Part shown: positions 1-64,000 of the stretch, one piece after another
How positions within the stretch are numbered: position 1 is the stretch's first letter
How the letters are laid out: each line of letters opens with the position of its first letter
NCBI RefSeq assembly: GCF_017656155.1
Contig: NZ_JACDOH010000003.1
Span: 1 to 64,000, forward strand
From: Thermosyntropha sp.
GTDB taxonomy: Bacteria > Bacillota > Syntrophomonadia > Syntrophomonadales > Syntrophomonadaceae
Length of the DNA: 64,000 nucleotides
Direction: 5' to 3'
Position numbers and translations under genes: made by a program
Notes under the pieces: generated by a model
Seen by the model: the letters and a program-made list of their open reading frames with translations, nothing else
Told to the model about the DNA's origin: nothing
The model's database searches: none

Positions 1-66
1 GCTGGGTTTCTATGATTGCTTAAGCTTTTTCATCATATTTAAGTTAACAGCACCAACACAATATCA

Positions 67-1140
67 TTACCAGCCAGACAAAAAATTCATTAAATCTTTT
101 TCCATCTTTTCCAGTCGATGCATATAAGTATGTTTAGCTAATATCTCTTCTCTCCCCTGAAGAGCGATTTTATTTCTTTCCCAATCGTTTTTAAGAAAAT
201 AATCAACCAGTTCAAGGGTTTCTTCAGGCGAATTTGACCAGACCAAATGATAAAAATTTTTAAAAAGATTTGCATAAGCAGGAGTAAAGGGAGCAAGGTG
301 AAAAGCTCCACATCCCATAATCTCATAGGTACGGCAACTGGTTTGAGTTAAAGAAGTGTTTACAGATTGCAGTCCCAGGACAATTTTAGCCGATGAATAA
401 AGATAAGATGTTTCCCTGTAATCTATATAACCTGCATAAAATTCAGATGGAATAGTATAATCCGCATTGGGATTAGTCCAGTATGCTCCCCACACCTTAA
501 GGTTATAGCCATGTTCTACCAGAGGTTTTAATACTAAATCTATCGATCTGCGGCGAAAATCCTTGTCAGGGGAAAACCAGTAGTAATTATTGGCAGCCAG
601 AACAATATCATATTTATACTCATTTTTGGCAGGCATAGGCCTGAAAACCTCAGGATTACAGGCAAAAGTAAGAGTAGATGAAGGAATTTTTAGTTCTCTG
701 TACCATAAATTACATTCTTCAGCCAGAGTAAAAACATAATCACAGTGAGGTGCAAAAACCAAAGATACTTCTTCAAAAAAAATCGGGTCTTCGGTAGCCC
801 AGTAAATATGGGGAAGATTATATTCATGTATTATCTCGAGAAACTGCTCAGTTTCAAAGAGATTAATCGACCAGCCGGGAGTAAAAACAAAGTGTGGTTT
901 AAATTTATCAAGCCAGTAAACCAAAATATCTTTTTGTTCAGCAGCAGGATATTCAGGTAAAGGCAAAATAAACACTTCATATCCCTTTTCTTCCATAGCC
1001 GCAAAAAGCCCAAAATTCAAATAATATAATAAATGGTTTACACACAAAACCCTTACCCTTTCTCCTCTTTCTTTTTCCTTTAAGGTGTGCAGCAGCTCAT
1101 ACATTTTAAGCTTTTTACTTGAATTTAAATTTAAAGTCAT
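67..1140 (-). CDS. CgeB-like glycosyltransferase family protein (copy A)
   Basis: 357 aa protein of the CgeB/DUF3880 type, with a GT-B glycosyltransferase-like C-terminal part. Seen: a central YWATEDP motif, a CDYVFTLAEE segment, and a C-terminal stretch TQTSCRTYEIMGCGAF followed by HLAPFTPAYANLF, the donor-binding-like region seen in group 1 transferases. The same landmarks occur in the protein at 8147-9094, so the two are paralogues. Family knowledge: CgeB acts on the mature spore surface in Bacillus; the substrate here is unknown. The ATG at 1140 has its GAGG only 1 nt away and the protein has about 28 extra N-terminal residues compared with its paralogue, so the start is uncertain. A possible SigK-type promoter lies just upstream. 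Confidence 0.8.
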   Translation of the reverse strand: MTLNLNSSKKLKMYELLHTLKEKERGERVRVLCVNHLLYYLNFGLFAAMEEKGYEVFILPLPEYPAAEQKDILVYWLDKFKPHFVFTPGWSINLFETEQFLEIIHEYNLPHIYWATEDPIFFEEVSLVFAPHCDYVFTLAEECNLWYRELKIPSSTLTFACNPEVFRPMPAKNEYKYDIVLAANNYYWFSPDKDFRRRSIDLVLKPLVEHGYNLKVWGAYWTNPNADYTIPSEFYAGYIDYRETSYLYSSAKIVLGLQSVNTSLTQTSCRTYEIMGCGAFHLAPFTPAYANLFKNFYHLVWSNSPEETLELVDYFLKNDWERNKIALQGREEILAKHTYMHRLEKMEKDLMNFLSGW

Positions 1141-1171
1141 ACCTCAAATACTTCCTTAAATCCTTTAATCA

Positions 1172-1199
1172 TAAAATATGCCAATTTATTAACCAGGGT
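1172..1199 (-). promoter_or_regulatory. Possible SigK-type promoter of CgeB copy A
   Basis: On the minus strand an AC dinucleotide is followed after 17 nt by CATATTTTA, which fits the mother-cell SigK pattern (AC, 16-17 nt, CATANNNTA). It would start transcription about 20 nt before the gene. The pattern is short and AT-rich, so chance is possible; support comes from CgeB being a SigK-type product in Bacillus and from a similar arrangement before copy B. Confidence 0.3.
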
Positions 1200-1238
1200 T
1201 ACAAACTCAAAAAAATTTTTCAGAAGTAAAAAAATGAA

Positions 1239-1262
1239 AACTGCCCGATTAATTCGAGCAGT
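1239..1262 (-). terminator. Hairpin with T-run in the cgeB/yifB divergent gap
   Basis: AACTGC and GCAGTT pair around a short inner CGA/TCG stem. On the minus strand the right arm is followed by TTTTCATTTTTTT. It looks like an intrinsic terminator or attenuator in the minus direction, upstream of CgeB copy A. The rest of the 1141-1472 gap is AT-rich, with no gene I can support. Confidence 0.45.
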
Positions 1263-1472
1263 TAAAAATTAATGTAAAGCTTCTATCACCCACCATGTTA
1301 ATCCATCCTCAATAAAATCAATAAAAGCTTCTTTAATTTATATTCTAACCCCCCTCATGTATTTTAAGATAGTTTTACTATAAAAACCGCTTTACTCCGG
1401 GTAATTTTAATGTAAAATTATTCTATAAAATGGAAAGCTTTTCTTAATAAATTATTTTTAGAGGTGAAAAAA

Positions 1473-3008
1473 ATGCTGGCATCAGTAAATACTATGGTAA
1501 TAAACGGAATAGAGGCCAAAAATGTCCGGGTAGAAGTTGACATTCAAAATGGTCTGCCCGGCTTTGAAATAGTAGGTTTAGCTTCAACTTCTGTCAAAGA
1601 AGCGCGGGAAAGGGTAAAAAGTGCCATCAAAAATAGCGGGTTTAAATTTCCAGGTCAAAAAATCATCGTAAACCTGGCTCCAGCCGATCTGAAAAAGGAA
1701 GGCAGCCATTTTGACCTTGCCATAGCATTAGGGATACTCAAAGCTTCCGAACAGATTGTCTCCGATATCCCCGACAGCTTTTACTGGGCAGGAGAGCTTT
1801 CCTTAGACGGCAGTATCCGCAGAGTTCCCGGAATTCTTCCTATGGCCCTTGAATTGGCGCGTTTTAAAAACAAAAATATTACTTTTGTAGTTCCCCAGGA
1901 AAACGCGGAAGAAGCCGGGCTAGTCGAAAAAATCAGATCTTTTTTTGCCCTGAATTTAAAACAGATTGTGGATTATCTGAAAAAAAACGATAAACTTTAC
2001 GAAGTACCCCGAGGTAAAATAAAAAATATTTCAAACCAGAGCAATAAATACGACTTTGCTGATGTAAAAGGACAGGAAACTGCCAAAAGGGCTTTAGTTA
2101 TTGCCGCAGCCGGAATGCACAACGTTCTCCTCATCGGTCCCCCCGGTGGAGGTAAAACCATGCTGGCGCGCCGGCTTCCCGGTATTCTCCCGGAAATGGA
2201 AAGGGAAGAAATCCTGGAAACCACCCGCATATACTCCGTAGCCAATCTGCTTACTGCCAAAAAACCGCTCATAGATACGCGCCCTTTTCGGGCACCGCAT
2301 AAAAATGCCTCATCTGCCAGCATTATCGGAGGAGGCAGAATCCCCCGCCCCGGAGAAATAAGTCTGGCTCAAAATGGCGTGCTTTTTCTAGATGAACTGC
2401 CTGAATTTAGCCGTGATGTTTTAGAAGCACTGCGTCAGCCTTTAGAAGACAGAATAGTAACCGTAGCCCGAGCTCATTCAACCCATGTATTCCCTGCCGA
2501 CTTTTTATTAATATGTTCCATGAATCCCTGCCCCTGCGGGAATTATGGCTCAGATATGGAATGCCGCTGTACTCCGCTGCAAATCCAAAGATATTTGAGC
2601 CGCATAAGCGGTCCTCTTTTAGATCGTATAGACCTGCATGTAGAAGTGCCTCGAATTAAATATGAACAGCTCAAGGAAAAAAACGGTGGGGTAACTTCCG
2701 CCTTTCTGCGGGAAAAGGTAAAAGAAGCCCGCAAAATTCAGGCAAAACGGTTTGCTGATGAAGGAATAAAACTGAATTCACAAATGGGGTCAGCTGAAGT
2801 AAAAAAATACTGTAAAATCGATGAAAAATCGGAAGAACTCTTAAAAACGGCCTTTAAACGGCTCAAACTCAATGCCCGGGCTTATGAACGTATTCTTAAA
2901 GTAGCCCGCACCATCGCTGACCTTAACGGTTCACCTCACATAAAAATGCAGCACCTGGCAGAAGCCATCCAGTACCGCAGCCTGGATCGAAAATACTGGG
3001 AACGCTGA
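1473..3008 (+). CDS. yifB: YifB/ComM family Mg-chelatase-like AAA+ ATPase
   Basis: 511 aa, the usual length of this family. The N-terminal ChlI-like (Lon-protease-type) domain carries LPGFEIVGLA and VNLAPADLKKEG. The AAA+ Mg-chelatase domain follows, with Walker A GPPGGGKTM near residue 222, Walker B LFLDELPEF, and the Cys-rich NPCPCGNYGSD...CRC stretch. The C-terminal domain has LNARAYERILKVARTIADL. Family knowledge: ComM is a DNA helicase that helps branch migration during natural transformation. The role of YifB in Clostridia is less clear. ATG at 1473 is chosen because AGAGGTG sits 6 nt upstream; a GTG at 1464 lies inside that ribosome-binding site. A partial copy of this gene lies at 4521-4698. 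Confidence 0.95.
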   Translation: MLASVNTMVINGIEAKNVRVEVDIQNGLPGFEIVGLASTSVKEARERVKSAIKNSGFKFPGQKIIVNLAPADLKKEGSHFDLAIALGILKASEQIVSDIPDSFYWAGELSLDGSIRRVPGILPMALELARFKNKNITFVVPQENAEEAGLVEKIRSFFALNLKQIVDYLKKNDKLYEVPRGKIKNISNQSNKYDFADVKGQETAKRALVIAAAGMHNVLLIGPPGGGKTMLARRLPGILPEMEREEILETTRIYSVANLLTAKKPLIDTRPFRAPHKNASSASIIGGGRIPRPGEISLAQNGVLFLDELPEFSRDVLEALRQPLEDRIVTVARAHSTHVFPADFLLICSMNPCPCGNYGSDMECRCTPLQIQRYLSRISGPLLDRIDLHVEVPRIKYEQLKEKNGGVTSAFLREKVKEARKIQAKRFADEGIKLNSQMGSAEVKKYCKIDEKSEELLKTAFKRLKLNARAYERILKVARTIADLNGSPHIKMQHLAEAIQYRSLDRKYWER

Positions 3009-3056
3009 TATACAACTCTATGCAGGTTATTACTGTTGGAAATATATAAAGATGAT

Positions 3057-3133
3057 AAAGCGGAAATAAGCAGAACACCCCTATTAATTAGCCCACTAAG
3101 ACAGTAACCAATCTTAAATGTTATCTCCGCTTT
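3057..3133. repeat. Inverted repeat downstream of yifB
   Basis: AAAGCGGAAATAA at 3057-3069 is matched by TTATCTCCGCTTT at 3121-3133 with one mismatch, enclosing 51 nt. It follows yifB by 48 nt. It could be a long hairpin ending yifB transcription or the termini of a small decayed element. No T-run typical of a terminator follows on the plus strand beyond TTTTA. Confidence 0.4.
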
Positions 3134-3202
3134 TATCCAAAACTAAGATTCATGAAAAATCATCTGATAATCATTTTAATATTAAGATACGGTATTAAAA
3201 TA

Positions 3203-3886
3203 CTAAATATAAAATTTCTTAAAACCCGATATATTGTCTTCCCCAATCTTTATAAGTCCATTTTCTACTCCAATAAATACTTCAACCGTATAATCAAAAT
3301 CTAACCGTAAATATGAACCCGGACTACCACCATTGTATAAAGTATTTCTTAAAATGTTTATCTCCTTTATTGAAACGACTGTTGGGAAATCAGCAGATGC
3401 TACCTCAATATCTCCTCCGAGTGCTTCCACCCAATAAGTATAGTGGGGTGGAGGTGGTTCAACATAATATTTGCCAGTAGCGAAATATCTCATAGTATAA
3501 GAGCCATAATCTGTGTCACTGTATACAGTCATAACTGGATAACTTTCCTTAACATTAGGTATTACTTCAATAAAAACATCCTCTGTATCAATCATTGTAT
3601 GTGGCCTACGATTAAACTCCTCAATTTTTTTTTCTAAATCTCCCACTGTGACTATATTACTATTGCTATTTGGTTTATCTGTTTTTGTGAAAGCATTTGA
3701 ATCTAAACCCACATATTCAAGAACCTCATAGATATTATCTTCTGTAATTAAAGTTTCAGATGATATCTGTTCTGATAACTGCGTATAATTAGCTTTTGAG
3801 GATAATACAGCCGCTGATGTAGGCAACGTAAATAGCAATACAAAAGCTACACATAGATTAAGTATTTTATACACTTTACTTATCAT
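3203..3886 (-). CDS. Hypothetical exported protein
   Basis: 227 aa with no family I recognise. The N-terminus MISKVYKILNLCVAFVLLF is a signal peptide followed by TLPTSAAVLSS, a likely signal peptidase I site. The mature part has a Ser/Asn-rich stretch (KPNSNSN), DTDYGSYTMRYFATG and a PPPPHYTYWVEALGG segment, suggesting a small beta-rich extracellular protein. ATG at 3886 is chosen because TAAGGAG lies 7 nt upstream and it puts the signal sequence at the N-terminus; the frame stays open to a GTG at 4003. A good SigA-type promoter lies at 4044-4072, which leaves a leader of about 150 nt. It stands alone between yifB and a small membrane protein in a region with signs of decay. Confidence 0.7.
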   Translation of the reverse strand: MISKVYKILNLCVAFVLLFTLPTSAAVLSSKANYTQLSEQISSETLITEDNIYEVLEYVGLDSNAFTKTDKPNSNSNIVTVGDLEKKIEEFNRRPHTMIDTEDVFIEVIPNVKESYPVMTVYSDTDYGSYTMRYFATGKYYVEPPPPHYTYWVEALGGDIEVASADFPTVVSIKEINILRNTLYNGGSPGSYLRLDFDYTVEVFIGVENGLIKIGEDNISGFKKFYI

Positions 3887-4043
3887 ACTAACACTCCTTA
3901 ATTTACAATCTGCTTTTTGTCTCACCCAAAACACCTGTCCTAAACTATACATAGAATAAACATCCATGTATAGTTGTAAAATAGTTATTTTTTCATATAT
4001 CACCTTCTTGTATATTTTTTTATATATTGTATAATTTTAACAT

Positions 4044-4072
4044 AGTATATATTTATTATTATATTTTATCAA
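4044..4072 (-). promoter_or_regulatory. SigA-type promoter of the exported hypothetical gene
   Basis: On the minus strand TTGATA (4072-4067) and TATACT (4049-4044) are separated by 17 nt. It points to the gene at 3203-3886. The intervening leader is strongly AT-rich. Confidence 0.55.
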
Positions 4073-4189
4073 GGTATTAAATGATTTTTTCGGTGAAAAA
4101 AGAATTTTCTATTAATCTCCGGATATTAGTGATTTATACATTAATTTGAATTTAATTCTATTTATTTAAATGATAAGAGGGATTGAAAT

Positions 4190-4387
4190 ATGGATATTTT
4201 ATGTTATATTTTAAAATTTTTGATTCTTTTTTTTGCATTAATAATTATTACAAGAACTTTTATGAATTTAGCAAATTGGACGGGTGAATCGTTAGGCATT
4301 GGAGACTTTGTTATAAAACTATTACAGAAGATAGGTAATCTTGCTGTGAATTTATTGCAGAAGATAAAAAAAACTAGAACTAAATAG
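4190..4387 (+). CDS. Small membrane protein, unknown function
   Basis: 65 aa. One transmembrane segment (about residues 4-22, LCYILKFLILFFALIIIT) is followed by a linker with NWTGESLGIGDF and an amphipathic basic C-terminus in which LLQKIGNLAVN and LLQKIKK repeat the LLQKI unit. GAGGG lies 8 nt before the ATG, a good ribosome-binding site, which makes a real gene likely despite the size. No relative recognised. It is transcribed alone towards the decayed region. Confidence 0.5.
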   Translation: MDILCYILKFLILFFALIIITRTFMNLANWTGESLGIGDFVIKLLQKIGNLAVNLLQKIKKTRTK

Positions 4388-4520
4388 ATTCTGTTTTTTG
4401 CTTAATTGCTGCACAGAACTCGGATGGGAAGTTAGGTTATTTAATGCCTTATGTGACCGTAATTCGTTATAAATTAATCGCCAAGATTTAACTATTCTTC
4501 TTCCTTCACTAAGGGTTCTA

Positions 4521-4698
4521 AATCCCTGCCCTTGCGGGAATTATGGCTCAGATATGGAATGCCGCTGTACTCCACTGCAAATCCAAAGATATTTGAGCCG
4601 TATAAGCGGTCCTCTTTTAGATCGTATAGACCTGCATGTAGAAGTGCCTCGAATTAAATATGAACAGCTCAATGAAAAAACGGTGGGGTAACTTCCGC
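4521..4698 (+). pseudogene. Partial duplicate of yifB
   Basis: These 178 nt match 2523-2701 of yifB in the same orientation with four substitutions and one missing A in a poly-A run, about 97% identity. The copied part encodes the NPCPCGNYGSD to IKYEQLK region. Similarity starts and stops abruptly (CTAAATCCC on the left, TTCCGC then unrelated sequence on the right), and no start codon or remaining domain is present, so this is a non-coding fragment. The high identity means the duplication or acquisition is recent. Confidence 0.9.
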
Positions 4699-4772
4699 TC
4701 CAAATGTTTTTACTATTTGACAAAATATTCATTATTTGTCCATCATTATATATTGAAGCAGTTAGGTAAACA

Positions 4773-4910
4773 AAATCCGGCATAACTATTGAAGGAGAAG
4801 AAGCGACGGAGGAAATTATAGACTGGTGTGAGCTGATCCTCTCCACTGGCAGTAGTTTGGCTAATGTTTTTCATATTACCTGGAAAATCTGCTGTAAGCT
4901 AATATATTGA
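4773..4910 (+). pseudogene. Possible gene remnant, DUF364-like tail
   Basis: An open stretch of 45 codons ends in TGA at 4908 and is closed upstream by a stop at 4767. It reads GITIEGEEATEEIIDWCELI followed by LSTGSSLAN, which resembles the conserved aspartate/TGS-xx-N part of DUF364 proteins. No start codon or upstream domain remains. The call rests on a short motif only. The rest of 4388-5086 holds the yifB fragment and AT-rich sequence without other genes. Confidence 0.25.
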
Positions 4911-5086
4911 ATTAATTTACAGTATTTTGTTTTAAATTGGTAAATAGATAACTACAAATTTTAAAATTTTTAATAATAATGTTTGTATTTTGTGCATCTT
5001 TAGGTTATGTTATAAATAATATGAGGATTTATATTCCATTTTTATTCAAGCTTGTATCATAATAAGCATGGGGGTATATTGCAATC

Positions 5087-5437
5087 ATGAACAAATATGA
5101 GGAAGGCACCAGAAAAGTCGAAATAAATATGCGGCTTTCAGAATTTGAGGTGCCCCCTATACAAGATGTGCTTGTAGTAGGCAAAAAAGCACCTATAGGA
5201 CCAGAAGCAGCCAGGCGCATGGTAGATGTCCTATCACCAGAACAATACGATATAATAAGAATTGATCATCCTTTTATTGAAGCAGTTATCATTCGCAAAG
5301 CGTTGTGCCGAATAATCTCTCCTGATAAAATATTGAAGCTCATTATCGAAGAAAGTGAAAAAATAATGGATGAAGATATGCTTATTAAAATGCAGATGGA
5401 TATTTCACTTAATATAAGCAAGGTGGTCGATTTATGA
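5087..5437 (+). CDS. Hypothetical protein, partner of CBS-GGDEF protein
   Basis: 116 aa, not recognised. It reads as a compact soluble alpha/beta protein with VPPIQDVLVVGKKAPIGPEA in the first half and an acidic/amphipathic helical tail (KILKLIIEESEKIMDEDM). There is no signal peptide or membrane segment. Its stop overlaps the start of the CBS-GGDEF gene by 4 nt (ATGA), so the two are almost certainly co-translated and may act together. The ATG at 5087 has only a G-run 12 nt upstream; an ATG at 5129 is the alternative start. Confidence 0.65.
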   Translation: MNKYEEGTRKVEINMRLSEFEVPPIQDVLVVGKKAPIGPEAARRMVDVLSPEQYDIIRIDHPFIEAVIIRKALCRIISPDKILKLIIEESEKIMDEDMLIKMQMDISLNISKVVDL

Positions 5438-6300
5438 TAAATGAACTCATGAACATAACATCTGCAAAATTTAAATTTATCGACGCCTGCACCAGTGTCC
5501 GCAAAACTATTCAACTACTCGACAAAGGATTTGACTTTTTTGTGGTTACCGAAGATAACTCAATCCTTGGTGTCCTCAGTGCCAAAGAGCTGCTGAAAAG
5601 TCATCCCAATCGGATAGCGGCTGACGCACTTAAAAGCGAATATGAAATCGTCCCTTCCGCACTGACCGTATGGGAAGCATATGAAAAGTTGGAACAAAAA
5701 CCGGAAACCTACCTTATCGTTGTAGATAATGGGAACAACATAACAGGGATAGCAGATTACAGTATCATCCGTTTTGCTATTTCAAAATATATAGATCCAT
5801 TAACCGGCCTTTTCAAAAGTGATTTTCTCTACTATCAAGGCATTCAATCCCTTAAAAATCATGAGGAAATTTCCGTTCTTTTTCTCGATATAAACGAATT
5901 TGGACTTATAAATAAGAAATATGGACATATCAACGGCAATATAATTTTAAGTGAAATAAGCAGTCTTTTAAAACAAAATACCCCTCCGTTTTCTTCATGG
6001 TGCAGATTCGGTGGAGACGAATTTGCTATGATAGCATCAATGCAATTGGAAGAAAGCATGGAACTGGCACAAAAAATAGTTGAAAGCATTTCTGAACACC
6101 GCTTCAGTATTGGTGTTCCGATATCTGTATCTATAGGTATTGCAAGCGGTCGCCGTAATAAAAACCAGCAGCTCAATAACTATATTAAAATAATAAATAA
6201 CCTCATCAATAAAGCCAGCTTAGAATCAACCAAGGCTAAGAAAGCTCTCACCTGCTATCTTTCTTCATGTGGATGTCTCGATATAAACGAAATCGCTTAA
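5434..6300 (+). CDS. CBS-pair plus GGDEF protein, likely diguanylate cyclase
   Basis: 288 aa. Two CBS motifs fill residues 1-115 (FDFFVVTEDNSILGVLSAKE and ETYLIVVDNGNNITGIADYS). A GGDEF domain follows, beginning at DPLTGLFKSDF, with VLFLDINEFGLINKKYGH and an intact GGDEF at residues 193-197. The usual RxxD inhibitory site just before it is absent. Family knowledge: intact GGDEF domains make cyclic di-GMP from two GTP, and CBS pairs often bind adenine nucleotides. Inference: cyclase activity may respond to cellular energy state without product inhibition. It is the second gene of a two-gene operon ending at the hairpin at 6300. Confidence 0.88.
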   Translation: MINELMNITSAKFKFIDACTSVRKTIQLLDKGFDFFVVTEDNSILGVLSAKELLKSHPNRIAADALKSEYEIVPSALTVWEAYEKLEQKPETYLIVVDNGNNITGIADYSIIRFAISKYIDPLTGLFKSDFLYYQGIQSLKNHEEISVLFLDINEFGLINKKYGHINGNIILSEISSLLKQNTPPFSSWCRFGGDEFAMIASMQLEESMELAQKIVESISEHRFSIGVPISVSIGIASGRRNKNQQLNNYIKIINNLINKASLESTKAKKALTCYLSSCGCLDINEIA

Positions 6301-6329
6301 AAAGTCCTATCTTAAAGAATAGGACTTTT
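6300..6329. terminator. Bidirectional terminator between cyclase gene and folD
   Basis: AAAAGTCCTAT and ATAGGACTTTT form an 11-bp stem with an 8-nt loop, with A/T runs on both sides. It serves the converging genes at 5434 and 6335. Confidence 0.85.
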
Positions 6330-6334
6330 CTTTA

Positions 6335-7177
6335 TTATTTTTTCAAGGCTTGCTGCCTTTCCTGTTCCTGTTTCAGATATATCAGATTATTAAACAATTC
6401 TGCCACGGTTATAAGACCTACTCCCCCAGGAACTGCACTGGCAATTTTTGCTTTTTCTTTAGTCTCTGGATGAACATCTCCCACCATTTTCCCTTCTTCA
6501 TCAAAATTAATCCCAGCATCAATTATTACCACATCTTCTGTTATCATGTCCGGCGTTACAAAATTAGGTTTACCGACCGCTGCTACCAGTATATCTGCCC
6601 TTCTTGTCTCTTCTTCCAGATTCACCGTCTTGGAATGGCACAAAGTTACTGTAGCATTTTCTGCCGTCATCATTACTGCCAATGGCTGACCTAGAATCGT
6701 ACTTCTTCCTAAAATAGTAACCCTTTTGCCTTCGACAGTTATATTATGAGCTTTAAGCATGGTAAGAATGGCTTTAGGCGTAGCCGGTCTTATTCCCTGC
6801 TCATAGCTTATAAGTTTTCCCAGGTTGTAGTTGGTAATACCTTCTACATCTTTATAGGGATTAATTACATTAGCAAGAACCTCCAAACTGAAATTGGAAG
6901 GTAACGGTTTTTGCAGCATTATGCCGGTAATTTCAGGGTCATTGTTCATATATTCTATTATATGGACAATCTGTTCCTGGCTGTTGCCGGCTGATAATTT
7001 CAATATATCTGCATCAACTCCGGTTTCTTCCGCAAACTTGCATATTCCATTTACATACATTTGTGATGCAGGATCTTCTCCTATCTGAAGTATAACCATG
7101 TGCATTTTATTAAGCGTTGCATATCTTTTTATTTTTGCTTTGATGGAATTTCTTACCTCTTTGCCGTAAATCAGCAT
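6335..7177 (-). CDS. folD: FolD-type methylenetetrahydrofolate dehydrogenase/cyclohydrolase, atypical active site
   Basis: 280 aa. Folate C1 enzyme that oxidises 5,10-methylene-THF with NAD(P) and, in canonical members, hydrolyses methenyl-THF. Seen: EDPASQMYV, GIMLQKPLP, RPATPKAI, the nucleotide-binding ILGRSTILGQPLA, AVGKPNFV and PVPGGVG-like AVPGGVGLITV. Odd: the catalytic Lys of the YxxxK motif is Ile45 (YVNGI), and the Asp of KDVDG is Glu112 (KDVEG); the Gln (Gln89) is kept. Cyclohydrolase activity may be lost or altered. ATG 7177 has AAGGAG 9 nt upstream. The gene stands alone with a terminator after it and endonuclease IV upstream on the same strand. Confidence 0.9.
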   Translation of the reverse strand: MLIYGKEVRNSIKAKIKRYATLNKMHMVILQIGEDPASQMYVNGICKFAEETGVDADILKLSAGNSQEQIVHIIEYMNNDPEITGIMLQKPLPSNFSLEVLANVINPYKDVEGITNYNLGKLISYEQGIRPATPKAILTMLKAHNITVEGKRVTILGRSTILGQPLAVMMTAENATVTLCHSKTVNLEEETRRADILVAAVGKPNFVTPDMITEDVVIIDAGINFDEEGKMVGDVHPETKEKAKIASAVPGGVGLITVAELFNNLIYLKQEQERQQALKK

Positions 7178-7280
7178 CAACATCATCTCCTTCCATTTCA
7201 GCAAAGATTACCCCAGCAACCTTATTTTCTCCCCTGCTTAATTTTTTTGTCAATTTTTTATTCTTAATCTATTCTACAAA

Positions 7281-8135
7281 TCAAATATTTCGATAAGATT
7301 TAAGTTTTGCTATATCTTCACCAATTTTTTCATAAGGAGTTTCCAGAATAAAAGGAAGTTCTCTAAAAAATTCATTTTTAAACAAAGCTATAAAACCCTT
7401 TTCACCTATAAAACCTTCTCCGATATGAGCATGCCTGTCCCTTTTGCTTCCCAGCTCTTTCATACTGTCATTGGCATGAACAACCTTAACCTTCTCTTTT
7501 CCAAAAGTCCCTTTCATTTCAGATAAAATATTATTTATACCCCCAAAATCAGTACAGTCATACCCGGCTGCATATGTGTGGCAGGTATCATAACATATGC
7601 CAATATCATCCTTGCGTTCTATTTTCTCCATTATTTGATTTAATTCAGCAAAGTTCTTTCCTATTTCAGTCCCTTGTCCAGCCATAGTCTCCAATAAAAC
7701 CATAGTATCACCGGTATATCTTTCTAATACACGGTTAAGAAGCTCTGCTACCCGTTTTATACCATTTTCTAAAGTAGAGCCCGTATAAGCACCCGGATGT
7801 AAAACCAGATAATCTGCCTTTATCAAATCACAGCGTTTTAAGTCTTCTTCTATTATTTCTTGGGCAAAGCTGTATAAATCTTCTTTAACTGAAGCAGGAT
7901 TACATATATATGGAATGTGAACGACTACCGGACTTATATTATGTTCTTCAATTTTATCACAAAAATATAAAATTTCTTCATCTGCAAACTTGCGTGCCCC
8001 TCTTCTCCTAGGATTACGCAAAAAAATCTGCAAGGCCTCAACTCTCTTTCGAACTGCTTCATCTGCTACATTTTTCAGACCTTTGCCTATAGGAAGGTGA
8101 GCTCCGATAACTGGCTTAATTTTAATAATATCCAC
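7281..8135 (-). CDS. nfo: Endonuclease IV (AP endonuclease)
   Basis: 284 aa. Zn-dependent AP endonuclease of base excision repair, a TIM barrel. Metal and active-site motifs are all visible: IGAHLPIGKG, VVHIPYICNPAS, LVLHPGAYTGS, LLETMAGQGTEIG, ICYDTCHTYAAGYD, VVHANDSMKELGS with DRHAHIGEG, and PFILETPYE. It lies 11 nt after CgeB copy B, so the two may be co-transcribed. Start: AAGAAGGAG directly touches the GTG at 8135, leaving no spacing. The only codons at normal spacing are ATT at 8129 and 8126, so either a non-standard ATT start is used or the GTG is used despite poor spacing. Confidence 0.93.
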   Translation of the reverse strand: MDIIKIKPVIGAHLPIGKGLKNVADEAVRKRVEALQIFLRNPRRRGARKFADEEILYFCDKIEEHNISPVVVHIPYICNPASVKEDLYSFAQEIIEEDLKRCDLIKADYLVLHPGAYTGSTLENGIKRVAELLNRVLERYTGDTMVLLETMAGQGTEIGKNFAELNQIMEKIERKDDIGICYDTCHTYAAGYDCTDFGGINNILSEMKGTFGKEKVKVVHANDSMKELGSKRDRHAHIGEGFIGEKGFIALFKNEFFRELPFILETPYEKIGEDIAKLKSYRNI

Positions 8136-8146
8136 TCCTTCTTAAA

Positions 8147-9094
8147 TTATTTGCTTAAAAACGAACATAGCTGGTATGCTCTTTGGGCTGCAGTATGATG
8201 AGCATAAACATAAGCCTGGCCTTCGCAAGCAATCTTATTTCTTATATCTTCATTATGCAAATAATATTCAACCTTTTCGATTACTTCATCGCTGTTTTTG
8301 ACCCAATCCAAATGAATCCCTTTCTTAAACAAATGCTCATGGGCTTTAGTATACCAGGTGAGGTAAAAAGCTCCACATCCTAAAACCTCATAGGTTCGCA
8401 TACTGGTCTGGGTAAATGAAGTATCATCCAAATGCATGCCTAAAACTATTTTAGCTGAAGAATACGCCTCAGGAAGCTTTTCATAAGGAATAAATCCTCC
8501 GTAAAATTTAGGATTAATCGTAAATGATTTATCCTGATTCAGCCACCAGTGTCCCCAGACTTTTATATCATATCCTCTTTCCATAAGCGGTAAAAGCATA
8601 GAGCGGGCAATTTTTTCCCTGTGTTCATAATTGCTGCCTACAAACATAATATCACATATATAATCGGAATTAGGTAAAGTTTTCTTATGAAAGTCCGGAT
8701 TACAGCTAAAAAGGAGCAATTCCGACTTTTTCCCTCTTTTCACGTACTCGGGAATAAGCTCTTCGGCAGTTGTCCAAACATATTCTGCGGGTAAGCTTCG
8801 CAAAATCGATATTTCCTTAAACCATAAAGGATCTTCCGTTGCCCAATAAATGAGAGGAATTCCAAAAAATCTGCTACTATCATAGACTGCTTTCCAGTTA
8901 AGATTAGGAGGATCCCCGTCAGTAAAAATATAATCAGGTTTGGTCTCCTCTAATCTTTTTTTCAAGACTTCCTCCTGTTTATCCCAGGAAATCATCCACA
9001 GAGGTATTATGTCCACCTCTTCTCCTATCTGTTTTAAACCAGCAGCTATACCATAAGTTATATAAGGAGGATTGTTAACAAAAATTATCTTCAC
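8147..9094 (-). CDS. CgeB-like glycosyltransferase family protein (copy B)
   Basis: 315 aa paralogue of the protein at 67-1140. Shared landmarks: YWATEDPLWF, CDIMFVGSNYEHREKIARS, and TQTSMRTYEVLGCGAFYL before TKAHEHLFKKG. The N-terminus MKIIFVNNPPYITYG begins directly in the Rossmann-like fold, so this copy has the expected length. GTG start with AGAGGAA 5 nt upstream. Substrate unknown; CgeB proteins are linked to the outer spore layer in Bacillus. Co-directional with nfo, 11 nt apart. The minus strand upstream has AC-17-CATATTATG, a near match to a SigK promoter. Confidence 0.82.
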   Translation of the reverse strand: MKIIFVNNPPYITYGIAAGLKQIGEEVDIIPLWMISWDKQEEVLKKRLEETKPDYIFTDGDPPNLNWKAVYDSSRFFGIPLIYWATEDPLWFKEISILRSLPAEYVWTTAEELIPEYVKRGKKSELLLFSCNPDFHKKTLPNSDYICDIMFVGSNYEHREKIARSMLLPLMERGYDIKVWGHWWLNQDKSFTINPKFYGGFIPYEKLPEAYSSAKIVLGMHLDDTSFTQTSMRTYEVLGCGAFYLTWYTKAHEHLFKKGIHLDWVKNSDEVIEKVEYYLHNEDIRNKIACEGQAYVYAHHTAAQRAYQLCSFLSK

Positions 9095-9227
9095 TTTTAT
9101 TCCTCTTCTAAATTTATATTTATTACATAATATGAGATAAAACTGGAGTCAGTGTCAGATAATAAATTAAATTATTTTTGCAAGACAATTACCTGGGAAA
9201 TTTTTATAAATTACAAAAAAATAAAAA

Positions 9228-9267
9228 GGGCAACAGGTACGTACATTAACCAGATACCTGCTGTCCC
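9228..9267 (-). terminator. Terminator of the opuA operon
   Basis: The TACCTG and CAGGTA arms, extended by GGG/CCC with small mismatches, form a hairpin followed on the minus strand by TTTTTATTTTTTT. It lies 36 nt after the opuAC stop. Confidence 0.8.
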
Positions 9268-9302
9268 AACTATTTTAAAAAACTAAAAACAAAATCCGTT
9301 AA

Positions 9303-10211
9303 TTATTTTTGCTGATATTTATCCGGCAGCCAAGTATTAACCAGATCCATATTTTCTTCTACCCATTTACGAGCTGCAGCCTTGCTGTCTCCCATTTCTT
9401 CTGCCATATTCATCGCCGAGCTTATATCCTTCTGTTCCCAGTAAAACTTATCAAAGAATTCATATACCTCTGGCATATCTTCTTTTAGACCTTTTCTAAC
9501 AATGGTATTAATGGTTTCCTCTTCTCCGTAACAACCTTTAGGATCCTCTAAATACTTAAGATCCCACCGGGCAAACTTCCAGTGAGGGCTCCAACCGGTA
9601 ACAACAACCCAATCCCCTTTTTCTATAGCTTGCTTCAAAGCAGCAGTCATAGTTGCTCCACTGCCTTCAACCAGTTCATAATCAAGTCCATATTCATTTA
9701 TAGCCTTTTCAGTTGCTTTCATAATGCCTGCTCCAGGATCTATGCCTATGATTTGCCCGTTAAATTTATCTTTTACACTATTCATTTCTTCAATAGAATT
9801 AATTTCAACATAACTGGGTACTACCAATCCAATTTTGGCACCTCTAAAATTAGGACCTAAGTTTTCAATCTTGTCTCCTACTTTTTCCATATAGTCTTTA
9901 TGTGTCCAAGGAAGCCAGGCACAAAACATTGCATCTGCTTCCCCCGCTGCCAAACCTTCATACATTGCTGCTGCTGAAACTGGAGTAAGTTCAACTTTAT
10001 ACCCCATAAAATTTTCTAAAACATCCGCTATTACATGGGTTGTTGCCCGTGCACATGCCCATTCAACATATAACAACTTAATCGTTTCCTTATTCTGCGA
10101 ATCCTTAGCTACTTTATCCCCGCTTTCAGGGCTCTCCCCACATCCTGCTACTAACAAAGATGCCAGTATAAATACCATCAAAAATGCCAAAATTTTTTTG
10201 TTTTTAATCAC
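9303..10211 (-). CDS. opuAC: Glycine betaine/proline-type ABC transporter substrate-binding lipoprotein
   Basis: 302 aa. Signal peptide with lipobox LVAGC (Cys24) anchors it to the outer face of the membrane. The body is of the OpuAC type: VEWACARATTHVIADVL, PVSAAAMYEGLAAGEADAMF, ACLP-like CAWLPWTHKDY, GIDPGAGIMKATEKAI and VTGWSPHWKFARWDLKYLEDP, the aromatic region that usually cages the quaternary ammonium. GTG start with AGGAGAGG 7 nt upstream. Third gene of the operon after the ATPase and permease, 27 nt behind opuAB. The operon leader is a c-di-AMP riboswitch, so uptake is tied to osmotic signalling. Confidence 0.92.
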   Translation of the reverse strand: MIKNKKILAFLMVFILASLLVAGCGESPESGDKVAKDSQNKETIKLLYVEWACARATTHVIADVLENFMGYKVELTPVSAAAMYEGLAAGEADAMFCAWLPWTHKDYMEKVGDKIENLGPNFRGAKIGLVVPSYVEINSIEEMNSVKDKFNGQIIGIDPGAGIMKATEKAINEYGLDYELVEGSGATMTAALKQAIEKGDWVVVTGWSPHWKFARWDLKYLEDPKGCYGEEETINTIVRKGLKEDMPEVYEFFDKFYWEQKDISSAMNMAEEMGDSKAAARKWVEENMDLVNTWLPDKYQQK

Positions 10212-10238
10212 CCGAAATCCTCTCCTTTCTTAATTAAA

Positions 10239-11069
10239 TCACTTACTTTTTCCTAAACTCTGGGTTATTCTGTCCAATATTATAGCGAGTATAACTATCG
10301 CTACTCCGGCTTCAAAACCCATACCCATGTTCAAGGTTTGAATTGCTTTCCATACATCACCTCCCAGTCCTTTAGCCCCAATCATCGCAGCAATAACCAC
10401 CATAGAAAGCGAAAGCATAATACACTGATTTATTCCTGCTAAAATCGTTGATCTCGCCAAAGGTAATTCAATCTTAAGCAACATCTGAAAAAAAGTAGAG
10501 CCAAAAGATCTGCCAAGCTCTATCAATTCTTCCGGCACCTGTCTTATTCCCAAAGCTGTAAGCCTTATAACCGGTGGCATGGCAAAAATAACAGTAGTTA
10601 TCACTGCCGGAACCACGCCCAGTCCAAAAAAAGGAATAGCGGGAAGCAGATAGACAAAAGCAGGTAATGTCTGCATAAAATCCAAGATAGGTGTAATAAT
10701 TTTGTAGGCTGTTTTATTTTTAGCTGCCAGTATACCTAAAGGTAGTCCCAATAATATACAAAACAAAACAGCAGATATTATCATCGCCAATGTAGCCATG
10801 GTAGCATCCCACAGTTGTATATTGTAAACAAAAAACAATCCAATAAGTGTAAAAATCCCCATGCGTCTACCTGCCAACCACCAAGCCAATGCAGCAACTA
10901 TAAAAATAAACAGTTCTGGAGGAATCATAACTAAAAAATTTTTTATCCCCAGAATCAACTTTTCAAGAAAATCAGCTATCGATTGAGTTGTATCACTACA
11001 ATGTAAGGTTAAATATGCAATAAACTTATCTGTCCACTCAGCTAAGGGAATCTTCGGAATATAATTCAT
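10239..11069 (-). CDS. opuAB: Glycine betaine/proline-type ABC transporter permease
   Basis: 276 aa inner-membrane permease of the ProW/OpuAB type. About six to seven hydrophobic segments (LFIFIVAALAWWLAG, LAMIISAVLFCILLGLPLG, PAFVYLLPAIPFFGLG, MLSLSMVVIAAMIGAKGLGG, AGVAIVILAIILDRI). The cytoplasmic EAA-type loop is visible as IRQVPEELIELGRSFGSTFF. It overlaps the end of the ATPase gene by 32 nt, so the two are translationally linked. Works with OpuAA and OpuAC in osmoprotectant import. Confidence 0.92.
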   Translation of the reverse strand: MNYIPKIPLAEWTDKFIAYLTLHCSDTTQSIADFLEKLILGIKNFLVMIPPELFIFIVAALAWWLAGRRMGIFTLIGLFFVYNIQLWDATMATLAMIISAVLFCILLGLPLGILAAKNKTAYKIITPILDFMQTLPAFVYLLPAIPFFGLGVVPAVITTVIFAMPPVIRLTALGIRQVPEELIELGRSFGSTFFQMLLKIELPLARSTILAGINQCIMLSLSMVVIAAMIGAKGLGGDVWKAIQTLNMGMGFEAGVAIVILAIILDRITQSLGKSK

Positions 11070-12264
11070 GACTTTCCTCCTTCTTTCCTGCTAATCCAGC
11101 TATAACCGATCCGCGAACCAATGTACCAACAAGTTTATTATCTTCATCCACAACCGCAACTGGCACCTTAGTATAAGCCAAGACTTCCAATAAATCAGCC
11201 AGTAAAGTGTCGGGATGCGCCACCGGCATATCTTTTTGAATTACACGTTCTAATTGTCTATCTCCCTGATTGGCTATCTCTGCTACATCCTCAGCTCTAA
11301 TATACCCAAGTAAATGTCCATCACGGTCAGTAACAAACAACGAAGATATTCCGTTTTTTTCCATGCTGCGCAATGCTGTACGTGGCCCGTCCTTGGGGAA
11401 TATTACCGTGCGGGGTTTCACCATAACTGCAGAGGCGGTAAGTGCCTTTGAACGGTCAACGTTCTCAACAAATCTGGCAACATAATCATTGGCAGGAGAT
11501 AAAAGTATTTCTTCCGGTTCACCAATCTGTACGATGCGTGCATCCTTCATAAGAGCAATTTTATCACCAATTTTTATAGCCTCATCTAAATCATGTGTAA
11601 CGAAAATTATAGTTTTATGGAGTTTTTTCTGCAGTTCCAGCAGCTCTTCCTGCATTTCATGACGTATGAGTGGATCCAGTGCACTAAAAGGCTCGTCCAT
11701 AAGCAGCAAGTCAGGATCAGTGGCTAAAGCCCGGGCAATTCCTACCCGCTGTTGCATTCCTCCGCTAAGATTATGCGGATAGTAATCTTCCCAGCCTTTC
11801 AAGCCAACCATTTCCAAGGCTTTTTTAGCTTTTTCAGCCCGTTCCTGCCTGTTTATATTTTGTATTTCTAACCCGTAAGCAACATTTTCCAAAACAGTGC
11901 GATTAGGTAAAAGCGCAAATCTTTGAAAAACCATTCCCATTTTTTTGCGGCGAATTTCTATCAGCTGTTTATCATTTAGTTTGGTCAAATCTTCACCATC
12001 AAGCAGTATTTCGCCTGCAGTTGGCTTAATTAACTGATTTATACAACGTAAAAGGGTCGACTTGCCGCTGCCAGACAACCCCATAATCACAAAACTTTCT
12101 CCACTATCAACCGAAAAGCTTACATCCCTTATCCCCACTACCTGTTTAGTCTTTTTACGAATCTCATCATTTCCAATTTCAGGATTTTTCTGTAGTAAGG
12201 CAATGGCCTTGTCCGGATTGCTTCCATATATCTTTACCACGTTTCTTACTTCAAGCTTTTTCAA
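11038..12264 (-). CDS. opuAA: Glycine betaine/proline-type ABC transporter ATPase with CBS pair
   Basis: 408 aa. ABC ATPase domain in residues 1-270 with Walker A GLSGSGKST, Q-loop VFQRFALLPNRT, signature LSGGMQQR, Walker B LLLMDEPFSALD and switch His in FVTHDLDEA. Two C-terminal CBS repeats follow (RSMEKNGISSLFVTDRDGHL and LAYTKVPVAVVDEDNKLVG). In OpuA of Lactococcus the CBS pair senses ionic strength and c-di-AMP, so a second layer of the same control may operate here (family knowledge). First gene of the operon; the riboswitch lies about 100-290 nt upstream. Confidence 0.94.
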   Translation of the reverse strand: MKKLEVRNVVKIYGSNPDKAIALLQKNPEIGNDEIRKKTKQVVGIRDVSFSVDSGESFVIMGLSGSGKSTLLRCINQLIKPTAGEILLDGEDLTKLNDKQLIEIRRKKMGMVFQRFALLPNRTVLENVAYGLEIQNINRQERAEKAKKALEMVGLKGWEDYYPHNLSGGMQQRVGIARALATDPDLLLMDEPFSALDPLIRHEMQEELLELQKKLHKTIIFVTHDLDEAIKIGDKIALMKDARIVQIGEPEEILLSPANDYVARFVENVDRSKALTASAVMVKPRTVIFPKDGPRTALRSMEKNGISSLFVTDRDGHLLGYIRAEDVAEIANQGDRQLERVIQKDMPVAHPDTLLADLLEVLAYTKVPVAVVDEDNKLVGTLVRGSVIAGLAGKKEESHELYSEDSLS

Positions 12265-12359
12265 TATCTATCACCTTCTTAACATTAATAAAAAATAAAA
12301 AAATAAAATTTAATAACTGAGCAATCAAAACATTCCAATTCTACATTAAAAGGGATTAC

Positions 12360-12423
12360 AAAAAGGGGATTTCAAAAATAAAAGTGCCAAGGCGGAGAAA
12401 ATCGGAAGGCAGACAAAATCCCC
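12360..12423 (-). terminator. Riboswitch expression platform terminator
   Basis: On the minus strand GGGGATTT (12423-12416) can pair with AAATCCCC (12372-12365), enclosing about 43 nt, and is followed by TTTTT. The first two bases of the 5' arm are shared with the P1 stem of the aptamer, so the two structures compete at their boundary. Position between aptamer and opuAA start fits transcription control. Confidence 0.6.
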
Positions 12424-12556
12424 ATTCTCCCTTTATACTGCTTACGAGGTTAGCTGACGGGTTCGGGCTAAAGGGCACCCTACCAATACGGATTCACCCC
12501 ACGACATTGGTTCCCCCGCTCTCAGCCAAACGCTGAGATTCAGCATACGAGAATGG
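12422..12556 (-). ncRNA. c-di-AMP riboswitch (ydaO/yuaA class)
   Basis: On the minus strand the P1 stem CCATTCTC/GAGAATGG closes a 135-nt element with the class hallmarks in order: AATCTCAGCG, GGGGGAACCAA, TGGGGTGAAT, AGCCCGAACCCGTCAGCTAA and CCTCGTAAGC. This conserved core is diagnostic for the ydaO aptamer. Family knowledge: c-di-AMP binding usually turns expression off, and targets include osmolyte and potassium transporters. It sits in front of opuAA, matching that rule. The gene-free stretch 12557-12749 is AT-rich; a TATAAT on the minus strand near 12590 may be the promoter -10. Confidence 0.93.
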
Positions 12557-12749
12557 TATACAATAATATCATATAGCTTCATTCACATAATCTAATTATA
12601 AACATAATTCATATTTTTAAGCAACAACACACCGAGTCAACATATATAAGACATTTAAAAATTTATCCTAAATCCTCTTTTAAATTCTATTTTACCCAAA
12701 AATCATTGAATTTTGTAAAAATCAATCACATTGATGCTCAAAAACAATT

Positions 12750-13097
12750 TTAAAAAGCTTCCTTAATGTGACTTAAAGAAACTCCCTCTTCATTTATTAA
12801 AATACTTATCACATCAAACCTTATTTCTTTATAAAAAACATCGGTTTGGCTTAGATAAATACCAGCTGCACGGCGTATATGATTTATTTTTCTCCAGGTA
12901 ACCGCTTCTTCCGGTTCTCCATACTTTAAACTCCTGCGGGTTTTTACCTCTACAAATATCAGCACATCTTTTTTCGCGCATATTATATCAATTTCCCCAT
13001 ATCTGGTATAGTAATTACAGCCCAAAATCTTATATCCATGCTTTTTAAGGTATTCAACCGCCAGATTTTCTCCCAGCTTTCCCAGTTCCCTTTTCAC
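12750..13097 (-). CDS. yraN: YraN/UPF0102 family nuclease-like protein
   Basis: 115 aa, the normal size for UPF0102. Restriction-endonuclease-like fold signature: LGKLGENLAVEYLKKHGY, then YTRYGEIDIICAKKDVLIFV and EVKTRRSLKYGEPEEAV, giving the E-x(n)-D-x(n)-ExK metal site. Function in the cell is not established. GTG at 13097 is chosen (TAGGTG 6 nt upstream, MKRELGKLGE as in relatives); another GTG at 13106 overlaps that site. It follows the FlhB-like gene almost without a gap and ends the rnhB-FliK-like-FlhB-like operon, an arrangement resembling the ylq region of Bacillus. Confidence 0.9.
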   Translation of the reverse strand: MKRELGKLGENLAVEYLKKHGYKILGCNYYTRYGEIDIICAKKDVLIFVEVKTRRSLKYGEPEEAVTWRKINHIRRAAGIYLSQTDVFYKEIRFDVISILINEEGVSLSHIKEAF

Positions 13098-13106
13098 AAA
13101 TATCAC

Positions 13107-13373
13107 CTAATATTTCTTGTCCATACGATAAATAAAAGCTAATATCTCCGCAATTACGGGGTAAAGTTCAGGGGGGATTTCTTCATATAAGTCTAATGCC
13201 ATGAGATAGTCAGCCAAACCTTCATCTCTATGAACAGCTACTCCATACTCTTCCGCAACTGCCTTAATTTTATCAGCTATTATTCCCCGCCCTTTGGCTA
13301 CTACCCGCGGAGCCGCATCTTTTTCTTCATCATAGCGCAAAGCTACGGCTTTCTTTCTTTTTATATCTTCCAT
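13107..13373 (-). CDS. Stand-alone FlhB C-terminal-like protein (YlqH type)
   Basis: 88 aa matching only the cytoplasmic domain of FlhB/YscU export-switch proteins: KAVALRYDEEKDAAPRVVAKG, GRGIIADKIKAVAEEYGV and EEIPPELYPVIAEILAFIYR. The autocleavage motif NPTH that precedes AVAL in FlhB is replaced by KRKK (residues 5-8), and no membrane domain is present. Known as YlqH/FhlB in Bacillus, without clear function. It is directly preceded by a protein with a FliK-like tail, so the pair mirrors the FliK-FlhB partners of flagellar export although no other flagellar gene is in the window. Confidence 0.88.
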   Translation of the reverse strand: MEDIKRKKAVALRYDEEKDAAPRVVAKGRGIIADKIKAVAEEYGVAVHRDEGLADYLMALDLYEEIPPELYPVIAEILAFIYRMDKKY

Positions 13374-13394
13374 ATCTCTGCAACCCCACTTTTA

Positions 13395-14816
13395 CTAAAC
13401 CACAATATCAATGCTGAAAGGCTTTATATCTTCAACTGCCGGAACCAGTTTAACCGATTTAAGGACTAACTCATCTTTATCTTCAGCCACTTTTATCCCC
13501 AAATTATTCACTTTATAACCTAATGCTGATAAAGAAGACAAAAGCTCTTTTATGTTCTTTTCTATATGGTCTTTTACCTGTTCTGATTCGACTACTCCTC
13601 TTATATCTAAAGTTGCATTTCTAGCCCAGTTTATATGAAAAAGCACTTTCCCCAGCTTGGAAGTATTAAGTCCAACCACCAGGCTTAAATTATCGGCATT
13701 ACGCATATCTTTTTGCCTGGAATCTCTTCTAATCTTCATTTCCAAAAGATACATGCCATCTTCCATCTGCACTGGCAGGGCAAAATAGTAACAATTAAAA
13801 TTATTATCCGGCATATTGCGGCTTATAAAATTAAATAACCGCTGACCTATAAGCTCCTTTTCCCCGTCATTAAGATTTTTTATAAGTTCCTGACCTATAA
13901 AGGTTTTATTTGCTGACTCTTCATTTTGCAAAATTTCAAGGCTTAAAGACAAAACTTTCAGCAATTCCTTCTCCCCGGGCAAAACTTGCCTCAGCTTAAG
14001 TGGTAAACTATCCAGGCCTTTTTCATCTTTTAAATCTATCCTTATTTCCTCCAATACCTTTTTTAAAACTTGCAGCCAAGGCTTGAGAGGTTGAAAAAAC
14101 CTGTTTATCTCATTTTTAGAAACAGGCTTTGCTTCCAGCTCAGAAAAAGACAAGTTGCCTGTTTTTACTATTTTTTCACCCTCAGACAATGTCGAAAAAA
14201 CAAAGTTGTTAGGGCTTCCTATATTGCCTTCTCCTTCCAAAAGGCTTATTATTTTTAAAATATTATCGAACAGCTGGGATAAATCCGTACCCTTACCTGT
14301 CCAATGGGCCAATGTCTCCAAAATATCCTTATTAATTGGCAATCCTTTAGCCAAGGTAAAAGCAGCTATCTCCAAATTCTTCCGATTAAACTCACCTAAG
14401 ATTTTAACTCCCCGCAAAAGCTCTTTGATATTTTCCTGGGTAACAGGCAAATTGTATTGCATAAGCTTCCTAGCAGCCTCAATCTCCTCTTTTCCTGCCG
14501 TTATACCTGCCCGCGAAAGATGCAAAGACAGGCTAACATCCTCGAGTTTGGTAAGCACCTCCGGGGTCAATACCTTAAGATAAGCCCTATTATCTTTAAA
14601 ATTTTCCACCATCAGATAAAGCTGGTCTCCCGGCTTAACCACAGCCTCGCTCAAAGCTTCGATGATCTTTCCTTTAAGAAGAATAATAACTAGACCATTA
14701 TCCTTTACATCCTTAACCTGCCCTTTAATTATTTCTCCTTTTTTCAGGTTAAGGCTCTGTCCTTCAGGGAAAGTTATATTAAGCTGTATATTATTCAAAG
14801 AGACACATCTGGACAT
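13395..14816 (-). CDS. YlqG-like protein with FliK-type C-terminal domain
   Basis: 473 aa, mostly polar and helical with low-complexity Leu/Lys/Glu content, no signal peptide. The N-terminus (LKKGEIIKGQVKDVKDNGLV, PGDQLYLMVEN) looks like a small beta domain. The C-terminal 100 residues resemble the flagellar hook-length control domain: LGKVLFHINWARNATLDIRG, then a helix of the type IEKNIKELLSSLSALGYKV. ATG 14816 has GGAGG 5 nt upstream and overlaps the rnhB end by 26 nt. It lies before the FlhB-like gene, as ylqG precedes ylqH in Bacillus. Function unknown; a FliK-FlhB-like contact is an inference. Confidence 0.75.
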   Translation of the reverse strand: MSRCVSLNNIQLNITFPEGQSLNLKKGEIIKGQVKDVKDNGLVIILLKGKIIEALSEAVVKPGDQLYLMVENFKDNRAYLKVLTPEVLTKLEDVSLSLHLSRAGITAGKEEIEAARKLMQYNLPVTQENIKELLRGVKILGEFNRKNLEIAAFTLAKGLPINKDILETLAHWTGKGTDLSQLFDNILKIISLLEGEGNIGSPNNFVFSTLSEGEKIVKTGNLSFSELEAKPVSKNEINRFFQPLKPWLQVLKKVLEEIRIDLKDEKGLDSLPLKLRQVLPGEKELLKVLSLSLEILQNEESANKTFIGQELIKNLNDGEKELIGQRLFNFISRNMPDNNFNCYYFALPVQMEDGMYLLEMKIRRDSRQKDMRNADNLSLVVGLNTSKLGKVLFHINWARNATLDIRGVVESEQVKDHIEKNIKELLSSLSALGYKVNNLGIKVAEDKDELVLKSVKLVPAVEDIKPFSIDIVV

Positions 14817-15468
14817 CTTTTCCTCCACAGACCATGGATTTTACCGGTTCAAAACTTTTGCGGTGCATTGAACAGACGCCCTGTTTTACAAGCTCCTCAA
14901 CATGCTTTCTGGTGGCATAACCTTTGTGTTCACTAAATCTATAACCCGGATAAATCATTTCAAAATTCTTCATGCTGTTATCCCTTTCTACTTTGGCTAA
15001 AATAGAAGCACAGGCAATGGATATACTCAAACTGTCACCTCTGGTTATATTCATTTGCTCAATATATATATCGGGTATTTTGACCGCATCAGTTAATACT
15101 AAATCAGGTTTCAGGCTAAGATTTTCTACTGCCAGCTTCATAGCCAGCCGGGTAGCATTAAGTATATTTATTTCATCAATTATATGAGGCCATACATAAG
15201 CTACCGACCAGCTTATCGCCCGCTTTTTAATCTCTCCTGCCAGTTCGGTTCTTCTTTTTTCGGTGAGTTTTTTAGAATCATTAACCCCAGGAAGAAAAAA
15301 ATCACGAGGTAAAATTACTGCTCCTGCCGCTACCGGCCCGGCAATCGTTCCCCTACCTACTTCATCTACTCCAGCTATGTATTTAAAACCTTTAAGATAA
15401 GCCTCTTTCTCATATTCACTTAAAAGTTTAAGTCTTTTTCTCTCATCCTCTAAATTATATTTGCGCAT
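14791..15468 (-). CDS. rnhB: Ribonuclease HII
   Basis: 225 aa. Removes ribonucleotides from DNA and RNA primers. Motifs: GVDEVGRGTIAGPVAAGAVI (first Asp and Glu of the DEDD site), VNDSKKLTEKRR, LVLTDAVKIP, SISIACASILAKVERD and MHRKSFEPV near the end. A 30-residue N-terminal helical extension (LEDERKRLKLLSEYEKEAY) is typical of Gram-positive members. First gene of the operon rnhB, FliK-like, FlhB-like, yraN. Confidence 0.95.
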   Translation of the reverse strand: MRKYNLEDERKRLKLLSEYEKEAYLKGFKYIAGVDEVGRGTIAGPVAAGAVILPRDFFLPGVNDSKKLTEKRRTELAGEIKKRAISWSVAYVWPHIIDEINILNATRLAMKLAVENLSLKPDLVLTDAVKIPDIYIEQMNITRGDSLSISIACASILAKVERDNSMKNFEMIYPGYRFSEHKGYATRKHVEELVKQGVCSMHRKSFEPVKSMVCGGKDVQMCLFE

Positions 15469-15485
15469 ATCCCGACTCCTTTAGT

Positions 15486-16679
15486 TTAAATGTGGTTCTT
15501 CTTATCCCTATAAAACGGAGGTCCTAATATTGAAGTAGTCTGATTCAAAACTGATTCCAATATTGGAACATAGCTCTTATCTAAATAAGGTTCCTTCCCT
15601 GTCATTATATTTTCTATAGTTTTTTGTACCGGAACCACCCGGAACTGTATTTTTCCATCAACATAATATGAATGTGAAAAAGTCGGAGTATAACTCACTT
15701 CATCCAAAACAGTAACCCCTTTTTCCATATCTTTTGTAAATTTAAGCTTTACTACTATACCGCTGTTGCGCTCTATCCCCCTTTGATGGCTTATGAAGTT
15801 CCCCATAGAATAAAAAATCACCTTATCCCTGCCATCTATATTGATTACTTCCATCGGCTGAATTACATGAGGATGACTGCCTAATATTACATCTGCCCCT
15901 TTTTCCAAAAATTTCCGTGCCATTATCCTTTGTTCTTCAGTAGGTTTAGTGCTATACTCTACCCCCCAATGCAAAACGAGAATTAATACATCTACCTTGG
16001 GCCTTAATTTCTCAATATCACTCAGTATTTTGTCCTCCTCTATGTAATTAAAAAAATATGCATGCTCTTCCGGAACCGGAATTCCGTTGGTGCTGTAGCT
16101 GTAAGCTATATATCCCACTTTGACCCCTTTAATATCCTTAATTAAAAACTTTTCGCTATCTTCCCTGCTTTTATATGTACCTACAAAATCAAGCCCTGCC
16201 TTCTCAATTACCTCCATAGTCCTTAAGGCTCCCTTATAGCCTCTGTCCATTATATGGTTATTGGCGGTAACTATTAAATCATATCCCGACTTTTTGAAGG
16301 TATAAATAATCTCATCAGGACTGTTAAAAAGAGGATAGCCGGTATAACCGGCATCACTCCCTGCCACGGGAGATTCAAAACATACCGAAGTATAATCACC
16401 TTCATTAATCAAATCCTCTACTTCCCTGAAAAAAAAATCAAAGTTATAGCTGCCGTCCGCCTGCTTTCCGGATAAAATCTGGGTATTGTGCATAAGGCAA
16501 TCTCCAGTGGCAGTAAGGACAATAGTCTGCATTTTTTTGGGCTTAAAGTCTTTATTATCTGAAGAATCAGACGAAGGATTAAATACAGAACTTCCCCCAT
16601 CCAAAGCTACATATGCATAATATACTCCGAATAAGCCTAATAATAAAAGAAAGCAAAATAAAAACAAAAATTTTTTCAA
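15486..16679 (-). CDS. CapA-family metallophosphatase-like membrane-anchored protein
   Basis: 397 aa. N-terminal membrane anchor (KKFLFLFCFLLLLGLFGVYY), then a CapA/PgsA-type calcineurin fold: TATGDCLMHN, FESPVAGSDAGY, VTANNHIMDRGYKG, GYIAYSYSTNG, LVLHWGVEYSTKPTEEQ, GADVILGSHPHVIQPME and FYSMGNFISHQR. Family knowledge: PgsA/CapA proteins take part in poly-gamma-glutamate capsule synthesis, but many stand-alone members have unknown roles. TTG 16679 is chosen because GGGGGGAAG precedes it and it starts the membrane anchor; the frame is open to 16820 but that would overlap the antiporter gene by 125 nt. It follows the antiporter by 16 nt. Confidence 0.85.
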   Translation of the reverse strand: MKKFLFLFCFLLLLGLFGVYYAYVALDGGSSVFNPSSDSSDNKDFKPKKMQTIVLTATGDCLMHNTQILSGKQADGSYNFDFFFREVEDLINEGDYTSVCFESPVAGSDAGYTGYPLFNSPDEIIYTFKKSGYDLIVTANNHIMDRGYKGALRTMEVIEKAGLDFVGTYKSREDSEKFLIKDIKGVKVGYIAYSYSTNGIPVPEEHAYFFNYIEEDKILSDIEKLRPKVDVLILVLHWGVEYSTKPTEEQRIMARKFLEKGADVILGSHPHVIQPMEVINIDGRDKVIFYSMGNFISHQRGIERNSGIVVKLKFTKDMEKGVTVLDEVSYTPTFSHSYYVDGKIQFRVVPVQKTIENIMTGKEPYLDKSYVPILESVLNQTTSILGPPFYRDKKNHI

Positions 16680-16695
16680 ATATCTTCCCCCCAAG

Positions 16696-18570
16696 CTACA
16701 TCTGAATATTATCCCGCATAAATCGTGAGATCTTGCTGCCAAAATATCGCATATTCCTGTTTTTTTTCTCATCTTCATCCGATAATACAAAAACAATGAT
16801 TTTGCGCAAAGAATTTGCATTACGGCTTAAAACATCTTGTTCTGCCGTAATAATTTCAAGCTCCTTATTTTCACCTATACCAAAAAGAGGAATAATCTTA
16901 TCCTCCTTAACCAAGTTCAAATATTTTAATGCCTCCTCCTCTTCTTTTGTATCTATAACCTCAATTTCCCCCCCATTGTTAAACTGACTGGTTATAAAGT
17001 CATAATTCGTTCTAAAATCAAAAAGAAACCTGCCTCTGAGATGACGGGGAACCTGATTCTGGTTCCGTAAAGGCAGCTGATAAACATTAGCTGTTCCAAA
17101 CAGGTCAGTCAATGATAAAGTAGCCAAAGAATTTACTTCATCATTAGCCGTCAAAGCCAAAAAACGGCCTATCCCATTCAAATCCAGTTCTTGAACCGCA
17201 TTTTCTGTCAAAATGTTTCCGTCATTGGCAGGTATTCCTGCTTCCTGAGCAAGCTTTACATTATTTATATTGCTGTCTATTAAACAAACTCTATAACCCT
17301 CCTGTATTAACAATATCGCTAATTCCCTCGCCCACATATGAGCTCCGGCAATAAGCACTCCCTGCGGATTAGGCTGAGCCAAATCAAGTTTACGGGCTAG
17401 AGGCAATGCAATTATACTGTAAAGCAAAACTGTTCCGATTACTACCAAAAAAGTAATCGGCACTAAATAATCAGCCTGCTCACAACCTACTTCCTGCAAA
17501 CGCAGAGCAAAAACAGAGGATACTGCAATAGCAACAATTCCCCGTGGGGCTATACAAGAAAGATAAATTTTTTCATGCAACTTTAATCCGCTGCGAACAG
17601 TCGATGCAAAAACTGCAAGGGGCCGCACTATTACTACCAGAAAAACAATAAACAACAAACCCGGTCCTAAAATCGTCTGAAATTCATTTATACTCAATCG
17701 GGCGGTAAGAATTATAAAAAGCAAAGATATAAGCAACACCTGCAAAGTTTCCTTAAATTCAAGTATCTTCTTTACAGAAACATAATGCTGATTTACCAAA
17801 ACTACTCCCATAACTGTTGCAGCCAGTAAGCCCGCCTCCGGCTGCAAGAGATTGGCAAACATATCAATACCTACTACCAGCATAAGGACAACTGGATTTA
17901 TTAAATAATCAGGCAGCCAAAAATTCCACAAAGCAATAATTAATATAACTGCTCCCAATACACCAAGAGATGTGCCTATCAAAATTGTACGAACAAAATC
18001 CAGCACAGCATTAATTGTAGCCGATGACATATCAGAATTTCCCATAAATACAACCTGAAAAACCAATAAAGCAAAAATAGCCCCTACCGGATCAATAACT
18101 ATTCCTTCCCACTGTAAAATTGATCCAACCGCGCCGGAGGGACGCACATGGCGTAATAAAGGAATTATAACCGTAGGCCCGGTCACCACTAAAATAGCTC
18201 CTAACAGCGAAGCAACCCTCAAGTCCAGATTAAACAACTTATAAGCTGCCAAGGTGCTCAAAATCCAGGTTATTAACAGTCCGACACTCACTAATCTCCT
18301 GACCGAACTTCCTATAAAGCGCAGTTCGCCTAATCTTAGATTCATTCCTCCTTCAAACAAAATAATTGCAACAGATAAAGAAACAATCGGAAGTAAAATT
18401 TCTCCAAAAAGCTGATCCGGATTGACTATGTTTGTCAGAGGACCTGCTACAAAACCGAACAGAACCAGTAAAATAACTGCCGGCAGCCGAAAACGCCAGG
18501 CAATCCATTGAGCGCCTATCCCCAAAATAACTATTGCCGATAAGGCAATTAATGAACTCTCCGACATCAT
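16696..18570 (-). CDS. CPA1-type cation/proton antiporter with TrkA-N domain
   Basis: 624 aa integral membrane protein. About 12 hydrophobic segments over residues 1-400, with LFEGGMNLRLGEL, VTGPTVIIPLLRHVRPSG, EGIVIDPVGAI (the ion-binding Asp region) and APRGIVAIAVSSVFALRL of the NhaP/KefB type. The C-terminal part holds a Rossmann-like TrkA-N domain (GVLIAGAHMWARELAILLIQ, LIDSNINNVKLAQEAGI), which binds NAD(H) or adenine nucleotides in relatives. Exchanges Na+ or K+ for protons. The start is chosen at ATG 18570 with AAAGGA 8 nt upstream; a GTG at 18576 is close by. The long upstream region contains candidate RNA structure. Confidence 0.9.
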   Translation of the reverse strand: MMSESSLIALSAIVILGIGAQWIAWRFRLPAVILLVLFGFVAGPLTNIVNPDQLFGEILLPIVSLSVAIILFEGGMNLRLGELRFIGSSVRRLVSVGLLITWILSTLAAYKLFNLDLRVASLLGAILVVTGPTVIIPLLRHVRPSGAVGSILQWEGIVIDPVGAIFALLVFQVVFMGNSDMSSATINAVLDFVRTILIGTSLGVLGAVILIIALWNFWLPDYLINPVVLMLVVGIDMFANLLQPEAGLLAATVMGVVLVNQHYVSVKKILEFKETLQVLLISLLFIILTARLSINEFQTILGPGLLFIVFLVVIVRPLAVFASTVRSGLKLHEKIYLSCIAPRGIVAIAVSSVFALRLQEVGCEQADYLVPITFLVVIGTVLLYSIIALPLARKLDLAQPNPQGVLIAGAHMWARELAILLIQEGYRVCLIDSNINNVKLAQEAGIPANDGNILTENAVQELDLNGIGRFLALTANDEVNSLATLSLTDLFGTANVYQLPLRNQNQVPRHLRGRFLFDFRTNYDFITSQFNNGGEIEVIDTKEEEEALKYLNLVKEDKIIPLFGIGENKELEIITAEQDVLSRNANSLRKIIVFVLSDEDEKKNRNMRYFGSKISRFMRDNIQM

Positions 18571-18622
18571 CCTCACGATCCTTTACAATATGTAGTTTAT
18601 TATAATGCACATACAGAATTTT

Positions 18623-18666
18623 AAAAGCGCATGCATTTAATTTCCCAACTAGTGGAAAACGCTTTT
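18623..18666 (-). promoter_or_regulatory. Hairpin in the antiporter leader
   Basis: AAAAGCG (18623-18629) and CGCTTTT (18660-18666) pair, with an inner TTTCC/GGAAA stem. On the minus strand the last arm is followed by TTTT and then A/T-rich sequence. It lies 53 nt before the antiporter start and could act as an attenuator; on the plus strand it also looks like a terminator with TTTTTT. Confidence 0.45.
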
Positions 18667-18743
18667 TTCAAGTTCTAATATATCATTTTAGACTATAAGT
18701 AGAAAACCCTCCTGGTTATTTTTAAAATACATAAACAAGTTTT

Positions 18744-18854
18744 GGGTGTCGCTTCGGCTTTTATAATTATTATTTTTAGCATTTTTTCTTTTTTGCTTTC
18801 TAAGGGGGACTGCTACTTTCCCTATTTAGGACTTTCACCCTATAGCCAACACCC
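18744..18854 (-). ncRNA. Candidate structured leader RNA of the antiporter
   Basis: On the minus strand GGGTGT-T-GGCT (18854-18844) can pair with AGCC...ACACCC (18759-18744) as a closing stem. Inside are AGGGTGAAAGTCCT (a short hairpin) and a G-rich/C-rich pair around GTAGCAG ending in CCCCC. The interior also has an A/T-rich linker. I cannot assign it to a known riboswitch class. The segment GGTGAAAGTCC also resembles stretches of group II introns, so an intron remnant is the alternative. Strand is inferred from the antiporter downstream. Confidence 0.35.
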
Positions 18855-18891
18855 ATGAGGCATATAAACCAACACCCATGAGGCATATAAA
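18846..18891. repeat. Perfect 23-bp tandem duplication
   Basis: Two identical, directly adjacent 23-bp units (18846-18868 and 18869-18891), each containing CCAACACCCATGAGG. Each copy carries one arm (ACACCC) of the possible closing stem of the neighbouring structured region. Confidence 0.9.
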
Positions 18892-18925
18892 AAAGAGGAA
18901 AGCACCAAGTGTTCTCCTCTTTTTT
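18889..18925 (-). terminator. Terminator of the yedE-tusA operon
   Basis: AAAAAAGAGGA and TCCTCTTTTTT form an 11-bp stem with an inner CAC/GTG pair; T-runs occur in both directions. It ends 26 nt after the tusA-like stop. Confidence 0.85.
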
Positions 18926-18951
18926 ATCTTAATATGTTTTAACCAGGAAAG

Positions 18952-19161
18952 TTATTTTCTAAGCTCCATTTCCCAGTTATCCTTATTGTCAACCTTCATT
19001 ATAACTTCATAGCCTTGAGATCTGGCAAGTTTAGTAACATTTTCCTTGGATACCTGGCTGGTTCCAACTACTAGTATTTCCTTAGCTCCACTATCCATAA
19101 CCTTCTTGGTTTTTAATACCGGCATAGGACAGCTCAAACCTCTTACATCCACCTTTTCCAT
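18952..19161 (-). CDS. TusA/YedF-family sulfur carrier protein
   Basis: 69 aa, full length for the family. The signature VDVRGLSCPMPVLKTKK contains the active Cys11 that carries persulfide (or selenium-related sulfur) in relatives. The rest is the small TusA fold (ILVVGTSQVSKENVTKLARS, GYEVIMKVDNKDNWEMEL). The gene follows yedE by 11 nt and ends at a terminator, so the transporter and carrier form a two-gene operon for uptake and handling of a sulfur or selenium species; the substrate cannot be told from sequence. Confidence 0.92.
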   Translation of the reverse strand: MEKVDVRGLSCPMPVLKTKKVMDSGAKEILVVGTSQVSKENVTKLARSQGYEVIMKVDNKDNWEMELRK

Positions 19162-19172
19162 ACTTTTCCCTC

Positions 19173-20243
19173 CTATTCTTCCCTGAAGCTAAAGCCCAAC
19201 CAGAACATAACCAAAATGCCTACAACACATGCAATCTGTCCGTAAATTCCTACACCTTGAGGAGAAGCTGCAAACATAAAATTATGAGCAATCCCCGCTC
19301 CTACGATCATTCCTATTACTACTGCGGCGGCATCCATATCTCCTTCCCCGGAAAGAATAAGCTGTCTTAACGGGCATCCGCCGAGAAGAGTAGCTGTCAA
19401 TCCCACCAGATAAAGCCCCAAGAAGTTCCATACTGACATGGTATGAGCTATCGGCTGATCAGCAAATCCCGGTTTGAAGAAACCAAAAGCGATATTTAAA
19501 ATTAAAGCCCCAATAAAAATACCTATGAAACCTAAAAGCAGATAGCTGTCTCTTATAAGTATAAAATCCCTTATTCCCCCGCTCATGCAGAGCCTGGTTC
19601 TCTGGGCCAAAAAGCCAACTACTATCCCGGCCAAAAGAGAAATACCTAACGGAGCAAATTTAGAACCAGGTCCTTCTGTGCTGAAGAAGAGAGGTCCTCC
19701 TGCATCCGGACTAAATACAGTACCTTTAATCAAAAGGAAAAGAAATAGCAATAAAATAAGAGGCAATACTAATCCACCTGCATTAGAATGGCTGTATTCA
19801 GCACGCCCTAAGTTAAAACCGCGTTTCAGGAAGAAAACTCCGGTTGCAACCCCGCAAACAAAACCTATAAAACCAACTACTGCATTATAGTCCCCGCCTG
19901 CCATGCGCAGAACATCGCGCAGAGGACATCCTAAAAATACAAGAGCGCCAATCATCATAAAAATACCCATGATAAAGCGAACAAAAGTGGCAGATCCACC
20001 ACGGGCTTTAAATTCTCCCGCAAAGATCGAAGTCAATAAAGCACCCAGAACTATACCTATAATTTCCGGCCGCATGTACTGAACTACTGCTGCACGATGC
20101 AGTCCGATAGCCCCTGCAATATCCCTTTCAAAACAGGCAATACAGAAGCCCATGTTAGGTGGATTGCCCAGTTTCACCAAAACTGCTGCAATAGCACCGA
20201 TAATTAATCCCGTAGCTAAAATAAACCACTTACTCCTATCCAC
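19173..20243 (-). CDS. yedE: YedE/YeeE family sulfur/selenium-related membrane transporter
   Basis: 356 aa polytopic membrane protein, about 9-10 hydrophobic segments in two homologous halves. The conserved Cys motifs of the YeeE/YedE family are seen: NMGFCIACFERD, FLGCPLRDVLRMAGGD, TRLCMSGGIRDFIL and GGCPLRQLILSGEGD. Family knowledge: a related protein imports thiosulfate, and close relatives in selenium-using bacteria are annotated as selenium metabolism proteins. The N-terminal CIACFERD and HRAAVVQYMRPE fit the latter type. The upstream region carries alternative hairpins that may control it. Confidence 0.88.
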   Translation of the reverse strand: MDRSKWFILATGLIIGAIAAVLVKLGNPPNMGFCIACFERDIAGAIGLHRAAVVQYMRPEIIGIVLGALLTSIFAGEFKARGGSATFVRFIMGIFMMIGALVFLGCPLRDVLRMAGGDYNAVVGFIGFVCGVATGVFFLKRGFNLGRAEYSHSNAGGLVLPLILLLFLFLLIKGTVFSPDAGGPLFFSTEGPGSKFAPLGISLLAGIVVGFLAQRTRLCMSGGIRDFILIRDSYLLLGFIGIFIGALILNIAFGFFKPGFADQPIAHTMSVWNFLGLYLVGLTATLLGGCPLRQLILSGEGDMDAAAVVIGMIVGAGIAHNFMFAASPQGVGIYGQIACVVGILVMFWLGFSFREE

Positions 20244-20280
20244 TAAATAATACCTCCTCTTAAATTGTTTTATTTTTAAT

Positions 20281-20337
20281 ATAACTGAGAGGAATCTCAG
20301 TTATATATAACCATAAGTTATATATATGATTCCTCTC
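20281..20337. promoter_or_regulatory. Mutually exclusive hairpins in the yedE/CoA-transferase gap
   Basis: Hairpin A: ATAACTGAGA/TCTCAGTTAT, a perfect 10-bp inverted repeat around GGAA (20281-20304). Hairpin B: GAGAGGAATC (20287-20296) pairs with GATTCCTCTC (20328-20337), with ATATATAAC/GTTATATAT stacked inside. A and B share bases, so only one can form. They lie 38-94 nt before yedE. The remaining part of the 20244-20661 gap is AT-rich, with no gene seen. Confidence 0.55.
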
Positions 20338-20661
20338 TTGCATACACAAAAAATATTTATTCTTTAAAGATTGCAAAATTCCTCCTTTTTTACTTCATTA
20401 TTATCACAAAAAAATTAATAACTCTTTTTATTTGTCGAAATGTTACTTAATCCACTGTTTCTCTGCATAAAAGCACGACATTTTGTCATAAAAAATAATA
20501 ATTTGTATATATATTTTTTATCTACATAGCAGGAATAAAAGATATAAACCTTGTATATATACAAAAATTTTTAGAAAAATTTTTCAATAAATCTAAAATT
20601 TCCTTTAATTTGTTTCATTATTTAAATACCTTTTATTTTAAAAAGGGGAGGGGTTATAAAA

Positions 20662-22047
20662 ATGGCAAATGGTTATTGGCAAATGTACCGTGAAAAATTA
20701 CGGACTCCGGAAGAAGCAGTTAAGGTTGTGAAAGATGGCGACTGGGTAGATTATGGTTTTTTTAATGGCAAGCCTGTGACTTTAGACAAAGCGTTGGCTG
20801 CCCGTAAAGACGAACTAAAAAATGTTGTAGTTATAATGGCAGTTACTCTACCTCCTATTCCTGAAGTGGCTGTTAAAGACCCTCAAGGAGAAACTTTCAC
20901 CATAATCGACATGCATTTCAGTCCGATTACACGCGCTATGCAGCAAATGAGGCCTAATGTTTTCTATAATCCTCTGCTTTTTGGGGAAGGAGAATTTTAT
21001 TATGAAAAAAAAGCTATTTATCCTTATAAAGTAGGGCATCACAAAAATTACAAAGATGTTTTGTTTTTAAGAACAGGACCTATGGATGAAAATGGGTATT
21101 TTAACTATGGGATACATAATGCTATTACCCATGTTCAAATTAAGACAACTCCTATAGTAGTCTTGGAAGTAAATAATAATATACCTAAGGCTTTGGGCGG
21201 AGCCAGAGAACAGGTTCATATTACAGAAGTCAATTATATAGTAGAGAGTGAAAATGAACCTTTAGCTGAATTATCCCCAGTTGAACCGAGTGAGGTAGAA
21301 AAAAAGATTGCTTCTCATATTTGCGCATATTTACGCGATGGAGATTGTATCCAGCTCGGTATCGGTGGAATGCCAAATGCTCTGGGAAAAATGATATGTG
21401 ATACTGACCTGAAAAACTTAGGGGGAAATACAGAAATGCTGGTAGATTCCTTTATCGACTTAGTCGAATCAGGAAAAATGAACGGATTAAATAAAGAATT
21501 TGAACGTGGCAAAGTGGTATATTCCTTCGCTTTGGGAACCAAAAGGCTTTATGAATGGATTGACAATAATACAGCCTTAGCTTCCCATGGAGTAGAATAT
21601 GTTAATCACCCTTTGAATATTTCAAAAATTAAAAACCTGGTCTCTATTAATCAATGTCTGGAAGTTGATTTATATGGTCAGGTCAATGCAGAAAGCATTG
21701 GATTTAAACAAATTTCAGGTACAGGCGGTATGTGGGATTTTGTAACAGCAGCTTATTGGTCAGAAGGAGGTAGAAGTTTTATCTGTTTACCTTCTACCCG
21801 CACTGATAAGCACGGAAATACGCATTCAAGAATTGTACCTTATTTTGAACCGGGAACTATAGTAACCTGTCCACGCACTATGGTACATTTTATAGTTACT
21901 GAATATGGTGCGGTATGCCTTAAAGGTGACAGCACATGGAAAAAGGCCGAAAAACTCATTTCCATCGCACACCCTGATTTTAGAGACGATTTGATTAAAG
22001 CCGCCGAAAAACAAAAAATATGGAGACGAACCAACAAAATCAACTAA
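20662..22047 (+). CDS. Acyl-CoA:carboxylate CoA-transferase (4-hydroxybutyrate/butyrate type)
   Basis: 461 aa of the acetyl-CoA hydrolase/transferase family. Transfers CoA between an acyl-CoA and a carboxylate such as acetate. Seen: N-terminal domain with GDWVDYGFFNGKP, middle CIQLGIGGMPNALGK, the substrate region SINQCLEVDLYGQVNAES, then ISGTGGMWDFV, GGRSFICLPSTR and RIVPYFEPGTIVT. The GGMWDF segment distinguishes it from plain acetyl-CoA hydrolases. A role in short-chain fatty-acid activation or release fits the acyl-CoA synthetase nearby. Start ATG with GGGGAGGGG upstream. It is transcribed alone, divergent from yedE, ending in a terminator. Confidence 0.88.
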   Translation: MANGYWQMYREKLRTPEEAVKVVKDGDWVDYGFFNGKPVTLDKALAARKDELKNVVVIMAVTLPPIPEVAVKDPQGETFTIIDMHFSPITRAMQQMRPNVFYNPLLFGEGEFYYEKKAIYPYKVGHHKNYKDVLFLRTGPMDENGYFNYGIHNAITHVQIKTTPIVVLEVNNNIPKALGGAREQVHITEVNYIVESENEPLAELSPVEPSEVEKKIASHICAYLRDGDCIQLGIGGMPNALGKMICDTDLKNLGGNTEMLVDSFIDLVESGKMNGLNKEFERGKVVYSFALGTKRLYEWIDNNTALASHGVEYVNHPLNISKIKNLVSINQCLEVDLYGQVNAESIGFKQISGTGGMWDFVTAAYWSEGGRSFICLPSTRTDKHGNTHSRIVPYFEPGTIVTCPRTMVHFIVTEYGAVCLKGDSTWKKAEKLISIAHPDFRDDLIKAAEKQKIWRRTNKIN

Positions 22048-22074
22048 AATTCTGAAAAATCTCTTTCAAGATTC

Positions 22075-22102
22075 GGGTAGGTATTTAACTTTATACCTGT
22101 CC
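22075..22102 (+). terminator. Terminator of the CoA-transferase gene
   Basis: AGGTAT/ATACCT stem, extended by GG/CC, followed by TTTTTATTTT on the plus strand, 28 nt after the stop. Confidence 0.8.
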
Positions 22103-22155
22103 TTTTTATTTTAAGGCAGAGAAAAGCAAAAACATTCATACAGTCTTTCAAAAAA

Positions 22156-22992
22156 CTAATCAAGGCTCATTTTACCCAAAACACCTTTGCGAAAATCTAT
22201 AAGAAGCATCCGGGCAGTCTTACCTAAATCAACTTCTCCGCCTTTTACAAGGTATCCTCTTTTACGGCCAATCTCCTCTAGAAGATCTAGCTCCGTCCCC
22301 ACAAAAGAAGAAATCTTAAATCTATTTTCTAAAACATCCGGCTTAAGTTCACGCAGTATTTTTATTAAGAAAAGGGCAACTTCTTCTTCCTGATAAGCAT
22401 TCTCACCTATTATGTCTAAAAGGGACAATTTCAAGCCTTGCTCTTCACTTTCAATCTTAGGCCACATAAGACCGGGAGTATCCATAAACTCAATATCTTC
22501 ACGTACCCTTATCCACTGTTTGCCGCGGGTAACTCCCGGCTTTGCTCCGGTATGGGCAATTTTCCTTCCTACCAAACAGTTAAGAAAACTGGATTTTCCC
22601 GTATTAGGAACTCCTACGACCATTACCCTAGCCGGCCGGAGTCTTCTGCCTCTGGCTATCATCCTATCTGCTATCGGTTTATAAGCTTCACCTATAATTT
22701 TGAGCACTTCGCGAGCTCCCCGCCCGGTAATCGAATCTATGCCGGCAGCTTTAAACCCTTCTTCTTTAAGTCTTTCTATATACCGTAAAGTCTTATCATC
22801 GTCAGCCAAATCTATTTTGTTTAATACCATTACTATAGGTTTTTTCCGCACCATTTTTTCTAAATCCATATTGCGGCAGGAAAAAGGGGCCCTTGCATCT
22901 AAGAGAACAACCACTAAATCTACCAGCTTAAGATTATTTTCAATTTCCCGCCTCGCCTTTACCATATGTCCAGGATACCAGTTTATTACCAT
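22156..22992 (-). CDS. rbgA: Ribosome biogenesis GTPase RbgA (YlqF)
   Basis: 278 aa circularly permuted GTPase that helps late 50S assembly. Motif order G4-G5-G1-G3 is seen: INWYPGHMVKARREI, LVVVLLDARAPFSCRN, VLNKIDLAD (G4), VVGVPNTGKSSFLN (G1), AKPGVTRGKQWI (G2) and FMDTPGLMWPK (G3). C-terminal ANTAR-like helical part follows. ATG 22992 chosen because GGAGG is 8 nt upstream. It lies after rplS, separated by a strong hairpin terminator, so it may have its own promoter or depend on read-through. Confidence 0.95.
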   Translation of the reverse strand: MVINWYPGHMVKARREIENNLKLVDLVVVLLDARAPFSCRNMDLEKMVRKKPIVMVLNKIDLADDDKTLRYIERLKEEGFKAAGIDSITGRGAREVLKIIGEAYKPIADRMIARGRRLRPARVMVVGVPNTGKSSFLNCLVGRKIAHTGAKPGVTRGKQWIRVREDIEFMDTPGLMWPKIESEEQGLKLSLLDIIGENAYQEEEVALFLIKILRELKPDVLENRFKISSFVGTELDLLEEIGRKRGYLVKGGEVDLGKTARMLLIDFRKGVLGKMSLD

Positions 22993-23010
22993 TCTTTCAT
23001 CCTCCAAAAA

Positions 23011-23040
23011 AAGAGAATACCATATATATGGTATTCTCTT
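23011..23040 (-). terminator. Terminator after rplS
   Basis: A perfect 30-bp palindrome centred at 23025/23026, with AAGAGAATACC and its exact complement as arms; followed by TTTTTTT on the minus strand. It ends only 18 nt before the rbgA start. Confidence 0.85.
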
Positions 23041-23059
23041 AAATCTTATTATTTCATCA

Positions 23060-23410
23060 TTAGTATCTGCCTTTTTCTTTAACTCTAGCCTTCTTACCTG
23101 TCAATTCACGCAGATAATAAAGACGGGCTCTGCGAACTTTACCTCTTCTTATAACTTCAATCTTAGCAATCTTGGGGGAATGTAAGGGAAAAGTTCTCTC
23201 TACTCCCACCCCGAAAGAAATACGTCGCACAGTAAAAGTTTTGGAAAGTCCTTCTCCTCTGATTTTAATGACAGTTCCTTCAAAAACCTGGATTCTTTCA
23301 CGGTTACCTTCGACAACCTTTACATGCACCTTAACAGTATCACCAGGTCCAAATTGAGGCAAATCCTTTTTATAATATTCTTCTTCAATAGAACGGATTA
23401 TATCCTGCAT
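23060..23410 (-). CDS. rplS: 50S ribosomal protein L19
   Basis: 116 aa, full length. Seen: [74 protein letters not shown] and [18 protein letters not shown]19 lies at the 30S/50S interface. ATG 23410 has AAGGAGG 7 nt upstream; the frame is open further but without support. It ends the ylxM-ffh-rpsP-khpA-rimM-trmD series, which is the usual order in Firmicutes, here with a SPOUT methyltransferase gene inserted after trmD. Confidence 0.97.
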
Positions 23411-23536
23411 CTTCCTACCTCCTTCCACCAGGTGTTCTTGCATATTATGCAGCGGACCACCTTTATTACACATAACGTTTAAATTTTATCATAGAGAAAA
23501 TTACTTAACAAGTATAAAATGCCTACAATTTTAATC

Positions 23537-24109
23537 TCAATACCACGCTTCCCCCAGCAGCCTATCTAAAATTATAGCTACTGCACTGCGCACTGACAAA
23601 TGATTATAAGTACGTTCTGCCTCAATTGGCTCCAATATATAGTTGCAGCTTTCCATTATCTCTCTCTGTATTCCCCAACCGGTACCGAAAAGAATCAAGA
23701 AAACCTTATTTTCTTCCATAATTTCCTTTTTTAAATCTCTATAAGAAACCGTATTTGGATATATCCTCGCATCAGTTGCTACGGTTAATACCTCCTGGCC
23801 TGTTTCATTTTTTATATATTCCAAAGCTTCTTCCAGCTTATAAAAGGTCTTCAAAATACTGAAAGCCTCTTTACGATCGGGATTATACTGTCCTCCATAA
23901 CCTTCCTGCCAGTAAGAAACTATCTCCTTTAAAAGAGCATGCTGATTCTCTGAGGGATGAACTACCAAAAACCCATCTACGTCATAAGTACGGGCTGCCC
24001 TTGCTATATCATGTAGATCCAGGTTGGTAATAGAAGTTGTTATTATATCCATGCGCTTGTTATACATAGGGTAATGTAAAAGTGCTATATATACCTTTGA
24101 CTTTCTCAA
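23537..24109 (-). CDS. SPOUT-superfamily RNA methyltransferase-like protein (PF09936 type)
   Basis: 190 aa. Looks like the family represented by Thermotoga TM1570, a SAM-dependent RNA methyltransferase of the SPOUT knot type. Seen: VYIALLHYPMYNKRMDIITT, NLDLHDIARAARTYDVDGF, LVVHP, and the knot-like region FLILFGTGWGIQREIME then YNHLSVRSAVAIILDRLLGE, in which the final LSVR-S is typical of SPOUT enzymes. Target RNA unknown. It follows trmD by 7 nt, the same neighbour relation as in Thermotoga (recalled). Confidence 0.85.
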   Translation of the reverse strand: MRKSKVYIALLHYPMYNKRMDIITTSITNLDLHDIARAARTYDVDGFLVVHPSENQHALLKEIVSYWQEGYGGQYNPDRKEAFSILKTFYKLEEALEYIKNETGQEVLTVATDARIYPNTVSYRDLKKEIMEENKVFLILFGTGWGIQREIMESCNYILEPIEAERTYNHLSVRSAVAIILDRLLGEAWY

Positions 24110-24116
24110 GACACAA

Positions 24117-24842
24117 CTACTCCCCGTTAAATAATATTTCCATTAACAGTTTTTTTTCTTCTTCATCATATTTTCGGTTCAAAAGCAATTCCGGCCGATT
24201 AAGAAGTGTTGTCAAAAGGCTTTGCTTCTTGCGCCAGAGCCTTATATTCTCATGGTGTCCGGACAACAGGACTTCAGGAACTTCCTTGTCTCTGAAAACA
24301 CGGGGACGGGTATAATGAGGATATTCCAGCAAACCATGGGTAAAAGATTCTTCTTCAGTTGAATGCTCATCTCCCAATACTCCGGGAATAAGACGAACAA
24401 CAGCATCCAGCAAAACCATAGCCGGAAGTTCGCCTCCGGTCAATATATAATCACCAATGGAAATTTGCTCATCCACAAAATCAAGAATCCTTTCATCAAT
24501 CCCCTCATAATGTCCGCAAAGAATTACCAAATGAGGTTTTAATGCCAGTTCTTTTACTTTGTTCTGGTGCAAAGTCTTCCCCCGTGGCGACATATATACT
24601 ATCCAAGAATTATCACATTTTACACTTTCAATAGACCGTACCACCACATCAGGCTTCATAACCATGCCGGCTCCGCCGCCATACGGATAATCATCAACCT
24701 GTCCGTGTTTATTTCTAGCATACTCTCTTATATCGTTAATCTTTATCTCTACTTTTCCCTTATCCTGCGCCCTTTTAATAATACTTTGATTTAAAGGTGA
24801 TACAAACATTTCCGGGAAAAGAGTCAAAATGTCTACTTTCAC
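24117..24842 (-). CDS. trmD: tRNA (guanine-N1)-methyltransferase TrmD
   Basis: 241 aa. Methylates G37 of tRNAs with SAM, preventing frameshifts. Motifs: DILTLFPEMF, DDYPYGGGAGMVMKPD, VILCGHYEGIDERILDF, EQISIGDYILTGGELPAMVL, and EYPHYTRPRVFRDKEVPEVL with SGHHENIRLWRK. All knot residues are in place. GTG 24842 is chosen, with GGAGG 6 nt upstream; a TTG at 24845 is adjacent. Between rimM and the SPOUT gene. Confidence 0.97.
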   Translation of the reverse strand: MKVDILTLFPEMFVSPLNQSIIKRAQDKGKVEIKINDIREYARNKHGQVDDYPYGGGAGMVMKPDVVVRSIESVKCDNSWIVYMSPRGKTLHQNKVKELALKPHLVILCGHYEGIDERILDFVDEQISIGDYILTGGELPAMVLLDAVVRLIPGVLGDEHSTEEESFTHGLLEYPHYTRPRVFRDKEVPEVLLSGHHENIRLWRKKQSLLTTLLNRPELLLNRKYDEEEKKLLMEILFNGE

Positions 24843-24883
24843 CAAACTCCTCCCTGATAGGTTTTATACAAAATTATTATAAC

Positions 24884-25399
24884 CTAATCTATAATCCCTG
24901 GAAGAAGCTTTACTTCCATTTTATTATTTTTTAAATCTACTTCCTTTATTACTTCTTTTATAGCCGGCAAAAGGATCTCTCCATACTGCTCAGAAACCAC
25001 CACATAAACATCATTAGCCCCAGTTTCTAATATATCAGTAAGCTCACCTAAAAAGCCCTTTTCTTCATCATATACCTCAAGCCCTTTAAGCTGGAAATGA
25101 TAATAATATCCTTCCGGGAGAGGATAAACCTCGCTTTCATCTATCATTAAAAATGCATTTTTATATTTAGCCGCCTCTTCTTTTGATTCTATCCCTTTAA
25201 ACTTTAACAAATACAGATTATTATGTTCTCTAGCCTCTTCTACCTCAAACTCCATATTTATTTTACTTCCACACAGCCTTACTTTTTTAAGCTTTTTAAA
25301 CCTCTCAGGAAAATCTGTTAAAGGAGCTATCTTTAAGGTGCCTTTAAATCCAAAGGTCCCAACAATCCTACCAATAGCAACCATTTCTTCGCGATTCAC
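24884..25399 (-). CDS. rimM: Ribosome maturation factor RimM
   Basis: 171 aa. 16S rRNA processing factor that binds S19. N-terminal barrel: MVAIGRIVGTFGFKGTLKI, PLTDFPERFKKLKKV; C-terminal PRC-barrel: YYYHFQLKGLEVYDEEKGFL, ETGANDVYVV, GEILLPAIKEVIKEVDL. GTG 25399 has GGGGTG at good spacing; an ATG at 25384 is the alternative. Preceded by khpA, with a small hairpin (ATAGGGCTA/TAGCCCTAT, 25434-25454) overlapping the khpA stop. Confidence 0.95.
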   Translation of the reverse strand: MNREEMVAIGRIVGTFGFKGTLKIAPLTDFPERFKKLKKVRLCGSKINMEFEVEEAREHNNLYLLKFKGIESKEEAAKYKNAFLMIDESEVYPLPEGYYYHFQLKGLEVYDEEKGFLGELTDILETGANDVYVVVSEQYGEILLPAIKEVIKEVDLKNNKMEVKLLPGIID

Positions 25400-25450
25400 C
25401 CAAATCACCCCGAAAGAACCTTTAATAAAATTTATAGGGCTAAAATAGCC

Positions 25451-25681
25451 CTATTTAAGTATTTCAACAACAGCTCTTTTTCCTTGTTTAGTAGCTGCTG
25501 CTTTAGTAATGGTGCGAATTGATTTTGCAATCTTGCCCTGCTTTCCTATAACTTTGCCCATATCTTCAGGAGCAACCCGCAGTTCGAGGATAATAGATCT
25601 TTCACCTTCGATTTCCTTTACCTCTACTTCATCGGGGTTATCTACCAATGATTTGGCAATATACTCAACCAATTCCTTCAC
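25451..25681 (-). CDS. khpA: KH-domain RNA-binding protein KhpA (YlqC)
   Basis: 76 aa consisting of one KH domain: [20 protein letters not shown], then [20 protein letters not shown] containing the GxxG loop (GKQG), and [19 protein letters not shown]. Acts with KhpB as an RNA chaperone in Gram-positive bacteria. GTG 25681 is chosen with AGGGGGTG 6 nt upstream. Standard position between rpsP and rimM. Confidence 0.95.
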
Positions 25682-25707
25682 GATTATCACCCCCTGCTCC
25701 TCTAAAG

Positions 25708-25974
25708 CTATTTGCGGGCTTCAGCAAATTTAGCCAGTATCCCTTCTTTTTGCAGGAGGGATTTAGCTGTATCAGAAGGTTTAGCACCATTCTTGAGCCA
25801 CTTTAAAGCCTTTTCTTCATCAATCTTTATAGTAGCCGGATTAGTAGTAGGATCATAATAACCTATTTCTTCAATAAACCTTCCATCACGCGGTGAACGG
25901 GAATCAGCCACTACAATACGATAAAACGGATTTTTCTTGGCTCCCATTCTTTTCAGTCTAATCTTCGTTGCCAT
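25708..25974 (-). CDS. rpsP: 30S ribosomal protein S16
   Basis: 88 aa. [40 protein letters not shown] and [20 protein letters not shown] are the S16 hallmarks. ATG 25974 lies 6 nt after AAGGAGGTG, a strong ribosome-binding site. Follows ffh by about 40 nt. Confidence 0.97.
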
Positions 25975-26015
25975 ATATTTCACCTCCTTCATATTGTTAC
26001 CAAAATAAATTCTAT

Positions 26016-27362
26016 TTAAAATGGAAATTTTATAGGCGGAATTCCGCCTCTTTTGCCTTTTTTGTTAGTTAAATCGGTCAGCTGTTTCATCACTTTGCGG
26101 GACTCTTCAAACTGCTTTAAAAGTCGGTTTACATCCTGCACCTTGGTTCCACTTCCTTTGGCAATACGCTTTTTTCGGCTTCCATTTATAATCGCAGGAT
26201 TTCTTCTCTCTTCCAAAGTCATTGATTTTATGATCGCTTCTATATGCGAAATTTCTTTTTCATCAAATTCAGCTTTTATCCCTTTCATCTGTTTACCTAA
26301 ACCAGGTATCATACCCAGCAAATCTTCTAAAGGCCCCATCGATCTTACCTGCTGCAATTGTTCTAAAAAATCTTCCAGGGTAAATTCTTGCTGGCGTATC
26401 TTACGTTCCATTTCCTTGGCCTTTTTTTCGTCCAAACTTGCCTGAGCCTTTTCTACTAATGTAAGGATATCTCCCATCCCTAAAATACGCGATGCCATAC
26501 GATCAGGATGGAAAACCTCTAAAGCATCCAGCTTTTCTCCCATCCCCACAAATTTGATAGGACATCCGGTGACTGCCTTTACCGATAAGGCAGCACCTCC
26601 GCGCGTATCACCATCCAATTTAGTTAAAATCACCCCGGTAAGTCCTAAATCAGCATTAAAAGACTCAGCAACATTAACTGCATCCTGCCCGGTCATGGCA
26701 TCAACCACCAGCAGGATTTCATCCGGGTTTACTGCTTCCTTTAAATTTCTAAGCTCTTCCATAAGCTCTTCATTTATATGCAGGCGTCCAGCAGTATCTA
26801 AAATAACTACATCTCGATTATGAGAGCGGGCATAATTTAAAGAGGCTTTGGCAATATCAACCGGATTTTCCTGTCCCATAGAAAAAACTGGAACTTCTAT
26901 CTGTTCTCCTAAAACCTGAAGCTGCTTTATAGCTGCTGGACGATAAACATCACATGCTACCAGCAAAGGCCTTTTTCCCTGTTTCACCAAAGTTTTAGCA
27001 AGCTTAGCCACAGTGGTAGTTTTACCTGCCCCTTGCAGACCTACCGCCATAATCACAGCCGGAATTTTAGAACCTAAAGCGAGCTTGCTCTCGGTCCCCC
27101 CCATAAGTTCGGTCATCTCATCATATACAATTTTTATTATCTGCTGGCCGGGGGTAAGGCTTTGTAAAACTTCCTGTCCAACTGCTCTCGCGCTAACCCG
27201 GCTGATGAAATCCTTTACCACCTTAAAGTTTACATCTGCTTCCAGCAACGCCAGGCGCACCTCGCGCATAGCTGTTTTCACATCTTCTTCAGTTATCTTG
27301 CCTTTGCCGCGCAGTTTTTTAAATATATCCTGCAGTCTGTCGCTTAATCCTTCAAAAACCAC
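26016..27362 (-). CDS. ffh: Signal recognition particle protein Ffh
   Basis: 448 aa. SRP GTPase targeting nascent membrane proteins. N domain ([29 protein letters not shown]), G domain with [16 protein letters not shown] (G1), [27 protein letters not shown] (G3), [14 protein letters not shown] (G4 region), and Met-rich M domain ([36 protein letters not shown]). GTG start with AAAGGAG upstream. Preceded by ylxM, as is usual. Confidence 0.97.
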
Positions 27363-27380
27363 TTTACCGCTCCTTTTCTT

Positions 27381-27725
27381 TTACAGTGAATCGACTATTC
27401 CTCTCAATATGTCCAAGGCCTCATTTACCCTCGGACAATTATCTGAAATTTCCTCATTTAATATTTCACATACCTCTTCTATCTTTTTTCGCGTAACCAG
27501 AAACCTTTTTACCAGCTGCAACCTTTCCTCATAGTCTTTTAAAAGGTTTTCCGACCGTTTCAAAAGATCATGAACAGCTTGCTTGGAAATTCCCATATTT
27601 TCCGCTATTTCTGATAAAGATAAGTCATTTTCAAAATACAGTTCCAGAACATACTGTTGCTTGTCAGTCAATAAAGAACCATAAAAATCCTTCAGCATTA
27701 TAATATGTTCTCTTTTATCAAGCAT
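27381..27725 (-). CDS. ylxM: YlxM family helix-turn-helix protein (UPF0122)
   Basis: 114 aa. A sigma-70 region-4-like helix-turn-helix: LLTDKQQYVLELYFENDLSL, then SEIAENMGISKQAVHDLLKR, followed by a helical tail. In Streptococcus YlxM modulates SRP GTPase activity (family knowledge). First gene of the ffh operon, 18 nt before ffh. ATG at 27725 has a weak ribosome-binding site; an ATG ten codons in is the alternative. Confidence 0.93.
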   Translation of the reverse strand: MLDKREHIIMLKDFYGSLLTDKQQYVLELYFENDLSLSEIAENMGISKQAVHDLLKRSENLLKDYEERLQLVKRFLVTRKKIEEVCEILNEEISDNCPRVNEALDILRGIVDSL

Positions 27726-27811
27726 ATAATATCTTCTCCATAGAGTAAAGTAAATATCCTTTACTCACAAGATTTTACTCTTTTTTGTCATCATATGTCA
27801 AGAAATAAAAA

Positions 27812-27840
27812 TTGCTAAAACAACTCAAAAACAATATAAT
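27812..27840 (+). promoter_or_regulatory. SigA-type promoter of degV
   Basis: TTGCTA (27812-27817) and TATAAT (27835-27840) are separated by 17 nt, about 35 nt before the degV start. Confidence 0.6.
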
Positions 27841-27875
27841 TAACTAAAATATACAAAAAATAAGAGGTGAATATT

Positions 27876-28721
27876 TTGCGCGAAAAAATCGTTCTTTTAA
27901 CTGATAGCGCCTGCGATCTCCCCCGTGAAATCATACAAAAATACGGTATAAAAATCCTGCCTTTGAAAGTGATATATGGTGAAAAAGCATATTCAGACCG
28001 TGAAGATATCCAACCGGAAGAAGTTTATGCTCGTATGCCGGAAGAAATACCTACTACCTCCATGCCAGCACCGGAAGAGATAAAAGGAACTTTCGAACAA
28101 ATAAAAGAAGAGGGGTTTACCCATGTTTTAGCTCTTCATCTTTCCTCAAGTCTTTCCGGCACCTATCAGACCGTAAAGATGGTAGCCCAGGAAATCAATG
28201 ATTTATGTATAAAAGTACTTGATACCAAAACCTTGTCAATTGGAACCGGATGGTTAGTCTTAGAAGCAGCACGTGGCATTGCTTCCGGTTTAAGCTGGGA
28301 AAAAATTAACGAAAACATTCATAAAATCCAACCCAAAATAAAAGTATACTATGTTATCGAAACCCTGGAATACCTGAGACGTGGTGGGCGTATAGGCCGT
28401 GTTGCTTCCATGATCGGGCAGTTCTTACACATTAAGCCCATAATATCAGTAGACGAAGAAGGCAAATATTTTACCTATGCTAAAGCTAAAGGACGCAAAA
28501 AATCAATTGAAAAGCTGGCAGAAATAGTCGAAGAAACCGTTCAAACCAAAAAAATAAATCTGGCTGTAATGCACGGCGGAGCCAGAGAAGAATTTGAAAA
28601 GCTGGTGGAAAGGCTGAGCAAGCTGCCAAATATCCAGGAATTTATATGTTCGGATATAAGCCCAAGCCTAGGAGTCCATACAGGTCCAGGACTTTTAGGA
28701 GTAAGTTTTTACGAAGTATAA
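27876..28721 (+). CDS. DegV-family fatty-acid-binding protein (FakB-like)
   Basis: 281 aa. DegV/FakB fold that holds a fatty acid in the core and, in Firmicutes, presents it to the kinase FakA. Seen: VLLTDSACDLPREIIQKYGI, the TTSMPAPEE motif (contacts the carboxylate in FakB), LSSSLSGTYQT, DTKTLSIGTGWLVLEAA, YVIETLEYLRRGGRIGR and ISPSLGVHTGPGLLGV. No FakA is in the window. TTG 27876 is chosen because AGAGGTG lies 6 nt upstream; the GTG at 27867 is inside that site. Faces the acyl-CoA synthetase gene, with a shared terminator between. Confidence 0.92.
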   Translation: MREKIVLLTDSACDLPREIIQKYGIKILPLKVIYGEKAYSDREDIQPEEVYARMPEEIPTTSMPAPEEIKGTFEQIKEEGFTHVLALHLSSSLSGTYQTVKMVAQEINDLCIKVLDTKTLSIGTGWLVLEAARGIASGLSWEKINENIHKIQPKIKVYYVIETLEYLRRGGRIGRVASMIGQFLHIKPIISVDEEGKYFTYAKAKGRKKSIEKLAEIVEETVQTKKINLAVMHGGAREEFEKLVERLSKLPNIQEFICSDISPSLGVHTGPGLLGVSFYEV

Positions 28722-28733
28722 TCATCACAATTA

Positions 28734-28758
28734 AAGGCGGCTCTATATCGGCCGCCTT
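28734..28758. terminator. Bidirectional terminator between degV and acyl-CoA synthetase
   Basis: AAGGCGGC and GCCGCCTT pair perfectly around a 9-nt loop, with A/T-rich flanks on both sides. Confidence 0.8.
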
Positions 28759-28772
28759 CATTTCATTAAACC

Positions 28773-30686
28773 TTATCTATACATATCATCAATCAAATCT
28801 TTATATTTTTCCATTACCACCTGACGCTTAACCTTCAAAGTAGGTGTAAGCTCTCCTGCTTCCTCAGTAAATTTGCAGGGAAGAATGCGGTAAGCTTTAA
28901 TAGTTTCATAATCTTCTAAATACTGATTTATCCGTTTAATCTCTTCAGCCACCAGTTCCCTAACAAAAGAATTATTTATTACATCTTCGCCCACTTCTAT
29001 ACAGGTATTTATGCCGTTTATCTCTGCATATTTGAGCTTAGATTCATCCACTTTTATCCCTTTTTCTTTCAGTATGTAAAGAATCATATCAAAAGCCGGA
29101 ACTAGCAAAGCAGAAATAAATTTGCGGTTATCTCCTAAAACTACAACCTGCTCAATAACCGGACTGTTGATAAACTTAGACTCAATTTTGGCCGGAGCAA
29201 CATTCTTACCAGTGTCCATCACTATAATATGCTTTTTCCTCTCTACAATCCTCAAGAAGCCATCTTCATCAAATTCTCCAATATCCCCAGTTCTAAACCA
29301 GCCATCTTCAGTAAAAGAAAGGGCTGTCTCTTCAGGATTTTTATAATATTCTTTTATTACTCCTATTCCACGCACTAAAATTTCACCATCTTCAGCTAAT
29401 TTTGCTTCTACTCCGGGAACCATCTTAGAAAGCCAACCTATCTTAGTAGCATTTGGATATCCATGACTTATACCGGCTGCAGTTTCTGTAAGCCCCCATC
29501 CGTTAAGCAGTGGAAAGTTGAGCACAAGATAGCTGCGATGCAAATCAGGTGGCAGATGGCCTCCTCCGGAATAAGGAATCTTAAGATTTCCTCCTAAAAG
29601 CTGTCTGAGTTGGCTGAATACCATGTCATCAGCTTTTTTAAAATCTTTAGCCATGTCTTCATCTAAATATTTAACTGGATCTTCAGTCAAATCTATCGCA
29701 CCATTAAGCTTAGTTCTTTTTTCTAAAACTTTTTCCCCAACTTTATATGCCCATTCAAATAATTCCTTTCCTTCTGGACTGCTGCAAAAAGCGGCCTTAA
29801 AGCCCGCATATATTCGATCCCAGAGGCGTGGAACCAGCAGGACCCAGGTAGGTTTAATCTGCTGAATATCCTGAATAAGAGTAGTTGGCTTTTCCGCATA
29901 ACCTATACACCCTCCTACTGCTATCATCGCCAGATAAGAATTATTTCTTTCCCATATATGGGCAAGCGGCAACAGTGAAAAAGCCACATCATTATATGTA
30001 ACTGGATATCCTCCGATTTCCATATGTTTGAGACTGCGCGCCAAAGCGCCAACCATGTCTTCATGGGTTAAAAGACTCCCTTTAAGGTTTCCCGTAGTGC
30101 CGGAAGTATATATTATGCTCGAAGGATCGTTTCCTTTCAAAGATTCCTGACGTTTTCTCAAAATATCAGGATTTTGAAGAGCATAAGTCTCACCCTGACT
30201 GCGCAGATCAGACATGTTCATTATTTTTCTATTATTTCCCCCGTAATTTGAACTCATCACTATTATGTATTCTAATTCAGGCAAATTATGCCATACTGTT
30301 TCAATACGGGAAGCTATTTCAGGATTACCAACGAAGAGAAACTTAACCTCGGCGTGTTTTAAAATAAAAGAGGCTTCTCCTGCAGATAAAGAGGGATATA
30401 TAGTGACGGTTATACCACCTGCAGTCTGTATCGCAAAATCTGCCCATCCCCATCTTTCACAGGTATGAGCCATAAGGCCGATACTGTCACCTTTTTTTAT
30501 ACCTAAACTTAAAAGTCCGTTGGCCAACTCCTCTACAATATCAGCAAACCCGCAGTAGCTTAAAGTTACATAAGTTCCTTCTACTTTAAACTTCATGGCT
30601 GGACGGTCAGGAAAATTTTCTACTGTATTATAAAACATTTGCGGCAGAGTTTTAACCTCCCGGGTAAATTTTTCGAGCATCTCCAT
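28773..30686 (-). CDS. Long-chain acyl-CoA synthetase (AMP-forming)
   Basis: 637 aa of the adenylate-forming family. Activates fatty acids to acyl-CoA with ATP. Seen: P-loop IIYTSGTTGNLKGSLLTH, LPLAHIWERNNSYLAM, LLNGWGLTETAAGISHG, DGWFRTGDIGEFDEDGFLRI and VERKKHIIVMDTGKNVAP, plus the C-terminal PTLKVKRQVV with the adenylation Lys. The long insert around GKELFEWAYKVGEKVLEKR is typical of the FAA/long-chain group. ATG 30686 chosen with GGGGGA 8 nt upstream. Single-gene unit; with the CoA-transferase it suggests growth on or turnover of fatty acids. Confidence 0.93.
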   Translation of the reverse strand: MEMLEKFTREVKTLPQMFYNTVENFPDRPAMKFKVEGTYVTLSYCGFADIVEELANGLLSLGIKKGDSIGLMAHTCERWGWADFAIQTAGGITVTIYPSLSAGEASFILKHAEVKFLFVGNPEIASRIETVWHNLPELEYIIVMSSNYGGNNRKIMNMSDLRSQGETYALQNPDILRKRQESLKGNDPSSIIYTSGTTGNLKGSLLTHEDMVGALARSLKHMEIGGYPVTYNDVAFSLLPLAHIWERNNSYLAMIAVGGCIGYAEKPTTLIQDIQQIKPTWVLLVPRLWDRIYAGFKAAFCSSPEGKELFEWAYKVGEKVLEKRTKLNGAIDLTEDPVKYLDEDMAKDFKKADDMVFSQLRQLLGGNLKIPYSGGGHLPPDLHRSYLVLNFPLLNGWGLTETAAGISHGYPNATKIGWLSKMVPGVEAKLAEDGEILVRGIGVIKEYYKNPEETALSFTEDGWFRTGDIGEFDEDGFLRIVERKKHIIVMDTGKNVAPAKIESKFINSPVIEQVVVLGDNRKFISALLVPAFDMILYILKEKGIKVDESKLKYAEINGINTCIEVGEDVINNSFVRELVAEEIKRINQYLEDYETIKAYRILPCKFTEEAGELTPTLKVKRQVVMEKYKDLIDDMYR

Positions 30687-30903
30687 CCTCATTCCCCCTA
30701 ACCGATTTTAATTTAACTTTCTTATAACTAATTTTATCACTTTTTGATATAATATTACAATTATTCATAATCTTTTTATAGCCGGATGTATTCACTTTTG
30801 ATTCTGTTTTTCTATAATCCGCCTTTTATACGACTCAAAACGCTTTTTTACATTATATGGAATCTTTTATAATTATCACATATAAAAATAAAAGGGGTTA
30901 AAT

Positions 30904-31452
30904 ATGAAAAAATTTTTTATTATATTTTTACTTTCAATCATATGGTTTAGCATCTTCGCAGCTAATGCTTCGGCATTAGAACAAAATACTCCATTTCCCT
31001 TGTCTTATTCTGAAGAAAACGTCCAAGATCCTATTTTGAATGAGCTTATATACGCTTACAATTTTTACAGTTCTTTTTTACAGGAAACTTATATTGAAAA
31101 GGGGTTTATCGTATCAAAATACGGGGCAAACTCCAGCGAAATAGAGGAATATCTAAAGAATGGATTTAGCAAAGATTTGGCCAAAGAAATAGTTGATTAT
31201 TCAACTATATGGAATGAAGAAATAAAAAAACAGGTAATAATACCCGCAGGAAGCCTTCCCATAATTAACCAAAATGATTTTCCATTTATTAAATACAGAA
31301 TTGAAAAAAATAAAATAATTTTTACGCGTACTTATATCGACTATTTAAAAACGGGAGAAACAGTAGATTTCAAAATCTATACCACCTTTACACCTACCGG
31401 CCTTAAGATTTTTAAGCTTGAATTAAAAGGAAAAAACGAATACATTATCTAA
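30904..31452 (+). CDS. Hypothetical exported protein
   Basis: 182 aa, no family recognised. Signal peptide KKFFIIFLLSIIWFSIF then AANASALEQ, a good signal peptidase I site near residue 25. The mature part has a helical segment (ILNELIYAYNFYSSFLQETY) and two beta-rich stretches near the end (KYRIEKNKIIFTRTYIDYLK, VDFKIYTTFTPTGLKIFKLE), suggesting a small secreted or wall-associated domain. ATG start with AAAGGGG 6 nt upstream. Single-gene unit ending in the terminator shared with the tRNA cluster. Confidence 0.72.
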   Translation: MKKFFIIFLLSIIWFSIFAANASALEQNTPFPLSYSEENVQDPILNELIYAYNFYSSFLQETYIEKGFIVSKYGANSSEIEEYLKNGFSKDLAKEIVDYSTIWNEEIKKQVIIPAGSLPIINQNDFPFIKYRIEKNKIIFTRTYIDYLKTGETVDFKIYTTFTPTGLKIFKLELKGKNEYII

Positions 31453-31457
31453 AACAA

Positions 31458-31489
31458 AAAAGCTCAAACCTCCTATGGTTTGAGCTTTT
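31458..31489. terminator. Bidirectional terminator, exported gene / tRNA cluster
   Basis: AAAAGCTCAAACC and GGTTTGAGCTTTT form a 13-bp stem with a 6-nt loop. It ends both the plus-strand gene and the minus-strand tRNA-Val transcript. Confidence 0.88.
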
Positions 31490-31502
31490 ACTCTTTCAAT
31501 TA

Positions 31503-31578
31503 TGGTGGGCGATGCAGGGCTCGAACCTACGACCCCCTGCTTGTAAGGCAGGTGCTCTCCCAGCTGAGCTAATCGCCC
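31503..31578 (-). tRNA. tRNA-Val (anticodon TAC)
   Basis: 76 nt including an encoded CCA. Acceptor GGGCGAT/ATCGCCC, D-arm TAGCTCAGCTGGGAGAGC, anticodon loop CTTACAA, T-loop GGTTCGAGCC. Last gene of the Met-Glu-Val unit. Confidence 0.97.
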
Positions 31579-31581
31579 TTA

Positions 31582-31656
31582 TGGTGACCCCTAGGGGATT
31601 CGAACCCCTGTTACCGCCGTGAAAGGGCGGTGTCTTAACCACTTGACCAAGGGGCC
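31582..31656 (-). tRNA. tRNA-Glu (anticodon TTC)
   Basis: 75 nt including CCA. Acceptor GGCCCCT/AGGGGTC, anticodon loop CTTTCAC, T-arm GGGGTTCGAATCCCC. Three nucleotides separate it from tRNA-Val. Confidence 0.97.
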
Positions 31657-31661
31657 AAAGA

Positions 31662-31737
31662 TGGTGGGCCTACCAGGACTCGAACCTGGGACCAACCGGT
31701 TATGAGCCGGTAGCTCTACCAACTGAGCTATAGGCCC
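31662..31737 (-). tRNA. tRNA-Met or tRNA-Ile2 (anticodon CAT)
   Basis: 76 nt including CCA. Acceptor GGGCCTA/TAGGCCC, anticodon loop CTCATAA, T-loop GGTTCGAGTCC. It lacks initiator features, so it is an elongator. The bases around the anticodon (GGCTCATAACC) are also compatible with the Ile2 tRNA whose C34 becomes lysidine; sequence alone does not decide. Confidence 0.92.
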
Positions 31738-31761
31738 GGGTTTATTAAATCCCGCGAAATA

Positions 31762-31790
31762 AGTATATTAAATTTATCGTTAAAGGTCAA
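31762..31790 (-). promoter_or_regulatory. Promoter of the tRNA Met-Glu-Val unit
   Basis: On the minus strand TTGACC (31790-31785) and TATACT (31767-31762) are 17 nt apart, about 25 nt before the first tRNA. Flanked by an inverted repeat CGAAATAAGT/ACTTATTTCG. Confidence 0.75.
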
Positions 31791-31825
31791 TAGAAAACTT
31801 ATTTCGAACGGGTTTAAATTCAACT

Positions 31826-31850
31826 AAAAAGCGGTAACCCGGTTACCGCC
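31826..31850 (-). terminator. Terminator after tRNA-Asn
   Basis: GCGGTAAC and GTTACCGC pair around a 3-nt loop, followed on the minus strand by TTTTTAG. It lies 15 nt after tRNA-Asn, so that gene is its own transcription unit. Confidence 0.82.
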
Positions 31851-31864
31851 TTCATGTTCTTTAA

Positions 31865-31939
31865 TGGCTCCCCGAGCAGGATTCGAACCTGCAACCCTCC
31901 GGTTAACAGCCGGATGCTCTACCGTTGAGCTATCGAGGA
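31865..31939 (-). tRNA. tRNA-Asn (anticodon GTT)
   Basis: 75 nt including CCA. Acceptor TCCTCGA/TCGGGGA (one T-G pair), anticodon loop CTGTTAA, T-arm GCAGGTTCGAATCCTGC. Own promoter and terminator. Confidence 0.97.
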
Positions 31940-31958
31940 ACGTCATCCAACGATGATT

Positions 31959-31987
31959 ATTATATATCCTTAATTGAAAATTGTCAA
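31959..31987 (-). promoter_or_regulatory. Consensus promoter of tRNA-Asn
   Basis: On the minus strand a perfect TTGACA (31987-31982) and TATAAT (31964-31959) with 17-nt spacing, 19 nt before the tRNA. It lies directly behind the rpoD stop. Confidence 0.85.
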
Positions 31988-32004
31988 CATATCTTTTTAT
32001 TTTT

Positions 32005-33087
32005 TTATTCTATATAGTCTTTTAATTTCTTGCTGCGCGAAGGATGTCTCAACTTGCGTAAAGCTTTGGCTTCAATCTGTCTTATTCTTTCTCTGGTAAC
32101 CCCAAATTCCTGACCTACTTCCTCTAAAGTCCTGGGTCTTCCATCATCCAGTCCAAAGCGCAGTCGCAAAACTTTTTCTTCACGCTCAGTCAGGGTACTC
32201 AAAATACTATCTAAATGTTCACGCAGAAGCACAAAAGAAGCCGATTCTTCAGGAGATTCTGCATCTTCATCGGTAATAAAATCACCCAGGTGGCTATCAT
32301 CTTCTTCCCCTATGGGAGTTTCTAAAGATACAGGCTCCTGTGCCACTTTCATTATTTCAATAACCCTCTCTACAGGAATATTCATTTCCTGCGCTATCTC
32401 CATCGGGGTAGGTTCCCTTCCCAAACTCTGCAAAAGATTTCTCTGCACTCTGGATAATTTATTTATAGTTTCTACCATATGAACTGGAATACGTATAGTA
32501 CGTGCCTGGTCAGCTATAGCTCTGGTAATCGCTTGTCTTATCCACCAAGTGGCATAAGTACTGAATTTATAACCTTTGCGGTAATCAAATTTTTCAACCG
32601 CTTTCATAAGCCCTAAATTACCTTCCTGTATAAGATCAAGGAAAAGCATACCGCGCCCTACATAGCGCTTGGCAATGCTTACCACCAAACGAAGATTGGC
32701 TTCTACCAGCATCCTTTTTGCTTCTTCATCACCAGCTTCAATCCTTTTAGCCAGTTCAATCTCTTCATCAGCAGTAAGCAGAGGTACTCTCCCTATTTCT
32801 TTAAGATACATGCGAACTGGATCATCTATTTCAATCCCTTCAGGGATTATTACCTCTTCCAGCTCCATTTCTTCCGGATCTATCTCTATATCCGAATCTA
32901 CTTCGGAATCGTTACCTATACTTATACCCAACGACTGAAGGTGCTCGAAAATATCATCAATATAGTCAGGCTCAAGATTAAAGCCCTGCAAATCTTCTAC
33001 AATTTCATCGTAAGTAAGATTCTTCTTCTTTTTGCCTTTCTCAGCCAATGCACTGATAGACTCTGCCAGCTTTCTATCGAACTTCAT
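32005..33087 (-). CDS. rpoD: RNA polymerase primary sigma factor SigA/RpoD
   Basis: 360 aa, the size of Gram-positive SigA. Region 1.1-like N-terminus with an acidic stretch, region 1.2 [19 protein letters not shown], region 2 [20 protein letters not shown] and [20 protein letters not shown], region 3 [20 protein letters not shown], region 4 [20 protein letters not shown]. Its ATG overlaps the dnaG stop by 4 nt (ATGA). The dnaG-rpoD pair is the core of the macromolecular synthesis operon; rpsU is not present here. Confidence 0.98.
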
Positions 33088-34853
33088 TTTATCCCCCCTT
33101 CCTTTCTATTATTTAAAAATAAATCCAAATAAACCAAGAATCTCAACACTGCATTAAAATCCCCTTTATCCTTTAAACTGTTTAACTTTTGTAAAAGCTT
33201 TTGTAAAGCTGCTTCTCTTTTACGACTTAAAACCTCTTTGATAATCTTTTCTATTCCAGATTCATCAATAAGAACAATATCCTGCATCATCAATCTGGCA
33301 TACTCAGCCATAAGTCCCTTTTCAATAAGCTGCTGTTCCAGCTTTTTTATTTTTTCCTCAGTTCCTCCTTCGAGGCCGTCATATAATATGCAGATTTCAC
33401 GATAAGTCTGGTTTTTAAAAATTCCAAAACCCAGCTCGGTTTTTATGCGATTAAATATATAGCCATTTTTAAGCATAGAAGCTATTAATCTATCTTCCAA
33501 GCTAGAATTATCGTATCTTATATTATCCCTTTTTATTTGTTTTTTATTCCCATTAAAAACCAATTTTTTGGTGTTTTCCCGTTTTATTTCCCTGAACACT
33601 ATGTTTTCTTCCAAAACAAGCTTTTGTGCCAAAATTTTTATATAATAATCGCGCAAAAGCTCACTTTCCAGCTCAGATATATCAGATTTAAGCATATTTA
33701 TTATTTTTATCTTATCTTCCAAATCCAGTGATTTTTTATTTTTGAGATAATAATTAATTTTAAATTCAATATGGCTTATTTTATTATTCTTTATAAATGT
33801 CAAAAAATCCTCTTTTCCAACTAAATCCAAATACTCATCCGGATCCCGCCTCCCCGGAATAGAAGCCACATAAACCTGCAACTTTTCGCGGGTTAAAACA
33901 TCTATAGCTTTAAGTGTAGACCTCTGTCCCGCTTCATCTCCATCATACAAAACTACTACCTTTTCAGCATAGCGACACAAAAGTCTAGCCTGTTCCTGAG
34001 TAAACGCGGTTCCTAAAGAAGCTACTACATTCTGGACACCTGACTGATGAAGCTTTATACAATCAGTATAACCTTCAACTAATATAGCTTCATTAGCGGA
34101 ACGAATAGCCTCTCTAGCTTGAAAAATCCCATACAAGTTGCGGCCTTTCGAAAAAACTTCGGTTTCCGGCGAATTTATATATTTAGGCATGCTGTCATCC
34201 AAAACCCTTGCCCCGAAGGCAATAATATCACCATTATACTGAAAAACAGGAAATATTATGCGATTTCGGAATAAATCATAATAATTCCCCGTTTTATCGC
34301 TCTTTCTTAAAAGTCCTGACTTTTGAAGATAATCAAAAGGTATATTTTCGGCCAAAAGAAAATTTTTAAGACCTTCCCATTCATCCGGAGCATAACCCAA
34401 CTTAAATAAATCAATTGTTTTATCACTGATACCCCTTTTTCTCAAATATTCTCTGGCCAAAAAACCCTTCGGACTCTTCAAATTATTATGATAGAATTCG
34501 GCTGCTTTTTTGTTAACCTGCAAAATAAATCGTTTTAAATCTTTTTGCTTTGTATTAAACCTTTCTAAAGATGGACTTACTCCCGCCTTAGAAGCTAAAA
34601 GTTCAAGGGCCTCCTTGAAGCTTATACCATCCCTTTTCATGACAAACGAAAAAATATCCCCTCCGGCATGACAGCCAAAACAATAGAACATTCCTTTTTC
34701 TGGGGTCACACAAAACGAAGGGGTTTTTTCCTGATGAAAGGGACATAATCCCCAATATCTGCTGCCTTTACGCGTTAAACGAACAGTTTCTGATACAATA
34801 TCAACTATATCTAAACGCGCCTTAATTTCATCAACTATATCATCATAATACAA
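33084..34853 (-). CDS. dnaG: DNA primase
   Basis: 589 aa. N-terminal zinc ribbon [13 protein letters not shown]...[10 protein letters not shown], followed by the RNA-polymerase domain ([20 protein letters not shown]) and the TOPRIM core ([17 protein letters not shown] with [19 protein letters not shown] and [13 protein letters not shown]). The C-terminal helicase-binding part is helical and divergent. Makes RNA primers at the fork. TTG 34853 is preferred (GAGG 9 nt upstream); a TTG two codons earlier is only 3 nt from it. Confidence 0.96.
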
Positions 34854-34927
34854 AGCCAATTACCTCACCTACAATTCTACAAGGACTTGCAAAATCCTTC
34901 TAAACATTCGAAATTTGTCATTAATTT

Positions 34928-36013
34928 TTAGTTCTTATTTATATCTTCTTTTTTTTCCTCCTGTAACTTAAAAGCTTCAGGAACTAATGACTGAGGAATA
35001 TATATATCTTTAAAGACAGAAATACAGTAAGCATCACTCATGCCAGATATATAATCAGCAACTGCTCGTTTTAAGCCTTCTTCTTCAGCTATTTTCTGGT
35101 ACACAGGACTCATTTTCTCCGGGTGTTTAAGATAATACTTAAACAAATGCTCTATAATAAAATAAGCTCTGGTCCTTTCCGCCTGACATACCGGCCCTGT
35201 ATACACGGTTTCAAACATAAATTTTCTAAGTCCCTTAAGGGCCTTTTCAACTTCTTTGCTTGGCTCTACCTTTAATTCTCCCGATTCTTTCAATAACTTG
35301 CGGGTATTATAAATAGTATCCGTAACTAAAGTAGCTATTCTCTGACTGTGAGTTTTTCCCAACACTTCTAAATATTCTTGCGGAATATCCTCCAACCTTA
35401 AAAGACCTGCCCTTATAGAATCATCAATATCATGCTGAACATAGGCTATTTTATCGCTTAACCGAACAACTTTCCCTTCCATAGTAGAAGGCATCATATC
35501 ATTATCATCATAACCGCTGTGATAAAGGACTCCATCTAAAACTTCTTTTGTCAGATTAAGCCCATTTCTTCCCTTGTGCTGTTCTACGCGTGTTAAAACT
35601 CTAATACTGTTTTCATTATGTTTAAATCCACCTGGCAGCAGTTCATTAAGCACCTGCTCACCAGCATGAGCAAAAGGAGTATGTCCCACATCATGGGCTA
35701 ATGCAATAGCTTCAACTAAATCCAGATTGAGATTAAGAGCCGCAGCTATAGTTCGTGAAATCTGACTTACTTCAAGAGTATGGGTAAGCCGACTGCGGTA
35801 ATGATCCCCGGGCGGGGCTATAAAAACCTGGGTCTTATGCTTAAGGCGGCGAAAGGACTTGGAATGAACTACACGATCCCTATCAACCATAAAACAGGTT
35901 CGTATGGGATCAGGTTCTTCATATATATGTCTTCCCTCAGAATTTGCCGCTAAAACTGCATAAGGGGATAGGATCTTTTCTTCCTTTATTTCCAATTCCC
36001 TTCTTATATTCAC
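34928..36013 (-). CDS. dgt: dGTP triphosphohydrolase-like HD protein
   Basis: 361 aa. HD-domain dNTPase family. Seen: FRRLKHKTQVFIAPPGDHYR, SRLTHTLEVSQISRTIAAAL, VEAIALAHDVGHTPFAHAGE (HD metal site), GYDDNDMMPSTMEGKVVRLS and DKIAYVQHDIDDSIRAG. Such proteins cleave dNTPs to nucleosides and triphosphate, limiting nucleotide pools. GTG start with GGGGG upstream. Directly before dnaG, 74 nt apart, a common Clostridia arrangement. Confidence 0.93.
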   Translation of the reverse strand: MNIRRELEIKEEKILSPYAVLAANSEGRHIYEEPDPIRTCFMVDRDRVVHSKSFRRLKHKTQVFIAPPGDHYRSRLTHTLEVSQISRTIAAALNLNLDLVEAIALAHDVGHTPFAHAGEQVLNELLPGGFKHNENSIRVLTRVEQHKGRNGLNLTKEVLDGVLYHSGYDDNDMMPSTMEGKVVRLSDKIAYVQHDIDDSIRAGLLRLEDIPQEYLEVLGKTHSQRIATLVTDTIYNTRKLLKESGELKVEPSKEVEKALKGLRKFMFETVYTGPVCQAERTRAYFIIEHLFKYYLKHPEKMSPVYQKIAEEEGLKRAVADYISGMSDAYCISVFKDIYIPQSLVPEAFKLQEEKKEDINKN

Positions 36014-36124
36014 CTGATTCCCCCTTTAAACCAATTTATAGCCTTAAAAATATAAAGAATCCTTAAAGCTCTAAGCCCAAGGATTTCGCATAAAAATAAT
36101 ATCGCAATTTAAAGCAGGTACAGT

Positions 36125-36733
36125 TTAGCGTTTTCGTAAATGCTTAGTAGCTTTAGCAACTTCCACTATTCTTTTCCCCACAATAGAAGCCCTTAATAAA
36201 GCATTTTCATCTTCCGAAGAAGGCCTTTGAGCAGCAGCTCCCAAATGTCCACAATCATCCTCATAATAACCGTCACCTACAATTATCATACCCTGAACCA
36301 TCATCATATCCTGCATCGCTCTAATAGTAGTTTCCTGCCCGCCAAATCTGGAAGCGCCTACCGCGATTGCCCCACCTACAACATTCAAAAGCTTTTTGTC
36401 ATTGCGCAAGCCTCTGGTTTTATCCCAAAAAGCCTTGAGCTGGGCAGAAACTGTCCCAAAATACACCGGACTTCCCATAATAATCCCATCAGCTTTTGAA
36501 ATAAGCTTTAAAGTTTTTTCCAATACTTTATCTTTAAAACACCTACCGGAGCAGGGAGAAGAACAGGCTACACAAAAAGGATTTGTCATATCCTTTAAAA
36601 CCTGCTGACAGTGAATAAACTCTACTTTAGCCCCCATTTTTTCACATTCTTCTGCCGCTTTATGCAGCAACAATGCAGTATTTCCTTCGCGATTAGGGCT
36701 TCCATTTATTGCTACAATTAATAATTCAGACAT
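36125..36733 (-). CDS. Flavodoxin-like NAD(P)H-dependent FMN oxidoreductase with Cys cluster
   Basis: 202 aa. Flavodoxin-fold reductase: AINGSPNREGNTALLLHKA is the FMN-phosphate loop, IMGSPVYFGTVSAQLKAFWD the flavin-binding loop. Between them CVACSSPCSGRC (Cys spacing 2-3-3) resembles the compact Cys motif of iron-sulfur flavoproteins, so it may bind FMN plus a 4Fe-4S cluster and carry electrons from ferredoxin; substrate unknown. ATG start with GGAGGTG upstream. It lies alone between dgt and the LysM gene; the upstream stretch 36734-36948 is AT-rich with a possible TTTACA-16-TATAAA promoter near 36825. Confidence 0.85.
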   Translation of the reverse strand: MSELLIVAINGSPNREGNTALLLHKAAEECEKMGAKVEFIHCQQVLKDMTNPFCVACSSPCSGRCFKDKVLEKTLKLISKADGIIMGSPVYFGTVSAQLKAFWDKTRGLRNDKKLLNVVGGAIAVGASRFGGQETTIRAMQDMMMVQGMIIVGDGYYEDDCGHLGAAAQRPSSEDENALLRASIVGKRIVEVAKATKHLRKR

Positions 36734-36948
36734 TTTTTACACCTCCATTGCTATTTTAATACTACATTCTTAAACATATTCCTTTATTTTATGAAACAAT
36801 TATTTATTTTATATCCTAAAAATATATAATGTAAAGAAAATTTTTCAGAAAGTTAAAAAGTCGGAAAAACCGCCATTATCGAAAAAAGAAGGCAAAAAGG
36901 TGATCTTAAAACCTGGGAGAAACCGCCCGCGAAACGATAAAAACAGTA

Positions 36949-36983
36949 AAGGTCATCAGCAGTTTTTATCTGCTGATGACCTT
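36949..36983 (-). terminator. Terminator after the LysM gene
   Basis: AAGGTCATCAGCAG and CTGCTGATGACCTT pair over 14 bp around a 7-nt loop. It lies 23 nt after the stop; TTTACTGTTTTT follows on the minus strand. Confidence 0.8.
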
Positions 36984-37006
36984 AAATCACGCCTTTAATA
37001 TCTTCT

Positions 37007-37897
37007 CTATATCCGATAGCTTGCAGCCCTCATCACTGCTGCCTGATGGGCTTCATCCACCCTATTAGTTCCATGGGTTCTGCTGTTTTTAAAGTGAATG
37101 CAAAAATGTCCGTTAAAATTATTATTATAGATAGTCTGCGAACCATGCGGCATTCCATTCTGAGAAGCAGCAAAAACTCTGCCATTCACGCTTACTATAA
37201 TTGCACGTCTCGCCCAGCTCCACTGACCACCATAGATCTTCTTCATTTTAGCGGTATCGGCTGCGGTCAGAGGCTCACAATCTGCGTGATTAGTCCCCCC
37301 TTTTCTCAATACCTTATAACTTATCCCCGTTTCAACATCAGTAACTGTTGCGACACTACCCCGTGGAAAAGCATATTGAACAACAGTCCACCAATCTGCG
37401 GCTTCCGGGTATCTCAAACCAGCCCGGGAAGGAAGTTTTATTTCAGAAACCGGAATAATCAGCTTTCGCCCCGGATATATAATATCAGATTTGAGGTTGT
37501 TTGCCTGCTTAATGGAAGCAATGCTCGTCCCATATTTTAAGGCTATTTTGTAAAGAGTATCTCCCGATTTCACAACATAAGTTCCTTCTGCTAATTTTTT
37601 ATCGAGCATTCCTTTAGTCTTCTTCCCAACAATCCCATCAGGATTCAAATTGTTATCTTTTTGAAAACGAATAACCGCATTATAGGTTTTAGACCCAAAA
37701 ATCCCATCAATACCTCCGGTATTATAGCCGAGAAAGGTTAAATCTCTTTGTAAATTTTGAACATATGTACCCCTGCTTCCATACCGCAGATTATAGTCCC
37801 CATACTGACCTGCTAAAGCAGTAAAAGTAAAAAATCCTGTAAACACAAAGGTCAAAAGAAGTAATAACGCACAAAACTTAAAATTTAGTCTCTTCAC
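37007..37897 (-). CDS. Exported peptidoglycan-binding/LysM protein with uncharacterised C-terminal domain
   Basis: 296 aa. Signal peptide (FKFCALLLLLTFVFTGFF), a PG_binding_1 repeat (GSRGTYVQNLQRDLTFLGY, DGIFGSKTYNAVIRFQKDN), a LysM motif (YVVKSGDTLYKIALKYGTS, LIIPVSE) and a C-terminal domain of about 130 residues with TNHADCEPLTAADTAKMKKI, SWARRAIIVSVNGRVFAAS, GMPHGSQ, GHFCIHFKNSRTHGTNRVD. The clustered His, Cys and Asp residues look catalytic or metal-binding, but the domain has no function I can name. Likely a cell-wall or spore-cortex enzyme. GTG 37897 is chosen, with AGGAG 8 nt upstream. The gap 37898-38098 shows no gene. Confidence 0.85.
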   Translation of the reverse strand: MKRLNFKFCALLLLLTFVFTGFFTFTALAGQYGDYNLRYGSRGTYVQNLQRDLTFLGYNTGGIDGIFGSKTYNAVIRFQKDNNLNPDGIVGKKTKGMLDKKLAEGTYVVKSGDTLYKIALKYGTSIASIKQANNLKSDIIYPGRKLIIPVSEIKLPSRAGLRYPEAADWWTVVQYAFPRGSVATVTDVETGISYKVLRKGGTNHADCEPLTAADTAKMKKIYGGQWSWARRAIIVSVNGRVFAASQNGMPHGSQTIYNNNFNGHFCIHFKNSRTHGTNRVDEAHQAAVMRAASYRI

Positions 37898-38085
37898 TCT
37901 CCTCACTCCTAAAATATTAATTTCACTTTATTTTAGACATATCAGGAGAAAAGAGACAAACCTCCTATAAAGTAACTCTTTTAATTCATGGAGGATGCCC
38001 AAAAAAGAAAATGTCAATCTGTCAGGATGAGTAAGAAATATTAACTTTAAAACATAGATGGTATATCATCCCTAAGAAAAATTTG

Positions 38086-38114
38086 CAAAAAAAAAATACC
38101 CACCATAAGGTGGG
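38086..38114 (-). terminator. Terminator after ppdK
   Basis: CCCACC/GGTGGG stem with a 4-nt loop, followed by about ten Ts on the minus strand; 17 nt after the ppdK stop. Confidence 0.85.
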
Positions 38115-38130
38115 GAGGTTTTCTCTCATT

Positions 38131-40779
38131 TTATTTTTTGTTTTTAACCGCCGCCTGAGCAGCTGCCAATCTGGCAATCGGTATACGATAAGGCGAACAG
38201 CTTACATAATTGAGCCCTATAAGGTGGCAAAATTCAACAGAACTAGGTTCACCTCCATGTTCACCACAAATTCCAAGCAGTATATCTGGATTTTCTCCTC
38301 TTGCCTTTTCTACTGCAATTTCCATGAGTCCGCCTACCCCTTTGCGATCCAAAACAGCAAAGGGATTATTTTTTATTATTTTTTTATCTAAATAAACCGG
38401 TATAAACTTCCCTTCTGCATCATCACGACTGAAACCCAAAGTCGTTTGGGTTAAATCATTAGTTCCAAAGGAGAAAAACTCAGCTTCTTTAGCTAATTCA
38501 TCCGCAACTATACATGCACGCGGCAACTCTATCATGGTTCCTACTGCATAATTAAGCTTTTCCCCTGTTTCCTGTTCAATTTCACGGTAAACATCATTAA
38601 TTTCTTCCTTAAGCATAGCAAGTTCAGATATATCCATAACCAAAGGTATTTCAATTTCAGCAAAAGTCGGAATGTTTTCTTTTTTAAGCTGAACCATAGC
38701 TTCAAATATAGCCCTTGCCTGCATACGGTAAATTTCAGGGTAAGTCAACCCCAGCCTGCAGCCGCGATGTCCCAGCATAGGGTTAGCTTCAGACAAGCTA
38801 TGTACCTTGGCAGCTAATTCTTCTTTTTCCTTTATGACTCCTGGATCAGCATTGGAATATTTAAGTTCGGCAATTTCTAAAAGAAGTGTTTCATAGTCAG
38901 GCAAAAATTCGTGCAAGGGCGGATCTAAAAGCCTTATAGTTACCGGATAGGGTGACATAGCCTTCAATATGCCGTAAAAATCTCCTCTCTGGAAGGGTAA
39001 AAGTTTATCTAATGCTTTCTTTCTTTCTTCTTCGCTATCTGCCAGTATCATTTCTTGAACTATTGGCAGTCTTTCAGTTTCCATAAACATATGTTCAGTT
39101 CGACAAAGTCCTATACCTTCTGCACCAAATTCACGTGCTTTTGCTGCATCCTGAGGATTATCAGCATTAGCTCTAACTGTAAGCATTTTAGTTTCATCTG
39201 CCCATTTTAAAAGGGTAGCAAATTCTCCCGAAAGAGCAGGTTCAATCATGGGAACTTCGCCTAACATAACTTTTCCGGTTGCACCATCAATCGAAATTAT
39301 GTCGCCTTCTTTTACCACCAAATTATTAACCGTAAACTGCTTAGCAGCCATATCAATTTTTATAGATTCACATCCGCATACACACGGCTTGCCCATTCCT
39401 CTTGCTACGACCGCAGCATGAGAAGTCATTCCTCCGCGGGAAGTTAAAACACCTTGGGCCAAAACTATGCCGTGAATATCATCGGGCGTTGTTTCCGTTC
39501 TTACCAAAATTACTTTTTCTCCGGCTTCTCCAAGCTTTTCAGCTAAATCAGCATCAAAAACTACTTTTCCACAGGCAGCTCCCGGAGAAGCAGGCAGTCC
39601 CTGGGCAACAGGCTCTAACTTGGCATTCGGGTCAATCTGTCTGTGTAAAAGCTGATTCAGCTGTTCAGGCTCTACCTTCATAAGTGCTTCTTCAACAGTT
39701 ATCAAACCTTCATTCACCATATCTACCGCAATTTTCACGGCTGCCCTGGCAGTTCGCTTGCCATTCCTGGTCTGAAGCATGTAAAGTTTTCCCTTTTCTA
39801 CCGTAAACTCAATATCCTGCATATCCCGGTAATGCTTTTCCAACCTTTCGCAGGTATCAATAAACTGCTGATAAACCCCAGGCAGTTCTTCTTTAAGCTT
39901 AGATATAGGCATAGGAGTTCTTATTCCGGCTACCACATCTTCTCCCTGGGCATTTACCAAAAATTCGCCGTATAATTCCTTTTCGCCGGTAGAAGGATTG
40001 CGGGTAAAAGCAACGCCGGTTCCGCTGTCCTGACCCATGTTACCAAAAGCCATTGACTGAACATTTACTGCAGTTCCCAAACTATCGTCAATTTTGTTTA
40101 TGCGCCTGTATACTATCGCTCTCTGATTATTCCATGAATTGAAAACTGCTTTTATCGCCATTATAAGCTGTTCCTGGACATCCTGCGGAAAATCAAAACC
40201 TTTTTCCTTTCTAACTAGGACTTTATATTCTTCAATCATCTTTTTAAGCTCTTCAGCCGGGATTTCATAGTCAAAAATTACACCCAGCTTGCTCTTGTAT
40301 TTTTCTACAATTTCCTCAAATAACGAATGTTCAACTTCTAAAACTACATTGCTGAACATCTGGATAAAACGCCGGTAACAATCATAAGCAAATCTTTCAT
40401 CATCAGTTAAAGAAGCAAGCCCAACTACTGTTTGGTCATTTAAACCTAAATTCAATATAGTATCCATCATACCCGGCATAGAAATGGCTGCTCCAGATCT
40501 TACCGAAACTAAAAGTGGATTGTTAGCATCGCCAAACACCTTGCCTGTCTTTTGCTCAATTTCTTTAAGGGCTGCATAAACCTGATCCATCATTTCATCC
40601 GGGAATTTTCCGCTTTGAGACAAATAAAAATTACATGCCTCAGTAGTAATAGTAAAACCAGGCGGAACTGGAAGCCCAATACGGCTCATTTCCGCTAAAT
40701 TAGCACCTTTGCCCCCCAAGAGGTACTTCATCTCAGCATTTCCTTCTTCAAAAAGGTATACATATTTGTGGCTAGACAT
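38131..40779 (-). CDS. ppdK: Pyruvate, phosphate dikinase
   Basis: 882 aa, full length. Interconverts pyruvate, ATP and Pi with PEP, AMP and PPi. ATP-grasp part: GGKGANLAEMSRIGLPVPPG, SVRSGAAISMPGMMDTILNL, MVFGNMG-like SMAFGNMGQDSGTGVAFTRN. Central phosphohistidine domain: LTSRGGMTSHAAVVARGMGK. PEP-binding barrel: GAEGIGLCRTEHMF, MLGHRGCRLGLTYPEI, FSFGTNDLTQTTLGFSRDDA, GICGEHGGEPSSVEF. Translationally linked (8-nt overlap) to its regulatory kinase/phosphorylase upstream. Useful in PPi-based energy economy of anaerobes. Confidence 0.98.
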   Translation of the reverse strand: MSSHKYVYLFEEGNAEMKYLLGGKGANLAEMSRIGLPVPPGFTITTEACNFYLSQSGKFPDEMMDQVYAALKEIEQKTGKVFGDANNPLLVSVRSGAAISMPGMMDTILNLGLNDQTVVGLASLTDDERFAYDCYRRFIQMFSNVVLEVEHSLFEEIVEKYKSKLGVIFDYEIPAEELKKMIEEYKVLVRKEKGFDFPQDVQEQLIMAIKAVFNSWNNQRAIVYRRINKIDDSLGTAVNVQSMAFGNMGQDSGTGVAFTRNPSTGEKELYGEFLVNAQGEDVVAGIRTPMPISKLKEELPGVYQQFIDTCERLEKHYRDMQDIEFTVEKGKLYMLQTRNGKRTARAAVKIAVDMVNEGLITVEEALMKVEPEQLNQLLHRQIDPNAKLEPVAQGLPASPGAACGKVVFDADLAEKLGEAGEKVILVRTETTPDDIHGIVLAQGVLTSRGGMTSHAAVVARGMGKPCVCGCESIKIDMAAKQFTVNNLVVKEGDIISIDGATGKVMLGEVPMIEPALSGEFATLLKWADETKMLTVRANADNPQDAAKAREFGAEGIGLCRTEHMFMETERLPIVQEMILADSEEERKKALDKLLPFQRGDFYGILKAMSPYPVTIRLLDPPLHEFLPDYETLLLEIAELKYSNADPGVIKEKEELAAKVHSLSEANPMLGHRGCRLGLTYPEIYRMQARAIFEAMVQLKKENIPTFAEIEIPLVMDISELAMLKEEINDVYREIEQETGEKLNYAVGTMIELPRACIVADELAKEAEFFSFGTNDLTQTTLGFSRDDAEGKFIPVYLDKKIIKNNPFAVLDRKGVGGLMEIAVEKARGENPDILLGICGEHGGEPSSVEFCHLIGLNYVSCSPYRIPIARLAAAQAAVKNKK

Positions 40780-41593
40780 TGCTCAACCTCCTATAATAGA
40801 TTTCTAAAATTTTGCTTGCCGTTTCTTCAACAGCCTTATTAGTTACATCTATTACCGGGCAGCCAATTTTTTTCATAACTTTATCGGCAAATTCTAGCTC
40901 TTCTAATATTCGTTTTTCATCAGCATAACTGGCTTGCCCTTTAAGACCTAAGCTTTTAAGCCTTTCGGCCCTTATATGGTAAAGCTGTTCCGGATTTATG
41001 GTAAGGCCAATAACCTTGCCTTTTTCCTGCTTAAATAATTCTTCAGGAGGTGCCACTTCTGGTACCAGAGGAACATTAGCCACTTTTATCCTTTTATGAG
41101 CCAAATACATAGAAAGAGGAGTTTTTGAAGTCCGCGAAACCCCTATCAGGACTATGTCAGCCAGGTTAATTCCGCGTGGATCTTTGCCATCATCATACCG
41201 AACAGCAAATTCTACCGCCTCTACCCGCCGATAATACATTTCGTCAACTTTTCTCAAGAGGCCCGGTTCCTTTTTAGGTTCTATCCCGCTTAACTTTTTA
41301 AAAGCATCAATAACCGGCCCTAATATATCTATACATACAACTCCGGCTTCCTCAGCTTTTTCCTTAAGAAACTGAGCCAGTTCATCAATAACCAGTGTAT
41401 AGGCTATCATAAAATTATTGGCTACCGCCTGCTCTACCACATGGATAATTGTATCCCTATCTCCTATGTTAGGAACCCTTCTTATCTCCATATTGCCTGA
41501 ATTAAACTGGCTGGCAGCTGCTCTGACCACCATCTCAGCAGTTTCCCCTATTGAATCTGAAACAATATATACTCCCGGCAAATGATGTGTCAA
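40772..41593 (-). CDS. PPDK regulatory protein (bifunctional kinase/pyrophosphorylase, DUF299)
   Basis: 273 aa. Family inactivates PPDK by ADP-dependent phosphorylation of a Thr next to the catalytic His and reactivates it by phosphorolysis. Seen: VYIVSDSIGETAEMVVRAA, AYTLVIDELAQFLKE, the P-loop GVSRTSKTPLSMYLAHKR, VPLVPEVAPPEELF and IGLTINPEQLYHIRAERLKS. TTG start with GAGGGGG 8 nt upstream. Lies between the CcpN-like repressor and ppdK; the target Thr is seen in PpdK as GGMTSHAA. Confidence 0.95.
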   Translation of the reverse strand: MTHHLPGVYIVSDSIGETAEMVVRAAASQFNSGNMEIRRVPNIGDRDTIIHVVEQAVANNFMIAYTLVIDELAQFLKEKAEEAGVVCIDILGPVIDAFKKLSGIEPKKEPGLLRKVDEMYYRRVEAVEFAVRYDDGKDPRGINLADIVLIGVSRTSKTPLSMYLAHKRIKVANVPLVPEVAPPEELFKQEKGKVIGLTINPEQLYHIRAERLKSLGLKGQASYADEKRILEELEFADKVMKKIGCPVIDVTNKAVEETASKILEIYYRRLSNV

Positions 41594-41596
41594 AAC

Positions 41597-42250
41597 TTAA
41601 ACCCCCTCAATTCTTTTAGTAGCCAGTTCCAAAAAGAGCCTAGCCACCGTTGTCTTGCTTATTTTGCCTACTACCTGCAGCTTTTCTTCGTTATCTTTAT
41701 CGATAAAACATTTTACTACCGGCAGACTGTCAACTTCATGTTCTACAATCTTGCGAACTGCTTCAACTACAGTTTCATCCATTGTAGTAGTGATTATATT
41801 CGGCATCCGCGTCATTATTACGCTTATAGGCACTTTATTTATATCTACCTGTCCTAAAGTTGTTTTCAAAAAATCCTTGCGCGATACTACTCCTACCAGA
41901 TAGTTATCGTCTCCCACTACATAAATGCTTCCAGTATCTTCTGTAAACAAAGCTACTATTGCATCATAAATGCTGCATGTTTCCTTTACCACTACCGGAA
42001 CTGACTGGACATCCCTTACCCGATAGCGATTTAATATCTTGCGGATTTCACTTTCCACCGCTCCGTTGCGAAAAGTATAACCCACACGGGGTTTAGCTTC
42101 CAGATACCCGGACATAGTCAAAACAGCCAAATCTGGCCTTAACGCTGCCCGGGTAACATTTAGAAGCTCAGCAATGTTTTCCCCCGTAATAGGTCCATAT
42201 TTTTTTACAATTTCCAGGATTTTTTCCTGCCTTTCAGTTAACTCTATCAT
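41597..42250 (-). CDS. ccpN: CcpN-like transcriptional repressor with CBS pair
   Basis: 217 aa. N-terminal winged helix (LTERQEKILEIVKKYGPITG, ENIAELLNVTRAALRPDLAV) followed by two CBS motifs (IYDAIVALFTEDTGSIYVVG, VGVVSRKDFLKTTLG, TVVEAVRKIVEHEVDSLPVV). In Bacillus CcpN (YqzB) represses gluconeogenic genes and senses ATP/ADP. Being directly before the PPDK regulator and ppdK, it probably controls pyruvate/PEP interconversion here. ATG 42250 is the likely start; upstream GTG codons lie within the GGTGGTGG stretch. Confidence 0.92.
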   Translation of the reverse strand: MIELTERQEKILEIVKKYGPITGENIAELLNVTRAALRPDLAVLTMSGYLEAKPRVGYTFRNGAVESEIRKILNRYRVRDVQSVPVVVKETCSIYDAIVALFTEDTGSIYVVGDDNYLVGVVSRKDFLKTTLGQVDINKVPISVIMTRMPNIITTTMDETVVEAVRKIVEHEVDSLPVVKCFIDKDNEEKLQVVGKISKTTVARLFLELATKRIEGV

Positions 42251-42343
42251 GACCACCACCAAATTATGCTATACTTTTTGGGGGAATTTTGTTTAATTAT
42301 ACTATACTATATAGCACAAAAAAATCCTGTTTTTTAAAAAATT

Positions 42344-44413
42344 TTATTCAACAATTTTACTAAAATCAGCAATATTATCACATAATTTTACAATTGATTT
42401 TAAAAGCCCTAACCGGGTAGCTTTAAGCTGTTCGTCATCCACCATAACCATAACCCGGTTGAAGAAATTATCTACATAATTGCGCAAAGAAGCGATTCTT
42501 TCTAAAGCCTTCTCATAATCTCCCTTGTCCAAAATCCCTTCAATTTCGCCTTTTACCTTTAAATACTCATCATATAAAATTTTTTCACTTTCATCTTCTA
42601 GAACTGCACAATCAACTTCAACTTTATTCCATTTTTTTGAAAGATTGTTGCAGCGGCTGAAAACAGTCATAAAATCACTAAATTTTTCATCTTTCTTAAA
42701 TTCTTGAATTAGCAGTGTCCGTTTCAATACATCATTCAAATCGCCAGTAGGAACAGCTAAAACTGCATCAATTACATCATATGATATATCTTTTTCTAAA
42801 AGAGCACCGCGCATTCTCTGAAGTATAAAATCTAAAACCTCTGCTTTCGTCTCATCTTCAGTTTTTTTCGGATTAAAGGGAACTACATTTTGATAAGCCT
42901 TAGCTATGACAGAAGCTAAATCAATTTTTAACCCGGAATCTATTATTATATTTACTATTCCTATTGCCTGACGTCGCAGAGCATACGGATCCTGGGAACC
43001 ACTTGGCTTAATTCCCATAGCAAAGAATCCTGTTAAATTATCTATCTTTTCAGCCAAACTCAAAACTAACCCAGTTTCGGTTTTAGGTATTTCATCTCCG
43101 GCAAATCGCGGCAGATAATGTTCAAAAATTGCCTCACTTACTTCCCTATCTTCCCCTTGGTTTAAGGCATAATATCTCCCCATAATTCCCTGCAATTCAG
43201 GAAATTCATAAACCATGTTGCTTACCAGGTCAGCTTTGCACAGATTGGCACTTCGAATTATTTTATCCTTACTGCTCAGGCTGTAAGTCTCTCCTATAAA
43301 CAATGCTATGTCCTCTATTCTTCCTACTTTATCCCTGATAGTTCCCAACCGCTCATGGAAAAGAATATTCTCTAATTTTTCTGCCATTTTTTCCAATGGT
43401 TGTTTTAAGTCTTCTTTCCAGAAAAAGAGCGCATCTTCCAGACGTGCTTTTAATACCCTTTCATTCCCAGCTCTTACCACATCTATAAATTTATCAGTTC
43501 CATTTCTAACCCCAATAAAAACATTCATAAGCTTTCCTTCTTTATCAAATACCGGTACATATCTTTGATGTTCGATCATAGTAGTAGTAAGAACTTCTTC
43601 AGGAACTTCCAGATAAGAAGGTGAAAAGCTGCCTGCAAAAGCAGTCGGATATTCTACTAGATAATTTAATTCTTCCAAGAGTGCTTTATCTTTAAGAGCT
43701 TTTCCCCCTAAATCTTGAGCAATCTTTTCAATCTGCTCCCAGATTATCTCTTTCCTCTTTTCCTGATTCAAAACTACATAATTATCAGCCAAAACCTGAA
43801 AATAATCTGCCGGACTTTTCACTTCGATCCTGCCTTTTGATAAAAACCGGTGTCCGTAAGTCCAATTGGAACTTATCAGATTTTCCAGGTTAAATTCGAT
43901 TTTTTCTTTTCCATACAAAGCCAAAAGCCATCTTATAGGACGGGCAAAACGGAAGGCATACCTTCCCCAACGCATGGATTTTGGGAAAGATAAAGATTTA
44001 AGAAGCTCATAAAGTAGAGAAGGAAGCACATCTACCGCTAAAGCTCCCTTTTCCGTCTTTATTGCAAAAACATATTCTACTCCCCTAACATCCTTTATAG
44101 TAACTTCTCTTATATCTATACCCTGACTGCGGGCAAAACCTTCTAAAGCCTTGGTAGGTTTACCTTCGGCATCAAAAGCAGCAGCTTTTTTAGGTCCCCT
44201 GTTTTCAATAACCGCATCTTCCTGTTTTTCGTTAAGCTCCCGGACATATAAGGTTAAACGGCGGGGAGTCCCATAGGTCTTTACCTCTGTATAATTGAGT
44301 CTGGCCTTATTAAGAAGTGAAACAGCATTATTTTTTAAATCTTCTAAAGCCTTTGGCATATATGCAGCAGGAATTTCTTCCATCCCAATTTCAAATACTA
44401 AATCCCTGGTCAT
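42344..44413 (-). CDS. glyS: Glycyl-tRNA synthetase beta subunit
   Basis: 689 aa. MTRDLVFEIGMEEIPAAYMP, YGTPRRLTLYVRELNEKQED, FPKSMRWGRYAFRFARPIRW, TTTMIEHQRYVPVFDKEGKL, EFPELQGIMGRYYALNQGED and KPSGSQDPYALRRQAIGIVN are standard for the bacterial heterotetrameric enzyme. The C-terminal anticodon-binding helical part is present (FFNRVMVMVDDEQLKATRL). Follows glyQ by 3 nt; both are under the T-box. Confidence 0.98.
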   Translation of the reverse strand: MTRDLVFEIGMEEIPAAYMPKALEDLKNNAVSLLNKARLNYTEVKTYGTPRRLTLYVRELNEKQEDAVIENRGPKKAAAFDAEGKPTKALEGFARSQGIDIREVTIKDVRGVEYVFAIKTEKGALAVDVLPSLLYELLKSLSFPKSMRWGRYAFRFARPIRWLLALYGKEKIEFNLENLISSNWTYGHRFLSKGRIEVKSPADYFQVLADNYVVLNQEKRKEIIWEQIEKIAQDLGGKALKDKALLEELNYLVEYPTAFAGSFSPSYLEVPEEVLTTTMIEHQRYVPVFDKEGKLMNVFIGVRNGTDKFIDVVRAGNERVLKARLEDALFFWKEDLKQPLEKMAEKLENILFHERLGTIRDKVGRIEDIALFIGETYSLSSKDKIIRSANLCKADLVSNMVYEFPELQGIMGRYYALNQGEDREVSEAIFEHYLPRFAGDEIPKTETGLVLSLAEKIDNLTGFFAMGIKPSGSQDPYALRRQAIGIVNIIIDSGLKIDLASVIAKAYQNVVPFNPKKTEDETKAEVLDFILQRMRGALLEKDISYDVIDAVLAVPTGDLNDVLKRTLLIQEFKKDEKFSDFMTVFSRCNNLSKKWNKVEVDCAVLEDESEKILYDEYLKVKGEIEGILDKGDYEKALERIASLRNYVDNFFNRVMVMVDDEQLKATRLGLLKSIVKLCDNIADFSKIVE

Positions 44414-44416
44414 AGT

Positions 44417-45325
44417 TTAAACCTCCTCCGTTTCCAAAAGTTTAAGGCGCAAATTTTCGTCTTTAATAAGCGGATAACCCAGTCTTCGTCTTTGTTTCAA
44501 ATATTCACTGGCAATCATACGCGCTAGATTTCGCACCCTTAAAATATAGCTCATCCGCTCTGTTACACTTATAGCTCCCCTGGCATCTAAAAGATTAAAA
44601 AGATGAGAGCATTTAAGAACATAATCATAAGCAGGAAGAACCAGATTTTTTTCGGCAATTCTCATCGCTTCTTTTTCACACAAATTAAACATGGTAATTA
44701 AGGTATCTATATCGGCATACTCGAAATTATAATAGGAATAATCTACTTCTCCCTGATGATGAACATCAGCATATGTTATGCCATCCACCCATTCAATATC
44801 GAAAACACTTTCCTTATTTTGAATAAACATGGCAATTCTTTCCAGTCCATAGGTTATCTCAGCACATACTGGATTACAGTCATATCCTCCGCACTGCTGA
44901 AAATAGGTAAACTGAGTCACTTCCATACCATCAAGCCATACTTCCCAGCCGAGTCCCCAGGCACCTAAAGTAGGAGACTCCCAGTTATCTTCCACCAGTC
45001 TTATATCATGCTTTTCCGGATCAATACCTAAATCTCTCAAACTATCCATATAAAGATCAATAACATTGTCCGGAGAAGGCTTCAAAATTACCTGATATTG
45101 ATAATAATGCTGCAAACGATTGGGGTTTTCTCCATACCTTCCGTCAGTTGGACGCCGGGAAGGCTCAACATAAGCTACATTAAAAGGTTCTGGCCCTAAT
45201 GCCCTGAGGAAAGTAGCCGGATTCATAGTTCCTGCTCCTTTCTCCACATCATAAGGCTGCTGAATAATACAGCCCTGCTTACCCCAATAATTCTGTAAAC
45301 GCAAAATAATCTCCTGAAAATTCAT
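44417..45325 (-). CDS. glyQ: Glycyl-tRNA synthetase alpha subunit
   Basis: 302 aa class II catalytic subunit. [79 protein letters not shown] and [20 protein letters not shown] are family signatures. ATG 45325 has GGGAGG 9 nt upstream; an in-frame TTG at 45346 overlaps that site. First gene after the T-box leader. Confidence 0.98.
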
Positions 45326-45377
45326 TTCTTTTAACCTCCCTGGCAAGATTTTTTATAAACTACTTTAAAAATTATAA

Positions 45378-45600
45378 AACCCGTCCCCAAAACAGGGACG
45401 GGTTTACCCGCGGTTCCACCCTGGTTGGTGCTCAAAGCACCCTCCTCATTATTCTCGGGCTTTACTCACCGAAAGGCTTTCCTCCCGCAACTCCGAAGCG
45501 CCTTCAGAAAGTTTAGCCTACCGGCTTTCACCTGCCCCGGCTCTCTTTTAAGGCATCCCTTTCCTACTCCTCTTCTTCATCGTTCTCTTTTATTAAATTT
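45378..45600 (-). ncRNA. T-box leader (glycine) with terminator
   Basis: The diagnostic T-box AGGGTGGAACCGCG is at 45422-45409 on the minus strand. It is followed by the terminator AACCCGTCCC/GGGACGGGTT (45378-45404) and a T-rich run. The 3' side of stem I contains GAAGGCGCTTC, in which GGC (45502-45500) is the likely glycine specifier; AGAGAGCC and GGTGAAAGCC are the usual distal stem I elements. Uncharged tRNA-Gly would stabilise the antiterminator and switch on glyQS. Confidence 0.95.
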
Positions 45601-45624
45601 TCCCAATTTATCATTTTGTATATT

Positions 45625-45653
45625 AGTTTAACAAGAGCTTTATCCCTTGTCAA
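45625..45653 (-). promoter_or_regulatory. Promoter of the T-box/glyQS operon
   Basis: TTGACA (45653-45648) and TAAACT (45630-45625) on the minus strand with 17-nt spacing. The -35 lies inside the last codons of recO. Confidence 0.65.
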
Positions 45654-46407
45654 ATGTTAGGGGAAGGCTTTTCTTTAAATCAGATATTATATATTTAGTG
45701 TTAAATTTACGCTCTATATAATATTCCAGGTATTTTTCCAAAATCCTTTCAATCTTATTCAAAGCACCCTCGGATGCTTTTAATCTTTCTAAAGTCCTGA
45801 TATTACTTTTGGCTAAAAATTTAAGCAGGCTTAGAGCTTCTCCAGACAGCACAAAATCCGGTTTAATTATTTCTGAACACTTTTCGCATAAAACTCCACC
45901 CCCGCTAAGACTAAACATGTTCATAACCGGAAACTTTTGTCCGCAGTTTACACAAACATCAAGTTCAGGTTTATATCCGAGCTCAATCAAAAGCCGCATT
46001 TCAAAATATCTTATAACAATAAAATTTAATCCCCTAGTTTCAATATACTCCAAAACTTCAAGAACATCCTTGTAAAGAAAAGGCATAGGTACTCTTTCTA
46101 AAAGGGATTTGTCCAGAAGCTCCATAACATAAGCAATATACAAAGTTTTTCCTAAATTTTCCCGAATATCAGCGTAAAAATCCATAATCCTGCCCTGGGT
46201 AATGAGATCTAATTCGCCCCCCCGACTCAGATATAAAAATGAATGGGCAAAAGGCTGGACACATATCCTAAGACTGCTTCCCGGCTTTTTAACCCCTTTA
46301 GCAATCGCTTTCACTTTACCTTCTTTTTCAGAAAACAAGGTTACCAGCTTATCTGCATCCCTGTAATCGGTAGATTTTACTACTACTGCCCTGGTTCCAT
46401 AGTACAT
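45640..46407 (-). CDS. recO: DNA repair protein RecO
   Basis: 255 aa. Recombination mediator that loads RecA with RecR. OB-fold N-terminus (YGTRAVVVKSTDYRDADKLV, FSEKEGKVKAIAKGVKKPGS), helical middle, and zinc finger CVNCG(x15)LCEKC near residues 150-185. Only the family helical tail follows. Its ATG lies immediately after the stop of the upstream hypothetical gene, and its 3' end carries the glyQS promoter. Confidence 0.95.
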   Translation of the reverse strand: MYYGTRAVVVKSTDYRDADKLVTLFSEKEGKVKAIAKGVKKPGSSLRICVQPFAHSFLYLSRGGELDLITQGRIMDFYADIRENLGKTLYIAYVMELLDKSLLERVPMPFLYKDVLEVLEYIETRGLNFIVIRYFEMRLLIELGYKPELDVCVNCGQKFPVMNMFSLSGGGVLCEKCSEIIKPDFVLSGEALSLLKFLAKSNIRTLERLKASEGALNKIERILEKYLEYYIERKFNTKYIISDLKKSLPLTFDKG

Positions 46408-47331
46408 TTATCCTTTCCTCCATAAAACATCAAAAACCGTAAAAGGCTCATTTACAATATTAACAGGAATATTTAAGTCTGTCTCTAAAGCATTGGCATA
46501 AACCAATGCATCTTCCTGACTTATTTTATTATAATCAAAAGCCAGATATATTTCAGTTATATCATTTTGCCCCCCTCTTTTTATCAGGCCTTCAAGTTTA
46601 TCCTTATTCTCATAATATTCATAATTAATATAAGCAAATACCAAACCGTTAAACTTGCTGATTCTTTTATCAGCCCAAAAATTAAAAGCTGATGCAGATG
46701 AACTCCTTTTTTCCAACTGTTCTAAAACCCTCTCAACCATTAATCTTAGATTAGCGTCATCTTTTACCAAAGCCCAGCGGGGAGCAACTGCTATTACTGT
46801 TTTTAAATCAGCTTTCTCAGCTAAAGCTAACACCGCTTTTATTTTTATTGCATCATGCATATAGCTGTGGGCAGTATAGCCTTTTATTTCAGGCATAATT
46901 ATTATATCCGGATTCATCCCTAAAGTAGGCAGATGATGGCCTCCATCAAATATCACAACCCTGTACGCTTTATCACGCATATTTTTAAGAAGGATTTGTC
47001 CTTCCGAAGTAGTATGGAAAGAATCAAAAGCAGAACATTCAACTAATGTATTATATCCTTCTCTTAAAGCCCGGTTAATTTGAACTACAAAATCACCTTT
47101 ATCAACCGGCAAAAAAACTTTTACCCTGACTTCTTCTTTTTCAATCCCTAAATCGCGAAGACCAGGGTTATAAACAACTTTAATTTCAGCAAAGTCGCTT
47201 ATATTACTCCCATAAAAGCTTAAAGCTTCTTTATACAGGCTATTTTGCAAAAAGGAATAAGGATAATTTATAAGGCAGTAGATATAGAAGCCTAAAATAA
47301 TAAGAAGAAGATAAAAAGTTTTTCTGAACAT
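46408..47331 (-). CDS. Membrane-anchored protein of unknown function
   Basis: 307 aa, not recognised. N-terminal signal anchor KTFYLLLIILGFYIYCLI, then an extracytoplasmic domain with alternating beta and alpha segments. Noticeable motifs: VVIFDGGHHLPTLGMNPDII (conserved-looking Gly-Gly-His-His), MPEIKGYTAHSYMHDAIKIK, and AVAPRWALVKDD. The pattern of a Rossmann-like fold with His and Asp clusters could mean an enzyme, but I cannot name one. It directly abuts recO (stop to ATG without gap), so both are translated from one message. Confidence 0.7.
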   Translation of the reverse strand: MFRKTFYLLLIILGFYIYCLINYPYSFLQNSLYKEALSFYGSNISDFAEIKVVYNPGLRDLGIEKEEVRVKVFLPVDKGDFVVQINRALREGYNTLVECSAFDSFHTTSEGQILLKNMRDKAYRVVIFDGGHHLPTLGMNPDIIIMPEIKGYTAHSYMHDAIKIKAVLALAEKADLKTVIAVAPRWALVKDDANLRLMVERVLEQLEKRSSSASAFNFWADKRISKFNGLVFAYINYEYYENKDKLEGLIKRGGQNDITEIYLAFDYNKISQEDALVYANALETDLNIPVNIVNEPFTVFDVLWRKG

Positions 47332-47379
47332 AACAATATTAACCCCTCATATTCCTTTCTTACCTTAATATAAAAAAAT

Positions 47380-47398
47380 AAAGGGGCAACTCCCCTTT
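47380..47398 (-). terminator. Terminator after deoC
   Basis: AAAGGGG/CCCCTTT hairpin with a 5-nt loop, then TATTTTTTTA on the minus strand, right behind the deoC stop. Confidence 0.85.
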
Positions 47399-48046
47399 CT
47401 ATAAAACCCCTATTATTTTCAGTGGATTGCTACTTCCTATACGATGCACCCCAGCTTCTATAAGCCTTCTGGCAAAATCAAGCTCTTTTATTCCTCCACT
47501 GGCCTTTATTTTGAGTTTATTACTTTTATTTTCCTTAATAATTTCTATATCTTCAATACTGACCCCCCGGCTGGAAAAACCGGTAGAAGTTTTTATAAAA
47601 TCAGCACCGGTTTCACTTATTATTTTAGTAGCAACTGCCAACTCATCCTCAGAAAGCAAGGCTGTTTCCACAATAACTTTAAGCACATAATCAAAATCCT
47701 GTTTTAAACGAAGAAGTCCTTTTATTTCATCTTCAACCAATTTATAATCCCTATCTTTAAAAGCCCCTATGTTCATAACCACATCAAGCTCTAAAGCTCC
47801 TATTTTCAACGCTTCTACCGCTTGAACCCTTTTAACATCAGGCAGTTCTGCTCCTAATGGAAAACTTATTACAGTGCAAGGTTTAACCGGGGTTTTCCTT
47901 AAAATAGAAACAGCTAAAGGGAGCCGGCAGGGATTTATACAAACTGCTGCCATATTATACTTCACCGCTTCTTCACATAACTTTTTTATATCATCACTGG
48001 ATGCTTCTGGTTTGAGATTGGTAGCATCTATATATTGTGCAAGCAT
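47399..48046 (-). CDS. deoC: Deoxyribose-phosphate aldolase
   Basis: 215 aa TIM-barrel class I aldolase cleaving deoxyribose-5-phosphate to acetaldehyde and glyceraldehyde-3-phosphate. Seen: LAQYIDATNLKPEAS, AAVCINPCRLPLAVS, ELDVVMNIGAFKDRDY, LKVIVETALLSEDELA (Schiff-base Lys region), ADFIKTSTGFSSRGVSI (second Lys) and KIKASGGIKELDFARRLIEA. ATG 48046 has GGGGAG 8 nt upstream. Follows era; with cdd it forms a nucleoside salvage module in the era operon. Confidence 0.95.
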   Translation of the reverse strand: MLAQYIDATNLKPEASSDDIKKLCEEAVKYNMAAVCINPCRLPLAVSILRKTPVKPCTVISFPLGAELPDVKRVQAVEALKIGALELDVVMNIGAFKDRDYKLVEDEIKGLLRLKQDFDYVLKVIVETALLSEDELAVATKIISETGADFIKTSTGFSSRGVSIEDIEIIKENKSNKLKIKASGGIKELDFARRLIEAGVHRIGSSNPLKIIGVL

Positions 48047-48066
48047 ATGAACATCTCCCCTAAAAA

Positions 48067-48948
48067 TCACAACCTAAATCCTAACTGACGCAAATTTGCT
48101 TCATTATCCCGCCAGTTCTTCTTAACCTTTACCCATAAATCCAAATAAACTGGCATCCCAATCATCATTTCAATATCTTTACGCGCTTTTTCCCCGATAC
48201 TCTTTAACATCTGTCCATTCCTTCCAATTATTATCCCTTTTTGGGAATCCTTTTCAGTATAAATAACTGCTCTTATATATATTTTCCTTCCTATTTCATT
48301 TTTAAATTCTTCTATCTCAACTGCAATCGAATGGGGAACTTCATCCCTAGTTAAAATCAAAACCTTCTCTCTTATAAGCTCAGCTACAATAAAAGATATC
48401 GGCTGATCGGTAAAGTCTTCTTCAGGATAATAAAAAGGGCCTTCCGGCAAAAATTCAAATGTAGACCTCAAAAGTTCTTCTATATTCTGGTTGCAGGCAG
48501 CAGATATCGGTATTATCCGGGTAAAGCTCATTTCATTCCGGAAATTCTCAATATATTCATCAACCCTTTCAGGAGAAACCAAGTCTATTTTATTAACTAC
48601 GAGAAATACTGGCACAACAGCATTTTTAAGCTGTTCTATTATGAACTGCTCTCCCCCGCCAAAAGGTTTGGTGACATCTATCATATAGTATATGAGATCT
48701 ACCTCCTCTATACTGCGGGTAGACAATTTAACCATATACTCTCCCAAAAGATGTTTAGGTTTATGAATGCCAGGGGTATCTACAAATACTATCTGACCTT
48801 CATCACAGGTATAAATACCTTGAATACATGTTCTGGTTGTCTGCGGCTTTTCTGATACAATAGTAATCTTCCTTCCAATTATTGTATTTATCAAGGTAGA
48901 CTTCCCAACATTCGGCCGTCCTACAATGCTTACAAATCCTGATCTCAC
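48067..48948 (-). CDS. era: GTPase Era
   Basis: 293 aa. Ribosome-assembly GTPase. G1 GRPNVGKSTLINT, G2 region SEKPQTTRTCIQGIYT, G3 VDTPGIHKP, G4 VVNKIDLV, then KH domain with IIGRNGQMLKSIGEKARKDI. GTG start with GGAGGGG 8 nt upstream. Binds the 3' end of 16S rRNA. Same operon as ybeY, cdd, dgkA and pgpH, the usual order in Firmicutes. Confidence 0.97.
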   Translation of the reverse strand: MRSGFVSIVGRPNVGKSTLINTIIGRKITIVSEKPQTTRTCIQGIYTCDEGQIVFVDTPGIHKPKHLLGEYMVKLSTRSIEEVDLIYYMIDVTKPFGGGEQFIIEQLKNAVVPVFLVVNKIDLVSPERVDEYIENFRNEMSFTRIIPISAACNQNIEELLRSTFEFLPEGPFYYPEEDFTDQPISFIVAELIREKVLILTRDEVPHSIAVEIEEFKNEIGRKIYIRAVIYTEKDSQKGIIIGRNGQMLKSIGEKARKDIEMMIGMPVYLDLWVKVKKNWRDNEANLRQLGFRL

Positions 48949-48962
48949 TTATATTACCCCTC

Positions 48963-49349
48963 CTATTTATCAAAAAGAAAAAGGTTTGGAAGCATATCTT
49001 TTAACAGATATTCACAATAGTTATCATTCTCATCAGTAACAATAACTCGAATATGGGGAGAAAACTCGGCTAAAACCTGCAAACATGCCCCACATGGATA
49101 TACAAAACCTTTGCCTGAACTCGTAACACAAATAACATTAAAATCTCTTTCCCCTGCTGTAACCGCCTTAACTATTGCAGTTCTTTCTGCACAAATCGTC
49201 AGACCATAAGAAGCATTTTCTACATTAGCACCAGTATAAATATTTCCACTGCTAGTTAGCAAAGCTGCTCCCACTCTAAAATTAGAATATGGTGCATAAG
49301 CATATTTTTCTGCTTTTCTCGCTTCTTCAATAAGTTTTTTAATATCCAT
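48963..49349 (-). CDS. cdd: Cytidine deaminase
   Basis: 128 aa homotetramer-type enzyme converting cytidine to uridine. Zinc site: NASYGLTICAERTAIVKAV (CAE) and PCGACLQVLAEF (PCxxC). APYSNFRVGAALLTSSG binds the nucleoside. ATG 49349 is 9 nt behind GAAGGG. Upstream of era, 14 nt apart. Confidence 0.96.
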   Translation of the reverse strand: MDIKKLIEEARKAEKYAYAPYSNFRVGAALLTSSGNIYTGANVENASYGLTICAERTAIVKAVTAGERDFNVICVTSSGKGFVYPCGACLQVLAEFSPHIRVIVTDENDNYCEYLLKDMLPNLFLFDK

Positions 49350-49364
49350 AAACATTATCCCTTC

Positions 49365-49730
49365 TTATAATAACCAGGATAAAAAATAAGGGCCAAAAAC
49401 AATTAATCCAATAATGACTGCTATTAAAGCGCTAAAAAAAACTGCTCCTGCTGCTATATTTTTAGCTTCTCTAGCCAGAGGATGATAATTCTCAGTTACA
49501 AGGTCAACCGTTCTTTCTATTGCTGTATTTAAAGTTTCAGCAACTATCACAATACAGATCGTAAGTAAAAGTAATCCCCATTCTGTACGGTTAATACGAA
49601 GGACAAACCCCAACAAAACTGCACATACAGCAGCTGATAAATGAATTTTCATATTCCTTTCACTTATCACAGTTTTCTTCAATCCTGATATTGCATAGGT
49701 AAAACTTTCCTTTAAGCTCCTGGTTTTCAT
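49365..49730 (-). CDS. dgkA: Diacylglycerol/undecaprenol kinase DgkA
   Basis: 121 aa with three membrane helices (IHLSAAVCAVLLGFVLRI, GLLLLTICIVIVAETLNTAI, AAGAVFFSALIAVIIGLIVF). Active-site pattern ETLNTAIERTVDLVTENYH (E..NTAIE) is conserved. In Gram-positive bacteria this enzyme phosphorylates undecaprenol for cell-wall synthesis. Between ybeY and cdd. Confidence 0.95.
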   Translation of the reverse strand: MKTRSLKESFTYAISGLKKTVISERNMKIHLSAAVCAVLLGFVLRINRTEWGLLLLTICIVIVAETLNTAIERTVDLVTENYHPLAREAKNIAAGAVFFSALIAVIIGLIVFGPYFLSWLL

Positions 49731-49736
49731 AATATT

Positions 49737-50207
49737 TTACCTTTCCAAATTTACTGCTGACATTATTTTTTCCTCTTTATCACGCATAATCCTTCTTTCT
49801 TCCTCATTTTTATGATCATAACCTAAAAGATGCAGCATTCCATGCGCAGTAAGATATCCTAACTCTCTTTCTAAAGTATGGCCATATTCTTTACTCTGCT
49901 CGGCTGCCTTTTCTAAAGATATCACAATATCCCCTAAAATATTTATCTCCTCTTTTCCTAAAAAATCAGGTTCGTCTTCACCCGATTCGTTCATAGCAAA
50001 GGAAAGCACATCGGTGGGCTTATCCTGTCCCCGGTAATCTAAATTCAACTTGTGAATAAAAATATTGTCCGTTATAAGAACACTTATTTCACAGTTTTCC
50101 TCTATTCCTTCCATCCCGGCAGCAGCAGTTATAACATTTTCCACGATTTCTCTCATTCCATCGGTAAATTCAATCTTTTCCTGTTCATTTGTTATTACAA
50201 TCTCCAT
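49737..50207 (-). CDS. ybeY: Endoribonuclease YbeY
   Basis: 156 aa. Zinc-dependent RNase in 16S rRNA maturation and ribosome quality control. The metal motif HGMLHLLGYDH is intact; LNLDYRGQDKPTDVLSFAM and GDIVISLEKAAEQSKEYGH precede it. Overlaps the pgpH end by 23 nt, so it is translated in coupling with it. Confidence 0.96.
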   Translation of the reverse strand: MEIVITNEQEKIEFTDGMREIVENVITAAAGMEGIEENCEISVLITDNIFIHKLNLDYRGQDKPTDVLSFAMNESGEDEPDFLGKEEINILGDIVISLEKAAEQSKEYGHTLERELGYLTAHGMLHLLGYDHKNEEERRIMRDKEEKIMSAVNLER

Positions 50208-52353
50208 CTAATTCGCTTCCTTTCAATTCGCGTGCTATGTTTTCCGGATATTCTATCCTTTTGTGATAAATCCCGTCTAAAACTTTGCAGAATGCTTCCG
50301 CCGCAACATTAAGATCCCGGAAAGTAAGCTCACAAAGATCTAGCTGTCCGTCATCTAATTTTTCTTTTATTACTTTGTGTACCATTTGTTCTATATTCTC
50401 TGGCGTAGGATCAGAAAGAGATCGGACAGCTGCCTCTACTGAATCAGCCAACATAACTAAAGCTACTTCCTTACTTTGCGGCTTCGGACCTTCATACCTA
50501 AAACTTTCCTCACTTATCTGTTCATGTTCTTCTAAAGCCCGACTGTAAAAATAGCGTGCCAGGCTGGTTCCATGATGCTGTTCGATAAAATCCATAATTA
50601 CCCGGGGCAGTTTTGCCTCTCGGGCTAACTCTAACCCTTCTTTAACATGTGAAGTAATAATAAGGGCACTCAATGCAGGGGCAATCTTTTCATGAGGATT
50701 TTCTCCTCCCCGCTGATTTTCAATAAAATATTCCGGCCTTTTAAGCTTGCCAATATCGTGATAATATGCTCCTACCCTTACCAGTAAAGAATTGGCTCCT
50801 ATCGCCTCAGCTGCTGCTTCTGCCAGATTTCCCACTAAAAGACTGTGGTGATATGTGCTGGGAGCCTCCAGCAAAAGCCTCCTTAAAAGATAATGGTTCG
50901 GGTTTGATAGCTCTAAAAGCTTTATCATGCTGGTTATAGAAAAGGCAGTTTCTAGATAAGGCAGAGCTCCTATCATAAGTACTGCCGAAAGCAAACCATT
51001 GACAGTTCCTATGGCAATACCTGTAAAAACCAGACTGAGGCTGATGTTTCCGCTTATAAAAATAAGGGTTATTATTGTTATTATATCAGCTAAAGCCACA
51101 TAAATACCCGCTTTAGCTAGGTCAGAAGTCTGGCTTAATTTATAAACCTTAAAAACCCCTACCGTTCCCCCAACAAAGGCTACAATGGCATAAAAAAGCT
51201 GGTTGCCCTCAGTAAGCAACCCCACATATAAAGCCATAATCATAGTTATAAAATAGGCCAAACGGTTATCCAAAAGAATAGCAATAAGCATAGAGCCTGC
51301 CGCCACCGGAGCGGCATACCCCATAAGACTGTTAAGTTCTGGTTTAGCCCCTATCTTTATGATAGTAAGAAAGCGGGTGATGAGCAGTATTAGAATAAAA
51401 ATAAGTCCAATAAGTAAAAGTAAAGGCGAGCTGTCATATATATGCTTATAATACCGGCGTAAAAACTCAATTATGAGCCAAAAGGTAATAAGCACAAAAA
51501 TCCCTGCTCCAACCAGGGTTAAAGGATAGCTCTTGCTCTTTTGAAGGCCTAACTGTTCAAGAATAGATATCTGCTCCTCAGTAACCCGATCTCCTTCTCG
51601 GACGATTATCTCTCCTGCTTTAATCGTTTTCTGTACCGGCTGCACTGCATCAGTGGCTTCTTTTATCGCTTTTTCCGTTGCCTCTTTATTATAAATCATA
51701 TTGGGACGCATAAACCCAGCAACCGTTATTTTTATTATTGCTTTAGCCTGTGCAGTATATGGAAGAGCATCTATTTCACTTTTTACCTGTTCCAAAGTAG
51801 CAGGAAGGGCCTCTTCAGTTATAGGTTTCTGCATTGTCTTATAAATTACAGTCCATGAAGCCTGATGAATCTGTGCTAAATCAGCATTTCCCACTTGTAA
51901 AATATAGCGGGCAAGCTCATAATATGAAAACTCCGGTTTAAAATCTTTATCAGCAACTGCTCCCTCAAGAATCTGCTTAATCTTTTGCTCCTTATCTTCT
52001 GCTTCACTGTTTAATACATGGCTTAATGAGGTATAAAAACTGTCAACTTCTTCCTTGGCATTAGAAAGTGCAAAATTATCCTCCTGATACACCTTCTGAA
52101 CCTTACTGGCAGCCTGAGCTTTAAGCTCAGCGGTTTTCTTCTCATCAATTACGACAGCAGTTACATTAGATTGTATGTCACGGGTAGCAACTTCATCCGG
52201 TTTCAGAGAAAGCTGATGAGGACTGAAGTTGCTAAAAAGAATAGCAATAGTTATACTAAAAAAGAATAAGACTCCAAGGGTCTTTTGAACCTTGGGATTA
52301 GTAAAAAATTCTCTTATCTTACAGGAATTTAATTTCAAGATATCACGCAGCAT
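50185..52353 (-). CDS. pgpH: Membrane HD-domain c-di-AMP phosphodiesterase PgpH (YqfF)
   Basis: 722 aa. N-terminal membrane helix, an extracytoplasmic 7TMR-HDED domain (residues about 50-280), seven membrane helices (about 285-470; LTLVGAGIFVLITFWLIIEF first), and a cytosolic HD domain: STYHHSLLVGNLAEAAAEAI, RVGAYYHDIGKLKRPEYFIE, SHVKEGLELAREAKLP, DFIEQHHGTSLARYFY and LADSVEAAVRSL. Family knowledge: PgpH of Listeria hydrolyses c-di-AMP to pApA. Significant because opuA in this window has a c-di-AMP riboswitch. Between phoH and ybeY. Confidence 0.95.
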   Translation of the reverse strand: MLRDILKLNSCKIREFFTNPKVQKTLGVLFFFSITIAILFSNFSPHQLSLKPDEVATRDIQSNVTAVVIDEKKTAELKAQAASKVQKVYQEDNFALSNAKEEVDSFYTSLSHVLNSEAEDKEQKIKQILEGAVADKDFKPEFSYYELARYILQVGNADLAQIHQASWTVIYKTMQKPITEEALPATLEQVKSEIDALPYTAQAKAIIKITVAGFMRPNMIYNKEATEKAIKEATDAVQPVQKTIKAGEIIVREGDRVTEEQISILEQLGLQKSKSYPLTLVGAGIFVLITFWLIIEFLRRYYKHIYDSSPLLLLIGLIFILILLITRFLTIIKIGAKPELNSLMGYAAPVAAGSMLIAILLDNRLAYFITMIMALYVGLLTEGNQLFYAIVAFVGGTVGVFKVYKLSQTSDLAKAGIYVALADIITIITLIFISGNISLSLVFTGIAIGTVNGLLSAVLMIGALPYLETAFSITSMIKLLELSNPNHYLLRRLLLEAPSTYHHSLLVGNLAEAAAEAIGANSLLVRVGAYYHDIGKLKRPEYFIENQRGGENPHEKIAPALSALIITSHVKEGLELAREAKLPRVIMDFIEQHHGTSLARYFYSRALEEHEQISEESFRYEGPKPQSKEVALVMLADSVEAAVRSLSDPTPENIEQMVHKVIKEKLDDGQLDLCELTFRDLNVAAEAFCKVLDGIYHKRIEYPENIARELKGSELDGDCNNK

Positions 52354-52390
52354 AAATACTCTCCCTCAATCAAAAGCTTTTAAAAGGCTT

Positions 52391-53353
52391 CTATTCTTTA
52401 GCCTCATAAGCTTCATAAGCATCAATAATTCTTTGCACCAGGGGATGCCTTATAACATCTTCTTTAGTCAGATACTGAAATGCAATCCCTTTAACACTTT
52501 TCAATATCTTCTGAACTTCAACTAGCCCTGAATAATCTTCCTTTGGTAAGTCTACCTGAGTTACATCTCCAGTTATTACAGCCTTAGAACCAAATCCAAG
52601 TCTGGTTAAAAACATCTTCATCTGCTGCGGTGTAGTATTTTGGGCCTCATCTAAAATAATAAAGGCATCATTTAAAGTTCTTCCCCTCATATAAGCTAAG
52701 GGAGCAATTTCAATAACATTCTTTTCCATATACCTTTGGGTAACATCTACCCCTAATACATCAAAAAGCCCATCATACAAAGGTCTTAAATATGGATTTA
52801 CCTTTTCAATAAAATCACCGGGCAAAAATCCCAATTTTTCTCCGGCTTCTACCGCCGGCCTTACCAATATAATCCTCTCCACTTCCCGGTTTTTAAGCGC
52901 ACGAACAGCCATAACTACTGCCAGATAAGTTTTTCCCGTACCTGCTGGTCCAATTCCAAAAACTATGTCATTTTCCAGGATAGCTTCTATATACTTCCTC
53001 TGGCCTAAAGTCTTGGCTTTTATTAGTTTTCCTCGTGCTGTCTTCAAAAGTGTACCTGAAACAATATCCTGATGTTTTACCTTATCTCCACATCTTATCA
53101 AATTGCTGTAATAATTTATATCATTTATTGTTATCTGTCCTTCACTCTCCAATACATCCATAAGGCGATGTAAAAGTTCATAAGTTTCTTCAACCTCTTC
53201 TTCATTTCCCCGAATATATATGTCTCCTCCCCGGGCAAAAATATCCGCTGAACAAACATCTTTTAGATGGCGTAGATTTTCATCATTTACTCCAAAAAAA
53301 GCTGCTGCTTTACCATTATCCTGAATAGATATTCTGGCTTCCTTTTCCGTCAA
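52391..53353 (-). CDS. phoH: PhoH family ATPase
   Basis: 320 aa. N-terminal KH-like part (FFGVNDENLRHLKDVCSADI, FARGGDIYIRGNEEEVEETY), then the P-loop domain: FGIGPAGTGKTYLAVVMAVR, IILVRPAVEAGEKLGFLPGD, AFIILDEAQNTTPQQMKMFL and TRLGFGSKAVITGDVTQVDL. Linked to RNA metabolism with YbeY. TTG 53353 chosen with GGGGG 7 nt upstream; a TTG at 53359 lies too close. First gene of the series phoH-pgpH-ybeY-dgkA-cdd-era. Confidence 0.95.
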   Translation of the reverse strand: MTEKEARISIQDNGKAAAFFGVNDENLRHLKDVCSADIFARGGDIYIRGNEEEVEETYELLHRLMDVLESEGQITINDINYYSNLIRCGDKVKHQDIVSGTLLKTARGKLIKAKTLGQRKYIEAILENDIVFGIGPAGTGKTYLAVVMAVRALKNREVERIILVRPAVEAGEKLGFLPGDFIEKVNPYLRPLYDGLFDVLGVDVTQRYMEKNVIEIAPLAYMRGRTLNDAFIILDEAQNTTPQQMKMFLTRLGFGSKAVITGDVTQVDLPKEDYSGLVEVQKILKSVKGIAFQYLTKEDVIRHPLVQRIIDAYEAYEAKE

Positions 53354-53472
53354 AAACAATCCCCCTATTTATTTAGTAATTTATATCTTACTTATTATAT
53401 CACATGATTTTTGTCAATCACCAATTTTACATAGAATGGTAATAAATCTCTCAACCTAATCTTTAAAACTCA

Positions 53473-53501
53473 TTGACCTTAATTTTTATAAGTATTATAA
53501 T
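53473..53501 (+). promoter_or_regulatory. Promoter of the thiamine transporter operon
   Basis: TTGACC (53473-53478) and a perfect TATAAT (53496-53501) with 17-nt spacing, 17 nt before the TPP aptamer. Confidence 0.75.
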
Positions 53502-53518
53502 TATCCTCAAATTTAATA

Positions 53519-53606
53519 CCGAGGGGAGCTGGACCTTTCCGGCTGAGAGTGGGCAAAAAGGAGCCCTGACCCTTGAACCTGATCTGGGTAATGCCAGCGT
53601 AGGGAA
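53519..53606 (+). ncRNA. TPP riboswitch
   Basis: Contains the THI-element core: GAGGGGAGCTGG, GGCTGAGAGTGGG, TGACCCTTGAACCTGATCTG and GGGTAATGCCAGCGTAGGGA. TPP binding normally switches off the downstream genes. It precedes the thiamine-binding protein and transporter, so the operon is expressed on thiamine shortage. Confidence 0.97.
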
Positions 53607-53620
53607 TAATTAGCCAAAAA

Positions 53621-53663
53621 GGCTGCTTATTACCTTTCCAGCTGGTAAAAGCAGCCATTTTTA
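53621..53663 (+). terminator. Terminator controlled by the TPP riboswitch
   Basis: GGCTGCTT (53621-53628) and AAGCAGCC (53649-53656), with an inner TTACC/GGTAA, followed by ATTTTTATT. It lies between aptamer and first gene. Confidence 0.85.
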
Positions 53664-53685
53664 TTGGGAAAGGAGGTAAATTAAC

Positions 53686-53976
53686 ATGCCGGAAGCCCAT
53701 TTAAGCCTGAAAATATTGCCGGTAGTTGAAGAAAACAAAATATATGAAATGGTAGATAAAGCTATTGAAGTCCTTATTGATTCAGGCCTCAACTATGTGG
53801 TAGGCCCTTCCGAAACTACGGTAGAAGGTGATTTAGATACCCTTTTAGATTTAGTTAAAAAAGCAAATCAGATTTGTATCGAAAACGGTGCGCCCAGAGT
53901 AGTATCAGTTATAACCATCGACTATAAGCCTGGCGGAGTGACTATAGATGAAAAAATCGGCAAATATCGCCCATAA
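53686..53976 (+). CDS. Thiamine-binding protein family (MTH1187/YkoF-type)
   Basis: 96 aa of the PF01910 thiamine-binding family, a ferredoxin-like fold. Seen: AHLSLKILPVVEENKIYEMV, VDKAIEVLIDSGLNYVVGPS, ETTVEGDLDTLLDLVKKANQ and GAPRVVSVITIDYKPGGVTI. First gene behind the TPP riboswitch, with AGGAGG before the ATG. Probably a cytosolic carrier or sensor of thiamine or its pyrimidine part. Overlaps the permease start by 29 nt. Confidence 0.92.
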   Translation: MPEAHLSLKILPVVEENKIYEMVDKAIEVLIDSGLNYVVGPSETTVEGDLDTLLDLVKKANQICIENGAPRVVSVITIDYKPGGVTIDEKIGKYRP

Positions 53977-54724
53977 TGCAGCTCCAGCTATAGCCCTGCT
54001 CTTTTTATTATTTTTATGGGAATTCGGAGTTAGGTTTTATGAAATTAAGCCCTGGATTCTTCCCGGTCCGGTTAAAGTTTTGTCTTCACTTATCAAAGAG
54101 CATAATCTGCTTTTAATGCATACAGGGATAACCCTTTTTGAAGCATTAACCGGATTCTTGCTTGCCGTAATCCTGGCATTTATAACAGCTTTTTTGCTTA
54201 CCCATGTGGAGTGGCTTAACCGGGCATTTTATCCGCTCCTTATTATATCCCAGACCGTCCCTCTTATAGTCCTGGCAGTGCTTTTTACACTGTGGTTCGG
54301 CTGGGGATTAACTCCTAAAATAATAATCGTAGTTCTGGTATGTTTTTTCCCGGTTACCATCAATTTTATTGAAGGCATTAACTCGGTAGACCCGGATCAG
54401 GTCCATTTATTCCGCTCCATGGGTGCAAATAAATGGACCATATTCAGACTGGTAAAACTGCCTTCTGCCCTCCCTGCCTTCTTCTCCGGCCTCAGAATTG
54501 CTGCTACTTACAGCATTATGGCAGCAGTAATCGGAGAATGGCTGGGAGCACAAAAAGGCCTTGGTTATTTTATGACTTTAAAACAGAAAAGCTTTGCTAT
54601 AGATGAAGTCTTAGCTGCCGTCTTTATTATCTGTCTTATGAGTTTTTTACTCGTAAAAGCAGTAGATTTTTTAGAATACATCATGTTGCCCTGGAATCGC
54701 ATAAATGAAAATGGAAAATATTAA
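53948..54724 (+). CDS. thiX: ABC transporter permease, thiamine precursor (ThiX-type)
   Basis: 258 aa, six membrane segments ([74 protein letters not shown]). EAA-type loop: [22 protein letters not shown] region near residue 160. Belongs to the SsuC/TauC-like permeases. Its ATG lies inside the 3' end of the thiamine-binding gene, with GGAG 10 nt upstream. Works with ThiY and ThiZ to import the HMP precursor. Confidence 0.9.
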
Positions 54725-54738
54725 AAAGGAGGAATAAA

Positions 54739-55722
54739 ATGCGGCGAAAGTTAAGTTTTATCTTGATTTTAACCTTAATTTTATCTCTGCTTCCCGGCTG
54801 CAGCTTGAAGCCAGAAAAAAATCAAAGCCTTACCAAAGTAACCGTAGTCTTGGACTGGTTTCCAAATACAAACCACAGCGGACTTTATGTGGCTAAAGAC
54901 AAAGGTTTTTATAAAGATGAAGGACTGGATGTAGAAATAGTTCAACCTTCAGAAGGAGGCACCCCGCAGCTTATAGCTGCCGGAAAGGGAGATTTTGGCA
55001 TAAGCTATCAGGAAGAAGTAACCTATGCCCGGGTTCAGGATATCCCTATAGTAGCTATTGCTGCTGTTATTCAGCACAATACCTCAGGATTCGCCTCCCC
55101 CAAAAGCAAAAATATAAAAACCCCTAAAGACTTTGAAAACAAAACTTACGGCGGCTGGGGATCTCCCATGGAAAATGCCATGATAAAAACCTTGATGGAT
55201 AAATATGGCGCAGATTTTAATAAAGTCCACATTGTTAATATAGGCTCAGCCGACTTTTTTACCAGCATAGAAAAAGACATTGACTTTGCCTGGATATACT
55301 ACGGCTGGACCGGTATAGAAGCTGAACTTAAAAAAATCGACTTGAACTTTATAAAGCTGCGAGATGAACATGAAGCATTCGATTTTTACACACCAGTGAT
55401 TATAACAAGTGAAGACAAAATAAAAAACAACCCAGAGCTGATCAAAAAATTTATGCGGGCAACAGCTAAAGGCTATGAATTTGCAATAAAAAACCCGGAA
55501 GAAGCAGCAGACATCCTGCTCAAAGAAGTGCCTGAACTTAACCCGGATTTAGTAAAAGCCAGCCAAAAATATTTGGCAAAAGAATATAAATCTGACGCTC
55601 CGCGCTGGGGAGAAATGAAACTGGAAGTATGGGAAAAATACGCTGATTTCATGTATGAAAATAAAATCATAGAAAAAAATATAGATCCCCAAAAGGCTTT
55701 CACCAATGATTTTCTGCCTTAA
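54739..55722 (+). CDS. thiY: HMP/thiamine-precursor ABC substrate-binding lipoprotein (ThiY-type)
   Basis: 327 aa NMT1/THI5-like protein. Signal with lipobox LLPGC (Cys21). Body: [75 protein letters not shown] and [17 protein letters not shown]. These are the landmarks of proteins binding formylaminopyrimidine or HMP. Located between permease and ATPase and behind a TPP riboswitch, which supports the pyrimidine substrate. Confidence 0.92.
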
Positions 55723-55749
55723 AACAAATAAAAAGGGAGCCTTCTTCTT

Positions 55750-56460
55750 ATGTCCAAAGTCCAAGTAATAGAGATATGTAAAACTTTAGATCAGCTTTAT
55801 ACCCTGGATAATATATCCTTGACATTGAACCCGCAGGAATGTGTTGTAATTTTAGGGCCTAGCGGATGCGGCAAAAGCACGCTTTTTAACATAATATCAG
55901 GGCTAATAAAGCCTGATAAAGGGAAAATAATCATCGATGGTCAGGATTACACCGGCAAAACCGGAAGGGTTGGCTATATGCAGCAAAAAGACCTTTTGCT
56001 GCCATTTCGCACCGTTCTCGACAACATAGCCCTTCCTCTGGTGGTTAAAGGAGAAAGCTTAAAACAAGCAAGAAATAAAGCAAAAAGCTACCTTTCAGAA
56101 TTCGGGCTTGTCGGTTTTGAAAACTACTATCCCCGCCAGCTTTCCGGGGGGATGAGACAGCGGGCAGCCCTGCTTCGCACTTATCTTTTTGCCAGTGATA
56201 TTATGCTTTTAGATGAACCATTTGCTGCATTAGATGCTATTACCAGGCATAAAATGCAGCTCTGGCTCATAAACCTGCGCAGCCAGTATAATCCTTCCAT
56301 ACTTTTTATAACGCATGATATTGAAGAGGCTTTGCTCCTGGGGGATAGAATTTATGTCTTTTCCCCCCTTCCCGCCCGGATAATCGGCGAATTCAATGTT
56401 AAAGGCTTATCCGAACCTGAAAAAAACAAATACAAAAAGAAAATCATAGAGCTTTTATAA
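55750..56460 (+). CDS. thiZ: ABC transporter ATPase, thiamine precursor (ThiZ-type)
   Basis: 236 aa. Walker A GPSGCGKSTLFN, Q-loop GYMQQKDLLLPFRTVLDNIA, signature LSGGMRQRAALLRTY, Walker B IMLLDEPFAALDAITRHKM and His switch LFITHDIEEALLLGDRI. Powers ThiX. Ends the operon, followed by a terminator. Related to the nitrate/sulfonate-type ATPases. Confidence 0.93.
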   Translation: MSKVQVIEICKTLDQLYTLDNISLTLNPQECVVILGPSGCGKSTLFNIISGLIKPDKGKIIIDGQDYTGKTGRVGYMQQKDLLLPFRTVLDNIALPLVVKGESLKQARNKAKSYLSEFGLVGFENYYPRQLSGGMRQRAALLRTYLFASDIMLLDEPFAALDAITRHKMQLWLINLRSQYNPSILFITHDIEEALLLGDRIYVFSPLPARIIGEFNVKGLSEPEKNKYKKKIIELL

Positions 56461-56468
56461 AATATAAG

Positions 56469-56489
56469 ACGCGGGGTTTCCCGCGTTTT
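56469..56489. terminator. Terminator between thiZ and the activase operon
   Basis: ACGCGGG/CCCGCGT stem with a 4-nt loop, followed by TTTTA. It also borders the 3' end of the minus-strand activase gene. Confidence 0.8.
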
Positions 56490-57483
56490 ACACTACCTTT
56501 AAATTTCTCCTGTCTCCTTTATTAAGCGAAGTTTCCCACCTGCGGCAACGGTCTCCCCAGTAAGCTAATGGCTTATCATCCCTTTTGATACATACCACTT
56601 CGCAAAGGTTGGGACAGCCTCCGCATTCAAAACTTTTAGAAACAAATTCACCCTCTAATATGAACTCCTCACCCTTAAAAGCTGTTTTGATTCTTTTCTG
56701 TTCTATATACTCCTTGGCCAATACAGCTGCTCCAATAGCTCCCATTACATTATAATGTTCCGGTACATTTATTTTCATTTCAAGAAAATTTTCAAATGCC
56801 TTTCTAAGCCCGATATTAGCTGCAACTCCTCCCTGAAAAACTACCAGTTCTTCGATACGCTTTCCTTTGGCCACATTATTCATATAGTTTCTGACTAATG
56901 CCTCACATAATCCCATTAAAATATCCTCGACCGGATACCCCATCTGCTGTTTATGAATCATATCTGATTCGGCAAATACCCCGCAGCGCCCGGCAATTCG
57001 CACCGGCTGACTTGACAAAACTGCCTTTCTGCCAAATTCCTCAATAGGTATATTTAGCCTGGCTGCCTGCTGATCCAAAAAAGAGCCGGTTCCGGCCGCA
57101 CATACCGTATTCATGGCAAAATCAGTTACAATTCCTCTATCGAGTATAATTATTTTAGAATCCTGCCCCCCGATTTCAATTATAGTTTTAACCTCCGGAT
57201 AAAGGCAGGAAGCAGCTACGGCATGGGCAGTAATTTCATTTTTAACTACATCTGCCCCCAGCAAAATACTGGCTAAATGTCTTCCGCTTCCGGTAGTCCC
57301 TACCCCTCTGATTTCAAATTCTATTCCTTCTCCTTCTTTCAGCATTAAATATCCTTCTTTGATAGCCTTAACCGGATTTCCCTGGGTTCTTATATATACC
57401 TTTTTTTTAAGCTTGCCAGTCTGATCTATCAGAACAAAATTGCTGCTTACTGAACCTATGTCTACTCCCAGATAACAAATCAA
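56488..57483 (-). CDS. BadF/HgdC-type ATP-dependent activase
   Basis: 331 aa ASKHA-fold ATPase. Seen: YLGVDIGSVSSNFVLIDQTG, GTTGSGRHLASILLGADVVK, IIEIGGQDSKIIIL, DFAMNTVCAAGTGSFLDQQA (the Cys that in HgdC links the bridging 4Fe-4S cluster), VRIAGRCGVFAESDMIHKQQ (second such Cys) and VVFQGGVAANIGLRKAFENF. A C-terminal CGGCPNLCEVVCI adds four more Cys. Family knowledge: couples ATP hydrolysis to injection of a low-potential electron into a dehydratase or double-cubane protein. Partner genes follow upstream on the same strand. Confidence 0.92.
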   Translation of the reverse strand: MICYLGVDIGSVSSNFVLIDQTGKLKKKVYIRTQGNPVKAIKEGYLMLKEGEGIEFEIRGVGTTGSGRHLASILLGADVVKNEITAHAVAASCLYPEVKTIIEIGGQDSKIIILDRGIVTDFAMNTVCAAGTGSFLDQQAARLNIPIEEFGRKAVLSSQPVRIAGRCGVFAESDMIHKQQMGYPVEDILMGLCEALVRNYMNNVAKGKRIEELVVFQGGVAANIGLRKAFENFLEMKINVPEHYNVMGAIGAAVLAKEYIEQKRIKTAFKGEEFILEGEFVSKSFECGGCPNLCEVVCIKRDDKPLAYWGDRCRRWETSLNKGDRRNLKVV

Positions 57484-57501
57484 AATTATCGCACTCCTTT
57501 T

Positions 57502-58611
57502 CTAACCGAAAATTTCAACGGGAACTTTTGTCCCTTCTCTCTCCTTTTTGCGGCCCAGCATATCTACAAAGGCTTCCAACCGGGTAGATATACCAGCTGT
57601 TCCCGCATGTTCATCAAAATATAAAGTTATGCAGGGAATATTTTCTTCACCTTTTACCCGGTTTAGAACAGACTGAGCAACAATTTCTGGCATACAGGTT
57701 AAAGGGCCTATCTGAATTATCCCATCATAACCCCGGCGGGCAAAATCTACCGCACACCCTACTGTTTCCTGTCCATGCCCTCCTACCCAGGAACCTAAAT
57801 AAGCATGAGCACACTGGACAATATGCTTGTGATTTGATTTTCCCAAAATGCCCCCCAGAAGATGGTCATTTATCCAGCTGCTGGTATATACCGCCCGGCA
57901 GACTTCCGCATTTAACCTGCCTAAATGCCGGACAATATCATAATTGGCGGCAGGCTCTAATATAGTATATATTTCTCCTAACAAACCTATTTTCAATATA
58001 TTTTCTCCATGAAAATCCAAATTACAGAATGCATTTCTCGCTTCGGCTAATATATTATCAATCTTTTTTTTCGAATAAGCCTTATCTATAGATTCAAGGG
58101 CATAATCATATATGGACTCTGCCTTATCTTTTTCTTTTACCCTTGGTAAATAATACTCCAAGTCTTTCTCCATGACTTCTACGGCTTTAAGCTTATCCCA
58201 GGCAAATTTAACTGCCTTTAATGCCTCTAAAAAAGAAACATTTTCTGCTAAGTCCCTGATCTGAGTAAAAAGTTCTGATAACTTAAAATCTGGTGCTTCT
58301 AAAATAACCATTTTAAAATCATATCCTAAATCCTTTAAAATCTCACGTTCCACCTGGGCATAATAACCAAAGCGACAAGGTCCCCATCCCCCTGCCATAA
58401 CAATGGTATCTGCTCCTTTTTCTATAGCTTCAATAAAATTTCCCACATTTATTTTGAGCGGCATACAGGCAAATTCGGGAGAGTACTTTACTCCCAATTC
58501 AATAGTTTTTTTGGTAATGGGAGGAGGAGGAATCACTTCAAGTCTCAGACCTTCCAGCAGGGCTTTTATAGCTATACGGGTATTACCCATAGCAGGAAAT
58601 GTTACTTTCAC
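57502..58611 (-). CDS. DUF2229-type acyl-CoA dehydratase-related protein, larger partner
   Basis: 369 aa. Resembles the CoA-dehydratase/DUF2229 group. Seen: TFPAMGNTRIAIKALLEGL, GVKYSPEFACMPLKINVGN (CxPxK motif), ADTIVMAGGWGPCRFGYYAQ, SWVGGHGQETVGCAVDFARR, GYDGIIQIGPLTCMPEIVAQ and LYFDEHAGTAGISTRLEAFV. The repeated single Cys next to Pro or Gly are likely cluster ligands. Overlaps the upstream gene by 29 nt and lies 18 nt before the activase. Reaction unknown. Confidence 0.85.
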   Translation of the reverse strand: MKVTFPAMGNTRIAIKALLEGLRLEVIPPPPITKKTIELGVKYSPEFACMPLKINVGNFIEAIEKGADTIVMAGGWGPCRFGYYAQVEREILKDLGYDFKMVILEAPDFKLSELFTQIRDLAENVSFLEALKAVKFAWDKLKAVEVMEKDLEYYLPRVKEKDKAESIYDYALESIDKAYSKKKIDNILAEARNAFCNLDFHGENILKIGLLGEIYTILEPAANYDIVRHLGRLNAEVCRAVYTSSWINDHLLGGILGKSNHKHIVQCAHAYLGSWVGGHGQETVGCAVDFARRGYDGIIQIGPLTCMPEIVAQSVLNRVKGEENIPCITLYFDEHAGTAGISTRLEAFVDMLGRKKEREGTKVPVEIFG

Positions 58612-59569
58612 TGAGTTTTCTCCTCCTTATTAGCATATCGCAAAATGCTTCCAGTCTGGTCACGATTCCTCCTTCTCCCGTATGTTCATCCACCGTAAGA
58701 AGCATAAAAGGTTTCTTAACCTTTCGTTCAATAACCTCTCCAATAAGCGAATCAGGTCCGCAGCCAAAGCAGGCTACATATATAATTCCGTCAATATCCG
58801 AATTTTTGTCCATATAAAAAGCGCTTCCCACCATTTTCCTTCCTAAAGTCCAGAAAACCCGCTTTGGTAAACTGGCAGCTTCTTTTTCAATATCTTCCCC
58901 TTTTATATGTTCAGGCAGATGCACCTTAGCCCCCATATCTCTTAGCCGTTTTACTATAGACATGCTTATAAAATCATCGTATAAAGAGTAGCCATGCCCT
59001 AATACCCCTATATTTAAATCAGCCTTCTCAGACAAGAAAACCTCCTCACCTTCCCATACTTTTATAGCTTCTTGCCTGGTATAGCCTTGTCTAACTAATT
59101 CCCCAAACCTTTTATATTCTTCCAAGGCATAATTATATGCCTCTTTTATCTTTTTTTTATTGTTGGTAAAAAAGCTGCCTGTTTTTAATATTTCCTGTTT
59201 AAATCCTTTATCTGTACGGCTTAAATCGACCGTCATATCGATAATTTCCGGCAGTTCTTTTATACCTGCCTTAATCATATCAGGAAGCCCCATAAATTTA
59301 GGGCATATATAGCTTCTCGTCTCTATGCTTATAAATCTGGGAACAAATATATAATCTACATCCTTTTTTAATAAGTCGCTTACATGTCCATAATAGACCT
59401 TGATAGGGAAACATGCTTCATCAACCGCAAGATTAACACCAATGTCAACCGTTTTCTTACTGGTAGGGGAAGATTTAACTACTTCTGCTCCTAAAAAAGT
59501 AAAAAAAACTTTCCAAAGCGGATAATAGTAATAGTAAAATAATCCCTGCGGAATCCCTACCCTCTTCAT
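58583..59569 (-). CDS. DUF2229-type acyl-CoA dehydratase-related protein, smaller partner
   Basis: 328 aa paralogue-like partner. Seen: RVGIPQGLFYYYYYPLWKVF, NLAVDEACFPIKVYYGHVSD (CxPxK), ETRSYICPKFMGLPDMIK, GIIYVACFGCGPDSLIGEVI and LTVDEHTGEGGIVTRLEAFC. The DEHTGE/TRLEAF tail is shared with the neighbour, so the two may form a heterodimer with Cys-ligated clusters. In many Firmicutes related parts are fused into one very long protein with the activase; here they are three separate genes. The ATG overlaps the spoVAF stop by 4 nt. Confidence 0.85.
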   Translation of the reverse strand: MKRVGIPQGLFYYYYYPLWKVFFTFLGAEVVKSSPTSKKTVDIGVNLAVDEACFPIKVYYGHVSDLLKKDVDYIFVPRFISIETRSYICPKFMGLPDMIKAGIKELPEIIDMTVDLSRTDKGFKQEILKTGSFFTNNKKKIKEAYNYALEEYKRFGELVRQGYTRQEAIKVWEGEEVFLSEKADLNIGVLGHGYSLYDDFISMSIVKRLRDMGAKVHLPEHIKGEDIEKEAASLPKRVFWTLGRKMVGSAFYMDKNSDIDGIIYVACFGCGPDSLIGEVIERKVKKPFMLLTVDEHTGEGGIVTRLEAFCDMLIRRRKLSESNISCYG

Positions 59570-61071
59570 TTTTTACCACCTCTCTTTAATGCAGGCCCTG
59601 GCTGTCTTCTTATATCCCTAGTTTTCAAGGCTTCTGGCCTCACATCCTGGGTTAATACTGGTGACCGAATCAATATGCTCTTTAACGCACGGTAGTTAAA
59701 AGGTATCAAAGGCCAAAGATAAGGTACATTAAAAGATTTCGTAACTATTAAAATTAAAAGAACTAACCCTCCGGTAATCAAAAGACCAGGCAGTTTAAAA
59801 AAGCCTACTCCCAAAAGCAAAAATAAGCGCACCAAACGATTTGCCTGAGCGAGCTCATAACTGGGGGTAGAAAAACTTCCCACCGCTACTACAGCGGTAT
59901 ATATTATTACTTCCGGAATTAAAAGACCAATCTGTACCGCAACATCACCTATCAAAATGGCCGCAATAACCCCCAGAGCGGTAGCTAAAGGTGAAGGAGT
60001 ATGAATAGCTGCCATGCGCATGAGATCTAATGCTGCTTCACCAATTAAAAACTGGACAAAAAGCGGGATTTCTCCAACTTTTTTAGGTCCGATAAAACTT
60101 AAAGCATCAGGCAAAAGCTCTGGAGAAAGAGCAAATAAGAGCCATAAAGGAGTAACAATAATAGAAGCTATTATCGCTAAAAACCTTATTAACCTTACAT
60201 AAACTCCTATAGCCGGATTCTGGCGGTATTCCTCTACATGCTGGATATGATGAAAAAATGTAGCTGGTAAAATCATAACACTAGGTGAAGTGTCAACCAT
60301 AACAAGAATATGTCCCTCAAAAAGGTGGGCTGCTGCTACATCAGGCCTTTCAGTATATCTCACCTTAGGAAAAGGATTCCATATATTACCCGGAACAATA
60401 ATCTCTTCCAAGGACTTTTCTGCCATAGGAACAGCATCTATCTCAATTTCTTCAATTCTACTTATTATTTCTTTAACCAGCTCAGGATTAGCCACATCTT
60501 CTAGATATGATATGCAGATATCCGTTTTTGATCTGCGTCCTACATTAATCAGCCTATTCCTGAGTTTAGGATCTCTTACCCTTCTTCTTACAAGGGCTGT
60601 ATTAAAAACAATTGTTTCTGTAAAACCATCCCGAGAACCGCGCACTACCCTTTCGATATCAGGTTCTTCAGGGCTTCTGGCTGGATAAGTTCTAGCATCT
60701 ATCACAAAGGCTTGAGCCATACCATCAAGCAGAAAAACAATAGAACCTGAGAGAACCATCAATAATAATTGGTCAATTTTATTCTCTTTATCCATTTCTA
60801 TATAAGGAATAAAATCTTCAATCTTATTTTCAAAATCCTCCTGCCAAAACTCCGATTCATACTCTATAATAGATAAACTCTGCATTATCTCAGTTAAAAT
60901 ATCATCTTTTACAAAACCGTCAATCGCTATAAATGCAGCTTTACGATCTGCAATTTTAAAGGGACGGATAATAACATCAAAACTTTCTTCAGCGCCTAAT
61001 TCTTTTTCAAAAAAATCTAAATTCTTATCCAAATCTTTATCTATATAAATATGTTGATTTCTTTTGAACAC
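59566..61071 (-). CDS. spoVAF: Stage V sporulation protein AF (GerA-family)
   Basis: 501 aa membrane protein of the GerAA/SpoVAF family. N-terminal soluble part (FDVIIRPFKIADRKAAFIAI, GSIVFLLDGMAQAFVIDART, YPARSPEEPDIERVVRGSRD GF region, RRRVRDPKLRN), then about five membrane segments from residue 280 (YVRLIRFLAIIASIIVTPLW, FVQFLIGEAALDLMRMAAIH). In Bacillus it is the last gene of the spoVA operon, placed in the forespore membrane. GTG start with AGGGAG 7 nt upstream. Followed with overlap by the activase operon. Confidence 0.93.
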   Translation of the reverse strand: MFKRNQHIYIDKDLDKNLDFFEKELGAEESFDVIIRPFKIADRKAAFIAIDGFVKDDILTEIMQSLSIIEYESEFWQEDFENKIEDFIPYIEMDKENKIDQLLLMVLSGSIVFLLDGMAQAFVIDARTYPARSPEEPDIERVVRGSRDGFTETIVFNTALVRRRVRDPKLRNRLINVGRRSKTDICISYLEDVANPELVKEIISRIEEIEIDAVPMAEKSLEEIIVPGNIWNPFPKVRYTERPDVAAAHLFEGHILVMVDTSPSVMILPATFFHHIQHVEEYRQNPAIGVYVRLIRFLAIIASIIVTPLWLLFALSPELLPDALSFIGPKKVGEIPLFVQFLIGEAALDLMRMAAIHTPSPLATALGVIAAILIGDVAVQIGLLIPEVIIYTAVVAVGSFSTPSYELAQANRLVRLFLLLGVGFFKLPGLLITGGLVLLILIVTKSFNVPYLWPLIPFNYRALKSILIRSPVLTQDVRPEALKTRDIRRQPGPALKRGGKK

Positions 61072-61088
61072 AGTTAAACTCCCTTCTT

Positions 61089-61448
61089 TTAACCTTTAGG
61101 ATTAAATATAACTGCTGCTATATATCCGAAAATAACAGCTGCTGCTATTCCTGCTGCTGCTGCCTCAATTCCTCCGCTAAAAGCTCCTAAAAGCCCTTTC
61201 TGTTCTACTGCCTTAAGGGTTCCCTGGGTTAAAAGATGGCCAAAACCGGAAAGGGGTATAGTAGCACCTGCTCCCCCTATTTCTACCAAAGGCTGATAAA
61301 CTCCCAAGCCGCTCAAAATTGCCCCCGAAGTTATGTATCCCACCAAGATATGGCCGGGAGTAATCTGAACTTTAGTCAAATCCATAACAAGCTGTCCGAT
61401 AAGGCATAAAGTCCCACCAATCAAAAAAGCCATATACCAAGGTACCAA
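61089..61448 (-). CDS. spoVAE: Stage V sporulation protein AE (SpoVAEb-type)
   Basis: 119 aa, three to four membrane segments: MAFLIGGTLCLIGQLVMDLT, GHILVGYITSGAILSGLGVY, GGAGATIPLSGFGHLLTQGT and IAAAVIFGYIAAVIF. Part of the dipicolinic acid channel. TTG 61448 is chosen (GAGGAG 8 nt upstream); a GTG at 61457 lies inside that site. Follows spoVAD by 13 nt. Confidence 0.93.
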   Translation of the reverse strand: MVPWYMAFLIGGTLCLIGQLVMDLTKVQITPGHILVGYITSGAILSGLGVYQPLVEIGGAGATIPLSGFGHLLTQGTLKAVEQKGLLGAFSGGIEAAAAGIAAAVIFGYIAAVIFNPKG

Positions 61449-61461
61449 TACCGTCACTCCT

Positions 61462-62475
61462 CTACACCATTTCTATTGCTACCGCATGAGCTACTGCCGG
61501 AATGCTTTCTCCCTGAAAAATAGAAGTAGGACTCATCAAAGCTCCTGTAGCTATTAAAAGCAATTTTTGCATATTGCCTTCCTGCATTTTTTTTAAAAAG
61601 GGGCCACATAACATGCAGGCAGCACAGCCGCAGCCACTTCCTCCCGCATTCACATCCTGACTTTCTTCATAAAGCAAAACTCCGCAATCATTATAAGAAG
61701 GCTTAGGTACTATACCCTTTACAGCAAAAAGCTCTTCAAGAATAGCTTTCCCAATTTGCCCCAAGTCCCCTGTAACAACGAGATCATAATAATCAGGGCT
61801 TCTGCCGAGATCATCCATATGTGCCTTAATGGTATCTACTGCAGCTGGTGCCATCGCACTTCCCATATTAGACATATCCTTTTGTCCCATATCAATCACC
61901 CTGCCTACAGTAGCAGCAGTTATGCGGGGACCTTGTCCGGAAGCTTCAATAAGTACTGCTCCTGCTGCTGTAGCTGTCCATTGAGTAGTAATCGTAGGCT
62001 GAATTCCTTGCTCGGTGGGAAAACGAAACTGTCTTTCTGCGGTATGATGATGACTGCAAGTCCCAGCAATTACCCGGTTAAAAAAACCTCCATCAACGAG
62101 CATAGCTCCTAACAGCATAGACTCAGCCATAGTTGAACAAGCTCCATAAAGCCCTAATAAAGGGAGGTTTAAATCTCGGGCAGCATAATTAGCTGAAATA
62201 GTCTGATTAAGCAAATCCCCCGCCAGCATAACTTCTATTTCATTTTCCGTCAAACCAGCCTTATTCAAGGCAATTTTCACTGTTTCTTTTAGCATTTTGC
62301 TTTCTGCCTTTTCCCATGTTCTCTCACCAAACATATAATCAGGCAGAACCTGATCAAAATAATTGCCAAAAGGGCCTTGTCCCTCTTTTGGTCCTACAAT
62401 ACTGGCATAAGAAGTAATAACCGGGGGCCTTTCAAAAACAACTGTCTGTTTACCCCTTTTCTTTATATCTCTCAT
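61462..62475 (-). CDS. spoVAD: Stage V sporulation protein AD
   Basis: 337 aa thiolase-like protein that binds dipicolinic acid. Seen: SYASIVGPKEGQGPFGNYFD, LYGACSTMAESMLLGAMLVD (Cys at the thiolase site), TCSHHHTAERQFRFPTEQGI, QWTATAAGAVLIEASGQGP and VNAGGSGCGCAACMLCGPFL. All the usual landmarks are present. Needed to load DPA into the forespore. Confidence 0.96.
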   Translation of the reverse strand: MRDIKKRGKQTVVFERPPVITSYASIVGPKEGQGPFGNYFDQVLPDYMFGERTWEKAESKMLKETVKIALNKAGLTENEIEVMLAGDLLNQTISANYAARDLNLPLLGLYGACSTMAESMLLGAMLVDGGFFNRVIAGTCSHHHTAERQFRFPTEQGIQPTITTQWTATAAGAVLIEASGQGPRITAATVGRVIDMGQKDMSNMGSAMAPAAVDTIKAHMDDLGRSPDYYDLVVTGDLGQIGKAILEELFAVKGIVPKPSYNDCGVLLYEESQDVNAGGSGCGCAACMLCGPFLKKMQEGNMQKLLLIATGALMSPTSIFQGESIPAVAHAVAIEMV

Positions 62476-62507
62476 AAATTTATAACCACCTTCTGGTTCA
62501 AACTAAA

Positions 62508-62969
62508 TCAGCTGCTAATAAAAACTTTAAGCAATCCTATAAAAAGTGCCACCGCAAAGCCAAAAACCAGAGTAGGTCCAGCCACGCTAAAAATCCTGGC
62601 TCCTACCCCGAAAATATAACCTTCTCTCTTAAATTCCATAGCTGAAGCTACTATAGCATTGGCAAAACCAGTAATAGGCACAATGGAACCGGCTCCTGCC
62701 CTTTTCCCCAGTTCGTCGTATATTCCTACCCCGGTAGCTAATGCCGCCAAAAAAATCATGACTATCGAGGTAGCACTTGATGCATCTTGTCGGCTCATGC
62801 CAATCCCCATAAAATAATTCTGGATAACCTGTCCCAAAGTACAGATAAGTCCTCCTACCACAAAAGCCCATATAGAGTTTTTGACAACTGGAGGTTTTGG
62901 TTTACACCTATTAGCCAGATCTTCATATTCTTCGATTTTCTTCAGTTTATGATTGTTCACTTCTGGCAT
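62508..62969 (-). CDS. spoVAC: Stage V sporulation protein AC
   Basis: 153 aa. Hydrophobic core like SpoVAE: IWAFVVGGLICTLGQVIQNY, SIVMIFLAALATGVGIYDEL, AGAGSIVPITGFANAIVASA and VAGPTLVFGFAVALFIGLLK. In Bacillus it acts as a mechanosensitive channel for DPA release. First gene of the operon here; spoVAA and spoVAB are absent. A forespore-type promoter lies 25 nt upstream. Confidence 0.96.
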   Translation of the reverse strand: MPEVNNHKLKKIEEYEDLANRCKPKPPVVKNSIWAFVVGGLICTLGQVIQNYFMGIGMSRQDASSATSIVMIFLAALATGVGIYDELGKRAGAGSIVPITGFANAIVASAMEFKREGYIFGVGARIFSVAGPTLVFGFAVALFIGLLKVFISS

Positions 62970-62993
62970 TATCCATTCATCTCCTCACCAAAA

Positions 62994-63023
62994 TATTATG
63001 AACATTAAACTGTCTGATTATTC
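62994..63023 (-). promoter_or_regulatory. Forespore (SigG/SigF) type promoter of spoVA operon
   Basis: On the minus strand GAATA (63023-63019) and CATAATA (63000-62994) are 18 nt apart, matching the SigG pattern (GMATR, 18 nt, CATNHTA). The downstream spoVA genes are SigG-dependent in Bacillus, which supports it. Confidence 0.65.
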
Positions 63024-63049
63024 CTGTCTAAAACAAAAGAATAATAAAA

Positions 63050-63073
63050 AACAACACCTTTTCAGGTGTTGTT
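63050..63073 (-). terminator. Terminator after the dodecin gene
   Basis: AACAACACCT/AGGTGTTGTT stem with a 4-nt loop, followed by a T-run on the minus strand. It separates the sigF-dodecin unit from spoVA. Confidence 0.85.
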
Positions 63074-63085
63074 CGAAATTTACAG

Positions 63086-63280
63086 TTATTCCACATAAGC
63101 AATACCTACATTAGCCTTATATTCTATAATCCGGTTATCTTTACAATCTGCCGTCATATTATAGACTTCTATTCCGGTAATATTGGGATAGGTCTTTGAT
63201 GCTTCAGCCACAGCAGTTTCTATAGCATCCTGCCAGCTCTTCTTGGATTCAGCCACTATTTCAGCTACTTTTACATGCAA
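63086..63280 (-). CDS. Dodecin-family small flavin-binding protein
   Basis: 64 aa, the normal dodecin size. Pattern VKVAEIVAESKKSWQDAIET, AVAEASKTYPNITGIEVYNM and YKANVGIAYVE matches the beta-alpha-beta-beta dodecin fold that assembles into a 12-mer storing riboflavin/FMN (or coenzyme A). TTG start with GGAGGG 7 nt upstream. It lies 53 nt behind the sigF-like gene and before spoVAC. Its ribosome-binding site lies inside a hairpin (63290-63330). Confidence 0.85.
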   Translation of the reverse strand: MHVKVAEIVAESKKSWQDAIETAVAEASKTYPNITGIEVYNMTADCKDNRIIEYKANVGIAYVE

Positions 63281-63289
63281 AATAGATCC

Positions 63290-63330
63290 CTCCTTTATCC
63301 TTTTGCCTTATTTTTTGCCGGATAAAGGAG
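63290..63330 (-). promoter_or_regulatory. Hairpin that can mask the dodecin ribosome-binding site
   Basis: On the minus strand CTCCTTTATCC (63330-63320) pairs perfectly over 11 bp with GGATAAAGGAG (63300-63290), loop 19 nt. The second arm contains AAAGGAG, the start of the AAAGGAGGG ribosome-binding site of the dodecin gene. The hairpin starts 2 nt after the sigF stop. Confidence 0.7.
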
Positions 63331-63332
63331 TT

Positions 63333-64000
63333 TTATTCAAGTATACCTTTAAGTTTATTGATGGCTGCTTTTTCAATTCGTGAAACCTGAACCTGAGAAA
63401 CTCCTAAATTCTGAGCTATAGCCGCCTGGGTTTCATCTTTAAAAAACCTTCTTATAAGAACCTCTCTTTCTCGGGGATCTAACTTACTCATTGCTTCACG
63501 CAGTGCTATATGCTCAAGCAAAACCAGATTGGTCTCATCATCAGCAATTTTATCAAGTAAAGAAATCTGTTCCTTTTCTTCAGTAGGCATTACATCATGA
63601 ATATATGCAGGAGCCTGACAGGCTTCCAGCGCCATAACAATATCTTCCTTGTCTATTTCTAGAAACTTTGCCAATTCATTAACAGTAGGTTCCCTTCCTA
63701 AGTCACCCCTTAACTTGTCCTGAGCCCATCGAACTTTAGCATATATTTCCTTAATCCCTCTTTGTACTTTTACTATACCATCATCGCGTAAAAATTTTTT
63801 TATTTCTCCTATTATCATAGGCACAGCATAAGTTGAAAAACGGACACCATAACTAAAATCAAATTTGTCAATTGCTTTTAATAATCCTATGGAACCTACC
63901 TGAAAAAGATCTTCATATTCATAAGAGGTATTTCTAAATCTTTCCAAAACCATATATATTAATCCTTTATTAGCTTCATACAGGCGTGCTTTAGCCTCTA
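63333..64000 (-). CDS. sigF: Sporulation sigma factor, SigF/SigG type (partial at window end)
   Basis: Open to the window edge; 221 codons seen, the N-terminus lies beyond 64000. Region 2: EAKARLYEANKGLIYMVLER, SYEYEDLFQVGSIGLLKAID, RFSTYAVPMIIGEIKKFLRD; region 3: KVQRGIKEIYAKVRWAQDKL; region 4: PREREVLIRRFFKDETQAAI, GVSQVQVSRIEKAAINKLKG. In Bacillus sigF directly precedes spoVA, and here spoVAC follows after the dodecin gene, so SigF is preferred to SigG. An internal ATG at 63953 is not the true start. Confidence 0.9.
   Translation of the reverse strand, partial: EAKARLYEANKGLIYMVLERFRNTSYEYEDLFQVGSIGLLKAIDKFDFSYGVRFSTYAVPMIIGEIKKFLRDDGIVKVQRGIKEIYAKVRWAQDKLRGDLGREPTVNELAKFLEIDKEDIVMALEACQAPAYIHDVMPTEEKEQISLLDKIADDETNLVLLEHIALREAMSKLDPREREVLIRRFFKDETQAAIAQNLGVSQVQVSRIEKAAINKLKGILE

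Follow-up and report, generated by a model that had tools for sequence, protein, structure and literature searches.

A stand-alone FlhB C-terminal domain (FlhX) and its FliK-like partner beside rnhB: a likely accessory part of flagellar type III export

The switch from one class of flagellar export substrate to another involves FliK-type proteins, which act on the C-terminal domains of FlhB and YscU (PMC3040844). Why, then, should a FliK-like protein and a lone FlhB C-terminal domain be encoded among housekeeping genes, apart from the flagellar operon? The question is raised by a 64,000-nucleotide stretch of DNA from Thermosyntropha sp. (hereafter the window; contig NZ_JACDOH010000003.1), in which the two genes lie between rnhB and yraN (Table 1). 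An original prediction, made from the letters of the window, saw in them a protein pair outside any flagellar locus that had kept its interaction and taken on a different job. Here we draw from gene neighborhoods, genome surveys, predicted structures and published work on related export systems to ask what the pair most likely does.

Table 1. Gene pair, flanking genes and other features of the window (positions counted from its first letter)
Feature	Position	Strand	Description
YlqG-type FliK-like protein	13395-14816	-	473 aa from ATG; Pfam Flg_hook above cut-off
FlhX, lone FlhB C-terminal (FlhBcc) domain	13107-13373	-	88 aa; PF01312, TIGR00789
rnhB (ribonuclease HII), flanking housekeeping gene	14791-15468	-	PF01351 E 1.6e-36
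yraN (UPF0102), flanking gene	12750-13106	-	PF02021 E 1.9e-30
c-di-AMP riboswitch	12424-12555	-	Rfam RF00379, 97.6 bits; immediately precedes a glycine betaine ABC transporter operon (9303-12264), which makes sense as osmolyte control
TusA-like gene beside YeeE-type sulfur transport gene	18952-20243	-
Four clustered tRNA genes	31506-31939	-
T-box leader	45391-45589	-
TPP riboswitch	53512-53620	+

The identities first assigned to the two proteins, a FliK-type C-terminus and a lone FlhB cytoplasmic domain, are borne out by profile searches. In the FliK-like protein, Flg_hook (PF02120) matches residues 371-450 of a 477-residue reading and, at 33.6 bits (E 3.4e-8), exceeds its cut-off of 29.8; the ATG start entered in Table 1 is the one favored by the class alignment. 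FlhX aligns with the FlhB family profile PF01312 at positions 262-335 of 335 only (73.7 bits, E 2.1e-20) and is the FlhBcc domain alone, without a transmembrane part. It also matches TIGR00789 (flhB_rel) at positions 1-83 of 84 (E 1.4e-29), scoring 102.1 bits against a cut-off of 117.35 that seems strict, since it is reached by only 2 of 258 genomes of the phylum. The placement beside rnhB and yraN likewise holds. The 3′ end of rnhB and the start of the FliK-like gene overlap (as read from the junction), 21 bases separate the stop codon of the latter from flhX, and yraN starts at the base right after the flhX stop codon; in arrangement the pair and its housekeeping neighbors form a single unit apart from the flagellar operon. 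In Bacillus subtilis, ylqG and ylqH presumably adjoin rnhB as well.

The window is part of contig C3 of a 2.11-Mb genome that carries full-length FlhB, FlhA and FliK together on another contig (C6), along with six rod/hook-domain matches; the stronger FliK match is the one near FlhB (C6:87490) rather than the copy on C3. The pair does lie away from the main flagellar cluster, as originally described, but the presence of an export set and rod/hook genes makes the premise of a non-flagellated host wrong at the gene level. No sign of an injectisome was found in the host genome, whose sole FlhA-family match adjoins the flagellar FlhB. The closest relative in our genome set (G049) belongs to the same genus.

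In a survey of 63 genomes of the class, FlhX is present in 41, FlhB and FlhX are both absent from 14, and 8 have FlhB without FlhX. Among the 40 FlhX loci that were read, all of them besides the host's own, the FliK-like gene precedes FlhX in 39, and the one exception stops at a contig end. The order rnhB, FliK-like gene, FlhX, yraN recurs in nearly all recovered class loci, the gaps being contig ends, while in the six genomes opened among the 14 that lack both FlhB and FlhX, rnhB is joined straight to yraN. On a tree of RnhB and YraN, absence of the pair entails five or more changes of state along well-supported branches and is most simply explained by five separate losses. In one non-flagellated relative (G011, L081/L083), rnhB is split over two frames by a frameshift or an assembly error.

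Several candidate exceptions within the class were considered and rejected. Four of the FlhB-only genomes (G001, G002, G003 and G008) have gaps at the locus, with rnhB missing or cut or the FliK-like gene running off the contig, and were not accepted as cases of FlhB without the pair; three others (G025, G039 and G057), which are 67-76% complete MAGs, were left unopened. In G046 the rnhB-yraN site is empty of the pair, but its FlhB (L114, contig C32) is only 41-47% identical to 20 class FlhBs, whereas the FlhB of G048, a member of that genus, shares 62-69% identity with the nine class proteins that it matches best; the contig bearing the G046 FlhB looks foreign and was taken as probable contamination. 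FlhX seemed to occur without flagella in G010 and G013, where FlhB and FlhA are absent from the assembly; because both have rod/hook matches (five or six each), an assembly gap is likelier. A supposed natural gene fusion in G061 (349 aa) is merely an open frame, the FliK-like gene lying in another frame.

Across 258 genomes of the phylum (completeness at least 97%), FlhB is found in 218, and a second Bac_export_2 match (two or more in all) occurs in 167 of them, a number counted by hand that may include a few split FlhB genes or second full copies. The second match is missing from the other 51, and the pair is therefore not essential for the flagellum. The original prediction had pointed to non-flagellated genomes as the place to look for the pair, and it is absent there: none of the 40 FlhB-less phylum genomes has FlhX, as in the six opened genomes of the class. 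A match in G082 was rejected as chance, covering the transmembrane part only (E 5.5e-4, below the cut-off). A Fisher test of FlhX against FlhB gives 7e-22, but the genomes are related to one another, and more weight is therefore placed on the recurrent loss seen within the class. Neither survey turned up the pair outside genomes with flagellar genes, and on this ground we rejected a non-flagellar role.

Beyond the phylum, relatives recovered with the FlhX profile occur in Nitrospirota, Desulfobulbaceae, other Deltaproteobacteria, Planctomycetota, Poribacteria, Aquicultor and Bacilli. A long open reading frame directly upstream of FlhX is the rule across phyla, and in 35 of 44 such frames from other phyla it contains Flg_hook. 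The genes rnhB and yraN were found beside the pair only in Bacillota, Bacilli included; elsewhere the surroundings differ from locus to locus. Two Nitrospirota loci have seryl-tRNA synthetase there, and in a further three lineages the neighbors belong to motility itself, the pair lying between flagellin and the export ATPase FliI (L147), behind genes for FliM, a FliN-type protein and the flagellar-type sigma factor FliA (L165), or near CheB, CheZ/CheW and CheA-like genes (L190). That FlhX and FliK-like genes stay adjacent across phyla while their neighbors change supports a functional link between them. A comparison of distance matrices was discarded as evidence of coevolution, as it does not discriminate (partial r is 0.49 for FliK-like/FlhX and 0.47 for FliK-like/YraN).

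These distributions bear directly on the idea, hinted at by the rnhB/yraN neighborhood, that the pair has been co-opted for some task in DNA or RNA metabolism unrelated to flagella. Both genes are constant neighbors in the class and are found in Bacilli too, the genes are close and overlapping, and the FliK-like protein has an OB-like N-terminal domain, a fold that often binds nucleic acid, with a weak S1 match in profile searches and OB-fold matches in Foldseek. Yet where flagella are missing the pair is missing too, with five or more changes on the tree, and rnhB and yraN are retained; it is never found without flagellar genes; and in other phyla rnhB and yraN are not found near it. We therefore regard such a task as highly improbable. 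The occurrence of the pair only with flagellar genes, in some lineages beside them, also contradicts the different job first proposed: the pair most likely serves flagellum assembly, and very probably it does so by acting on flagellar export.

The sequence and predicted structure of FlhX suggest how it might act there. The FlhX model matches FlhBcc (3b1s_B) with TM-scores of 0.87/0.90 and an rmsd of 1.1, and FlhX proteins of the class and phylum form one group apart from FlhBcc (100/100). The NPTH motif, present in 20 of 20 flagellar FlhBs, occurs in none of 120 FlhX frames. Its absence from the window protein was correctly noted in the original prediction; its replacement by KRKK was not, as FlhX simply starts at about the residue where cleaved FlhB starts, and the family shows little conservation in the residues that precede AVAL. 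A second motif, LARxLY, is mostly lost. Its arginine is found in 20 of 20 FlhBs and in 1 of 120 FlhX, with glutamate or aspartate in 99 of the 120; its last position is tyrosine or phenylalanine in 18 of 20 FlhBs, whereas in FlhX it is tyrosine in 6 of 120 and serine, methionine or alanine in 90. The window FlhX reads LADYLM at this site. The six FlhX that keep the tyrosine (L163, L167, L172, L173, L182 and L183) are perhaps an intermediate subgroup. In FlhB, changing the LARxLY tyrosine to aspartate (Y323D) suppresses the loss of FliK, and the same tyrosine change in YscU or HrcU suppresses the loss of YscP or HpaC (PMC3040844). Judged from its residues, FlhX has an altered switch surface, and the loss of NPTH together with most of LARxLY makes it more than a plain spare FlhBcc; this double loss is a testable feature of the family.

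Lost FlhB motifs, along with the absence of the pair from 51 of 218 FlhB-bearing genomes, might also be read as signs of a decaying fliK-flhB duplicate with no present role. This we consider most improbable, given that conservation of FlhX is high, with 14 of its 88 residues invariant in 36 sequences drawn from several phyla, that FlhX forms a group of its own apart from FlhBcc, and that the FliK-like protein keeps conserved N- and C-terminal domains in the class alignment.

The AlphaFold2 model of the FliK-like protein has a mean pLDDT of 82, with values below 50 only at residues 1-9 and 200-228, and comprises the OB-like N-terminal domain (29-83), then helices on both sides of a disordered link (about 200-228), and finally an alpha/beta C-terminal (T3S4) domain (342-443). 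The C-terminal likeness to FliK, on which the first reading of the locus hinged, is seen here too: the best PDB profile match is 2rrl, the C domain of Salmonella FliK (E 0.0035), and in Foldseek the model matches the switch domain of PscP (5cuk) with a probability of 1.00 across 67 columns, although a search with the whole model gave no Foldseek match at E below 0.001. The protein is thus predicted to be largely folded, which probably speaks against a long unfolded exported ruler, and it therefore probably stays cytoplasmic. In the part of the literature covered, B. subtilis ylqG appears in one list of mutations in evolved clones, with no function given (PMC11523185).

The reading that we favor, and hold to be likely, is that the pair is an accessory part of flagellar type III export, in which a pre-cleaved mimic of the FlhB C-terminus is joined by a FliK-like partner of its own. 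The pair would be a detached second copy of the flagellar substrate-specificity switch, whose two proteins signal to a growing flagellum that hook building should end. FlhX would act as a soluble substitute for the C-terminal domain of cleaved FlhB and would need no autocleavage, because its start lies about at the cleavage point. It lacks the stretch before the cleavage site, which the membrane-bound half of FlhB supplies, and so could either dock onto that half in trans or act as a competitor of the resident FlhBcc. The cytoplasmic FliK-like partner would act through its FliK-type C domain on FlhX, on FlhB or on both, modulating the change from rod/hook export to late export. Helicobacter pylori HP1575 is said, going by the title of Wand 2006, to be a 'spare part' for FlhBcc. 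The C-terminal domain of HrcU works in trans (PMC3040844). These two precedents favor action in trans on the flagellar gate, and docking in trans is offered as a tentative mode of action for FlhX, with chances somewhat below even.

Alternatively, the two proteins might act on export separately, FlhX as a passive spare FlhBcc and the FliK-like protein on the resident FlhB, with the operon only supplying them together, an arrangement that the reported role of HP1575 would suit. The absence of NPTH from FlhX would suit it too: HpaC, the Xanthomonas analog of FliK, needs NPTH to bind the C-domain of HrcU (PMC3040844), which by analogy casts doubt on direct binding between the FliK-like protein and FlhX. 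Tight adjacency across phyla with changing neighbors favors a joint function, however, and we think separate action unlikely and lean modestly toward direct binding within the accessory export part proposed above.

A bolder extension, which we regard as rather doubtful, would be a widespread second export checkpoint at which the folded FliK-like protein delivers or withholds a locked FlhX. If true, the timing of the switch would depend on a cytoplasmic pair encoded among housekeeping genes as well as on a secreted ruler, and FlhX would be a locked FlhBcc that no longer has either the cleavage site or the switch-tyrosine motif. In either form, a puzzling pair beside rnhB is tied to the flagellum, and its FliK-like member travels with FlhX across phyla. 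The strict tie to flagella in the class and the loss of LARxLY seem, to our knowledge and in the part of the literature covered, to be undescribed.

Among known systems, the injectisome pairs PscP/PscU, YscP/YscU and HpaC/HrcU are alike in structure, the predicted structures matching the PscP switch domain 5cuk and the PscU/YscU C-domains 5cul and 6ejp, and unlike in setting, the host genome having no injectisome sign. The FliK-type C domain and the FlhBcc fold of the window proteins recall the switch of FliK with FlhB, whereas the host has a separate FliK and FlhB; FlhX differs from FlhB in lacking the membrane part, NPTH and LARxLY, and the FliK-like protein differs from FliK in being predicted mostly folded and encoded outside the main flagellar cluster. 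FlhX itself is an already known protein. With FlhX/YlqH/HP1575 (TIGR00789, flhB_rel) the window protein shares a stand-alone FlhBcc-like domain with no membrane part, the FlhBcc fold, the company of flagella and a TIGR00789 match nearly end to end, although its score of 102 bits falls short of the 117-bit cut-off and the likeness to HP1575 and YlqH is by description only. Published work lists FlhX with the flagellar export proteins (PMC9321776, PMC10746217), and in Nitratiruptor flhX-fliK lies apart from the main flagellar cluster (PMC9321776). That genus belongs to another phylum and is likened by the pairing alone rather than by sequences or neighbors; what it has in common with the window is that the two genes are paired at a distance from the main flagellar genes.
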